From NCBI GenBank assembly GCA_002189035.1, contig NEEC01000012.1, forward strand, positions 2,356,001-2,420,000: 64,000 bases of DNA, read 5' to 3'. Under the pieces are notes generated by a model. The model ran no database searches. It was given only the letters and a program-made list of their open reading frames with translations, and was not told where the DNA came from. Position numbers and translations under genes: made by a program. Below, piece after piece: positions 1 to 64,000 of the stretch; within the stretch, counting starts at the first letter, position 1; each line of letters opens with the position of its first letter. The stretch comes from Utricularia gibba (lineage: Eukaryota > Streptophyta > Magnoliopsida > Lamiales > Lentibulariaceae).

Positions 1-708
1 TCCAAGAGTCGGGTTCCAATCTTTCTTTAATGCATTCACACAAATCTCACCATTGGTAGAGATGTTTGGATGGAAGATTTTAGTCAGGAAAAAACCTGAA
101 AATATATTTCTAAGCGAGTTAAAAATGGATGCAAGATTCCAAGTAGCTCACTCAGTACAGGGAGCCAAAATTGATTTTGCGGAATTCAAATTTAAACTAC
201 TGGTTTCTTTACCCTTCGGAGGTGATTGAGGAAAATCATGGGACAGAGTTAATTTCATTCGGAAGATGCCATTTTCATAGGGGGTCCCAGCTGCAGGAAC
301 TCAGACTCTATCAGTAAAAAAATTCAACCCGTTAGAAAGAAACGGTGACTAAGCTTGAAAAGAGACTACCTGGGCCTTCAATGTCGGCATAAATGATGGA
401 GAAGTTATCCTCATTTATGCGTACTTTGATGCCTTCAGGTGGGACTTCATTGAGATTCTTTAGTTCCTTTGCCAGTTGCTTAACAACATTAGGAGGAAGA
501 TTCTCATTCGCTGCCTACATGGGCAATTTCAAGACATTAGATTCTGATTATTTAAGGCTTTTTTTCTAACCTCTAGGAGATAAATATCCAAGCACCGTTT
601 CAACTGGTCCTAAAGTATCGGTCTTTGAATGACTATTGAATTATAATTGAACAATGCATATGCTAAAGAGAAAAGTGTCGATGCAGGATGAAACTATAGT
701 ATTACCAT
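1..708 (-). CDS. UBC22: Ubiquitin-conjugating enzyme E2 22 (UBC22), 3' end outside window
   Basis: E2 enzyme of the UBC22/UBE2S-like family, which accepts ubiquitin from E1 on a cysteine and passes it to substrates with an E3. Three exons are readable on the minus strand: 370-514 (the conserved N-terminus with [17 protein letters not shown]), 213-290 ([13 protein letters not shown]) and 1-95 (KIFHPN, then [14 protein letters not shown], which holds the active-site Cys). Splice phases agree (145, 78 and 95 nt). The first exon opens with AANENL, so the initiator Met must come from an upstream exon. A Kozak-like ATG directly followed by a GTAATA donor at 706-708 would supply exactly one codon; this start is an inference. 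The rest of the catalytic domain and the C-terminal tail lie beyond position 1. The family assignment is secure; the start is less certain. Confidence 0.9.
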
Positions 709-2392
709 GGAGCAGGTTGTCAGAAACCACAAGATGATTTCTTGACTATCTGAACAGAGATGAATATTCCAAATGCCCAATGATATTAAAATTGAAGACT
801 ATGGGGTCACAAATCCACAAAACTGCAAGACAGTATAACAGGAATTATAAACAAGAAAACAGAAAGAAGTTTTCGAAGGAGGATATTATCATAAACTTCT
901 GGAAAGCAACTTTTAGAGAAATCTATGATAAGGAGATTTTATCAAAATAGGTCAACATATGAAAGCCAAAAACTGGGGTCACCACAATATCAATCGTTTA
1001 ACAAAAGTAACAGCTAATAAAAGGAGAATCTAAGCGCACATATTCCATCCTGGGAATGAATAAAAGAAGATCTTTCAAGTTCAGAGAACCCCTCAGCCAA
1101 AACAAACCAGCTAATGTCGAACTTTAAAAAAATATTTTTTTTTCCTAAAATGCGACGCGATCATGAAAATTAAAACCAATATGCGTCACAGCACACTCAG
1201 GATACAGAAGCTGGTAGCACAAAACTGCCCAGATTCTACAAAAACCTTGCAGGACGTTCCGAAGTGCCAACAACACAACGCAGAAACCAGAAGGAGAAAG
1301 AACAAATCCAGAAGAAACTCCAGAACGTCACCCAATACTGATCTGAAAACTTGCAAGACGGAGGCGGCTCCGGTACCTGCGCTCCCCAATTCGCCTCAAA
1401 ATGGAATTCAGATACACTTTACAGCATTCTATCCACCAAGACAGAGAATGTGGGGAGAGATACGATACGTCTTCAAATCGCATGTATTGACCGGGATAAA
1501 AGACGGACGGAGACCTAGACATTGATATGCCCACTCCGATCTTACCGTTACACCCACATCCGCATCCAGAACGCTGTCGGCAATTCAAAAATCAAATTCC
1601 ATACAAAAAAGGGAAAAAATCACAATTCTAAAAAATAAAGACCTTCTTATCCAAGAAAGTTCAACCGAAAATTGCTCATTAAATAAAAAAGCTGAAATGA
1701 GATTAATTTATATAAAAAATATTTTAAAGTATGTATTTCACCATAATAAATGATTAAATAAAAGATACCTAATTAAAATGTAATGATTCATTATTTTTTA
1801 TATGATATTATTTATTTTGAATATTCAATCTTCATAATTTCTCGATTTTCCAAAAAAAAGATATCGTGCAAAATAAGAGAATATATCTATATAAATTGTA
1901 TTTTTTTCTATCTGTAATTGATGTAAAATTTGCTCAATATACTCCCACCTTTCTTTGGGGATTCTTCTGACCCTTCTTGTAAACTCAAATTATTGGTTGA
2001 GGTTTGCCTTATCATTGGTTATATGTTTGGGTTTAGTTTTAATACCAAATATAACAACACATACTTTATTTATATGATATTATTCGTTTAGTACATTCAA
2101 TAATATATGATACTAAATATCAAATATATGATTAATATATATTGTTTAGCGTAAAATAATTAACAAAAACCATAGAGTTCGCAAGTCAAAGTGTATAGCC
2201 TTTAATTGAATTTGCATGTGTTTGCTCTCAATGACTCGATGAATAGTCACCAAAGATTACAGCAAGCAAGCCTTTGGGAATGGATACATTTGGACCAGAA
2301 CAACAGACGTGTTCCTCTGCTCTGCTAATGGTTACTCTTCCCCAACAAGAATCTGCCCAGAGCTGGAATGACTAGACAATGAAGATCAAAAC
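709..2392. other. Intergenic region and probable UBC22 5' leader
   Basis: No gene was recognised here. The part near 1160-1600 is less AT-rich than its surroundings and probably holds the UBC22 5' untranslated exon or promoter. Open frames there on both strands resemble no known family. 1620-2330 is AT-rich spacer and contains the 3' flank of the CRD1 gene. Confidence 0.5.
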
Positions 2393-3926
2393 TCAGTAAA
2401 CCATCTGTGGCTCAAACTCTGCGAGGTCGACGGAGCCTGATTCAACGGGCTTCATCAGATACGCAGCCAGGATCTCAGAGAGTAGCGCAGCAACAAGAGG
2501 GATCTTCTTCAGGTTCTTGACAAAAGGAATGTCATCAGACTCCCCGAGTGCCTGCAGTTGCTGGTTGATGACTACCATCCTGTCCAGCTTCCTCTTGAAT
2601 TCTGGGTTCTCCACATCCAGCACGGCTGGAAAAATTCTTGCAGTTGTACGGTTGGTCTGTGAGGGAATCAATCCAGCAGTCGGTTTATGTTCATCTGGAA
2701 AAAGATACTTGATCACTGGACAGTTACCTCTATGATGACATGCATGTCGAATTCCTTTGTGTTAAGGCCAATGCCCTCATAGAATGCGGTTCTTTGGCAA
2801 TCATTGAGGTACATCGTTACATAAACCTGCATGGAGCCATTGTAGACAAGATGAGGAGCTAGTTCACCATGTGTAAGAAACATGAAGTAAACGTTTTTCT
2901 GGAATTTTAGTGGATACCGAAAGACAGAAGAAACGAGCCCAGAGCTTGGCCTTCCAGTCGTTCAGAAACTGGGGCTGTGCCTTCAACAATGCAGTGAAGA
3001 AATCACCATGCCGATTCTCATCTTGGCACCAGTTCTCGAAGTATTTAAAGATGGGATAGCACTGAAACTCAGGGTTCTGTTTCAGATGTCTGTATATGGT
3101 GATGTATCTCCAGTATCCTATCTTCTCAGACAGGTATGTTGCATAGAATATGAACTTTGGCTTGAAGAAGGTATACTTTCTTGCTTTTGTCAAGAACCCC
3201 AAGTCCAGAGCCAAGTTGAAGTCAGATAGTCCCTTGTTCAAGAAGCTGACGCATTACCAAAGCAAGAAAATATCAGTAACACAACACAAAACAACAGATG
3301 CATGCTCTCAGCTTGAAGCAACACTTACCCAGCATGACGAGCTTCATCTCGTGACATTAGAGAGAAAATTTCAGCGACCACGGGGTTCGTTTTCTATGCA
3401 AGGAACAATAGTGTAGATTCGGTAAACAAGCATGTATGGCTGTTTTGGAAGAGAAAGGCGAAATGGGCATGCATACCTTGAGCCTCCTTCCAAGCTCTTT
3501 GTAAAGAAGGAAACCAGAGAATTCAGCAGTGCAAGACCTTTCCAAGAACTCGACAAAAATAATTCTTAAAGGGCCATCGAGTTTGTCAGCAGCTTCCTTG
3601 AACTCCTTGTTCCTGACGAAATGGGTTTGATTGAAATCAGTCTTGAACTCCTGTAAACAAGCCTCGAAATCAGCGAGATCGAGGTTCTTGTTGATCTCCG
3701 TGCTGAAAAGCTTCTCCATTTCGTCGAAATCGGTGGTGTAGAAACGTGGGGTCAAAAGGGTTTCCTTTATTTCTTGCTTCTGATTCTTCTTCTTGCCGGC
3801 GACTGCAGGTGCTGGGGGAGGCGGAGTGGCAGCCGCTGACATTCGAACGGTGAACGCTCTGGATGCTGCGGCTCTGGGAGCGCCGAAGTTCATGATTGGC
3901 TTCACCAATGCCATTTCTGCCGCCAT
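2393..3926 (-). CDS. CRD1: Magnesium-protoporphyrin IX monomethyl ester oxidative cyclase, chloroplastic (CRD1/CHL27)
   Basis: Catalytic subunit of the aerobic cyclase that forms the isocyclic E ring of chlorophyll, giving divinyl protochlorophyllide; a di-iron enzyme of plastid membranes. Five exons (3477-3926, 3329-3393, 2918-3245, 2728-2826, 2393-2656) join in phase into 401 residues, the usual family length. The start at 3926 ([10 protein letters not shown]) gives a Ser/Ala-rich transit peptide of about 45 residues before the conserved core that begins [11 protein letters not shown]. Di-iron ligand motifs are visible: an [10 protein letters not shown] helix, SRDEARHAG, and [12 protein letters not shown]. 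The C-terminus [16 protein letters not shown] is family-typical. The frame is intact, with no unusual features. ALADIN lies next on the same strand; I recall the Arabidopsis homologues as also close together. Confidence 0.97.
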
Positions 3927-4726
3927 CTTCCACAGTACACAATCTATCCTTCTTCCCTTGAGCAACAAAATGTTTCGCGACCAGAACAATGGAGTCCGAT
4001 GGTGAGTATGTCTAAAAACGAGCGCCGGTAATATGTAAGAACGAAATCTAATCTCATCCACAAGGGAAATTCGTATGACACGTGGCCTATTTTGATGGGC
4101 CAGCTCGATTCCTCCCTGGTCGTCTTCGCCGGTGGTTTCAATTGAGTTCCGGTGGACTGAAACGCATCACACTTGCATTACCACCTATCAGTATTTTATT
4201 TACATAATCTGTAAATTTTTCAGTATTATAAAAATGGTTTTAATCCCATTTTTCGGTTTAATTATAGGCAGAAGTTGAATATAGAATGTGTTTGTACACT
4301 CGGTAGACACTAGGAGAGAATGACATTTACTAAACTGGTCATTCTCCTTTTTTCTCTCCCACAAAAATTTTAATTGAGGGTGACCAATTTTTTCACATAC
4401 ATAAAAGTAACCAGATTTCTAATACGCTGGAGAGAATGTGTGATATATTGTGACAGTTTTATTTTTCAAGAACAGCTTCAGCTCTGATCTCAGACTTGCG
4501 AATGGAGTTCCAAAAACTGCTGTCTAGAGTACATCCCATCTGGGAAACTCATTTGTTGGCAAGAATGGCATCAACACCCTCTCTTCTTTTGTGACGAATC
4601 CTAGAGAGTTCAGTGGTGATGTGCAGGGAAGATGTAACAATGATTGAATAAAGATCGACTGCACAGGAAATCGAGCTGCAACAAAACAGATGATGCAATC
4701 TGAGGGAAGGGATGCACTCACTGCAG
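3927..4726. other. Intergenic, CRD1 promoter and ALADIN 3' flank
   Basis: No gene seen. It should contain the CRD1 promoter and leader (3927-4140) and the 3' UTR of ALADIN (from 4726 downwards). 4150-4450 is AT-rich. Confidence 0.5.
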
Positions 4727-7700
4727 TTACGGAGCAGCCTTGGGGTGGAAGATGAGTGGGTATGTGCAGCAGAATCCACTGCTCCAACACTGCAGAATAT
4801 TTTTGTGAATAAAAGTTTCACTAATTCCCATGTTTAAGACAAAAGGAATTTTCAAGTCATGCACATTGTGGATACTATACGGAGCATGTGTCTCGGGCAG
4901 TGGTGCCTATGAAGAGAAATCATGCACATAGTTTACTGGTCTATAGCATATTCACTGGGACATGTTCCTCTATGTATTTTTATGAACAGGGTACTTACCA
5001 CAGACAGCAGGGGTCCTTGCTTGTATTTGCTGTGGTATGAAAAAGCTAGAGGCTTTGGAGAATCTCCGGGACCTCTGATGAATCCACTGAGTTTCAAGAA
5101 AGAAACCAGGAACAACAAAAGGTGACAAATTATTACATTAACGTTAAATGAGCTTAAGAACAGAAAGAGTGGCACCGACATCAATGTTGCTGAGACTAAA
5201 GGAGCTCTTTTTACATCATATATCGCAACCAGACCTCTGTACAACTCATCACCATCTCTATATGATACTGCAAGACGCTCTCCTGAAGCATCCAAAGCTA
5301 TCTTCTCAATTTTGTGGCTGCAGGAAGGCAAAGAATCTAACCTAAATATCCCTTAAAAAGTGCTGTGCAGCACAGTACAGGATGTTCATAATTGTAGATG
5401 ATACATAAAAAATCAAGGTAATAATAAATGTACGCGAGGAATATTCCAGGGTACAATTAATACAAGATAAAGACATAAAAAGAAAGCTACAAAGAAATTG
5501 AACATGTCATGCCCTCAGCAGGAAGAGAGAATGGAAAATCTCAGTCAGATGAAATCAGGATTGCGTACCTGCCAGTCAAGGATTTGATCTCTGGCAATTC
5601 AACCGGAATCAGATGTGCATCTGAAACGGAAACAATTGGCTCCGTGTCAAAATGATGTATTTTTCTTATTGAACGGCATGGAGATCATGCAAAGGAGGTG
5701 ATAAGGCTAATTCTCAACTATAGCAAATGACTAGTTGATATTTAGTACACACTTCTTTGTTTGAGGTCATTATTTTCCGATTTAGAAGATATTATATATC
5801 AGAACTAAGAATAAACAGACACCAGAAAACTTGAGATTAACCTAGTGATGGTGGTCTGGATGAAAAGTGGATTGAACCTAATGTATAGGACTCTGAGAAG
5901 GAAAGGAGTAGCATACGCCCATCAGGATCCCATGTTGCTCCCTGGCATCAATTATAAGAACCATATGTAAATAAAACAAGTTTATTGAAAGCCACAACAG
6001 GTGAAATCCCACTGTCCATTTAAATATGTTCGCTGAAAAATAGACATGCCAGCGAAGTTAAGAGAAATTACAGAAGCTGATGGGCATAGAGTTTATAAGC
6101 AGCATATCAACTTTTTATACTGATTGTTTTATTATACCATTCACCACAAAATAAAATTTTTTGTTCTCTTCAGAGGACCTTATTCTAATTCCAAGTCCTC
6201 AGAGTCTTTTCCCCTTTGTGACACATATTCATGGCTTGCATATAGAAACTCTGTGTGAGGCGAAAAAATTCTGAGGACTCTAAAGTAGAATAAGGGGCTC
6301 TGAAGAGTGAACATAAAAAGTATTTTATGGTGAATCATATAATGAAAACAATCAGCATGCAAAGGAAAACAATCTAGACTTCTAAACATATTGGACGATC
6401 ATGAACCATCATAAATTACCTATAACTTCAGATCTTACTTTTCATAACGGCATAATAAAAAAATCAGGGAATAATGAGTGACAAACCGTAATAATTCCAT
6501 TTTTTGAAGACCATGGCACTGATGTCCACGTGCTTGTTTCCCAGAGGTAAAACGTTCCATCACTGCACAAAAAAAGATCATCTGAGTTTTTCTTAGTATG
6601 CGATCTCCGCTCAACACAGTGACAACATGATTGTACGAAAAGTTCAATTGAAGTACAATTTGGCAGCAAGAAAGTAATCGCCTGATGGAGACCATTTCAG
6701 CAAAGATACACCCCAAAACCTCGCCGAATAGGTGTGCCAATGCCTGTGAAAATATCAATGATAAGAAAAAGATGTAGGAAAAGAGAATAAAATTTAGGAT
6801 GCAATAACTGATCAATTACCTCGTGAAACATCCCAGATAGTGAAAGAAGAGTTTGCCGATGAAGCTGAAGCTAAATACGTAGAACCAAGTCAAGGAAACT
6901 TTCACAAAGAACTGCTTGTTTTCATCATCAATCAATGACTTGGTATTAAGAATGATAGCATTGCAAGGATGATAATACGTATGTGGTTTGAGAAGCTTAC
7001 AGTATGCTCCACTATTGATGCATAACTAATCTGAAAACTAAAAATGAGGAGGGAAATAAATGATATCACAAATCCAAACGCTAATAGTTTCAGTACAGAT
7101 TTGAAATAGTTTAAACGAGGCTAGCAATGAATAATTAAGAGGAAACATAGTATTTAGTTAAGTGAACTGTAGGATAGTCCCTTTCACAAAATTTATCTTC
7201 AAAAGGTTCAAAATGTATAAAATAAATGAGGTTGGTGAGGATATCTTCCATCTGGGCTCCATGAAAGTGCAGTTACTTGCTCATCTGAAGTTCGAAGAAA
7301 ATCTACCAAGGTCCAACTAGTTTCACAAAGCCGTGGAAATACACTGAAGCTTCGCCCAGATCGAACTGATGCTGCATTTCCACAACAGGAAGCAGCCCAT
7401 ATGCAAATTCCACCCCTATCAAAAAGTGTCAAAACGTTGTATCTGAATATAGAATTTGCAGGACACTTGAAGCGCCAAAAACTTGATATGAAGCAATGCA
7501 CAAGGGGTATCCATAACAGAAACTAACTTGCATGCAATAGCAAGTGTCCTTCCTCCATTTGGTCTCCATTCAAGACATCTCACATCTTTCTGGGCATCAT
7601 TTGACAGAATACAAAGAGACTTGCCATCTTAAACAGACATGAAGGGATAAACAACGCAGAGTAAATAATGATGCCTGCACAACAAAGAGAGAGGGAGCGG

Positions 7701-8514
7701 TGGTAAGAATTGGTGTCAACTGAGTCTTCATTGTAGTCACGAATTATCACGCGATTCGGCCCAGAGGTAAATGCCACAATTTGTTTGTGCTTGTGCCAAC
7801 TTACACAATGAAGATTATTGTTCTTCAATAAATTTACCTGAAAAATGCATATCCAAAAGGTCTGATGCTCTCTTGGCTCTAAAGTCGCTTCAATGAATGT
7901 AACTTGGTATGTTCATCACATGAGATACATTTCAAAATCCTCAAAATGTAACCCAAAAGCAAGAAACCACTTTAAATAAAAAAAGGTCTTGCAGAAAGAG
8001 CAAACAAAAAAAAAAAAAACTGGAAGAAATCATTTCAAACATTCATTACATCAGCATGCTGGAAAAGCAGCTTCAAAGAGCGCCACCACACAGATTGATA
8101 GGCTACCAATAAAATGCCTGAAACCCCTTTCCTTTGTAAACCAGCATCCTGTTCCGCTGGTGCATCCGGTGGATTATGTACTTCAAAAGGTACGGGTGTA
8201 AATAATGTTCCCTGTAATAATTTCTTCTTTCAACAAAACTACGGCAACCCATTAACCAGAAAAAATCAAAACTTTCGGATCAGAGAATTACGAGAATTTT
8301 TCCATAGATGTTTCTTGCTTGATCATCACTAAAGCTGTCTGCAGTAACTGAGATGATCACAGAAGGTTTTATACATAAGATTCAAGCGGTGGCAGGTTCG
8401 TGATATCGGAAGCTTGGGCTGCAGTCTAGATATATCATTGAAGTGAAACGAGATACCAAATTCCCTGTTGATTTCGCAGATATTAACGGTGCCTGGCTGC
8501 GGGAATGAAGGCAT
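4727..8514 (-). CDS. AAAS: Nucleoporin ALADIN (AAAS homologue), WD-repeat; apparent disruptions in exons 4 and 8
   Basis: ALADIN is a WD40 scaffold nucleoporin of the nuclear pore complex. Fourteen exons on the minus strand: 8457-8514, 8292-8347, 8050-8211, 7721-7837, 7528-7627, 7245-7415, 6820-6878, 6657-6743, 6487-6562, 5842-5941, 5569-5620, 5180-5317, 4999-5086, 4727-4789. They encode about 442 residues beginning MPSFPQPGTVNICEINREF. Diagnostic stretches are VSWHKHKQIVAF, LEWRPNGG, GGICIWAAS, ALSWSPDGR, DGTFYLWET, GATWDPDGRM, IALDASGERLAVSY and GFIRGPGD. Intron 6 (6879-7244) is a U12-type AT-AC intron. Two oddities: exon 4 lacks a usable GT donor in the right phase, and exon 8 needs one extra base in a G run to stay in frame. 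Every other phase fits. As written the frame is broken, so this is either a damaged allele or an assembly error; the rest of the gene looks under constraint. Confidence 0.93.
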
Positions 8515-10745
8515 TTCGCCGCCGCGGGTCACCTGAGCAGTTCAGCGTGCTGATAAAACGGAGAACCGGTGTGGAGATGAAATGGGTGACTGGCGGGATG
8601 TTTAGACACGCTCAAAATAAAAAATTGGAAAGTGTTTTTTATGGAGTGTTACTAAAAATGTTTAGCTTTTCTAAAAAAGTAAAAAATAAAGTAAAATTTA
8701 TTTATAAAAATAGAAAAAGTAAAAATAATTATAAAAAGTAAGAAATAATATGCTTTTTCCTTTTATACAAAATTAAATTCAAAAATATTTTGGTATAATA
8801 AAAAGATATTGCGATTTTTTTAAAAGACTGCTTTAATGGACAAAGAATTAAAGCGAATGTTTTATACCTTTAATCTTCCAAATCATTATACAAAGATTCA
8901 AATTTGTCTGTGATGAATCATATTCTTCAGATGGAAAAAACTAAAGTCATGTTTTCATATAGCGTAATAAATTACTTAATTATAAATCTGATAAAATTTG
9001 ATATTTAATACTATATAAAAGAGAATTTTATTATTTAATATATGATTTATTATTTTCCCCATCAAATAGTTTTACTTTAGCTAATATTATATATATAATG
9101 TGTGATGTGTAATAATTTTACATAAATTCAGGAGGGACGGGGGGAGGGGGGCTGAACGGTCAAGTTTTTCAGGGGTAAAATTGTATTTTAATAACAATGA
9201 ATAAATATAATCTCAAAAATTCAAATTATGAATAAAAAATGGAATAAATCGTTTGGACGTGAGATTTAAATATACTTGAAAATGTTTTATTAAGAATAAG
9301 TAGATGGGGATATAAATATATCAATTTTTATATCAGTATTGATGAATTAATAATAGGATAATAAATGTTTTTATCTATATTAAAATAATTATATATTAAT
9401 TATAATTATAATTAATGTTTATCATTTAATAATTAATTTGAATTAAATTATTCTTAAATAAATTGAATAATATTTTTTTAATTATATTTATAATAAATAA
9501 GAATTCTTCCATATATTAAAGTTTTTTTAAAGACTCATCAACTCGGCCCACTGTCCGGGGCCCGATTCACCTTCCCATGTGCCACACAAAGGCAACCATT
9601 GTTCCAGATCGCACCAAGAAGTAACTACGCTATCGTTAGTGTCACAATCTATTCTAATCTTGTACGATATTGTTCGTTATAGACATCTAATTCTTATGAT
9701 TTTATATTTTTAACTTTTAATAAAAAAATTTCATACAAAATTAAGATAATTCAGCACATTCTCTCTTCTGTTTATACTAATGTGAAATAGCATAATCATA
9801 ACAAGTCTCTTGACCTTACAATTGTTGTGTATGAAAAATAATTATCTTGTGTAAAATTTTAATCTCAATGTGTGAAATATAATATCAGAATGGTTAATTT
9901 TAAAAGATAATCTTCCTACAAGTGGCCTCCCGTAGCTGTTGTGTCGGCTTGCTGCCCATTTGTAACTTCGTTTCAAATGCAGGTGATGAAGTTGCTGCAT
10001 TCATTGGTTCAAGAGCAGCAGCCTCTGCCAGTGTGGAATTTCCTGGGAATTCGTGCAGTTGTTTCGTTAAATCATTCACAGGTCCGGCACTAGAACGCCT
10101 CTTTCTCTCAAAAAAGTCTCACCGCACCAAAAAGGTTGGTTTTTTCATGGCGATGTTGTGAAAAACTGGCATCTTCACATGTACATGAGTGGTCTGTGGT
10201 AGAACAGATGCAACCCGTACAGAAAATAAAAGGCTGAATACAAAAAGACAAGGACTAGCGAACAAGAAAGAAAGGGAAAGTGTATCTGCGGTCAATGAGT
10301 GCTGAGAGAGTACCACAAGTTACACCATGTGAAACTGAGGGGGAGGCACAAACTTCTTCGTCAACACAGCTAACTTCAACTGGGGCAAGCAAGCTCCTCA
10401 TCATCATCATCATTACATGTTTCTCCTTGAGTTTCATCCATTCATAAAGGAAAAAGAAGACCCAACTCACATCATGTCCAGCTTTTCTTCAAAAAAAGAG
10501 ACCAAAGTCTTCTTTGGGAGGATGTGCTTTGATTGAATAGATATTGATGTCTGGTAATAAGCTCTGGGGTTTGAATCTCCAGTTGAATGGGATGGAAATT
10601 GAGGGAGGTCCAAGGACAGTGAATACCTGGAATTAGACCGAAATGACATGAACTGAAGCGCTATCATCCAAAGCCAAAGACAGGATACTGTGTTCGTCAA
10701 TGGCGATGGAAGGGGGAACAGGTTTTATTGTTCTTGTTCTTCATC
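8515..10745. other. Intergenic: ALADIN promoter and MYBC1 3' flank
   Basis: No gene recognised. 8600-9540 is very AT-rich with a short G-rich patch near 9133-9152. 9540-9660 is a less AT-rich island. 10190-10745 probably contains the long 3' UTR of the GARP gene; open frames there match no family. Confidence 0.5.
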
Positions 10746-11645
10746 TTATGAATCATCATCACCAGTGGGGAAGAGAGTAAGAACCTTTCTCCGATTAGTG
10801 GGTTCTAAATCTTCAATGTACGGCGGCGGCCGAGCAGGGCCGTTTCCATTTCCATGGTGCTGCTGCACGAGTGCTGTAGTACCAGTAGAAGATATTCTCG
10901 GGACATGTGCTGGGGACTGAGAGTGCCTCAAAAAGGGGTGCTCGAATTGCCCATTCGGGGGCGACCCATTTCCAAATGGTCGAAACTGGTTCGGCGACGG
11001 CGGCACAACTCTCATCTGGTGGTGGAGGTGATGCGGCGTGGCCACCGGCACAAACGGCATGAAATGGTCGGAATTGCCACCGTTAGGATGAAGGAAATGC
11101 GGCGGCACCGGCGAGCTAGCGAATAAATGATCAGTTGCAGGATCCATCCCCGTCGCAGGGGCACCACCGCTGCTCGAAATCCCCTGCATCCGTTTCAAAT
11201 AAAGCCTGTACTTCTGCAAATGGCTCGCAACATTTTCTCTAGTCAAACCATCAACGCTCATCAGCTGCATAATCGTCTTTGGAACCGCGTTCTTGATCCC
11301 CAAATGCGCCACCGCGTCAACGAATCTCTTATGCAGCTGCGGAGTCCAGACGAGGCGCGGTCGCTTCAAGGTCCTAGCCAATTCATCTGACCCAGAACCA
11401 CCACTGGGACCCGGAGCGACGGCACTGACCTCCGGCGAGTCGAATTCAGCGGAGGAATTGTGTTGTGAGGGAGAGACAAGCGGCGGCCGAGGCGGTGTCT
11501 GCGTTTTGTGGGGGCTCGGAATGTTGAAAGCTAATGCAAGATCAGGAGTTATTAGGGATTGGGAAATGGGTATAAGGTCCTCAGGAGAAGGCAACTCATC
11601 TTCCCATTTAGACAGCCAATCGGAAATGGAATCCTCCTCCTTCAT
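10746..11645 (-). CDS. MYBC1: GARP/G2-like MYB transcription factor, MYBC1-like
   Basis: Intronless 299-residue DNA-binding protein, nuclear. The single MYB-like GARP domain lies at about residues 92-155. It starts [20 protein letters not shown] and ends in the signature [15 protein letters not shown]. The N-terminus ([27 protein letters not shown]) and the [10 protein letters not shown] stretch after the domain match Arabidopsis MYBC1 more closely than LUX/PCL1 or BOA, which share the domain. MYBC1 has been described as a negative regulator of freezing tolerance; whether this copy has that role is inference. The middle is rich in Pro, His and Asn, and the C-terminus ends in a VLTLFPTG motif, also as in MYBC1. 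The start is the first ATG of the frame. Confidence 0.9.
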
Positions 11646-13001
11646 GATCCTATTTCCCCTGGTTCACTCCCACCAGACGAATGAATGAATATACTGCAAT
11701 AGATCAAGATTGCTCAGACAAAAAAAGAACCCAGAAAATCAGAATCCACCCCCCACACCAGATTTTCACCATTAACCAGTACAGAAAAAGCCGAGCCCAA
11801 AAAGAATCTATGACGAAATTCAGCGTGTGGGCACCCCCCACCCACACTCACTCAAATCAAGGAAACTGGTAAAAAAACTACTACACAGAGGTGTAAGGAA
11901 GACGAAGAAGACGATGGGGATGATCGAGGTTGATCCCATATTCTCCTTTTCCGCTGCAGCTTCATACAGATGCTGTGTTTTTCCCCTTGTTTCATTCCGA
12001 TTTGATTCGCGCACCAGCATGCCCCATCTTAATAGGCTTCTGTTTCTTTCTCTTGGTGTGTCATGTGGCCAAGATTCTATTTTCCCGGCATTCAGGGGCC
12101 GGCCCCCTCTTCCCTCTCCGCCCAATGGGGTTCCCCTCAAATAAATTCTACATTCCACGATTGCGAATTTAATACCACCATCCCCATCATGTTCCCGTCA
12201 GCTGAGATTCTATTTTCCGTCACCATGTTCCAGCATTACCGGTAACCGGTGGATGCGGACACTGATAATCCCCTCGGAAATCAGACTGTTAGAAGCGGCG
12301 CGTGTAATAATGACCATTAGAATGTCCGACGACAAAGGCGTTACAACTTCAGAGAGGCGCGTGCCATTCCATAGTTCCGTCAACCTCATCCCACTCTAGC
12401 TTTTTCAATATTTTTTATACATTTATAAAAGGAAATAAAATTAAGGATATTGTATTATTTTGGAGATAATATCTATAAAAATAAAAAAATATTTTAATTT
12501 CAATTTAAACTTATATATATATGTATGTGACATAGCACAAACCTAATTCTTTTTGAATGGAGAGTTAGAAATTTGACCATCATACCACAAACTGATAATC
12601 TTCAATATAATTTTTTCTATTTTATTGTGTACGAAAGTAATAATATAATTTTTTTAATTAATATCTTATTTAATTATTAAAATATAAATTTAAGAAATTC
12701 AATAATTTATGAAGTTAAATATAAAATTGTATTTCTAATTTTATTAATTAAAAATTAAAACTGTTAAAATTTAAATAGAATAATTTCAATAAATTGTAAA
12801 AACACACCACGCCTTAACTAATTTCAAATTTCCAACGTTTGGAAACCTCGTCGAAGGTATTCCATAAATTGCCGTGGGGATCCCCACTTCCTTCCTTTCC
12901 TCCTGGTGCATAGTTTCCATCATCATGCTTTCGCAGCGCTGCATTTCCAGGAGGTGAAGGTGCAGCAAGTTGGGTTGCCTCAATTTTATCTGTGAGGTAT
13001 T
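11646..13001. other. Divergent intergenic region between MYBC1-like and INTS7
   Basis: Shared upstream region of two divergent genes. 11646-12370 is moderately GC-rich and likely holds the 5' leader of the GARP gene; it contains short upstream open frames. 12400-12790 is AT-rich spacer. The INTS7 leader lies just before 13002. Confidence 0.5.
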
Positions 13002-16000
13002 ATGGCCTCCCCAATTCCTGCTGCCTGCGCCTTGGGCTGGAGCGTACGCCTCGACAAAGCCCTCCGTTCACGGAACCCAGGTGAACGCCTGTCTTGAGTT
13101 CTGCTGCACCTACGTCTTTGTTGGGGTTCTTTTTTCATGAATCTTGTTGTATTGCTTTTAAGTGCTGATTCTTGTTTAGATAAACGTATTCAAGCCATAG
13201 AGGAGCTTGGCAGCCAGCTCGAGATGTGGAACACCAACTCGGATATTCCATATGCTGCCTACGCAATGTTTTCGTTAGTACCTTGTGAGGACAAGTTGTT
13301 CCTAAATGCAATTTTTTTGCGCTTGATCGACACATTTAGAGTGGGGAATAAACAGATAAAAAACAGAATCGTAACCCTTTTCTTGAGGATGAGGAGGAAG
13401 GCAAGAACGGAGGCTGGTATTCTGAGTAAGGATAAACTGGAGAATTACTTGCAACTGTTAACCATAGTCAAGCAAGTGTATGATGAAGGAGATTCCGAAG
13501 ACAGGGCTCTGGCATTGGCAGTTTTTGGTTGCTGGCCGTATTTGATCAAAGACTGTGCGGATGTAAGGTATATTCTACTGGCAAGTTTGGTTTCTTCAGA
13601 TGTTACTGAGGTAAGGATCATGGGTAGTCTTGCTACACCTTGCTGGTTTATATTTAATTGTGCCAGTGTTTGGAAGTTTTCACCCATTTCTTCTGTATTG
13701 TGGTCTAGTGAGAAGATTCTGCGTTTATAAAATTTGATTGCTTTCAATATCTTGTCGTTAGATCATACAAGTTGTTAGCAGAAAAGTGTAAGGATATTCA
13801 GGGGCACCTACATCTAGCTAATCGTAATTGCTCTCACTTGGATGACGAAGTTTTATTTGAATGTAGGTGAGAGCTGGGCTTTTCGCTGCTGGGTGCTTAT
13901 CTGAAGTGTCAGATCATTTTGCTTTTGTTTTCCTAGAGGTGCTTACAAGAGCCGTTTTTCCAGCGTGTATGTCAAGGGAGATAAAGTTAGCTGGGGCTAG
14001 ATCATTCTCGAAGCTATGGCACTCTTCCACGGTTGCAGATAAAGCACATAAGGTTCACCATCCCAATGTCTCACCAAAAAAAGAAAAAAAGACAACATAT
14101 ATGTTTTTAAAAGTTATCAAGTATCAATACAGGAAAGCTTGAAGCCAATGTTGATTTAATTAAGTCTCTAATTTTGGAAACTGTCATAGATTTCATGCAT
14201 TTTTTGGGACACATCGTCCATCAGCTTACTTTTTTGTGGTTAAGGTGACATTAGAAGTCTTTGCTTTGTACAGGCAGGTTCAAAGCTTCTTAAAGATTCT
14301 GATGGAGATGACTTTTCTGCAGTGATGCTGATTTCGCTGACTAAAATTGTTTCCAAATGGATGTTTCTGATTCCTTATCAGGTGCCTATTTTTCGAACTT
14401 ACCATTAAACATCTAGAGCAGTCACTTATGGATCTGAAATATGGTTATGGACCTAATTAAGAAATTATACTTAAGATAAATCGATCCACGTGAAGGAAAA
14501 GCTTGGATTTTTCGTGTTGGCTTCCATTGTCCTAATTTATCTGTCTGTTGTAGATTGCAAGAAAGATTGGTGCCTTGTGTAAGTTTGATTTACAATTATT
14601 GGCTGCTTAGTCTGGATTGTATTGTGTATGTAAATGTCCCTGAATTTTCAATGTCGGAGAAGGTGAAAACAAAGATGGGCTTAAATTGGTTCTTTAATTG
14701 CGTATGTTAATCTAAATACTTTCTCATCCTGCTGGATAAAAAATCAATGCTTGTTTATCCTGTAATCCGATCCTAATCTCTGTTCCAAATCTACCTTCTC
14801 GGTTACAGATGGATTTGATAACATCGTTGCTAAATGAAGAGGTATCTTTGCGCCTGAAAATGGTGTCATTAAGATGCTACTATTTAATCTTAGAAAGGGG
14901 AGCCTGTTTCCTTTTCCTAACTTCCGAAACATGTGATACGTTGTTTGGCCTACTGAGCACAGTGGATCTTCGGCCACTGCATCTGCAAGCTCTAAAAGTA
15001 TTGCATAAGGTGCTGTGATTTTAGTTCTGAAACAATGAAGCAATGTCTTTTCATGTTTTTAATTTGAATTCATTTTTCAGATTCTTCTGATAACTGTGTC
15101 GACTGTACCTGTTGAGGGGATTATTGAAATCTTCCATAAGCTATTGGCTGTAACTAGTAATATGCTGAAGTCATCCATTATTCCAGTCAGAACTCTTGCT
15201 GTCAGCGTCTTAGTTGATTCATGTGCAAGGGTGTTGGGAATGAGAGATTTAATCCCTGTTGAACATAGTGGTCGTGTTGCACATATGACCATTTCCTTCA
15301 TTCTGAATCACATCCTTTTGATTATGACCGCCAGCTTGGAAGAAATTCAGGTGACAGAATGCACTACTCTGCTTGATGTTAAAAGTATTCTCCAGTTTTT
15401 ATTTAATCTTGTCTGGAGCCGTCCACAGATTTCATGCATGTTACTGAAGAATATAATCTTCTTTATTGGTGAATTCTTGAGGATTATTGATAAAATGACT
15501 GTTAAGGAGCAGAGCAGCTGTTCCAATGAAAAGATGATAGAGTTCCATGGTTCTGATAAAGCATTAATTGTATCAAAGACCCTGGTGTTTGTTGCTAAAA
15601 TTGTAGCTTCTTGCCTGTATACACTTGAAGAAAGTGATCTTGAAACTCTGCAACTTTTGGATGATTTGAAATATCATGCAGAACGTATATGCCACAGCAG
15701 TCTCTTTTGTAATTATACCTGCTTGACTTATATTCTGTTATTGCATCAGAATTCTTCCATTTGCATGCAATATGAGATAAAGAATCCCCTTGTAAGAAAC
15801 TCAAGTTTTTCCTCCCTTGATTCTATTTTTAAGCTAGACTTATCTGCTTTGGATTTTGTAAAAAAAAATTTGATACAAAATTGCTACTATTCTGCTTATA
15901 AGGCTGGCAAGAGTGCCATGTGTCAAGGGGCTTGGTCCACAGCTGCATTTATATTTGAAAACCTAGTGACAAAAGTTCAATCTTTTCCCTACTCCACCTG

Positions 16001-17612
16001 GATAAACTTCTTGTGGCATTTCTCAACGTCTGAAAAGCATCTTCAATTGTTTCTCTTACCCGACCAAGGTGAGTCGTTTGTTAGGGAAGTAGGTGAATGG
16101 GCTAGTGCTCCCTTGAATACGCATTGTCTGAACTGTATGGAAAATCTTCTTAGAGCCTTCAGCACATTGTTGGCGACCACAGAGATTCTTGAACCATCTG
16201 AGTTACGGCACCAGTTCACTTTTCAGCGATGGTTTTTATACCTTAGAGCGAAGTTTTTGAAAATTGTTTCTGAAGTCTTCACGCTACTATCTGAAAATGT
16301 GTTTGGTCAAGATGTTACTTGGACTGGAGAAAAAGTGGATAGAATCATTCTCTATCCATGTGTAACTCAAAAACTTCCTTTATTGATTCACTCTTCTATA
16401 GAGTTATCACGCCGGATGAACAGGCTTGCTCAACAATTTGATCTATTATTGACATCATTCATGGCCATGGACGCACAAAGCAGGATGACTGTTTCTGCAC
16501 TTGCAATGAGTTGCTCCTTTGTGGCATTAACTGTTGGTTTTTCCTTTCTGATGCCCAACTTGAATGATTCAGGGAGTTTTGGAGTTTCTTTTCACGAAAA
16601 CAAACAGGAACTGATCCACGCTTTGCTTGTGAGTGACTTGATTGTGAGACTGCGGCCTACATACAATAATTGTAGACAGAATCTCCTGTTTCTTCTGAGT
16701 AATATTCACAAAGGTATGCATTATGATTTCAAGGGGCTTCAGAATAAAATGCCCTTTGTTTCTCTTGACTCAATATGGTTAAACAAGCTTTGTGAGTATC
16801 CTGTTGAGGAGCTCGTTAACATGCAAAAAGAGTTAGCTCGAGTGCAGTGCAATGAGGACACCATATCCGAAATTATCAAGAAGAGCTCAAAGCTGCTGCT
16901 GAACTGTATCTCAAATGTGATACTGATTCCTTTCCGGGTTCCAAAGCACTTTTTTTGTGCAGGGTATGGCCAAATGTATATGTTTGGGCTGTCATGATTC
17001 GAGACAATAGATTAGTTGTTTATTGTTTTGTTTGTTTTTTTTGTTGTAATCATTATTTTCTAAGCTATATACTTTTGCAGGCCTCCTGCTTCTGCTGAGC
17101 TGTTTCTGATGAATGAAGATGGTAAGACTGTGTGTGGAACATCTGTTCCCTCTGGAGAACAACTTTCCTTGAATTTGTGTCTTCAAGTCAGAAACCTTGC
17201 TAACCCTCCATCCAGTAATGTGTACTGCATAATCTGCTGTCAGGCACAGTCTCTGTTCATGATTGAATCTGATTACAGTGAAAATCAAGGTGATGAAACA
17301 TCGGAGGCTCACCAAATTGATGATATGACAGACTTGAATGCAAAACTTTGGAAACATATTGTTCACTCTGCAGATGCCAATGCACCCGATACCAGTGATT
17401 CTTCAACTGTAAATGAATACACCCTTTTCCAGCTTAATGAACGTGGTCAAGGGTTCTCTACATGCTTGCTTGATGTATCAAATCTCCCTTCGGGCTCTTA
17501 TATAATCAAATGGCACAGTGGCTTTGTAGATAATGGAGGTGCTTACTGGAGCTTGATACCCCTGAACTCTGGCTCACTATTCAGCATTGCAGTTCCCAAG
17601 AACAAAAATTGA
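13002..17612 (+). CDS. INTS7: Integrator complex subunit 7 homologue, ARM-repeat protein
   Basis: Plant INTS7 (the Arabidopsis family member is known as EMB1895), a helical-repeat scaffold of Integrator, which processes snRNA 3' ends and attenuates transcription in the nucleus. Seven exons (13002-13080, 13180-13610, 13867-14052, 14274-14381, 14809-15009, 15081-16963, 17081-17612) join in phase into 1139 residues, the usual plant length. The start MASPIPAACALGWSVRLDKAL aligns with the family N-terminus. Conserved stretches are IEELGSQLEMW, SLVPCEDKLF, FAAGCLSEVSDHFA and VPKHFF. The C-terminus reads LNERGQGFSTCLLDVSNLPSGS and ends at the TGA at 17610. A possible mini-exon at 14554-14578 was rejected because it breaks the frame. 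The gene converges on ascorbate peroxidase. Confidence 0.93.
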
Positions 17613-18842
17613 TGGGAGGTTTACTTACTGAACCTCTTCACGCATGAACGTCCTGTCCCTTATTATTCCTTCCATGGTGTGCACATGGATGCCTGTTAAA
17701 GGCTTACTATTGTGTATGTCATCTACCGGAAGCTCCTCTAGGTTATGTTACTATTTTTCTGTATATCAGCGATGTTTCTCCAATTCCTTCTTGAATATTC
17801 ATGCTGACTGTTCTTTTTCTTCCCTCACAGGTTTGTTACAGGATCAAGGTTGTAAACCCTGGTATCCTGCTTCTTCCACTCTTTATCTAACAATACATCA
17901 ATCTGTACGCAAAACATTTTAAGAATCAGACCTTCAATATTTCTGATGCAATGTTTCCTTCTTTTCAATTTTCTCATCCACTTACAGTAGCACTGTGATA
18001 AAACTTCTGCTTATGCTGACCATGAGATATTGTTTTTGTTAGTGCTGCTGATTTGTTATTCTTGTATTTTTCTGTTTAGTTGGCGCTCCTGAGACTAATC
18101 CTACTCTAGGAAAAGATCAACCTCCCTATCCGGCCACTCCTGTTCCATCTGATGTGACTGCGATGGCGGAGCCTGACCCTCATGTAACCGGCATGGATGA
18201 AGACACCGGGAAGATGTTTTCAGTTCCGATAACGAGGGAAGAGCATCTTGTCCTTTTTTCCAGCTGCATTGATGCATTTTCCCTGTAATTTTTTGCTTAT
18301 CCAGGGATGCCTTAGGATGCCTTCATGGCTTCCAACCTCATCCAGAAATGGAGTGTGTGCATTGTAGTGCCAGTTCGACTCTTGTTACTCTTCATTTTTA
18401 ACACATCTATTTTTTCCCCTGTTGGAGGCAGTACTTCTAACAACATCTGCCGCATTACTAATGATCATTATTCCGATGCCAATGCTTGTGCTGAAACTGG
18501 GAGAAGACAATCCTGGTTACTCCACACATGAACTTTTACATGGATTTCTGTTACATGGATGTACCCACTAACAATATTTTTTGATTTATGGATAAAATTG
18601 TTTTAATGATTCATATTCTTTTTATACGATATTAAATAACACACTGTTTTTATGTACTAAACAAGATTTTCTTCGGTTTATCGCTTCACAATAAACACTC
18701 GGAAGTAGAAAGTTTTTATTTTTCGTCCGAATGGCGAGGTACAGTAGTTCTTGAAAAGATTAGCGCTAGGAGGGGTTGTCCCTGACCTTTAAACTGCAGA
18801 AGAAACTATGGGTATAAAAAAGGGGAGAATATTTTGGCATCT
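17613..18842. other. Convergent intergenic region between INTS7 and APX
   Basis: INTS7 3' UTR at the left and APX 3' UTR at the right. A 210-nt open frame at 18079-18288 behind a good acceptor-like site is reported separately. Otherwise nothing was recognised. Confidence 0.5.
18079..18288 (+). other. Orphan open frame, possible unannotated exon
   Basis: A T-rich tract ending in TTTAG leads into 70 codons without a stop, richer in GC than the flanks. It encodes a Pro/Asp/Glu-rich peptide (containing NPTLGKDQPPYPATPVPSD and MDEDTGKMFSVPITREEHL) and ends in TAA. The first in-frame ATG is at 18163. I recognise no family. It could be an alternative 3' exon downstream of INTS7, part of a long 3' UTR, or chance. 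Confidence 0.25.
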
Positions 18843-21087
18843 TCACCTCTTCTTCCTGGCCTCGTACAGATAGCTAAAAACCACCACAGCAGCAGCCACA
18901 GCAACCCCAACAGCACTTTGTGCAAGAATGGTTCCATCTTTCACAATCTTCTTGTACCCAGAGGCTGGAGCGAACCCAAGTTCAGAAAGTTTCTTGTGTG
19001 ATTCGGCATAATCCTTGAAAAAAGCATCTTCGTCCTGGGGAAGACAACCAGCCTCCACATAAGAAACATAAGACCATAGAGGATACTAGCAAACTGTGAT
19101 TGGCAAAATGTATGCCGACTGTGGATGGATATAAATTGATATGCGCACATCATGATCAAAGTATTGAATTGGAAGTATTTGCACCTTAGCGTAAAGTTCA
19201 ACATAGTGCCTGAACTCAGGATCTTCAAGCAGGGCCAAGTCAGTTCGAAGTTTCAGCAAGCCCTCAGACTCACCCTTCAGGAGTTCCCTGTTCAGATAAG
19301 TGCAAGTGTTGGCGTTTCACAAGTATTTAAAAAAACTGGCATGAGAATGCCTTTGGGATGTTCAGGGGTAAGGACTCACTGGAAGTATGAGTTGTCAAAC
19401 TTCAGAGGTTCTTGAGTCCAAGGACCATCAAAACCTGATCTCTCAGGATGTGCCCTTCCCTTTTGGAGGGAAGTGAATGTTTACTAACGTTGTTGGAACT
19501 ATTTTTCTAGCAAGAGGATATTAGATTTTGATAGAGATGGAGATTACCAGCGTGTGGCCACCGGATAAAGCAACTATGTCTTTATCAGACAAACCCATCC
19601 GGTGAAACACGTCTCGCAGATGCTGTAAACCTGCCATCAAGCATATGATATTTAGAGCTGGAAGAGTATCACATGACAAACATTGAAGTAGAGGAAATAA
19701 TACCAAAAAGGTGCTATAAACAAGACTCTCTCCAAGAGATAAAACATGGATCAACTAACAATTCGGATAAATCATCATGGAGTATATGAAATGGATCGAT
19801 ACCATTTAACCAAGATTCTATACCATCAGATAAAACATGGCTCGTCTAAGACTTCAGGTAGATGATCATGATTGACTGGAAATATTAATTAATGCCATAA
19901 TGTTTGTTTCCCATCACCTTTATTGGCATCTGGAAGCCTTCCCTCTCTTGGAGAAATCTTTGAATCCTGAAAGATGAGCATACCGGATGCTATTAATTAG
20001 GATCAGGACAACTTGAGTACAAATTTTCAGATTCAATACTTTCTCAAGATCTCAAAACAATGGTAAACAGTACCTTTCTACCAGGCTGGAAGGGGACTGT
20101 GGGGCCTCCAGTAACTTCAACAGCAACAACACCAGCAAGCTAACAGCAGAAACAGGTTGCTCGATACTTTCAACCCCGGATACTTTAACACAGTGAGGAG
20201 ACCATAAGCAAGACTTACCTGATAAAGATCAGCATATGAAATTTTGGAACACTTAGACTTCACTTGCTCTGCAGATAGAGGAAAAATTAACCATAAGTGG
20301 GAGGGACAATAACGAATCTATCTTAGATCATCAATGAGGTTGTATTCAACAGATGATTCAGTAAACCGTGGCAAACATTCAGGAACCATTGATGTACATA
20401 ATTCAGGTACTTTTCACATCCCTAAATGCGAACCAAACATATTGCTCCATGAACTAAACCAAGAAGTGGCAATTTTCATAGCACCAGAAATACGACAAAC
20501 TTTTGAAATCATTCTGTTGGTGTTTGGAATTGTACTAGAAAGTGAACTGGCCTAAACTCCACAATATGTATTCAAATTAAGATCATACAAATGGCAGGCG
20601 GATTGAACAATCTAGCGGATAGTGAACGTCGAAAAAAAGCTTTAATAACATCAGTAGGACCTAGGCAATATTTCGCAGAAAACAAGAGACGAAAAGCAGA
20701 CCATCGAATGAACACAAGAGAAACGAGGAAGAAATATTACCACAAAAATCGAGTGCAATTCTCAAGCCGTTGTTAGCTCCATGAGAGTACTCCTCGACAT
20801 TTCGAATTGACCCATTCGGACCTCCAGTCTTCGTATTCGCATCGTAAGTACCCGCATCATGCCATCTAAAAGAAGCAAACCAGAAAAAGTTCAGCAGTGA
20901 AAAGCCCTAACACCAGATTTTAATCCGACGAAAACCAGTTGACACACAAAAAAAAACAGGAAAATAGGACATACGCCAAACGAAGCATAATAGGCGCGCA
21001 GTTCTTGCTGGCAATGAGAGCACGAAGCTCACGGCGTGCCTTCTCAACGTCCTTGAGGTACTCCGAATCGACGATAAGGCTTGCCAT
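18843..21087 (-). CDS. APX3: Peroxisomal membrane L-ascorbate peroxidase, APX3-like
   Basis: Class I haem peroxidase that reduces H2O2 with ascorbate, tail-anchored in the peroxisome membrane with its domain facing the cytosol. Nine exons (20975-21087, 20741-20865, 20219-20268, 20074-20139, 19918-19966, 19548-19630, 19380-19459, 19185-19287, 18843-19034) give 286 residues, as in the family. The distal pocket [16 protein letters not shown] carries the Arg, Trp and catalytic His. The proximal haem His is in [15 protein letters not shown]. Tyr/Asp-rich [19 protein letters not shown] is conserved. The C-terminus has a single membrane segment ([20 protein letters not shown]) followed by the basic tail EARKKR, the mark of the APX3/APX5 group as opposed to cytosolic APX1. 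All phases fit. The start is at ATG 21085-21087. Confidence 0.97.
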
Positions 21088-22429
21088 GAGAGTAGCCAGT
21101 TACGACACCACCAATGAACGATAGACGGCGCCTGACTCGAGAAACAAGATCCCCCCTTTCAATCAATGGAAGACGGGATGGGGATTGGGGGATTCGCCCA
21201 TTGTGGCCGCGGATAAAAAATCCTTTTTTTTTTAGAAGTGAGAGCCCTAATTGGTTACCATCCAAGGCTCATCCTTTATCCGGTCCGCGCCAACGGGGTT
21301 GACCAGAATGAAGACAGCCGAGGAGCACATCATCAAAATGGATGGCTAAGAGAGGAGATTCTCATACCACCCTCCTGAATACTACCCAGGCTAGCACGCA
21401 AACCTGGTGTGCATGTTCTGAGAGATTCTGCCTTACTTGGGGGACCTTGGAGAATATAGCATGGTGGAGTGGCAAGTTTTGAAATTTGTGAGAGATCCAA
21501 TACCAGCAGAGCCGGTAGCTGATTAACTGTACGCCATCAAAGGGAGGAGCTTCGAAGTTCTTAACTTGGAAGAAACCATCAATGAGATGGTAAGCTAGAT
21601 CTCTTCTCGTGACCTTGGCTTGAATTCTCTTAACGACATGCAAGAAACCTGCAACTGGAATGACACTCGAAGAGGAATGATTGCAAGTCTGCAACAAAGT
21701 AGTGGAAGACTTCCATGTCTAAGGTATAGAACTCCTGACACAATGCTCATCTTTGGTAGCAATAGTGACCCCCCATCAGCATCCGAATCTCAAACAGATG
21801 GGCATCACCCTAATGACAGATGACATGAGATCTTGATTCACTGCTACTTTGTAGGTAGAACTCCTCCCTGATACACCCTCACTTAAAGAGTTCAATAGCG
21901 GCATATATGTTCACCAACACTTTGCCACTCTCCTCTATCCCATCACTCCTCGTCAGGTACTATTTGAAGAAGCAAATTCGCAAACACCAAAAAGCAGACT
22001 TTCAACCAAATCAAATTCCCCCATGAGAGTAGTTCGTTAGGTTCAAAGAGTAACTTGCTTAGTTACAAACATGGTCCAATGGATTTTGTTGCTAGTAGTT
22101 CAATTCCATAAGTTCTAACAATAGTCTGATAAAATTTCGATTATACTTTGATAAATTTCGATGATATTAGAATGATAAGATGTAAGATTAAAGCACGTTA
22201 TAAATTAAAAGTAACAAACAATAAAATTCTAATTGATAATGAAAAAGTAAAATATTTATAGAAATTTTTTAGGAACTAATGTTGTCAAATGTATGAATAG
22301 GGACTAATTGTGTCAATTGTTGTAAAAAATGGGAATCATTTATATTAAATTATTTATATGAATAGCGTATTTGAAATTATTGTAGATTAATTATACCAAT
22401 TTATAGAACAATATTGAAAATTAAAACAA

Positions 22430-22654
22430 TGTTTTGAAAAATTTTTGAAACCTATTTTTACTTTTCAAAAATAATTTTGAAAAGTAGAATTAAAAAATAA
22501 AAACAATCAATTCATTATTTTTCCAAAAATAATTTTTGTAATTATAATTTTAAATGTATTTTGATAGAATTACTTTTACAATTAAAAATATTTTAGAATA
22601 AAATTATTTTTACTTCTAAAAAATAGAAATAGGTTTTAAAAATTTTTCAAAACA
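22430..22654. mobile_element. MITE-like element, copy 1 (225 bp)
   Basis: AT-rich element with terminal inverted repeats of about 20 bp: it opens TGTTTTGAAAAATTTTTGAA and closes with the near-complement AAAATTTTTCAAAACA. The interior is also largely self-complementary, with matching AATAATTTTTG-type blocks on both arms. There is no coding capacity. A near-identical copy follows 13 bp downstream. No clear target-site duplication flanks this copy. Confidence 0.6.
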
Positions 22655-22667
22655 CTCGTTAAATTAA

Positions 22668-22893
22668 TGTTTTGAAAAATTTTTGAAATTTGTTTTTATT
22701 TTTTAAAATTATTTTAGAAAAGTGAAAAATAAGAAATAAAAATAAACTATTTATTATTTTTTAAAAAATAATTTTGTAATATAATTTTAAAAGTATTTTT
22801 TGATAGAATTAATTTTATAATTGATATTATTCTAAAATAAAATTATTTTTATTTTTGAAAAATAAAAATATATTTTAAAATTTTTTCAAAACA
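22668..22893. mobile_element. MITE-like element, copy 2 (226 bp)
   Basis: Same orientation and ends as the preceding copy, diverged at scattered positions. It is flanked on both sides by TAA, which could be a 3-bp target-site duplication of the PIF/Harbinger (Tourist) kind, though such a short repeat in AT-rich DNA is weak evidence. Confidence 0.6.
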
Positions 22894-23330
22894 TAATTTA
22901 ATTATATTAAATTGTTTAAATAGTGGGGATGGAGACTGATTTTGCAAAATTTCCAAAATTTGGGGACTAGTATTACCCAATGCGCTATAAAAATTAGAAA
23001 AGTTAGCACTCTAATGGGCAATACATTTTCAAGATAACCCATTTTGGAAAAACACTAAAAAGGATTTCTTTAAAAAAATTATTTTCTTAAATAAGTTGGG
23101 AAGCAGCTGAGAGTTGTAGTACTGAAGCGTCGCGGGGATCTCTTTCGTATGTCTACCCTGCTTCTCTGCTCTTTCCTGTTTACTTGTGCAGTGGAGTTCG
23201 TTCATGGTCGTAGCAACTGATTTTTTCAATTACTGTTTGTTTTGTTTTGTTTCGTTTTTGGGTTACAATGGGGATTTGTGCTGCCATGGCGATGATTGGG
23301 TTTTTTTTTTTTTTTGAACAGAAGACTGAA

Positions 23331-26300
23331 ATGAGTCTGGAAGAGTTGTACAGTAGGCAGTTCGAAGTAGAAGATGATGAGGAGGACGACAGTGATTGGG
23401 AACCTCCGGCTGTTAGCGACCAAGCCGTTTTTGAAATCCCAAAGTGGTTTTGTATCAATTGCACAATGAGCAACATTGGAGATGACAGTCATTGTGATGT
23501 AGGGCTATTACTTTTTACCCTGTACTTAATTCGTGTTTTTTATTTTTTTCGATTGTCTTTATTGTTCCCATGAATTCGCTTTATGTTTTTCTTTTCTTTC
23601 TCGATATTATAGTTGTGCGGTGAACATAGGGAATCTGGAATACTAAAGCATGGTTTCCTGGCTTCCCCGCTATGTCGGGCAGAGGATTTTGCGGCAAATA
23701 ATTCACTTGCAAATGATCAATTGCAAGGTTTGATGGCATTTAACAGTTACTTGTGGTCCTGCATTAAACCGTACTCTTTGTTGTGCTTGCAGTCAGTTTT
23801 TCATTTCTATATTGATTATCCAGATCAAACGATTCCTCCTGATATACCCATGGTTTTAGGGCGAATTTATTTCCAATTACTTATTAAATTGATACTTGTT
23901 CCTGGATACTGAAGCAATGCTTCTGCAACAGATAACAGCTTGCAAATTAATGCCTCAAAGAGTGTTACCGCTGTAGGATTTGATGAGAGAATGCTGCTTC
24001 ACGAAGAAGTATGGTAGTTTCATTCCATATCTCATTTTTTTTAATCATTTCCCCTTGTGGCTTTGGGTTCGCTCAATCTTGAGCATTAAAAAATGATAAG
24101 TGGCTACTGAGATCATCCTTACCTATTTTTCTATGCATGCCTGTGTTGAGAAATAAAATGTTGGTGAGTGTCTATTGCATGCTGTCTTTCTAAATAACAT
24201 ATTTAGTAGGTATCCTTTGTATTTTTGAAATTCCTGATGTTCCACCAATGTCCTCAACATCATTGTTACAAAAGGTTGCAATAAAGTCCCATCCCCATCC
24301 TGAAAGACCAGATCGCCTTCGAGCCATTGCTGCAAGCCTTGCTACGGCAGGTTTGTGTTGCTAATTTTCCTTTTTACATTTCACGAATTCATGCGCTCCT
24401 CATATTTTCAGAGACTCTTCGTTTAAACTACCCCCCCCCCCCCCCCCACCCCAAACCTCCACACCCACCCTGAACAAAAGTATGGGGATGCAACAAAAGG
24501 TCCCTCTACATAATTTCCATGTGTTGTTGTTCAAATAGAAGATATTATTGTATTTCTCTGTTGTTAATATAACTTTTTTTCTTCTTAATTCCCTGTATGA
24601 GATAAATCGTCAGTTTTCTTCCTGTTTCTTCATTTACAATTTCTGTTACTGGGGATCATTGGCTTGTAAAAGAAAATCAGAGGCTGTAATTTCGGCACCT
24701 TTTACTTAGTCAACAATTTTAGTGCTATTCATTGTCTAGTGGTCTCTTTAGAACTTGATTGGCTAACTGATACGTGTTCTGAAATAATTTTAGGTATATT
24801 TCCAGGAAGGTGCTCCCCAATATTGGCCAGAGAAATAACCAGAGATGAACTACTTAAAGTAAGTGCTAATTTTCTTGTTACCATTTGGTTTCCTAATTTT
24901 TTTTCAGATATTTACAAATCCTTTAATTCTGTGATTTAGGTTCATGCAATTGAGAATGTTGAAGCTGTTGAATGTACAAGTCATGTCCTAAGCAGGTACG
25001 TGAAGTGTCCAAAGGATTCTTATACATTGATTAACATTACTGAGTGCGTTGTTTGTTTACTTTAAGACAATCTTGAGCGTAACAAAACTCTTCAAGATTA
25101 TTTTATTTCACATTATGAAACCTTTGCACTCGAATTTCTTAGTTTAGGAATTTGGATAACTGTATGAAAATTCCCAATTTCTTGCAAACAGCTATTTCAC
25201 GCCAGATACGTATGCCAATCAATTTTCTTCTCGTGCTGCGAGGCTTGCAGCGGGTTTGTGTTTTGATCTTGCTGCTGCAATATACACTGGAAAAGCAAAA
25301 AATGGTTTTGCTCTTGTAAGATTATATATTAATATTTGCTTCAAATTCTTTGCATTCAGCAAAAACTAACACCTATGGGAGAGTAAAAGATGTTTTCTGT
25401 CTTTCTTTCTTGGTTTCATTTAATGAGCAGATTCGACCTCCAGGCCACCATGCTGGTGTGAAACACGCCATGGGTTTTTGCCTTCACAACAATGCTGCTC
25501 TAGCGGCATCAGCTGCTCAGATATCAGGAGCGAAGAGGGTTGTGATAATTGACTGGGTTCGTATGTGTGTTTTAGTTATTCATGAGTAACAATTACAGAT
25601 ATTTTTTGGTAGCATTGGATTGTCTTTGTTACAGGACGTACATCACGGGAATGGCACTCAGGAAATTTTTGAGAAAAGTAAATCGGTGAGCCTTCGAGAA
25701 TCCTGCATTTTTAGCTTATTACTATCAGAAGGGTCATCGTTTTAAAATTTTTAGTACCTTCTTTTTGTTGAAAACTTTCAGATAAGTTTGCTTAGTGTTA
25801 TTCTGAAAGGTTTTGGATATGCTCAGTGCACAGTTATAATTTGGAGCGCTGTGAATTTTCTGATTGTGTTCAGGATGTGACTGATTTATTTTTTTTAAAT
25901 ACTTCATTGCATCTTTCCACCGACTACTATTTTCTTAAAGTGTGTATTTTGTACCTGATTTTCATGCAGGTTTTGTATATATCTCTACACAGACATGAGG
26001 GTGGGAAGTTCTATCCTGGCACTGGGTCTGCGTATGAGGTACCTATTGTGAATTTTATTCTCTTCATTAGAATGTCATCATCTCTGTGGTTTTGTTTTCT
26101 GGATGATGAATTACAACATTATCTTAGCATCGGTTTTGATACATCTTTCCTGCTTATTTAGATTCTTCTTTTGCGTTCATTCATCAGTAGTTCCATTACA
26201 GATTGGTGTGATGGGGGCGGAAGGATATTGTGTGAATATTCCATGGAGTCGTGGTGGCATTGGTGACAATGACTATATTTTTGCTTTTCAGCATATTGTA

Positions 26301-28107
26301 CTTCCTATAGGTCAAACCTTTCCCCAGTGGTTCTTATTGACTGCTTCTCACGATATATTTGTTGCATATTTCTCAACCTGTGCTTGTCGGATTTTTACCT
26401 ATTTTTATATTGATGTTTTCATTCATGCAGCTACGGAGTTTCATCCGGATTTTACAATAATTTCTGCTGGATTTGATGCTGCTAGGGGTGATCCACTTGG
26501 AGGCTGTGATGTATTTGATTTTTTTTCCTTGCTGTAGTTATGCATATACTTTCTTCTTTTTTTAGTTTATATATATAGTTGGTTGGTTGTTTTTCTGAGT
26601 GAAATTTATCTGGATTTTCCTTCAGAGGTTTTTTATCTTGTTTTGCTCATGTCATTGTGAAGGTTACCCCAGCTGGATTTGCACGGATGATGGAGATGTG
26701 TTGTGAGTTATCTAGGGGAAGGATATTGGTGATCCTTGAGGGCGGGTTTGTTGCCTGTTCATATCACTTCCTCTCATTTTCTTGTTATACCTCCTCTTTC
26801 CTTCTTTATGTGTTCACTCTTAATATGGTGCTTCTCTTTATCTTGTTAACAAAAGTTTTTTTTTCTTTAACTCCTTTTTACATGATATATTGCTGCGTTT
26901 CACAGCTATAATCTTCGATCCATATCACACTCAGCTACTGAAGTTATTAAGGTAATTTCTGCTTGATGTGTCATTGAGGTTTCGTTCCTTTGGGAATGCT
27001 GATAAATTTCCAGCCATACCAGATGCATGAATTTTCGCACGTCTTCAGAGTCCTTAGCCCGTTTCAGCTTTCCTCTAGACATTCATGGATTGAGTTTTTT
27101 TGTTTCTTTTTTTTTTTTAGAGTCCCGTTTCATCTCCTCTCTGTTTGCACTTGCAGGTTTTACTTGGTGAAAGATCAAGGGAGAGTCCAGGAAAAGTAAT
27201 TCCCACTAAATTTGGGTTGCAAACTGTTATGGATGTACTAGAGATTCAGTCAACGTGTTGGCCTTCTCTAGAGACCATCTTCTCTGCGCTCAAGAAAGAA
27301 TGGGGAGCATATGCTCTCCAGTGTGATAGTCAGTATCATCTTTTCTTGTCTTTTTCATGACTCTTATTAACCATCCTAAAGTTCAATGCTTCCTGTTGTT
27401 TTTTAGTTGATTATAGTGGGTAGCATCTAAAACATAGGCCTTCTATGATTTGATTTCCAGTTACCTAGCTTGGACCCTAGTTTTCAAAATTTCCATACCA
27501 CCATTGTTGGGAAACTGTTAGAAATTTGGAAGAATATTGACTATTTGTTTTCCTAAACCCACCAACCGACTTTCGTGGCCGATTATTAACTTGGCCAGTT
27601 TTCATTCTAAACTTGAGACCAGGCAACAAGGTTAATTCTTATAGCATATAAGCCTGGGTGTTTCTAGTGAGTCAATTTTTTTCCATTATATGAACTGGAT
27701 ATTAGGTTTTTGACCAGCCAATTTGCTGGCATGATAGGAGTTTAGACTTCCAGCAGCCCTAATTTGACAACCTGCACCTCTGATTGATACATTCTCTCCC
27801 CAGAAAATATAGCCATATGCTACAGTTTAACGAACAATTGACATTGATCTTATTCTTTGTGTTAAATCGATTGTTTCTTGTGATTTTGTATTAGTAAATA
27901 GATTCATGTGGCAATTTTAATCCAAAGATCAAACTAGTCAAGTTCTTGCAGATCGTGCCACCTGATCTCACATTCACTTGTGTGTGTGCAGGAGCAAAAG
28001 TGAAGAGAAGAAGCAGGAGGATGAAGGCCCCCAGCTGGTGGAAGTGGGGACGCAAAAGATGGTTGTTCAAGGTGTGGCTCAGGGGTCGCACTTCTTCTCA
28101 GTTCTAG
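23331..28107 (+). CDS. HDA15: Histone deacetylase 15 (RPD3/HDA1 type with RanBP2 zinc finger)
   Basis: Zn-dependent lysine deacetylase of the HDA15 group, a nuclear corepressor in Arabidopsis. Sixteen exons: 23331-23498, 23613-23727, 23932-24008, 24275-24350, 24794-24858, 24940-24995, 25192-25315, 25431-25556, 25635-25685, 25970-26038, 26202-26310, 26431-26510, 26663-26745, 26906-26951, 27157-27328, 27992-28107. All phases fit; 510 residues. The N-terminus is acidic ([13 protein letters not shown]), followed by a RanBP2-type finger, WFCINC then CDLC, with the spacing C-x2-C-x10-C-x2-C. The catalytic domain has [34 protein letters not shown] and [15 protein letters not shown], which hold the His pair and the Zn-binding Asp/His. 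The C-terminal WWKWGRKRW motif is HDA15-specific. An in-frame ATG at 23268 would add 21 residues, but a T run plus AG between them suggests an intron end, so I chose 23331; an upstream coding exon may be missing. Confidence 0.95.
24431..24447 (+). repeat. Poly-C tract, 17 C
   Basis: Uninterrupted run of 17 cytosines inside an HDA15 intron, followed by further C-rich sequence. The exact length is likely unreliable in any assembly. Confidence 0.9.
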
Positions 28108-28633
28108 GTTTTTGTATCTTAGGGGCGCCTCATTTAGCAGTAAGCTGTAGTGTAGTAGATTGCCATTTATCTCAGACTCAGTCTCCCAGCGTTTTCCCCC
28201 TTGAAACTAACTACAGCACCCATAGCTCCCAACTAGCTTTGCTTACTCTTAGCTTTGTTTGATGTTGATTTCAAATGTGCAGCTTGGGGCTCCCCCTTTT
28301 TTCAGGTTGGTTCAAATGTGTTTTTTTTTCATTTATTTTAAATAGATTTATTAAATATACATTTATAAAACTTAATTTAAATACATTATTAATATATATT
28401 TTTTGTAATTTTTCAATTAAAAAAACAAGTGCAAGTATTAAATAACAAATAATTTTTTTGATATTCTAAAAAATAAAAGCGATATAGTGTTTATTCATTT
28501 TATTGTATAGTGAAGGCCCATTAGTTGGTTTGTATGTTTGGGCCTAGTGATAAATATAGTCTGATTTTCTTCTTTGTTCCCGTCGTCCGCTCACGTTGCT
28601 CTCACTCCGTGTTTTGGAGAAGTCGAATTATCA
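28108..28633. other. Intergenic, HDA15 3' flank and TRAP-alpha promoter
   Basis: 28108-28310 is probable HDA15 3' UTR; 28320-28520 is AT-rich spacer; 28560-28633 is the likely TRAP-alpha leader. No gene seen. Confidence 0.5.
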
Positions 28634-30616
28634 ATGACGATTAGGGCTTTGTTTCTGCTCGCTTTGCTCCTCTGCTCCACCTCGCTTCTTCAAGGTTAGA
28701 CGGAGATCCATAAGAACTGCATCACATTGGAAATTAAGAATTGAATTTCCAATGCGACAATCCGTCTTCACATTTGTGCATGCAGAAGCGCCTTCATTTT
28801 CCTTCTAACTTGATTTAGCTTTAAACTGTTCTTATTCTGCTCGGTTTGTTGAAGTGCATGGATAGCGATGCTTTCGTGCGCAATTGTTTGAGACTAAAAA
28901 TCTACGTTATATCTTGCAATTTACCGTTTTAATGACAGGCATTTTTATACGATTGGAAATTAGCTTTATTGACAAGGATTACGTCCCAAAATCAGAAATA
29001 AACGTGAGGATGAAATGATTAATAAGCGATGAGGGGATATTACGGCGTTTCTTGTGTATTTATGATTCATAGGCCTTCAAGTTGTACTATTTATGGTTAT
29101 TCCATGCACGCTCATGAAATCTGTTTGCGCCTTGTAGAAAGAATCATATATTTAAGTTTTTTTTTTTCCTTCTTTTTGAATGTGGTCCGTGCCAGCAATC
29201 GAATGTACTTCATTGTAATTTCCTGCTAATTTTTTTGTAGTCTCAAGATGTCAGTCAGATTCAGATGTAGAAGTAGTTGAATCTACTGAGGAGAAAGGTG
29301 ATCTTGGAATTGTTGGTGATGATGTCCAAGATTTTGATGGTGGAAGTTTTATTCCAGCTCCTGGTGTGGAGACAGCTTATGTTTTTTCAAAGAATCCCTC
29401 AAAGGGTCAGCAATTGCTTTAACTTCGTTTTGACATCTACAGCAATCATTTGTTTTTATGTCTGTAAAGGGCCTTTTTTCTTGATTGCAGTAATCGTGGC
29501 TGGGGAAGAAAGCACCCTTCTGGTCGGGATACAAAATTTGGGTAATCACTTTCTTCAATGGATTCGTCTTGCTTAACATCTTTTTTGAGACCAGTATGAA
29601 TTTGTTCTTAGACTAGTTGCATTCTAATTTTTCCTTTTTGGCTTTGCTTTGCATTGAAACAGCTAAATTGTGTTTTTTTAACCATTTGGCGTACAAACGT
29701 AGGTGAATCAAATATAAATGTCATTGCCATCCAGGCTAGTGTTCATCTTCCTTTTGACCACCGATACCTTGTCCAGAATCTAACTGTACAGGTATATCTT
29801 TGTATTTGTTATCCTCAGTGTTATTAAAACTTTTTTAAACTGAGCTTCTGTGTCTGGAAAGTGATAACCTATTGGGTCAAGATTTGATTCTCTCTTTTTA
29901 TCCAATTTAATTTCCTTGGAAGCTTCGAATTGAATTCTGTATTTTTGTGTCTACTAGGTTTTCAACAGTTCATCAGTATCTCCATTATCTCAAGCAGCTT
30001 ATCCGTACGCATTTACAATCAGCAAGTTCTTGCAGGTAATGCGATGTCTGATTCACTGCTGGTTTAGTTCCTAGCTGCCTCCCTAATTCCATGTACCTTG
30101 CAGGCAGGTACCTTTGATCTGGTGGGGACCATCGTTTACGAGATTGATCAACACCCTTTTCAGAATACATTCTACAATGGAACAATTGAGGTTACCGAAA
30201 CTGGAGGCCTACTCAGCGTTGAGTCTGTGATCTTACTTTTCCTCGGTGTGGCACTTCTTGGTCTTTTCGGATTTTGGTTACGTGCTCAAGTAGCACAGTT
30301 GTCCAAGGTAACTTGTTCTTGCAACAGAAGAAGAAACTCAATGTTATGTCGAGTGTGTTTATGGATTATCAAAAAGGTTCTCTTCCTTTTCATTATCAAA
30401 AAGGTAACTTGTTTCTTTTCATCAGAAAACAAAGAAGGCTCCCAAGGTGGAGGTTGGAACTGCAACAACTGATTCCTCAATGGATGAATGGCTGCAGGTT
30501 GGTTTGTGCCTGCTTAATTTCCCCTTTCACTCTTCCATTCGAGCATCATGTTTCCCATGTCCTCGCAGGGAACTGCCTACACTCAATCCTCCAACAAATC
30601 CAAGAAAAAGAAGTAA
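28634..30616 (+). CDS. Translocon-associated protein subunit alpha (TRAP-alpha/SSR1)
   Basis: Single-pass ER membrane subunit of the TRAP complex, which sits by the Sec61 channel and aids entry of secretory proteins. Eight exons (28634-28694, 29241-29405, 29491-29541, 29703-29791, 29958-30035, 30104-30307, 30426-30497, 30569-30616) give 255 residues, as in plant homologues. A signal peptide (TIRALFLLALLLCSTSLLQ) is followed by an acidic lumenal segment (VEVVESTEEKGDL) and the conserved core (AGEESTLLVGIQNLGESNINV, HLPFDHRYLVQNLTVQVFN, GTFDLVGTIVYE, with NLT, NSS and NGT glycosylation sites). A membrane helix near VILLFLGVALLGLFGFWL precedes a cytosolic tail ending in a run of lysines. The frame is intact. 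Confidence 0.96.
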
Positions 30617-31335
30617 ACCTTTCGTGGCCATTGTACTTGGTCTTCCATGGTTCCGATTCCAACAGGCACAGGTCTAAAACTCAAATTACCTGTCGAGAAT
30701 ATGTATCTGATCAGACTTGCTGTTGTAACTGTAGGGATAGACCCTGAGCTTCTTGCATGAAATCAACACCACACGGGCATCCAATGTTGGCACCAGTGGA
30801 TGCCACAACCAACGAGCAGCTAACCCTCTGTCTCATGCCCAAAGCAGCCCCCTTTATTTTCATTTTGCCCAACTAAAATCAACACAAACCAAAGGAAATC
30901 AAGATGCGCCACCATGTTACCTTAGACCGGACAACGTGAATAATTCAAATGGGACTGAAGCATGGTTTTTTCCATTGGGAGTTAGGTGTATTAGAAATAT
31001 AGTCCTATTTTTATTATTGTGGGAGAAAAGTGGTTATTTGTAATGTAATTTTTTTTAATTTAATATATAAAAAAGAATATATGGTTTGATATTTTTCTAA
31101 ATGATCAGAAGTGTGTGAAAGTTGAATGACAGATTTGAAGGGATTATTTTATTTAATTAATTTTTGAAAAAAAAAAAAAAAAAAAAGGCAAACGGGCATT
31201 GAGATTGATAACCGCCACCTTCCGGAGAAGAACGATGATACATGATCCTGCAACTAATGATGTCTCGTGTGTTTCCTCTGTAGAAAACCTGATGCAGATT
31301 CCTCGATCGGTCTCCTATTCCCTGATGTGCGAAGA
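30617..31335. other. Intergenic, TRAP-alpha 3' flank and ALIS promoter
   Basis: TRAP-alpha 3' UTR (likely to about 31000), then AT-rich spacer with a run of A at about 31167-31186 and the ALIS leader. No gene seen. Confidence 0.5.
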
Positions 31336-32979
31336 ATGAGTTCTGTACATGGAGCCTCGAAGAAGCCGAAATGTAAATCCCTTTCTTTGTGTTTCCCATG
31401 TGATCAGAAAACACCTATTTCGTTGTATTTTGGCATGGGAGTTCATCTCCATTTCGTTCTTCTTTCAGATTCTAGGTTCTCACAGCAAGAGCTTCCTGCG
31501 TGTAAACCAATTTTAGACCCCAGATTGGTATGTTTCGATGAATGCAAACGGAATGTGTTGTGAGTACTGACTCCTTTTGAGGTTGTTTTCTACCAGGTGG
31601 TTGCGATTCTTTTGTGCGTTTCCGTAGTGTTCATTCCAATTGGTCTCGTCTCCCTTTCTGCGTCAAAAAATGTATGGAGTTGTCGGAAAAGAAAACCTGC
31701 TTTTATTAAGAAAAAGCTCCACTGAGACGTGATTTCTCTCTGCAGGTCGTTGAAATCGTGAATCGGTATGATGATGCTTGTGTTCCGTCTGAACTTTCTG
31801 ATGATCAAAAGATTGGGTTCATTCAGGATGCCAAAACAAATAAGACTTGCTCCATGACATTAACTGTTTGTGCTGCTTCTTTCCCATTTAAATTTTGCAA
31901 TCCCTGTTTCATACTCTGCACCTGCTTCCGTGAGTAGATGTATCGCATTGTCAATGATGATGTTGGTGCAGACTAACATCATTCTCTACCCATTCTCCAG
32001 GTTCCAAAGCATATGAAACAACCCATTTTCGTGTATTATCAGTTGGACAACTTCTATCAAAACCACAGAAGGTTAGTACAATAGTTCCACTACTCTTAAT
32101 GTATTATAGTGGTGAGAAATCTCAATTGACAAGTGACCAGAACAACAAGGTGGTAATGGTAACTACATGTCATCTCTTGTCTTTCCTAATACAGATACGT
32201 GAGGAGTAGAAATGATCATCAACTCTCAAGCCCCAAGGATGAGTATAGAACACAGTCATGCGAGCCAAAATCTGTAAACAGCAACAATGAACCAATCGTT
32301 CCATGTGGGATCATTGCTTGGACCTTATTCAATGACTCCTATGCCTTTTCACGAAGTGGTTCTCCCTTGTCAGTCAACACGAGGGACATTTCTTGGAGAA
32401 GCGAAAGAACTAAGAAATTTGGTTCTGATGTTTACCCTAAAAACTTCCAAAGCAGTGGCTTGGTTGCTGGTGCTAAACTCAATGAAACCTTGCCGGTTGG
32501 TGCTTCATATGCTAAGGCTCAGCGTGTACACTGTTTTTGATCTTTGTTTTGTTGGTCTTGTAACAGCTGAGTGATCAAGAGGATCTGATTGTGTGGATGC
32601 GGACGGCGGCACTCCCCACCTTCAGAAAACTATATGGGAAGATCGAGACAGACCTGAAAACCAATGAAAAGATCACCATAGTGATACAAAACAACTACAA
32701 CACCTACTCCTTCAACGGTAAAAAGAAGTTGGTGATTTCTACAGTTTCATGGATGGGAGGAAAGAACGATTTCCTTGGCAAAACTTTCCTCACTGTTGGT
32801 GGAACCAGCTTATTTCTGGTCATTTCTTTCTCATTTCTCTATCTCATCATGCCAAGGTTGGTAACATTCATCACAACTCCTCTTGATTCAAGCTCTGGTA
32901 ACTACTCCCTTCATATTTTTGTAGGCCTTTGGGAGATGCAGCCTACCTGTCCTGGAATAAATGTTCCAAATCTGACTAA
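31336..32979 (+). CDS. ALIS: ALA-interacting subunit (ALIS), CDC50/LEM3 family
   Basis: Beta subunit of P4-ATPase phospholipid flippases (ALA proteins); it is needed for their exit from the ER and activity. Eight exons (31336-31372, 31469-31527, 31597-31671, 31746-31865, 32001-32071, 32195-32495, 32567-32856, 32925-32979) encode 335 residues in intact frame. The order is: a short cytosolic N-terminus with SRFSQQELPACKPIL; membrane helix 1 (VVAILLCVSVVFIPIGLVSL); a large ectodomain with conserved cysteines and glycosylation sites (NKTC; NDSYAFSR; VPKHMKQPIFVYYQLDNFYQ; IVWMRTAALPTFRKLYGKI; NNYNTYSFNGKKKLV); helix 2 (TVGGTSLFLVISFSFLYLI); and the tail RPLGDAAYLSWNK. Several ALIS paralogues exist in plants; I do not assign a number. 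Confidence 0.95.
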
Positions 32980-33709
32980 CAATGCTTTCCTACTCCAAAA
33001 ATGTGAGATTCCTGGTATATTTAGTTTAAAATAGTGTTTGATATATAGTTTAATTAATAATATATTTAAATTGTTTGGTAGTAGATAAATATCTATTATG
33101 TTATTAAGATTGAAAGCTCATTTGATACATATCTCTTGTAAATATATATTTAAACTATTATTATACTTGATAGTTGTATTTAAATGAATATTTTTTAAAG
33201 ACATAATTCAAAATATTTTATAATTGTTTTATAAAATACCTTTATAGTATAAACATCAGGTATACATAGCAAATGGTAATGCAGGTTTCAAAAATTGCTA
33301 ATGTAACTATAGAGCCTTCGATATTCGGTTCAACCTATGGGTTGAATTCGCAGCTTCGGGGTCGAGTTTCGGGTCGGGTTAAGATGATAACCCCTGGGTC
33401 GGCCCCGCTAACGGGTGAGGAAAATTTTTGACCCGTGACTATGGAACCCTGGTTCGGACCCTAGCTGGATCGGGTCTGACTCGAAACCTATTCTATTTGC
33501 TAATCTAGACCGTTTTATTGAGCTTGCTCAAGTGTTCTCAAGGCTTGGGTTAATCCTAGTTAGTTGGGCCACGCAGTTGGGTACTCGGCCCAACCAACTT
33601 GCATCACTTTTCTTCTAGCCGCCGGCGACGCAGGTATCCTTCGAGTGGCTATTTAGACTTTCGGAGTTTGAATCCTGGAAGCTCTTTTGATTTGAGCGGT
33701 CGTATCGAA
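32980..33709. other. Intergenic, ALIS 3' flank and TRM5 leader
   Basis: 33010-33260 is AT-rich. 33310-33500 is abruptly GC-rich with CGGGTCGGGTT-type sequence and may be a fragment of a repeat. 33599-33709 is open in frame with TRM5 but has no ATG and is likely its leader. Confidence 0.45.
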
Positions 33710-36238
33710 ATGCTGGACGAGGAAAAGTTTGTAGTGCACTTGAATTTGTGGGCACTTAGGGTGCCCCGGGAGTATTGCAAACGCGTTTCTCGAATCCTAG
33801 ATGGGTATGCTACCACCTTGTTTCTTCGGCTCTTTGTTATATACAATCCATTTTTTGTAGCGTTATCTGATGCTTGTGTTTTCTCTATTGAAGCTATTTG
33901 TTGGACAGGCCTCGCATAAAACCTGTCAAGGAGGACCCAGAAAATGATCAGAATCGATATCTATTAATGTCGGAGAAAGTTCAGAATGCAGGTTATGGTT
34001 TTTGACCATTTAATGCTTGCCCTGTCTTGGGAGTACTAGTTGAATTTAGAAACCATTTGAGTCTTCCGTTTCTTGTGGTTAACGGTCATTATTAGAATTT
34101 GGGTTATTGTTTGTTGTATTCTGAGGATGTTGTTTTATTCTTCTCTTGGCAACAGATTTATCTGAAGTGCCAAGTACTAAAGTTAGCGATTTGAAGGAGC
34201 TCTTTGAAATTCAAGTTGTTCCCTATAAATTGACCTTAGATTATTCTTATTGGCCTGCAGGTATTTACTTGTCCTTATTTGTTCAATTCCATATCACTAG
34301 GTTCTAGTCATTGCTGTCAACTTTTTTTTTTTTATACCCGACTACTTTTCATGATGGATTATCCCTAAAATCATCACCACAACTTGTTTTCATTCTTACA
34401 GACCACATACTAAAGCAAATTTTGCCAACTGGGCTGGAGGTACCTTCGTCGTTTGAGACAGTTGTTAAGTTTTCTGTCTACCTTTTTGACTCGCTACTCT
34501 GCTGTGCCTAATGCCTAAGCTTGTTCATAATCTGTAATTTTTTGTCATGTTTTGATGTCATTGCAACTCATCACATTTATTTCTTGTTTCAAACAGGTCA
34601 CATTGCACATCTCAACATAACCAATGAATTACTCCCATACAAAGATGTGATAGCAAAAGTTATTTACGATGTATGCCATTTTTTAGTTAATTTTTTTCTG
34701 TGCATAGCATAAGGTTGTTATAGTTATTGATATAGTATTTTTTTTTCCTTTTTTTCATTTTCTCATTGCAGAAAAACTATCCCCGTATTAAGACTATTGT
34801 CAATAAAGTTGGGACAATTGAGAATGAGTTTCGTGTCCCCATGTTTGAAGTTCTAGCTGGAGATAGAAATATGATCACTGAGGTTAGGCAATATGGAGCT
34901 GTTTTCAAGCTTGATTATGGCAAGGTATATTGGAATTCTAGGTTGGAACATGAGCACATAAGGTTGGTTTCGAAGTTCCAGCCTGGGGATATTATTTGCG
35001 ATGTCTTTGCTGGCGTTGGCCCATTTGCTATTCCAGCTGCACAAAAAGGATGCTTCGTTCATGCAAATGATTTAAATCCGGACAGCATTCACTATCTGAA
35101 GGTTAATGCTGAAGTCAACAAGGTTCCTAGTCTCATCAAGGCATACAATTTAGATGGACGGAAATTTATTTCTTCACTAATGGCAGTGCCTTCGACTGAA
35201 TGGTCTCTGGATTCAGACAATACAATTGGGAAAACTTCAGGGAACGGGGAGGTGCATCACCAACAACCTAATGAAAACCTTGAAAGTAATACAACTGTTA
35301 TTGCGATCGAAAATTGTTTCATGGATGTTTTGCAATGAATCCAGAGAATTTGAGGCTATTCTGATTGCAGGCAAAAGGGAAGCAGGCACGGACTTAAATG
35401 AGCAGATAGGCATTAATAAACATGTTTTCCAGCCATGCACGAAAAGGCTCTCAGAAAGCTTATACGAAGGTGCTGCTTTTCTGAAGGATGGAATTACATG
35501 GAGGCATCGCTTTAATGATTCTTAGCTTGTCATCTTTCTTTGCTTTGTTCAACAGAGAATGCGACTACCAGCAGTTTGGATGAACCTTGTTTGCCTAAGA
35601 GTAAAAAACGAGGTACTGTTAAGTGCACTGGAGCTTCACGGTCATTTGATATCAAGCCATGGGAGCACATCGATCATGTGATAATGAATCTACCTGCTTC
35701 AGCCCTGCAATTTCTAGGTAACACTTCATCCTATTTTTCCTTTTAGTTTGTCTCATGCGTTTTTATGTCCAATCCTGAACTCCTGGTCCCCATGTTTATA
35801 TAATCGTTTAGTATTGAGGAGGAATAAATTTGAACTCTTAACTGCGGTCTTGCAGATGCTTTTAAAGGTGTTATCAACAAAAAGTACTGGAGAGGATCCC
35901 TCCCATGGATCCATTGCTACTGCTTTCTTAGGTCAAATGAGACAGAAGATTTGATACGAACGGTACATTATATTTCCTTCCCTTGGAGAGTTGAGGTCTC
36001 TACTCCCCTATTCATTCAACAGTCATATTTAACCGTTTTCAGAAAGCTGAGGCATTGTTGAGTGCCAGCATACAAGAAGCAGTATTTCACAGAGTCCGGG
36101 ATGTCGCCCCGAACAAGGTAAGGTTGACTTATTTCTCCATACTTTTCAGGTGAAACTGTGGTGAAAGTTGAACCTATGCAGGCAATGCTATGCTTTAGCT
36201 TCAGATTACCTGAGGAGTGTGTTGACAAGGCGGCCTAG
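33710..36238 (+). CDS. TRM5: tRNA (guanine(37)-N1)-methyltransferase, TRM5/Met-10 family; two apparent indels
   Basis: SAM-dependent enzyme that makes m1G37 in tRNA anticodon loops, preventing frameshifting. Exons: 33710-33804, 33909-33991, 34156-34260, 34402-34463, 34597-34670, 34772-35469, 35556-35717, 35856-35962, 36043-36117, 36182-36238; about 505 residues. The catalytic core shows [12 protein letters not shown], the SAM-binding motif [33 protein letters not shown] and the catalytic [14 protein letters not shown] (N-L-P-A). The C-terminus [20 protein letters not shown] is family-typical. Two faults: at the end of exon 4 a G is missing for the conserved FETVGHIAHLN to be read with a GT donor; and within exon 6 the frame shifts by one near 35300-35340, in a poorly conserved insert. 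All other phases fit. Either sequencing errors or a damaged gene. The start is the first in-frame ATG; homologues may have a longer targeting sequence. Confidence 0.92.
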
Positions 36239-36652
36239 GAGTAAGCTGCTACCTATTCGATAACCGTATTTTATGCCCCCGGCTGCGGTAGATGGAATTG
36301 TGTCACTGCATCATAATGTTTGTTTTATTATGCAAATACTTTGAACAGTTATAGAGATGAAGTGATTGGCTTGCATTGCGGAGAACCACATCTCAACTTT
36401 TCATTTTGAATCTAAAAATCCTCAGTTTGCTATTTTAATACATTTTTGAATCAAAATGAGCGAAATTAAAGCCATCACAAAACCTTGTTCCTCTTTCTCT
36501 TACATAGGGAACTCAAACCTCGCAGTAACGATGAGAAGGGTTATTTCACCATCATGAGTTTGAAGCATACTCTCCCCTGAAGCCAAAGAACGTTGATGAA
36601 TGAAAGCAAAAAAGGGAGATTACCATAGACTCCTGGTTGCTCATCCACATAC
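36239..36652. other. Convergent intergenic region between TRM5 and KRI1
   Basis: Holds the 3' UTRs of both genes on opposite strands. Nothing else recognised. Confidence 0.5.
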
Positions 36653-38527
36653 CTAATGCGGAGTCTTACTCTTAGCCTTGGTAGGAATTCTCCCATAAGC
36701 CATGAGTCTGGAGCGGGATAACTTAAGTTGAGCTTGCCGACGTTTCCTCATACTCTTCCTCGATGTTGCTGCCCCCTGACTCTTGGGTTCATTAGGCTGT
36801 GAAGCAGCACTATCCCCAGCCTGCGTTGCCTCTCTGATGCCCTTGGTGTTGCGTCCTACTTTCCTTCCATGCTCAGTAAGTAACTTTTTCAACTGGAGAG
36901 TCTGGATTCGGGGCACCTTCCATTCCTTCTCCTGGTATGGAGCCAGCTTCTTCAAAGACACGTATTGATTCAAATCCTTATCGTCCATTGTCAAAACCAT
37001 TTCTGGGGTCAGTCCATATCTTTTCGCCTTGACGGGTTTGTACTTGAATCTAGTTTTCAAGTCTCCTATGGTGTCCTCGTAATCAAGCTTGTAGTACTCC
37101 TCCATCAATTGCTCTCTAACAACCTTCTCAAACTCACTTGGCTTCCGCTTTCTCTTCCGTTTACCCTGATCCTGACTACCTTCAGCGTCATCTAGTGTTC
37201 CATCATCTTCAATGTTTTTCAAAATTCTTTCCCTGGCAGATAAGAAGCCTTGACCAGAAGATTCCAGATCATCGAAATTTTTTGGAAGCCCAAGCAACTC
37301 ATCCTCCTTATCAAAGTCCGGTTTCGCTAATTCGTTGTCATCATCATCATCACTTCCCAACCTCAAATCTGCATCCTCTGCATTGTAATAACTATCACCA
37401 AAGGCCTCCATCATTCTCTTGTCATATTTCTCAGGGTCAAATTCATCTTCTAGATCATCCTCATCCAAAAACACAGTTTTGTTACTCTCAATGCCTGCAA
37501 CCTCCCTGATTTTCTCCAGTTTCTCATTTATTTCCTTCTTCTTCAAGTTTTTCAATCTTTTCAGCTCTTCCTTCCTCTCTTGTTCAGCCAATGCTATTCT
37601 CTCGTCTTTCCTCTCTCTCTGTGACTTTCTTGCATTATCCTTCTTCCTCACAGAGCCCTCTACCTTCCTTGAATGTCCCATAACCCTATCCCCTGCATTC
37701 TCCTCAAACCGAAAATTATACTCACGCTCGTAGTCTTCCTGCTTCTCTATGTACTCTTCCTCATCGGAAAGCCCAAAATCTTCAACATCCTTGCCTTTCC
37801 CATCATCACACCACATTCTATCACGGAAGTAACCCTTCAGAAACAAATTGTCTGCATCCAGCTTATCATCTTCCCCAAAAAATTTATCCAACTTGTCCCG
37901 GAAGTAATGATCATCGTCAGCATCCTCGACATCCATATTTCCGCTATTTTTAACTTGGAAAAGGTCTCCTTCTTCATCATCCCCCTCTTGGGCATCGGCT
38001 TCAAAAAACTGTCTTCTTAAATCCTCTTGCTCCTCTGCGTAGCTCTTCACCTCATTCTCCTTCTCACCATGACCATGCGGATGGTCATTGTCTGTTTCTT
38101 CGTCGCCAAATTCAGGACCTTCCTCTAGTAAGTGCTTGGAAACAACATCTTTCAAATACATAGGTTTTTTCGTTTGCTCTTCACCTTTTCTCTCGTTACC
38201 ACTGTCAGCATCACTTTCTGTTTCAGAATCAAACAGGTTGGCGTCCTTATCAGCCAAAAGAGGATCTTGCATTTTCACCTTAATCAAGGCATCGAAGAAT
38301 TTGGAATCCTTCTTCTTACTCGGTTTCATCAATTCACCATCTTCAGATGAGGATTCATCAGAATCTGTCTCTGAAGAGCTAGCCATGCCACGCCGTTTTA
38401 GCTCCTCATACTTTTGCAGCGCCTCTCTATTTTTGTTGTAATCGTAGCGCTTGGCGAATTCGTGGTCGATCTTGATTTCAGCATCCAGCTCCGCGTCATC
38501 GTTCTCAAAGAGCTTTAATGGACCCAT
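36653..38527 (-). CDS. KRI1: KRI1-like ribosome biogenesis protein
   Basis: Intronless 624-residue nucleolar protein of the Kri1 family, needed in yeast for 18S rRNA maturation and 40S assembly. The N-terminus (LKLFENDDAELDAEIKID, then FAKRYDYNKNREALQKYEELK) is the Kri1 signature. The middle is very acidic and charged (ESDADSGNE, DDEEGDLFQ, LGSDDDDDNEL) with an Arg/Lys/Glu-rich coiled region around residues 295-355. The Kri1 C-terminal domain (FEKVVREQLMEEYYKLDYED, then KPVKAKRYGLTPEMVLTMDD and LNQYVSLKKLAPYQ) lies at about residues 470-560. The tail is basic (SMRKRRQAQLKLSRSRL), as expected for nucleolar targeting. The start is the first ATG, and the full family length is covered. Confidence 0.95.
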   Translation of the reverse strand: MGPLKLFENDDAELDAEIKIDHEFAKRYDYNKNREALQKYEELKRRGMASSSETDSDESSSEDGELMKPSKKKDSKFFDALIKVKMQDPLLADKDANLFDSETESDADSGNERKGEEQTKKPMYLKDVVSKHLLEEGPEFGDEETDNDHPHGHGEKENEVKSYAEEQEDLRRQFFEADAQEGDDEEGDLFQVKNSGNMDVEDADDDHYFRDKLDKFFGEDDKLDADNLFLKGYFRDRMWCDDGKGKDVEDFGLSDEEEYIEKQEDYEREYNFRFEENAGDRVMGHSRKVEGSVRKKDNARKSQRERKDERIALAEQERKEELKRLKNLKKKEINEKLEKIREVAGIESNKTVFLDEDDLEDEFDPEKYDKRMMEAFGDSYYNAEDADLRLGSDDDDDNELAKPDFDKEDELLGLPKNFDDLESSGQGFLSARERILKNIEDDGTLDDAEGSQDQGKRKRKRKPSEFEKVVREQLMEEYYKLDYEDTIGDLKTRFKYKPVKAKRYGLTPEMVLTMDDKDLNQYVSLKKLAPYQEKEWKVPRIQTLQLKKLLTEHGRKVGRNTKGIREATQAGDSAASQPNEPKSQGAATSRKSMRKRRQAQLKLSRSRLMAYGRIPTKAKSKTPH

Positions 38528-39284
38528 CCTACCAATGGAAGATCACCAGAGCTAATCTAGATCACACTATCCAACTGGATGTTCTCTCAGAATCTCAGTC
38601 TTACTGCCCCTCAAATCCGAGAGTCCGGAACCCAAAAAGGCTAACGAGTAGCTCCACAGGACCTCCGTTTCTTAGATTCTAGTACGAAAGGCAAGGAAAC
38701 CACTGAACGAAGCGAGAAAAGTACCAAAGAGAGGAGAAACAGAGCCCTAACCGTCCCTTCTTCCGCCTTGCGCTCCAATCCAATTTCTCCAGAACACCGG
38801 AGGCGCGAGTGTCGCTTGATGAAGAAACAATGCATGTTTACATTTATCATCAGGCCCAAACCTGCATACCGCTTTATGGGCCAGCCCATAAATGAATTTG
38901 GGTCTGAAGTTCATTAGAGAAAATCTGTACGGATGTGACTGGACATAATTACTTTATTATAGCACCCAGATAATACATTCATATAATTGAAAATTATTAA
39001 TTCTAAATAAAAATTTCTATTTTTGTAATATTTTTATGATTAATTAATTTAACTCATTTTAAAATATTTTAACCTAAAAAACATTATAAAATAATATAAC
39101 CTAAAAAATAATGGTTAAAATATTGAAAAAGGATAACGAAGAGCTACTGTTCCTCGATCTTGAATTCATCGTCTTCGAGGGGAGAGTGTTTCTTGAAGGT
39201 GTCGTTTTTTGCTCAGTTGCAGCAGCAAATCCTGGCGAGGGTCTTTTTTTGTTGGATCTTGTCTGGGTTTGTAAGCCTTGGAAT
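38528..39284. other. Divergent promoter region between KRI1 and ERD2-like gene
   Basis: KRI1 leader at 38528-38800, AT-rich middle at 38940-39110. The stretch 39111-39284 is open in frame with the ERD2-like gene but precedes the conserved start. No separate gene. Confidence 0.5.
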
Positions 39285-41675
39285 ATGAGACCACCGAGAA
39301 AGTCTGTCCAAGCCGTGACGTCATGGGTGAAGCGGCAACCTCCGAAGGTGAAGGGTTTTCTCGCCGTTGTAAGCGGCATGTTTGCCCTCGCTCTTCTCCG
39401 CGCAATCGTTCATGATCATGACAATCTCTTCGTGGTGGCGGAAATTGTGCACTCGATTGGAATATGTGTTCTCATTTACAAATTGATGAAGGAGAAGACC
39501 TGTGCTGGTAGGATATATGACTAATTCCTCGAAAATTTGTGTACCCTTTTCTTTCATTTGATGTTAACTGATGGCGCGTGGAGGTTTTTGAGGATACCGC
39601 CTAATTTGTGTGTCTCTGGAAAATAAAACTTCTTGTTTGTGAAGCAATTTTCTTGAGGAGTCGTGTTGTTCATTTTTTTGAGTGATTGAGGGACTAGAAA
39701 GTTGAGGAATTTGGAGATTTTTTTTCATGTAGAGGAGCTTGGCTGTCCCCAACTTTTTTCCTTTTTTTTGGTTATATTGTTATAGTTCTTTATCTTTGTA
39801 AGCGATTGGGGAACCAGAAAAAGGTTGGAATTTTGGAGGCGTTTGTTTCATATAGAGGTACTTGTTACGTTGGCTGGTCTATATTCTTTTTTCTTTCCTT
39901 CTAAATCAGGATTGTGATCTGTGTAGTTCTACTTTATGCTTTTCCTAGGAACATAATGTGATTATCATGATTATTAGCAGATGGGACTTTTTATCCTACT
40001 CCGACATGTAAAAATTGTTGACAGGGAGAAGATCTGGCGCATATTCTTACTTTTTGGGTAGCATACTAGATGAAAGACTAATATTTGCTCATCTAAATAG
40101 TATTTCGATTTTGTAGAAGTTAGAAGCCTCCATGGATGCGTGGTCATTTGATCTTGTTTGCGTCCTATGAAGTCTTTTAAGCCTCTGGTTGTTCTTATAT
40201 AATCTTGGTTTATTTCTTTCGTTTGAAATGTCATATAGCACATGATGTTGGACGGGAATACTATTATTTTTTCGCTTTTTACTGATGCAAGCCAGAGGTC
40301 TCAACTTTTTTTGGCAATTTTGCATGCTTTCCGGGACTTATCTGTTGGTAATTTTATTTTCTTCTTTAGTACAAACTTCAACTGCGAGTTCAGTGGTTTT
40401 TAGGTTTACTTTTTATGTTCCAAGGATGTCATATCAATAATTTAACATAATTACTTGTACTCCATAATTTTATGCACTGATTGTTTTTCCTCCATTTTTT
40501 GAGTTGTACAGGACTTTCACTCAAATCTCAGGAGCTGACAGCTATCTTTTTGGCTGTCAGACTCTATTGCAGCTTTGTAATGGAATATGACATACACACT
40601 ATTCTCGATTCAATCACATTGGCAACTACATTGTGGGTCATATATATGATTCGATTTAAACTTCGGTCGAGTTACATGGAAGATAAGGATAACTTTGCCT
40701 TGTATTATTTGGTAAGGCCTTGTAATGTCGATATTAGTATCGTTGTCAGCTTTTTTTCTCAAGTTTTCTATAGTTTCCACTCATTTTCCTGGTGAAAAGT
40801 ACATAGCACCTCAATACTTTGGCTTCCTGAATGTATAGTTGATAAGTGTACTTTTTGCAGATTGTCCCGTCCGCTGTTTTGGCCTTCTTAATTCACCCTT
40901 CCACGCAGCACTATGTTGTTAACCGTATGGCATGGGCGTTTGCCGTCTATCTAGAAGCTATATCCATTTTACCACAATTACGAGTTATGCAAAACACCAA
41001 GGTGTACATAACTGCAATGAGCCGTATTTTGTTTCAACACGTGATGAAAGTTAAATGCTTGACTAAAAAATGTTCTTCCGTTGGCAGATTGTTGAGCCAT
41101 TTACTGCTCATTACGTATTTGCACTGGGTGTTGCTAGATTCCTGAGTTGTGCGCACTGGGTTCTTCAGGTAATGATGCTTGAAATAATCTCCCTTTCTGG
41201 ATACATATATTTTCTATGTGGCGATAATCTCCCTTTCTGGAACCCATATGTAACAGAATTCTGTTTTGAGAATAAAATAAAGTTCACCTTGAGTTGGTTT
41301 CACCCAACACTTCAATCAAGCTCACTTCACAAAATCTAATGTTGGTGATGTAATCTGGTGCAGGTTCTTGACAGCAGGGGGCATCTCCTGGTGGCGCTAG
41401 GCTATGGATTTTGGCCGTCCATGGTTCTTATATCAGAAGTTGTTCAAACCTTCATCCTCGCTGACTTCTGCTATTACTACGTAAAAAGGTATGCAACATT
41501 CACCGTGTTATCTACTTGTGCGACATTGAGCTTGCTCTTTGTGCCAGCAATGTCGAGTGGTTTTTCTCCGTTATCTTCCCTTAGAAAACCCAGTCGTCAA
41601 TCAATTATCTCGTTTTATTGCCACAGTGTTGTCGGAGGTCAGCTGGTGCTGCGGCTTCCATCTGGGGTGGTGTAA
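39285..41675 (+). CDS. ERD2-like / ER lumen protein retaining receptor family protein
   Basis: Seven-membrane-span protein of the KDEL-receptor superfamily, in the plant ERD2-like (ELP) branch rather than the canonical K/HDEL receptors. Six exons (39285-39507, 40512-40711, 40861-41001, 41088-41168, 41364-41488, 41627-41675) give 272 residues, as in the Arabidopsis homologue. It starts MRPPRKSVQAVTSWVKRQPP. Conserved parts are VHSIGICVLIYKLMKEKTCA, GLSLKSQELTAIFLAVRLYC, EYDIHTILD, NTKIVEPFTAHYVFALG, RFLSCAHWVLQVLD and FILADFCYYYVK, ending GGQLVLRLPSGVV. ELPs carry an N-terminal cytosolic extension relative to ERD2; whether they bind HDEL is unclear. The frame is open 58 codons upstream with a further ATG at 39111, but that extension does not resemble the family, so 39285 was chosen. 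Confidence 0.94.
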
Positions 41676-42325
41676 TCTGTCTGCTCGAGACTTGAACGTG
41701 ATGTTTTCGTGGGACTTGCCGCATATCTTTCTAAGTCAAATGGTGAATTCGCTTTCCTCCTGTACTCTGAGGCTCGTGTTGTTTTGGAGTTCAACTTTTA
41801 TGGGAACATACATTTTCACGGTGTTGGTGTCGCCGGCAGACAGTGGAACCTCGGTGGGCTGGGTTGGTTTCCGAAGAAGAGAAGTGATGCATTTGAGGAT
41901 AGAGCGGACAGGTGTTCATATGTAGACAACATGGGGAGTGTAATGAATCGTTATTCATCACAAATGCATGTTACCGCTGCTTTTGGTCCCCCGACAACAC
42001 GTAAACATTAAAATCTAGCTCCTTGATGGAGTTGCAGGCATATTTGGTGATCCTCCCAGAACTGCTGGGGGGATAGCATACAAAAAATGTCCCACTTAAA
42101 CACGTAAGCTCCCAGCCCTGTAGATGATGCTGAAAATTGTTTGAGAGTAGGAGCTTTCAGAGGTTTATTACTTGCAGATTGCAGTCTTCTTTGAAGTGTA
42201 GTTCCAGATGATCTGGTGGAGTTGGAAGCAACCCTAACCAAAACTAAAACCAAACTAAAAGCTTCTGCACTCGTGCTACATGCTGCTACTGACTCATGCA
42301 ATTAGTCTACAAAATGGGCTTGAAT
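41676..42325. other. Convergent intergenic region between ERD2-like and ASHR1
   Basis: 3' UTRs of two convergent genes. Open frames here (for example around 41709-42011) have no recognisable homology. Confidence 0.5.
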
Positions 42326-45123
42326 TCAATCTTCATTTTTACCGTGAATCAGATAAGAAGCCTCAGCACGTGCTTCCTCCAGCTTGGCAAGAAGTTCAAT
42401 CATGAATGCTGTCTTCGTCCCATAGTTTATTTTCAGTATGTCCCAAGCTTTTGTCAGTGACCTGACAGCTGCTTCCGTCTCTCCTAGAAACCTGAATTAG
42501 TTACAAAATTGATTTTAGCTAGAGCAGAAGAAAAGAGCTACTTGAGAAATCATTAAATGAATGTTGCAGGCCAAGCAAAAGATGCTCCACAAAAGATAAA
42601 TTACAAACCATTCGATCTTTCCACATGTATAATGTTGCAGGCCAAGCAAAGGGTGATGCCCAGGATATACTCCTGTGTTAAAAGACACAGAGAGCAATGA
42701 ATCATGGAGTAGAAAGAATTCCTGAGAAAAAGAAACAGTTCAACGCACTCTCGTAAACTGGCACTGTCAATCTGCAATATAAAATGGCTTGTTTCCAGTC
42801 CAGCAGCTCAATAAATATCTGAACATAACAGCGTTCAAATAAGGGCTCGACTGCAAGACAACTAGAGGAACCAAAAGAATATTTAACATAATATGAATGA
42901 ACACTCGAATGCTTCAATTCAAATGCATAACAAACAGTGAGAAAAATGAGGAATCCTGCAATACCTTCAGAAGAGTCTCCCTTGTCCGCATAAGAATGAC
43001 GGAAAATGGATGGTACAGTTTCATTTGAAAATCCTCTACCAATTTATAAGCCACACTTGCCTCGGGTTTATCTGGACTTTTTAAGGAGAAAATAATTCCA
43101 CCATGAGAATCCAATGCCTGAACCTTCTTAGTTCTGACATTGCCATCCACCTTGTGACATGTGGTTATAGAAACTAAAAAAACTAGAGGATACCCCCAGA
43201 AGAAAGTAATGTGGCGGCTTTGTCAGACAGTAGAAGCATCTCCTTGGTCATCTCCTTGATTTCTTCTTGTTCGCGAAGACTTCCACAGCTTTGGCATATG
43301 AATCCGATGCCAGCTATGGAAAAAAAGTAACTAGGTTGGAGCACGTCAATTGAACTTCTCATTGAAGATAAAAGAAAACGCATACTTGGCACACAAATGA
43401 GATATCCATCGCATTTCCCATCCTTGCATCTATAGCCTTCTAGAATTGCACTTTCTCGAATATCATCAGGTTGTCCCTTGAAACAAGAAATCATCCGCTT
43501 CATTGTATCAATGAAATGAAAATTATCTCCACAAGTAAGAATCAGAACCAGATCCATACCAGATGCATACAGCGAGAACAGGTGCAAGTAAAGAAGTACT
43601 GATCTTTGAGAGCCTTTTGCCGTGTTGCTGTGCTTCCAGCAATTTCTATGTAACTAATCAACACCTTCAGTAGTTCATGACATTTCTACGTTAAATTCCA
43701 TGTACACAAATATCATGCTGCTGAAAAACTGATCACCAAAAGCATTTACCTCGGAACCTTTCGGTATGAACTCTAAAGCTCGCACCATTGCCCGTCTTCC
43801 TTCAAATGAGAGAACAGAGTTCGGAGAACAGCTACAGCAGAAAAAGAAAAGGATCATTAGGTTAAGGGAGGATGAAAAATGAAATACCTTTACTGCAACC
43901 TGTGATTTATGATGGAAATGGCAGGATAAAGTCCAGTTCCTAGTGGATTTAGTTCCTCATCGCAGATGGTATGTGCATTGCAAGCGAGCTTCAAAACAGA
44001 AATAAACATTCTAAGACACATTTGATCACCAAAGCAGAATATATGAAAGATAGAAGCTGATAGAAAAGGTAATCTGGCACAATAACCAACCACCACGTCC
44101 TACTCATATCAGGTCAATTTTTTCTTGTACATTTTAGAAGCAATCTGTCAAAGCAACCCAGTAGAACCCAGATTAACTTTTCAAAACTCCAACGCATTTA
44201 TTCCAAGTCAGAAGTGGATTATACCCTTGAAAAGTTCTCAGCAATCTCTTTGATTTCGAATTCGGGGAACTGGAGTATCAAACTGACGAGGTTAGCCATT
44301 TGGGCATACAGCACAAGTAGTTTCTCATCAACATCAGAAAAATCTAAATGTGTTAAGAATATAATTCAAACATGTACAAATCCTGGAATGCACGTAAAAA
44401 CAAATAACTGCATTAGGATACGAGAAACCAAGGCTTCAATATTTCTGTAGCTTTCTGCCGCAGTAATCGGGTAAACCTGCAGGAACGAAACATGTAAATT
44501 TACGGGATGGTCTCCAAGTAACAAGATCAGTAATTGGGTCACCTTGGAAATCTCCATCTTCCGCCGCAGATAAAGTCTCACCATAAGGCGTATCGACGAT
44601 GTAACTGATTCCACTCTATCCTTGCCAAGTCTAGACAATGCCCGACATTCCGCAGAGTGCATTCTCCAATCCAATTTCTAGAAAGAGACCAAGAATCCAA
44701 CTGTGAGTGGCCTAGTAGTTAAATACATGACAGTCAAAAAAACATTCACTAAATTTTCTGATTTTAAAACTCTGATCTCGTTTACCTGACAACTGCTGCT
44801 GCAATAGTAGACAACCTTGCAAGCAGAACACTTCTTGACGGAGTTTGATGAAAAGCACCACTCGCACCTGGACTCGGAAGACTCTGTTTTCTTGTTTGGA
44901 ACAGAAACATACGGAATCTCGCTTATGATCAATTCTCCTGAGACAGAATAAACTCCACCAGTGTAAGAAAAACGTCATCGAGAAAAAATTGCAGAAGAAA
45001 AAACGCCGAAACACATTCCAAACCTGGTGAAAAATCACGGGTGGTAAAGAGGCAACGACCCTTCTCAGGGACCGTCGATATGCTCAAACATTTATCCTTC
45101 AGTTCCCTCAGGAATTCATCCAT
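42326..45123 (-). CDS. ASHR1: SET and MYND domain protein ASHR1 (SMYD-like methyltransferase)
   Basis: SET-domain lysine methyltransferase of the SMYD/ASHR1 group. Fourteen exons (45024-45123, 44786-44937, 44543-44677, 44422-44476, 44225-44343, 43900-43988, 43750-43831, 43560-43664, 43386-43476, 43194-43313, 42965-43071, 42749-42818, 42609-42672, 42326-42491) join in phase into 484 residues, matching the Arabidopsis protein. The N-terminal SET half has KGRCLFTTRDFSPGE. The MYND zinc finger is CEWCF, CSACKVVYYCSSSCQ, then MHSAEC. The SET core has NHSCSPNSVLSF and ISYIEIAGST, and the post-SET is CTCSRC. A TPR-like C-terminal domain follows (LYCRLTVPVYE, HHPLLGLQHYTCGKIEW, KLEEARAEASY). Introns 44344-44421 and 43072-43193 have U12-type signals. 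The frame is intact. Confidence 0.96.
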
Positions 45124-45692
45124 AGCCGCCGGAGTTGGGTCGCCGTGCTACCGACTTGCAGCTTGGAAGGCGGAACCCATGAAATAAAACGAATTGAATT
45201 CCCAGGGTATTATTTTGTTTTAATTATTTATATTTTCATATATTTTTAAATTATTTAATATTAAATTCAACTATACAAAAATAAATAGAATCCAATTTAT
45301 AATTAAAAATATTAAAAATTACAAATAAAATTATTTTAAATATTAAAACATTAGGATACCAATCCTAACACATGATTTATTTTAATTCTATTACACAATT
45401 TTTATTTATTTAAATATATCATGCAAATATAATAATATTTTAAACACATATTTATAAAACTCGTCCATGAAACATGATTTTAGTCGTATAATACTTATCT
45501 ATCTAAACACAAATCATTCAAATGCCCTAAAAAGATTATCGATCACTTCTCCTAAATTATACACCTACCCAATCCTTGTATAAAGAACATGTCTTTGAAG
45601 GAGAAGGGAGGCTCTCTGCTATCATAGTGTTGTTTGACTACTCCCTATATTCACATCCTGGCATTTGCCTTCTCAAAACTCCAAAACAGGTC
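45124..45692. other. Intergenic, ASHR1 promoter and SWIB gene 3' flank
   Basis: AT-rich spacer (45200-45560) with no recognised gene. The ASHR1 leader lies immediately above 45123. Confidence 0.5.
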
Positions 45693-46609
45693 TCATTTCA
45701 GAAAGTGTGGATTGATCAGCCTAGCAATGTCATGAAGAGAGACCTGATCCCGGCCTCCAAGGATTCTTTTCAGTTTCTCATCACAGTGAACTAGCTTCTT
45801 GTCATTTGTATCCTGCAATGTAAACAACATAACGGTTGAAGATCAAAAGAAGAGGGTCGTCTCAATACAGAGGTGGGCAACTTCGTACGAGATGAACATG
45901 AATAAGAATCAGAATAGCTTCTGAAACTGAAAAGATGGATAACAGAAGGGAACTTGTGGATCACCATTTTAAGCGAGTTGCAATATGAAACAAGTAAATC
46001 ATATTCAAGGGTAACAGCAGTAGATAAATTTTACTGCAAAAGTGACTCGCACAGCTCCAGATACGAAACTATGGTTGTGTGATAAAAACTCAATCTTAAC
46101 CAGGACATATTTTGGGACTAAAAGAGTCCTAATTTGATAGCAATCACATGAAGCATCTTTCTAGCAGTCGCACAGCGAACAACAATTGCTACATAGTGGG
46201 AATGCCCTGAATCTGGCCCTAGTATGATTTCTGATTCTCATAAGCAGCATACAAAAAGTGACTAAAACATGCACTAGATAACAGAACAACCGAAGCGGCG
46301 CAAGTGCGAATACCTGAAGATTGTGAAGCTTGACGTAAGCCCAAATCTCCTTAACCGCCTGACCCTACCGATCTCTACCACGCCTCCAAGAAACTCCCGC
46401 ATTTCCATCGAAACTCGACGCGGCTTCATCACTCCTGTGCCACGTCTAACAGTCCCGGCAGCCGGCTTAGAAGCCGCCCGGATCATCAGCGCCGGAAATT
46501 TAACCTCTTTTCTGAGAGAAACTCTAAATAAAACACCTTTTTGAGAGATCTCATTAGCAAGAGGCTCCGCCGGAATTAAGCCGGAGCCGAAACGAAGAGA
46601 AATCGCCAT
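45693..46609 (-). CDS. SWIB/MDM2 domain protein, probably plastid-targeted; frameshift in exon 1
   Basis: Small plant SWIB-domain protein of about 138 residues; such proteins are found in plastid or mitochondrial nucleoids and bind DNA. Two exons: 46314-46609 and 45693-45812. The N-terminal 65 residues are basic and poor in acidic residues (for example ISLRFGSGLIPAEPLAN, FRVSLRKEVKFPALMIRAAS), like a transit peptide. The SWIB domain runs from about residue 72 to the end: SMEMREFLGG, then AVKEIWAYVKLHNLQ at the end of exon 1, then DTNDKKLVHCDEKLKRILGG and DIARLINPHF in exon 2. Between EIGRV and AVKEIW one base is missing (around 46345-46360), so the literal frame of exon 1 departs from the domain. 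With one base restored, the intron phase is zero on both sides. Either an assembly error or a broken gene. Confidence 0.88.
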
Positions 46610-47501
46610 TTTCAAAACACCCGAGAAAGTAGAAAGTTCGTTAGAAACGATAACGGAGGCCGAATTCTAAATAAATCATTCACACGCGCGACCATCAGAT
46701 TCCAAAAAAAGCCCACATTATTCAATGGGCCAATAGCCCATCAGATTCCCTCAACAAGCCCATTTATCCTGTGCCCTAACATTTCCCTTAGTGTCAGCAC
46801 TGAAAGAACTAGTTTACATGCTTATCTTAATTGAATTTTAAATACCTTTTCGCAATGGATTAATTCACATTTTTACGTTTTTTTCGAGTCATCATTTTAT
46901 TTACATTATTTACCTTTCTTAATAATTATTAATCATCAAAATGAGAATGAGATATTTTGTACAATTTTTCAATTATAAAGGAAATCTTAACTAAAAACTG
47001 AAAATTCACATAGAGAGTTAAGTATATTTAACAAATATAGTAAACTTAAAACATAAAACATATTATTTACTTTATTTTTAATAAACATGTGTATTTGATT
47101 TAAACTTATCTAAAAATTATTACCATGTATTCACATTAAATAAAATATCTCACAACACCAAATCTATCCACCAAACATGTTCTAATAGGTTACAATTCAC
47201 TAACATAGTTTTTTGAAATTGTTTAGAATTATAGTACTAGAGAAAGTACAATTTATAAACTACCAACGAGGGGTGTTTAGGGTTTGTCTATTTAATTCTT
47301 AAGTAAATATATAAAATAGACATTATATAGCTTTTATTGTTAAAAATTTTTAAAACATGTATTGAATGATAAAAAAAAAAAAACAATAGGTTAAAATTAT
47401 CCGGATTCATTATGTGACTATCAACCATAATTTTGTTTCCTCGGATTGAAGAGGATAAGGATCAGTTTTCTGGTTTGATTATACGCCATGTTGTCTTCCT
47501 A
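46610..47501. other. Intergenic, SWIB promoter and 3' flank of unknown gene
   Basis: 46610-46800 is the SWIB gene leader and promoter; 46830-47420 is AT-rich with no gene seen. Confidence 0.5.
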
Positions 47502-48989
47502 TTACACCACAGGAACATCGACCTCATCATTCAAGTGAAGGCATCTGGTCTCCGAATATGAAGCATTACCCCCATGGCTCAAGTAGCTCAAGTAGATCTC
47601 TGCTCCTATTCTCCACTTCAGGACGCTCCCCTGCATCTCCTTGCTTAACCTCCACACCACTTCCGGCCCACCGGACAAGATCACCCCCTTCGACTTCGCT
47701 GCTGCGGGCGGCGCAACTCTCGATTCAACCTCTGCGCCGGTTCGAGGTGTGCTGCTGTCGGTCTCGACGCCGGAGGGGGTGTCGCGTAAGCTCGCGTCAA
47801 ATATTGCGCAGTTTCCTTCCACGGTGTTATCCCATCTCCAGTCTCTGATCTTGCTTCTGGTTGTCATGCTTATGATTGACTTCAGCTTGGGAGTTTTTGA
47901 TTTCCCCGACTTGGAGCCCTTCAACATTTTGTGCAATTCTATGTCCCTTTCGGAGTCTGTGTTGCTGGATAACCCACGCAGGCTCAGTGCGCCGACGTAC
48001 GCCGCGCCGGACTCCGGGCCTATCTGAATTCGAATCCTGGAGGGGAAATGCTTCAGGTGATCGGAGAGAAGTTCGTCGTCCGTTCCCCTCTTGAAACCCA
48101 GTTTGACGACGTGGATCCTTATGTTGTCGACACGTGTAGTGACTTTGATGAAATGGTCGTTGATTTCAACGGCGTATTCCAACTGAATTACCGCCTCAAG
48201 CTGCTGGTGGGCCAGGGTGTATCTTAGCAAAGCTTCCTCGAGTGCTGTGAATTGTCTCTTTTGCCCCCAGGACTCCAGAAACGCCACCGGGGAGTAGCTC
48301 CTCAGGATCCACAGTCCGTGGGATTCCGTTGCATAGGATACCCCAAGATTTTTGGAGGGCAAAGATGGTAAACCAACCTCGACGCTCTTTAAAATCACCC
48401 ACTTGGCTAAAATGTACCCCATGGTGCGCACGATAGCGAGCTCCACGTCGGTCCCCATGGCCATAAAGAAGTTCCTGAGAACCGGCGGCGCCGGTCCGCA
48501 GGCGAAGGTCTCGAGATTGTGAGCGAGAACACGTCGGAAGTAGAGCAACCCAACCTCCGGCGCCGCGTCGAACGCGCACAAGCAGAAAAGGCGCATCAGA
48601 AAGACGAGATAGAAAAACCCAGAAAACGAGTCCGAGGAGTGCGTCTCCATGAACCGCGCCACCCGCTCGGGCCGTATCCGAAGCGGTGCCACAGCAGTAC
48701 ATGTGTAAGGCGCACGCGCCACCGTTTCCTGCAGCAGTTGAACCACGAGAGGGAGAAAGGAAGGCCCTTCCGAAGCAAGAGGACACGCGTCAGACACCCA
48801 AATGGCCTTATCCTCAAAGCACACTGAAAATGTGACAGAACCCTCATCTCCCACATTCAGCTTCTCAGCTCTGAGTGTTAAGCAGTTAGCAGAAGACGCG
48901 CCGCCGGAGAGATTCAAAGTGGACACTGGAGCCCCATCGGCGACCAGAAGGTCGCAAATCCATCGCCAGACATCGATTTTGGAATCCAT
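47502..48989 (-). CDS. Unrecognised intronless plant protein, 495 residues
   Basis: I do not recognise the family. It is one long uninterrupted frame, clearly richer in GC than the flanks and with a protein-like composition throughout. The start is the ATG at 48989 (MDSKIDVWRWICDLL); the frame continues 25 codons upstream only from a GTG. Visible features are a hydrophobic stretch near residues 125-145 (SGFFYLVFLMRLFCLCAF), an Arg-containing segment (IRPERVARFMETHSSDS), a likely beta-rich middle (VIQLEYAVEINDHFIKVTTRVDNIRIHVVKLGF), a basic Ser/Lys-rich segment near 365-385 (KMLKGSKSGKSKTPKLKS) and a C-terminus with GPEVVWRLSKEMQGSVLKWR. No signal peptide is evident at the chosen start. An overlapping upstream ATG in another frame (near 49045) could act as a uORF. 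Confidence 0.8.
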   Translation of the reverse strand: MDSKIDVWRWICDLLVADGAPVSTLNLSGGASSANCLTLRAEKLNVGDEGSVTFSVCFEDKAIWVSDACPLASEGPSFLPLVVQLLQETVARAPYTCTAVAPLRIRPERVARFMETHSSDSFSGFFYLVFLMRLFCLCAFDAAPEVGLLYFRRVLAHNLETFACGPAPPVLRNFFMAMGTDVELAIVRTMGYILAKWVILKSVEVGLPSLPSKNLGVSYATESHGLWILRSYSPVAFLESWGQKRQFTALEEALLRYTLAHQQLEAVIQLEYAVEINDHFIKVTTRVDNIRIHVVKLGFKRGTDDELLSDHLKHFPSRIRIQIGPESGAAYVGALSLRGLSSNTDSERDIELHKMLKGSKSGKSKTPKLKSIISMTTRSKIRDWRWDNTVEGNCAIFDASLRDTPSGVETDSSTPRTGAEVESRVAPPAAAKSKGVILSGGPEVVWRLSKEMQGSVLKWRIGAEIYLSYLSHGGNASYSETRCLHLNDEVDVPVV

Positions 48990-50283
48990 TCCTGCAAAAC
49001 TGTACCTGTGAGGGGGTTTGCGGAGTGGGATTTGAAGGAGAATCCATGGCGGAGAGGACACCACACAGTAGCCATTTTGACCTCAGAATATCCTCAGCAA
49101 TTCTCCTCTCATTTATTTTTCTTGAAATCACTAGTTGAGAAACTCTCAAGTAGTTGTAGTTACTTTCTTTGTGGTTGGTTATGCCTTAGAGTGGATAAGT
49201 CTTGCAACTTGTCTAGTGGACACATTATTATTTGATCCAATTTTCCAATACCTTATGTTGACACGTAATTCAAAAGTTTTTTTTTTTTTAATTTTTTAAC
49301 AATAAACGTAATTAAAAATACCTATTTTTAAGAAAAATATTTAAATAACATCAAATAAATGTTAATATTTCATAAAAGGTAAATTCTCCAATAATGCAAA
49401 TTATAATATATGAAAAAATTTGCTTATTTGATCATCTTCTAAATTCATTTTTTATTTTTATTATTTTTTGATTGAGAATTTAGGCAAATCCCATATTATT
49501 TTATGAATGAGATAGAATGATAGTTTATATAAAGATAATTTTTCTAATCTTACATCATACTTTTTTTCCAAAAAAAAAAACTTAAAATCGTTAGAATTAA
49601 GTATCTGAAATGAACAATATGGTACAAATAGGAAATGAGATAAGATAACTTGAATTGTTTTTAATCTCAAATTAATGATCAATGCAGAATGTAAAAATGG
49701 AATACTCTACCTATTCATTGAAAAAAATCTTATTGCGCAAATCATTGGATGACACTTGTTGTCGTTATTGACGGGATGAATTGGAAATTTGACCATATGT
49801 CAAACATTGTGTAAGAAAAATGATCAACTATATTATAATTTTTTTGACTTAGTAGGTAAGAAAGAATGTAGTAATGATCTTTTTTGTAAAAATGACCCCT
49901 TGTTGACCGTGCATCCCTAAACGTTACCCCCCTGCAGCACAGCTGATGATGAACATGGATCCACGTAATCCAGCCCAGAAAGCGAGCTGCCAAAACTGGG
50001 AATCTTGAGGGGACGAAGGGCGTTTACAAATTCCCATGGTTGCAGCGAGCAGAAGCGCATGATTAATGCTAGAAGATGCAAGTCCTATTGAACCTGCAAT
50101 GAGTCGCAGTATTCGGGATGTGGGAGTCGAGATTTTCACCAATTCCCTGGAACTCCAGCTGCCTCGAGATTGCAGGAGTCAAAGAGAAGAAAGGTATTGA
50201 AAGTGTGGTACCGAGGGAAAAAGCCTGCGGCACTTTCAGTTGCTGTCTCTCGAATTCATCAGAGTGAATGGCGTATGTTGTGG

Positions 50284-50565
50284 GAGTTAATTTGAAAAAT
50301 ACCCACTGTGGTGTTTTACTTTGTTTAGAAAACAACACATCTTAGTTGTATTTTTTTGTGCTTAGTGTGTGTGAGATAAATGAACATTTGGTAACTTTCA
50401 AAATGACTCTCTGTTCGGGTGCCAAAGTGAAAAACCTTTGGGAGACGAGTTAATTTGAAAAATACCCACTGTGTTTTACTGTGTTTAGAAAACTACCCAC
50501 CCTACGTGTATTTTTTTGTGTTTAGTGTGTGAGATAAATGGACAGTAGGTACCTTTCAAAATGAC
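50284..50565 (+). repeat. Direct duplication of a ~120 bp unit (50284-50406 and 50447-50565)
   Basis: Two copies, offset by 163 bp, share GAGTTAATTTGAAAAATACC at the start, GTGTATTTTTTTGTG-type sequence in the middle and CTTTCAAAATGAC at the end, with a few indels. The 40 bp between copies is unrelated. No coding function is apparent. Confidence 0.8.
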
Positions 50566-53500
50566 CATTTGGAAGACAATGGTAAAAGTGAAGCTATCGA
50601 TAACTGAGATTAGAATAAACTACATAATATTGTAAATCGAATACAAAAAAAAAAATATCAATGCCTAAGACATGTAAAACAATGTTCTAAAATATTTCAT
50701 AATCCCTCAAAATTCAAGAAACTCTTCGAGAATTATTATCTCAATCTCAAAAATCAATCGAATATATACGTGAACTTGGGCTATACACACGCAAGAGTCT
50801 TTTAGGGTGGGTTTGCACCCCTAGCCATTGCCCATCATAGGTATTGGATTGACTTCTCATATAAACTAATTGAACACGTTCAATTAGCAATGTGGAATAT
50901 AGGTTTCATTCTCTAATACATACTATTCCAACACATAAAGCACTCTATTACTAGTTATGGTGTTTCATCAGCTCTCCTAATCCAAGTATATACATACATT
51001 ATATTATTAAAAAAAATTAAATTCAATCGATTATAATAATTTATAATTTTTTTAAATTCAAATATTAATATATGATTGTTTGTTTCTAGAATAATCCCCA
51101 CCCAAATCATAGTTCGTGGTTTTCAAGAAGGGAAATCTATATGTGGCGAGGTTGATTCATCAACAAATTCGAGCATGGGCACTGTACAAAGCAAGAAAAA
51201 CTCTATTTCAATCTACCCAAAACATGGGACACCTCCGAAACAGCTATTTCAGTTAAAGGGGCCTGATATGAAACAACTGGCTGCCGACCGTCAGGGAAAG
51301 CTAATTTACTAATTACAGAATAGAAGAAGAGGAAGATGATGCACTTCGCAGTCTACTTTTGGGCAGGAGATGCACGTAAGCGGCCAGAGTACAATGGAAT
51401 TATCCATGAAGCCCTACCAGCCCAAATACATAGTTCGGTCCAATAGAAGATCCAGCAGTGATCTTTCCCAGTTTTCATTCTGACATGCATCAAAGTTGAG
51501 ATTCAAATACAAGATGTGGTTCTTTGTGTTTAATGATTATATCATTGTTTTCATTTTGACACTCACAACTCTCACTTTATTGAACATTTGCATTAAGCAC
51601 GCCATGATCATGTCTCCCTTTTGAAATCAACCAGATGGCTCCCAATGAAACTTTTTATGTATATTTGTTCACATCGAAACGAGAAAGATGATCAAAACAT
51701 CAAATATGTGTATACTTTATCTTACAGTATTTCTTGATTACTCAAAATTCAATAGATTCTTCAAGAACAAGATCTCCATCAATTAAACACGATTCAATAT
51801 ATATATCTAGTTCCAATGGATTTGATATAAAAATGAGACAAAATTGGGCTAGGCACATCCATATATAAGAGTATAAAGATATGTTATATCATATAAATTG
51901 GTTGAAAGGATTTCAACTAGTAATATGTTATTATAGTATTCTTTTCCAATACCATATTTACAACACTATATACATGTCACGCCATCTCACTCACCTTGTG
52001 TAACATCCCACATCGCAACACGCAAAAAACAAGGTAAAAGAAAAGAACTTGTGTCAAGTCAAAAAGATGAGATTGTGAGATGAGATCGCGTAGTAGACTC
52101 ATAGGTAGGGGCGCAGTGAGCCACAGATGTGCCTTGTGATCTACACAAGCAACCAATGGTCCACAGACGTCAAACAACTTGCCCTCTTTCACTTTAGAGA
52201 CTCATACTTTCACGGCAGATCTTTCTTTCTTTCTTTTTACCACCCCAATATTTGATTCCAAAAAGGGTCCTTGAGTATTGAATGCTAATTTCTTGCTTCC
52301 TCTCCGTCTAACAGCTTCCCCCAACTTGGTACTCAGATAAGTTTGTATTCAATTATTGTATTTCAAATGAGAGAGATAAAGAAAGGGTTTCCTTTACTTC
52401 GACGACCAGACCACGGGGTGCGGACAATGGCTCATAAATATGGATCCAGTCCGAGTCCGGTCTTCCCTTCAAAGGCGCAGTAAATAGGGCGAAGCTTCCA
52501 ACACGCAGAGTCTGGTGTCCAGTACTAATGCACATACCAGCACCCTTTACACTCCCTTCTCCACGCCACACCAACTTGAAGCATTTCCATTATTGCAGAA
52601 TAACGAAGAGTTCAAGTTTCACCAACATCTGATACTTTCGAAAGAATCCATCACTCAGATATGCCATAACCCATGAGATGAAGCATCGCCCTTCATACTC
52701 ATCCCCCTTTTGACTCTTTCTGATCATTTTCCAACAGTTATCACCACTTTAAAACACTTTAAGGATTAATATCTTGATCATTTGGGATTCAAAGCAACAT
52801 TTGGTTCATGGGTTGAAATTAAAAATTAGATGGTAGAGCAATTATACATGAAACTCAAATAAACAAAAACATAAATTATATTAAAAAAATTAGATAAAAT
52901 TAATTATTATTGATCTGAAATTTCTTATATATTTGATCATTTCATTTTTGTTTATCGATGTAGTATTATAGTTAGTACTTAGGTTATACATTAATCTAAT
53001 ATTTTTTGTCAGCTAAATTCAATATATTTCTTTTTTTTAATTGAAATTCAAAATAATATGAAACTCATATTGATTAACTAAATTATGTCATGAGTCAAAC
53101 ATTCTGATATCATATTGAAATTAAGTATCAAATGAATTGAACAAATATATATAAAGATCAATACATAATAAACGTAAATCATATTTAAAAAAATTAAGTC
53201 TAACTAATTAATATTGATTCACAATCTATTATATATTTATTTAATTTTCATCATGATATACAACAAATTTAGTCACAAAACAGCACACCCAACTCACTCA
53301 TTCGCTGTTCCATTCTGGGGGAACTGCTCCTCCGTGACGCTCAAAAACCCCGATTTATCTGCTTGGATCTCTCATAAATGTATGTCGCATTTATTTCAAT
53401 TTTGTTGATTTCGGACTTGTTTTAAAAGGGTGCATGAAAGAGGGTCGTTGGAATCAATGCCTTTGGTCCTATGTTTTGCATATGAGAGAATGCAGACATG

Positions 53501-54341
53501 TCCGTTGGTTGGAGGAGTTAATAAAGAATGAAGAAGATTTATTTATTCTTTTTTTTAGAGCCGTCCGATGATGGAGCGGCGCGCAATCTCCGTCCATTCG
53601 CGCATCGCGTCCCGGATCCACGCAGGCCCGCGACGCAGAGCCCAACTGGACCATGGGCCCATCTGCATGAGACACTGGTGCTTCCATTAAATTCTTCATG
53701 CTTTTGGTCAGTGCTGCTGCGCCAGTCAAATCGATGAAATTAGGATCAACCTCGATGCAAATGGGCACACAATGCTCATCAAACATGTACTCATGATGCA
53801 TTATTCTTATAGAAATTATAATAGGTTGTTTAATAGTATAATATAAAAAATCTGTAAAACTTATTAAATTTTACAATTTAGTATATATATAATCAATTAG
53901 AATGTATTTAAATTTATTAATACTTTACTATCAAACGAGATCTAAAACATATGTTTCATTGCTTTATCAAAGTTTATAAAATGTGTTGTATTAGAAATTG
54001 GATGCTTGTTAAGGGTTGAAAATGCAAACTATAATTGATCATCTTTTGACAAAACACAAGGTATACTTTGCAAATATCACATTCTATTTATATAATATTA
54101 TATTTTAAATATTCAAATTTCATGGTTTTTTATATAAAAAACCTCTCATTAATTGAGTCATTATATTTGAGTACTTCCCAAATGTATAAATATGAGAGTC
54201 AAGTCACACAAATCTATCCTAGTCAAAGCTTATTGCCTTCATTATTATTAAGGATATTTATGGTATAAATTGTATTCTTGAATGAATGTTCTACAAACTG
54301 TTTTATTGACAAATATTAATTATTTTTATTTTAAAAATAAC

Positions 54342-54366
54342 ATATATATATATATATATATATATA
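54342..54366. repeat. (AT)n microsatellite, ~25 bp
   Basis: Pure alternating AT tract within AT-rich intergenic DNA. Confidence 0.9.
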
Positions 54367-54923
54367 CAATTCATATTTTGTTAGAATTATTTTTTAAAAA
54401 TTTACTTTTGGGGAATTATAACCATACATAAATTGAATTCATTTTTTTTTACTTCCACCCCCATGTAATAATTTCGGGAACAGGGAAAATTAAAAATAAT
54501 ATATTTTTATCTACGGGAAATTCCTGAATACCAATTATTAAATTATTTTTTAACGAAAAAAAAGATATATAAAATTAAGGATAAATTGGAGTCAATTTGG
54601 TTTAACCTATTTTTCAGTTTTTTTTCTTTTTTGTATTTGCAAAATGCAGGCGGAAATGGTGAAGATTAGGTCAGAGTTACTATGATTTGGGGCTATGAAT
54701 CAGACAAGAAAAGGCATCCGATTGCATCATCAGCAGAAGAAGAAACATTAGCGAGCTTTTCATGGAAAAATTGACAAGATTTGTTTCTTCTTCTGTCTTT
54801 CCCCCTCGCTGTTTCTGTCTGTGGCCCCTCTTTTTCTCTTTTGTTTCGATGGGGTTTCGTGGATGATTTATTTTGGTGGGACTGAGATGGAGGGGGAAAG
54901 CAAATGTAGCAGTTGAGTTCTGC

Positions 54924-56129
54924 TCAGTGTGGGCTTCCAATGGCTACCCGTAGCCTCATCTGTTGCTCTGTAGCTCTCATTTTCTTGTAGATCGGTGGGG
55001 AGACTGAATCAGAGGATGAGACGGAGGGAGTGGAGGGCAATGGTTCGGGGATGGCGTCGCGTGTACGCTTCCGAGGACACCATATGTTTGATGAAATGTC
55101 TGAAATAAGCTGGTAGCATTTGTTCACTTCTTCCTGTAAAGGGATGACATTTATGATTAAAATTCTTTGGTTGCACTCTTGAATGTGGAAGGATTAAAGA
55201 TGTGTGTGGCTGTGGCCACCTAAATAGTTCCAAGTGGATACCAACCTTGCTGATTTGAAGCACGGACAGCAGCTGCTGGGCTTCTTGGTCAACTGTGGCT
55301 TTGCAGGGCTCAGCCTCATGAATAGCCTGAAGCATTGTGGCGGTGGCTAATACTGACGGGGGATATCTCCGAAATCTCGAATCTGGTTGAAACAAGATTT
55401 GTTAATGTATTTTCCAAGCTCAGATTTGCGGCACAAGTTCACTTGATACTGACCTGGAAGGATGAACATTAGGAGATTTTCGCATCTCGTGCGGAATTCC
55501 CAGGGGAGACTGCCCTTGGAGCCAAATCTTCTGATGATATGGTCAATGAATGACAATGGAGTCACAGGGTGCATCCGCCATTTGAGAGATGAGAGCACAA
55601 AAAGCTCCATTCTTTGGATGGTCTTGGCTTCAAAAACATACTTGGCACCTTCCAGCTGAAGATCGAGAAGCAGTGGAACGTAAGTTTCTTCAACTTTAGC
55701 AGCAATGGATAAACAAGCAACAGCTGCGAGCTGCATCATCCATGGCTTGTCCCTTTGAAAACTGAGGCTGGAGAGGAATCTATCGAGATAATTGACTGCA
55801 AGAATAGCTGTCATTGCCGAAAACCCGTAAGGGGCATTCATTTTCAGAATCCATTCCACAGCTTCTCCACTGGGCAACGTGACAGCCCCAGCATCATCGA
55901 TATGGATGAAGGTTTCCTTCTCCTTGGCGAAAAGGGTCTGAAGTTCTTCATCATCCCACGCCAAATCTTGCTCCAGCAAAGGAACTCGTGGAACAAAAAT
56001 GCCATCTTTTTGTTGATGAGAACCCGAATCACTGTAAGTGATTCCACTGACCTCTTCCTCCTCCTCTTCGCAGTAAAGGGAATGACCATCAAAGAGCGAT
56101 TTGTCTCCAAGCTGCTCAACACCATCCAT
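54924..56129 (-). CDS. CYCD3: D-type cyclin, CYCD3 group
   Basis: G1/S cyclin that binds CDKA and directs phosphorylation of retinoblastoma-related protein. Three exons (55454-56129, 55246-55382, 54924-55133) give 340 residues in intact frame. The RBR-binding LxCxE motif is LYCEE at residues 18-22, within an acidic N-terminus. The cyclin N box follows (AVEWILKMNAPYGFSAMTAI, NYLDRFLSS, WMMQLAAVACLSIAAKVEET, PLLLDLQLEGAKYVFEAKTI, FVLSSLKWRMHPVTPLSFID). The C box begins in exon 1 and continues through exon 2 (RFRRYPPSVLATATMLQAI). The Ser/Pro-rich tail (PLPSTPSVSSSDSVSPPIYK) resembles CYCD3 and has PEST character. The start is the first ATG of the frame (MDGVEQLGDKSLFDG). Confidence 0.95.
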
Positions 56130-56560
56130 TTTGCTTTGCAACAAAGTCTACTCCCGGTTGCTTCCTCCTCCTCCTCCTCCCCTGGTTCATCTTTCAAGAA
56201 AACAAGCAAAAGACAAAGCGAGGAACATGGTGTTTTTCTCTTTTCCCCCTCTCTCCTTTCTTTTCTCCGGGAAGGGGAATGGAGGTCGTAGGGGGGAGAT
56301 GAGGAGTCGCTGGTGCCTCAGATAAAGGAAGGGGATTGCGCGCAGACTCACCTATCACGCTTGTCTTTCCTTTATGCTTCTCGGCGGGAGAGAGACTACT
56401 AAACTCATTGATGACGGGAGTTGATTTTTCGCTACTTTCTTGAAAGAAACAGCACAGCGATACTATTTATGCGTATTTTCGGAGGCAGGCCTCTGACCCC
56501 TTTCTTCTTCTCTCTCTCGGTCTCCCCCCCTTCCCTTCTCTTAAAGAAAAGCATCCCGCT

Positions 56561-56590
56561 GCCCTGCCCCTGCCCCTGCCCTGCCCTGCG
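56561..56590. repeat. CCCTG-type short tandem repeat
   Basis: About five imperfect copies of CCCTG/CCCCTG about 430 bp upstream of the CYCD3 start codon, in a pyrimidine-rich region. Confidence 0.75.
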
Positions 56591-57520
56591 CTGGTGCACC
56601 CCATTTGCAGCTCCCAATCTCACCCAACACCAAAACACAAACACACTCACCTAATTTGCTACTTACTCAATTAACTTAATGACGGTTTTATGCAATGATT
56701 AACTGTCATAACAATTCACACTAATTTGTTGATTCTATAATTTTTTCTAATATGATTCAAGTTTATTATATATTTGAAATTATGTATGTATATAATATAT
56801 ATCGAATCTTTAATTTTAGCATATTTGTTATTCATCCATAAGTAAATATCCAACACAATTTTTTTGGTGGAATGTTATTAAATATGAACGATTTATGTTC
56901 TAAAAAAATAAAAAATCTAGAAACATGTATTATTTACAATAATTTTTAAGAATTATCATACCTCTAACTTCTACTTTTTTAAAATTAAAAATTTCATAAT
57001 TTTAAATGATATTTAATATACATTAATTAATGTGTATTGTAAGAATCGATGATAACAGATGGGGATAAAATTAAATTGGGAGGAAATAGGATAAAATTGA
57101 ATTCAATTTTTCAAAATATAATTTTTTTTCTTGAAGAGATGAAAATAAAGGTATATAGGTATGGTTATTGATGGCATGCATAGAAGCTTCATTTAAGATT
57201 ACCCGTACGGCATAACTAATCTGCTGTGCTTCCCTTTCACCGCCCCCTCTCCTCCTCTTGAAGGAGACACCAACCAGGCCCCAGTCCCTTGAATCGCCCT
57301 TCATGTCATCCGCACTGCTACGGTGCTGTCCTCCCCGTTTATCAACCAACACTAAGCAAAAGCGTAGCAGAGGAGGAGGAGGAGGGATCAGATGTTCAAT
57401 ACATGAGAAGAACAACACTCAGATGGATGAGTTTGGATTCAGAAACTTCTGGGATGCACAAAAGGTATCAGAGCCAAATGGGGGCTGATATCAATGGTGG
57501 AATAAGAGTATATTTAAAAG

Positions 57521-57594
57521 AATAAAATATAAAGAATAAAATCTTTAAAAGAATAAAATGTATAAAATGTTGAGTGTTTAAAAGAATAAAATGT
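57521..57594. repeat. Imperfect repeat of TTTAAAAGAATAAAAT (three copies)
   Basis: The 16-base unit recurs at about 57523, 57544 and 57577, with a partial copy between the first two. AT-rich, non-coding. Confidence 0.7.
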
Positions 57595-57902
57595 AATATC
57601 AAGATCTAATCACGATATCTTATATGTGTTTAAATAGATATATATTACTAATCTTGCCTAAAATCTTTTCTTTAAAAGTAAAAAAAACGTAAAATCTTAA
57701 AAGTTGAATATACAAAATGGATAATATCGTGTAATATGAGATTACATCATAACAAAAGCAAAAGGAATATAAGAGTTTTTCAAATAAACGTAGTAGTTAA
57801 ATAAAATGCTGTAAAATAATGTAGTAGATAGATCTAGTTGTTGTAAGAAGCAGCAGTAGTACTATATGATCAGGAGGCTTTGGCTTCTCTGTTGCTGATA
57901 TT

Positions 57903-59652
<1,750 letters not shown>

Positions 59653-60476
59653 ATCTTCTAGGGCGGCGAAGGCGAAGCAACGAAGGGTACGGTAGCACTG
59701 GTTTCTGAAACGACGATGGCGGAACGGGAGACTTTAAGATCGATGAAGATGAAGAATCCTGATTGGATTCGCAGCAGAATCCAACCGCGGGCCCGTAGGA
59801 ACAGGGACCGTATTTCTTCAAAAAAATATAATATACGATTTTTTAAATATTCATTAAATATGATAACAAATATTCGATTTCAAATTCCAAAAATTCAAAT
59901 TCCAAAGAATCCAATTAATCGCCCATCCCTGAGATACGCACGTGGTTGAATAAAAATATGAATATTTATAATTAAAAAATGCTCAACTATTATCACGTGG
60001 TATATTGATTACAGCAACAACCCATATAAAATTCCCGATATTTCTCAATTTTTTATTTAATTTATACTCTCAACTTTTTGAAAATATTATCGTTGATGTA
60101 AACTTCTCAATTCAAATTGCATTTCAATTTTTCTGCCAAAATCAGTAAATTTATTGTACGGTATCATCAATTTTGAATATTCAATCTTTATAATATTTAT
60201 TTGAATTTGACATTGATATTAAGTGAGATGTACAATTTTATCTATATTGAATTCCCATGATTTCAAATTCAGTTTTATGAAAAAAAATATCTCATACAAG
60301 ATTTACATAATAATTTTTCTTAATCTTTTCTTCTTTCCATATGAAATTCTCCCACCTTTACCAGTACATAAACCTAGCAGCAGCAAGGTTTCAGGTTATG
60401 GATGGTACAAAGCATGTGCTAAGGCAACATAAAATCAACTGCACACCAGGGTTTGAATAGAAAGGAGCAGACTCTG
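59653..60476. other. Intergenic, RD21 promoter and PTAR1 3' flank
   Basis: 59653-59820 is the RD21 leader; 59830-60350 is AT-rich; 60360-60476 is the PTAR1-like 3' UTR. No gene seen. Confidence 0.5.
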
Positions 60477-61790
60477 TCATGCTCGGGGGCTCCAACTCGC
60501 CGTCGCTGATTCCCAAAGAGGGCCCTTTCCATTCTGGTGGAGCAACTCCTTGATTGTCTCACATTGCGAACTTTTCTCAAGTTCAACAAAGAAGGGTTCA
60601 GGGATTTGCTTTGCAAGCCATGCGATGTAGGTAGTTGAATGAGTTTTCTGCGCCTGATAGTCCAAAAAATCGTTGTCAGGGACGACTGAGCACTTTTGGA
60701 AAAACATCAGCTCATCTTTCACAAACCTGCTGATGTTTCCACTCTTGTCAGAGGCGTCGGGGCAGGAATTGCAGGGAGCTGCTATTTGATCATCCCCGTT
60801 TGCCAAATGCTTCATCCATATGAGAGACAGGAAGCGACGGTGCAGCCATAGGGACTCTCTTCCTATATAACGGGTTATCAGAGAAGAAACCCACTCAAGC
60901 TCCCCCTGCCAAAGCTGATGGATTTCGAAACATGGGGGAAGGTCAGAAGCATGAGAATGGTGGATTTTCTCTATGATCTTCAACAATAAGCATGAACGGT
61001 AGTGATAACATGAGTTATCAGCTACATGAAGGCCGGCCCATTCACGAGAAATCTGAAGCTCATGGAGAAGCTGGGTAATAGACATATAGGAAACCAGCCA
61101 GCATCTATAACTCCAAGCACGGTAGTTCATTTTAAAGTTCTCAACAATGGTTTTCACAAACTCAGACTCCCTCCCCACAATTTCTTGTATGTCTTCGTCT
61201 TTCTCGCCTATCATCTTGATCACCCACCTTCGGTGGCTCCATGCACGCTCGCTTTTGGGCGAGTATGATAGTACTAGAGCGGACAAGTGTAATTCATCCA
61301 TCAAAGAGGAGCGGAGGTACCTTTTTGATACTATCATTTTCCTAGAATTCCATGCGGTGCCAAAATCAGAACTTAGAAGGAGAAGAGCTCTGCTATGCTT
61401 CATTACATCAATCTCTGCTGCTGAATATTCATCTATCTTTTCCCCCGGATCACTTGTCAATCTGTAACTTTTATAAGAAGTGAGAAAAACGTCTCTTGCA
61501 GCACAATACAGCATAAAGAGATTGAGGGTACTGATGCCCAATTTATGATCTCTATTCCAGAAGACATTTGCAAAGCTATTAGTCTCTACGGATTTTGGGT
61601 TGTTGATTTCATCAAATACATTCAGGGTGTCTCCGGTGGACGACGGAGGAATAATGGCGCTCTCCCCATCAAATGCAGCAAATTGAGAAGGATGAATAAA
61701 ACCCACCTCATCAATATGTGGGTCAGAATCCAATATATTTTCAAGGATGTTCAAAAGTTCATATGGGTCAACAACACTGACTGCACTCAT
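60477..61790 (-). CDS. PTAR1: Protein prenyltransferase alpha-subunit repeat protein, PTAR1-like
   Basis: A 437-residue frame with no intron in the coding part. PPTA-type helical repeats are visible: FGTAWNSRKMIVSKRYL, SPKSERAWSHRRWVIKMIG, NYRAWSYRCWLVSYM, CYHYRSCLLLKI and ESLWLHRRFLSLIWMKHL. The N-terminus (ILDSDPHIDEVGFIHPSQF) matches PTAR1 proteins rather than the farnesyl/geranylgeranyl transferase alpha (PLP/FTA) or RabGGT alpha subunits. The animal homologue has been linked to a Rab/SNARE prenylating geranylgeranyltransferase III; that role here is inference. The start is the ATG at 61790. The leader is probably spliced: a GTCAGTGAG donor follows a short ATG-led frame at 62554-62577, but I found no acceptor that keeps it in frame. 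Confidence 0.88.
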   Translation of the reverse strand: MSAVSVVDPYELLNILENILDSDPHIDEVGFIHPSQFAAFDGESAIIPPSSTGDTLNVFDEINNPKSVETNSFANVFWNRDHKLGISTLNLFMLYCAARDVFLTSYKSYRLTSDPGEKIDEYSAAEIDVMKHSRALLLLSSDFGTAWNSRKMIVSKRYLRSSLMDELHLSALVLSYSPKSERAWSHRRWVIKMIGEKDEDIQEIVGRESEFVKTIVENFKMNYRAWSYRCWLVSYMSITQLLHELQISREWAGLHVADNSCYHYRSCLLLKIIEKIHHSHASDLPPCFEIHQLWQGELEWVSSLITRYIGRESLWLHRRFLSLIWMKHLANGDDQIAAPCNSCPDASDKSGNISRFVKDELMFFQKCSVVPDNDFLDYQAQKTHSTTYIAWLAKQIPEPFFVELEKSSQCETIKELLHQNGKGPLWESATASWSPRA

Positions 61791-63024
61791 TATAGTTCAG
61801 CAGGAAACTCCATAACAGATCTCGAGAATACTTCAATCCAACGCCTTAATTCCCAAGATGCACGCTCGGCACTACAACTGCAATCCGAGTTTCCCATGTA
61901 GACAGATAATGAGCCTCAAACAGCATGAAAATCAATTTTCATATAGACTTACACAGCGTATGAATACAAGTTTTGAAACTCACCATCAGACCTACATCGA
62001 AATGTTATAAAGATGCCAAATATCCGGAACGTAAACCGCAAGAAAAGAAGCAGATGCACGTAATCAGTCGAAAGGAAGGAATCGTAAATGAACCCCCACA
62101 AATTGTCAGCAAGCCAGCATCAACACAATTCAAAGGAACTCCCCATGCGTTGAAACATCAAGTACCAACGAGGCCGCATAGAACTGAATATAAGTTTTAT
62201 AAGAAACACAAGTAAAAGGGAACTCAAATTCAACTGGATTAGAAGGATCCCAACTTCTTTTTTTTTTTCACCAGCAATTTCTCTCCTTTCTCCCGAAACA
62301 AGAGTAAAATGCAACAAGTTAGGTTTTTCTAGCAGTTGGAAGAGGATCAAAACTTCACCAACTGAATCGTTAGAAACAAAATGAGAACAGAAAGACTACC
62401 AAATTTATCGCGGAAACGCAACACGGGACGAAAACCCCTAGCCCCTAGGCAATTTCCACTAGCCACCAGCTCGCAGAATCCAGTCGATGGGAAACAACAT
62501 CCAATTCACAGATTCACAGATTCAGCCCAAAGCAAATACGCAAACTCACTGACCAATTCCTTCGTCTCCAACCCCATGGCCCAATCGTAAATTCCGATCA
62601 TCTCTAGAACTGAAAAACCGTTTCTTCTCTCTCCGCCTCAACTGTCCGTCAAGGACATCTCCCGCCTTTGTCATTGTTCTTCTCCCATGGGCAGCTTAAG
62701 GCCCACTAGTCTAATAATTCTGAAAGTGGGCTATCGAGCCCAATACATAATACGCTGGCGGATTCAAATCCTGGCTAAAGAACCGCCGCCCTCCTGATCG
62801 GAGTCGCCGCAATTGATATCTCCTCCGACCAGTCTTACAGGCTGTGATCCTTTATTCAGAAAGTAGAAAAAACTTCATCAGCTACCCAATCTCATACATA
62901 CACCACATGAATTGCAGAGAATACTCCAACAACCAAATGATTTTCTGGGCTTCTGTGTACACATCGAACCCCAGTTTTATTGCAGCGGTTCAACTTGCTG
63001 AGGGAGACCAACACCCAGAATCGT
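61791..63024. other. Intergenic, spliced PTAR1 leader and UAH 3' flank
   Basis: 61791-62640 probably holds the PTAR1-like 5' UTR with an intron; a region near 62380-62640 looks like its first exon. 62690-62820 is spacer, and 62820-63024 is the 3' UTR of the ureidoglycolate amidohydrolase gene. No other gene seen. Confidence 0.5.
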
Positions 63025-63897
63025 TCACAACTGAGACAGCTTGGCCAGCGTCAGAGCCAGCGCTCGCACCCCATTACCAATGTCCCTTGCCTCTGCAAAT
63101 TCTTCCGGTCTATGGCTGTATCCTGCACACACCACAACCATAGCAAATCAATTAAACGATTCTATGAAATAATTCAAATAAATAGAATCAAACACATCCT
63201 AATTCTATTATTAGCTGCATTACCTTTATAGCAGGGAATGAAGATCATGGCCATGGGTGATACTCTGCCAGAATGTGTCCGTATTCAGTGGCCAACAGAA
63301 TGTTGCAATCACAGGTTAGTTTCGTTATCTGTAGTACCTGGCCATGAAGAGGGAATCATGATAGGCTCTGCTGATCATCTTCTTGAAAGACAAGTTGAGT
63401 TCTTGGCAGGCGGATTCCATGGCGTTCACCACCGTGTCATGGGAGGCTGCTGGTGGATCCTGATTCACGATTCTGAATCCTGAGAGCTTCACACCCCGAG
63501 CTTCGGAGATGCTGATAGCAGACTGGCTGACTTTGCTGATCACTGTGTTTCTTCGCTTTTCGTCGATATCACGGATATCTGCAGGCAATAGCATGAAGGG
63601 AAGTGATGGTTTGTTCATGATCAAGAGATGGATGAACCCATCTGGGGACATATCCTACAAACAGACCGATTTCGAGATGGGATTTGCTTGGGATGCTGTT
63701 AACTGCCGCAGGGTGCAGCTCCAGAATGCCTTCAGTAGAGCAACGAGATCATCAAAGATGCAAAGGGAGATGCTTTATGTGGAAAAGCTAAGGTTTGGGA
63801 TTCACCAACAGTGCCAACCGTGTCCACGGATCCGGACTCCAGTACGTGCTTTTCGACTGCAAGTGCTAATTCTGCAGCAGCCAATCCTGCATCATGC
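63025..63897 (-). CDS. UAH: Ureidoglycolate amidohydrolase (UAH), 5' part outside window
   Basis: Mn-dependent M20-family amidohydrolase of the ER. It acts at the last step of purine (allantoin) breakdown, converting ureidoglycolate to glyoxylate with release of ammonia and CO2. Five 3' exons are visible on the minus strand: 63806-63897 (HDAGLAAAELALAVEKHVLE), 63667-63729 (GILELHPAAVNSIPSKSHLE), 63338-63578 (DIRDIDEKRRNTVISKV; IVNQDPPA; SRAYHDSLFMAR with a metal-binding His), 63224-63264 (SPMAMIFIPCYK) and 63025-63122 (GYSHRPEEFAEARDIGNGVR to the stop). Phases fit throughout. The sequence is closer to UAH than to allantoate amidohydrolase (AAH). 63898-64000 looks like intron; the remaining N-terminal exons lie beyond the window. 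Confidence 0.93.
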
Positions 63898-64000
63898 CTG
63901 TCAGAAAATAGTTTGTGGATTGATCAGAGAAGATATGTATTCCCAAAGAGTGAACAAAGAGGCTTGATTCCATCATAGAGGTGAAGATCCAGACAACAAT

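Follow-up and report, generated by a model that had tools for sequence, protein, structure and literature searches.

The window analysed in this work, a stretch of 64,000 nucleotides of the Utricularia gibba genome, carries on its minus strand a gene model for the nuclear-pore protein ALADIN (AAAS) that extends from start to stop codon over positions 4727..8514 and is divided into 14 exons. A second copy of the gene, with an intact frame of 442 codons, is present on another contig of the same genome (G000:C213), and the 14-exon structure is common to both copies. The 442 amino acids of this paralogue match the Arabidopsis chain named 'Aladin' (PDB 9SOB chain 4) over its full length with an E value of 8e-193, the best non-ALADIN matches having E values of about 1e-19, and the window copy is identical to the same chain at 279 of 437 aligned sites. 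The full-length match and the shared exon structure support the identification of the gene as ALADIN, which had been proposed in a first-pass annotation of this DNA. No relatives were found in viral contigs, and an Rfam search of the window found no RNA family. Directly downstream of ALADIN, at 3357-3926 on the minus strand, lies a first exon resembling that of magnesium-protoporphyrin IX monomethyl ester cyclase (AcsF/CHL27). In Arabidopsis the counterpart of the latter, At3g56940, is presumably also close to ALADIN (At3g56900), which suggests that this neighbourhood is an old gene order.

Our analysis concerns intron 6 of the window copy (6879..7244, minus strand, 366 nt, phase 2), which almost certainly belongs to the minor class (U12 type) and, within it, to the AT-AC subtype. 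It is preceded by exon 6 (7245..7415, minus strand, 171 nt), whose 3' end encodes ALSWSPDG plus the bases AG and whose last letters read ...GGAGCCCAGATGGAAG (also as ...AGCCCAGATGGAAG) up to the final base at 7245. Exon 7 (6820..6878, minus strand, 59 nt) begins at 6878 with GTATTTAGCTTCAGC and encodes (R)YLASASSANSSFTIWDVSR. On the minus strand, the intron runs from ATATCCTCACC at 7244 to TTCCTTGACTTGGTTCTAC at 6879, its end also being read as TTTCCTTGACTTGGTTCTAC, and its phase can be seen in the codons GGA AG/G TAT TTA, which give G R Y L. The 5' splice site ATATCCTC (7237..7244, minus strand) agrees with ATATCCTT at 7 of 8 positions. The branch site TTCCTTGAC (6889..6897, minus strand), with the branch A at 6890, scores 9/9 against TTCCTTRAC, and the intron closes on a terminal AC (6879..6880, minus strand) within TTCTAC. 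From the branch A to the last intron base the distance is 11 nt, within the reported optimum of 11-13 nt (PMC3584512). The coordinates and letters that the first-pass annotation had given for this intron proved exact, and its placing of the branch site, of the branch A relative to the intron end and of the end of exon 6 was borne out.

The corresponding intron of the paralogue (G000:C213, L004 4256..3813) lies at the same place in the gene and in the same phase, and it shares the AT-AC ends and the branch site. Its letters are ATATCCACATA ... TTTCCTTGACTTGGTTTTAC (ATATCCAC...TTCCTTGACTTGGTTTTAC), with an ATATCC start, an identical TTCCTTGACTTGGTT, the same 11-nt spacing and an AC end within TTTTAC, and the paralogue's other 12 introns all start with GT and end with AG. 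The two introns differ in length (444 nt in the paralogue, 366 nt in the window copy), in the first base of the next exon (A in the paralogue, G in the window copy) and in the 5' splice site, the paralogue's ATATCCAC scoring 6/8 and the window copy's ATATCCTC 7/8 against RTATCCTT. Between the copies, dN is about 0.094 and dS about 0.31; both keep the AT-AC signals despite this divergence, and the signals have therefore outlived a duplication of considerable age. The interior of the intron is 68% identical between the copies, while its last 60 columns are 92% identical, compared with 71% for the last 60 columns of the other comparable introns, pooled (Fisher p = 3e-4). Just upstream of the branch site, a stretch of 42 nt (6899..6940, minus strand; L004 3833-3874 in the paralogue) is identical at 37 of 42 positions (88%), the rest of the intron standing at 68%, and no further copy of it was found elsewhere in the genome. 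This stretch of about 42 nt might be a splicing control element through which retention of the minor intron would tune ALADIN levels, a proposal that we consider quite unlikely.

Taken singly, either motif is unremarkable, its count in the 64 kb being close to that expected by chance: there is one TTCCTTRAC where 1.6 are expected, and there are 15 RTATCCTY where 9 are expected. What is remarkable is that both are present at a junction dictated by the protein. At such a junction, the chance of finding both is about 2e-4 (ATATCCT) times about 3e-4 (the branch motif within a 14-position window), or about 5e-8. A blind scan of both strands of the 64 kb for a 5' site, a branch site and a matched terminus returned a single pair, which is intron 6, and Markov-1 random windows contain on average 0.12 such pairs.

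Genes for U11 (74 bits), U12 (86 bits) and U6atac (87 bits) snRNAs were found in the same genome above the Rfam cut-offs. For U4atac there was a sub-threshold match of 35 bits against a gathering score of 53, which does not in itself indicate absence, and the zinc finger zf-U11-48K gave no match in one search, which ran exon by exon with a model of 25 residues. GTAAGGAA is present in the U12 gene and AAAGGAGAGA in the U6atac gene; these are the stretches that should base-pair with the branch site and the 5' site, respectively. Only one U12 snRNA gene was detected in the genome, and it is located on the same contig as the window, about 55 kb outside it (G000:C244:2301509-2301660). In the likely course of splicing, U11 snRNA and its proteins would read ATATCC at the 5' end, and U12 snRNA would pair with TTCCTTGAC, leaving the branch A bulged out. 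The U4atac/U6atac.U5 complex would then join, and U6atac would take the place of U11 at the 5' site. Cutting at the AC, 11 nt past the branch A, would allow GGAAG to be joined to GTATTTAGC, giving the WD40 segment SWSPDGRYLASAS.

The choice of junction was examined by listing exhaustively every donor/acceptor combination between exon 6 and exon 7. If intron 6 is retained, translation continues as GRYPHQPHLFYTF and then meets a stop; retention truncates the protein, and the intron must therefore be removed. Six shifted junctions (AT-AC, TA-CG, AT-GT, TC-TA, CC-AT and CT-TT) yield the identical WSPDGRYLASAS protein, and AT-AC is the sole recognised splice pair among them. Arabidopsis ALADIN (PDB 9SOB) and human ALADIN align over the junction without gaps, the alignment of the paralogue with the Arabidopsis protein reading DEQVTALSWSPDGRYLASASFANSSFTIWDV versus DEQISALSWSPCGRYLASASYDSSSFTIWDV. 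The intron could in principle be of the U2 type with AT-AC ends, a kind that is known and that makes up 0.01% of the U2-type introns of Arabidopsis (PMC7367187), or it could be a GT-AG or GC-AG intron encoding a slightly different protein. Ten GT-AG or GC-AG pairs are indeed stop-free and keep the frame, for example GCCCAG at 7257 joined to the AG at 6871, but each loses SPDGRYLA or more, residues that are conserved in Arabidopsis and in the paralogue, and none yields the conserved WSPDGRYLASAS reading. The earlier statement that AT-AC ends restore GRYLASAS in phase and that no GT-AG choice does so thus held under exhaustive enumeration. Against a U2-type intron with AT-AC ends stands the combination of ATATCC with a fully matching TTCCTTGAC that is 11 nt away from the intron end, a U12 signature retained in the paralogue, and we regard both of these readings as highly improbable. 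We assign intron 6 to the U12 type from its motifs and the spacing between them, from the uniqueness of the reading frame, from preservation in the diverged paralogue and from the U11, U12 and U6atac genes, and on this sequence evidence the RNA is presumably spliced at the AT-AC junction.

A different question is whether the window copy is still in use. It may be that the intron is a true U12-type AT-AC intron residing in a recently broken duplicate, the working ALADIN intron being that of the paralogue, and we give this a substantial probability, somewhat below even. The window copy looks damaged in the assembly, with two apparent lesions that the first-pass annotation did not mention, and the paralogue's frame is intact. 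Intron 4 starts with TT at 7718..7719 (minus strand), where the paralogue has GT; this is an apparent splice-site lesion, and use of the closest GT, which lies one base upstream, would put the reading out of frame. In exon 8, the window copy reads GGGG at 6711..6714 (minus strand), one base short of the paralogue's GGTGG, and the resulting frameshift leads to an early stop soon after. On the other side, the exons past the lesion remain open in the paralogue's frame, and private changes relative to Arabidopsis ALADIN number 26 in the window copy and 21 in the paralogue (p = 0.56). Because the window-copy protein has evolved no faster than that of the paralogue, the lesions either arose recently or are assembly errors, and the exon 8 difference falls within a G run. 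If the copy is damaged, its splicing may no longer matter. The lesions bear on whether the window copy is still used, and the classification of intron 6 as U12-type AT-AC is unaffected by them.

U12-type AT-AC introns are already known as a class, and a plant genome has hundreds of them. ALADIN intron 6 resembles them in its 5' site, branch site, spacing and AC end, as well as in its non-zero phase and in the presence of U11, U12 and U6atac genes in the genome; there is no substantial difference, the 5' site departing from ATATCCTT by one position. Intron 6 is a genuine, well-preserved and ordinary member of this class. The first-pass annotation had called AT-AC introns a small minority even among minor introns, which is overstated. 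By the figures of IAOD (PMC7367187 Table 2), their share of U12 introns is about a quarter in dicots (Arabidopsis 26%, soybean 23%), and it is 22% in rice and 13% in maize. Plant CBP20 genes (PMC5932401) offer a parallel, in that they too are conserved nuclear genes with a single minor intron, of the U12 type, that has been kept in one position. The gene is a different one, and the conservation of the ALADIN intron is known from the two copies of one genome, conservation outside U. gibba having been assessed at the protein level only. We found no main text that ties ALADIN or At3g56900 to minor introns, and supplementary or database lists may record it.

Gene finders limited to GT-AG and GC-AG introns will connect exons 6 and 7 wrongly in the two ALADIN copies, and the annotation at these exons is worth checking in both. 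The pair of copies also constitutes a small natural case in which an AT-AC minor intron has outlasted a duplication without conversion to GT-AG.
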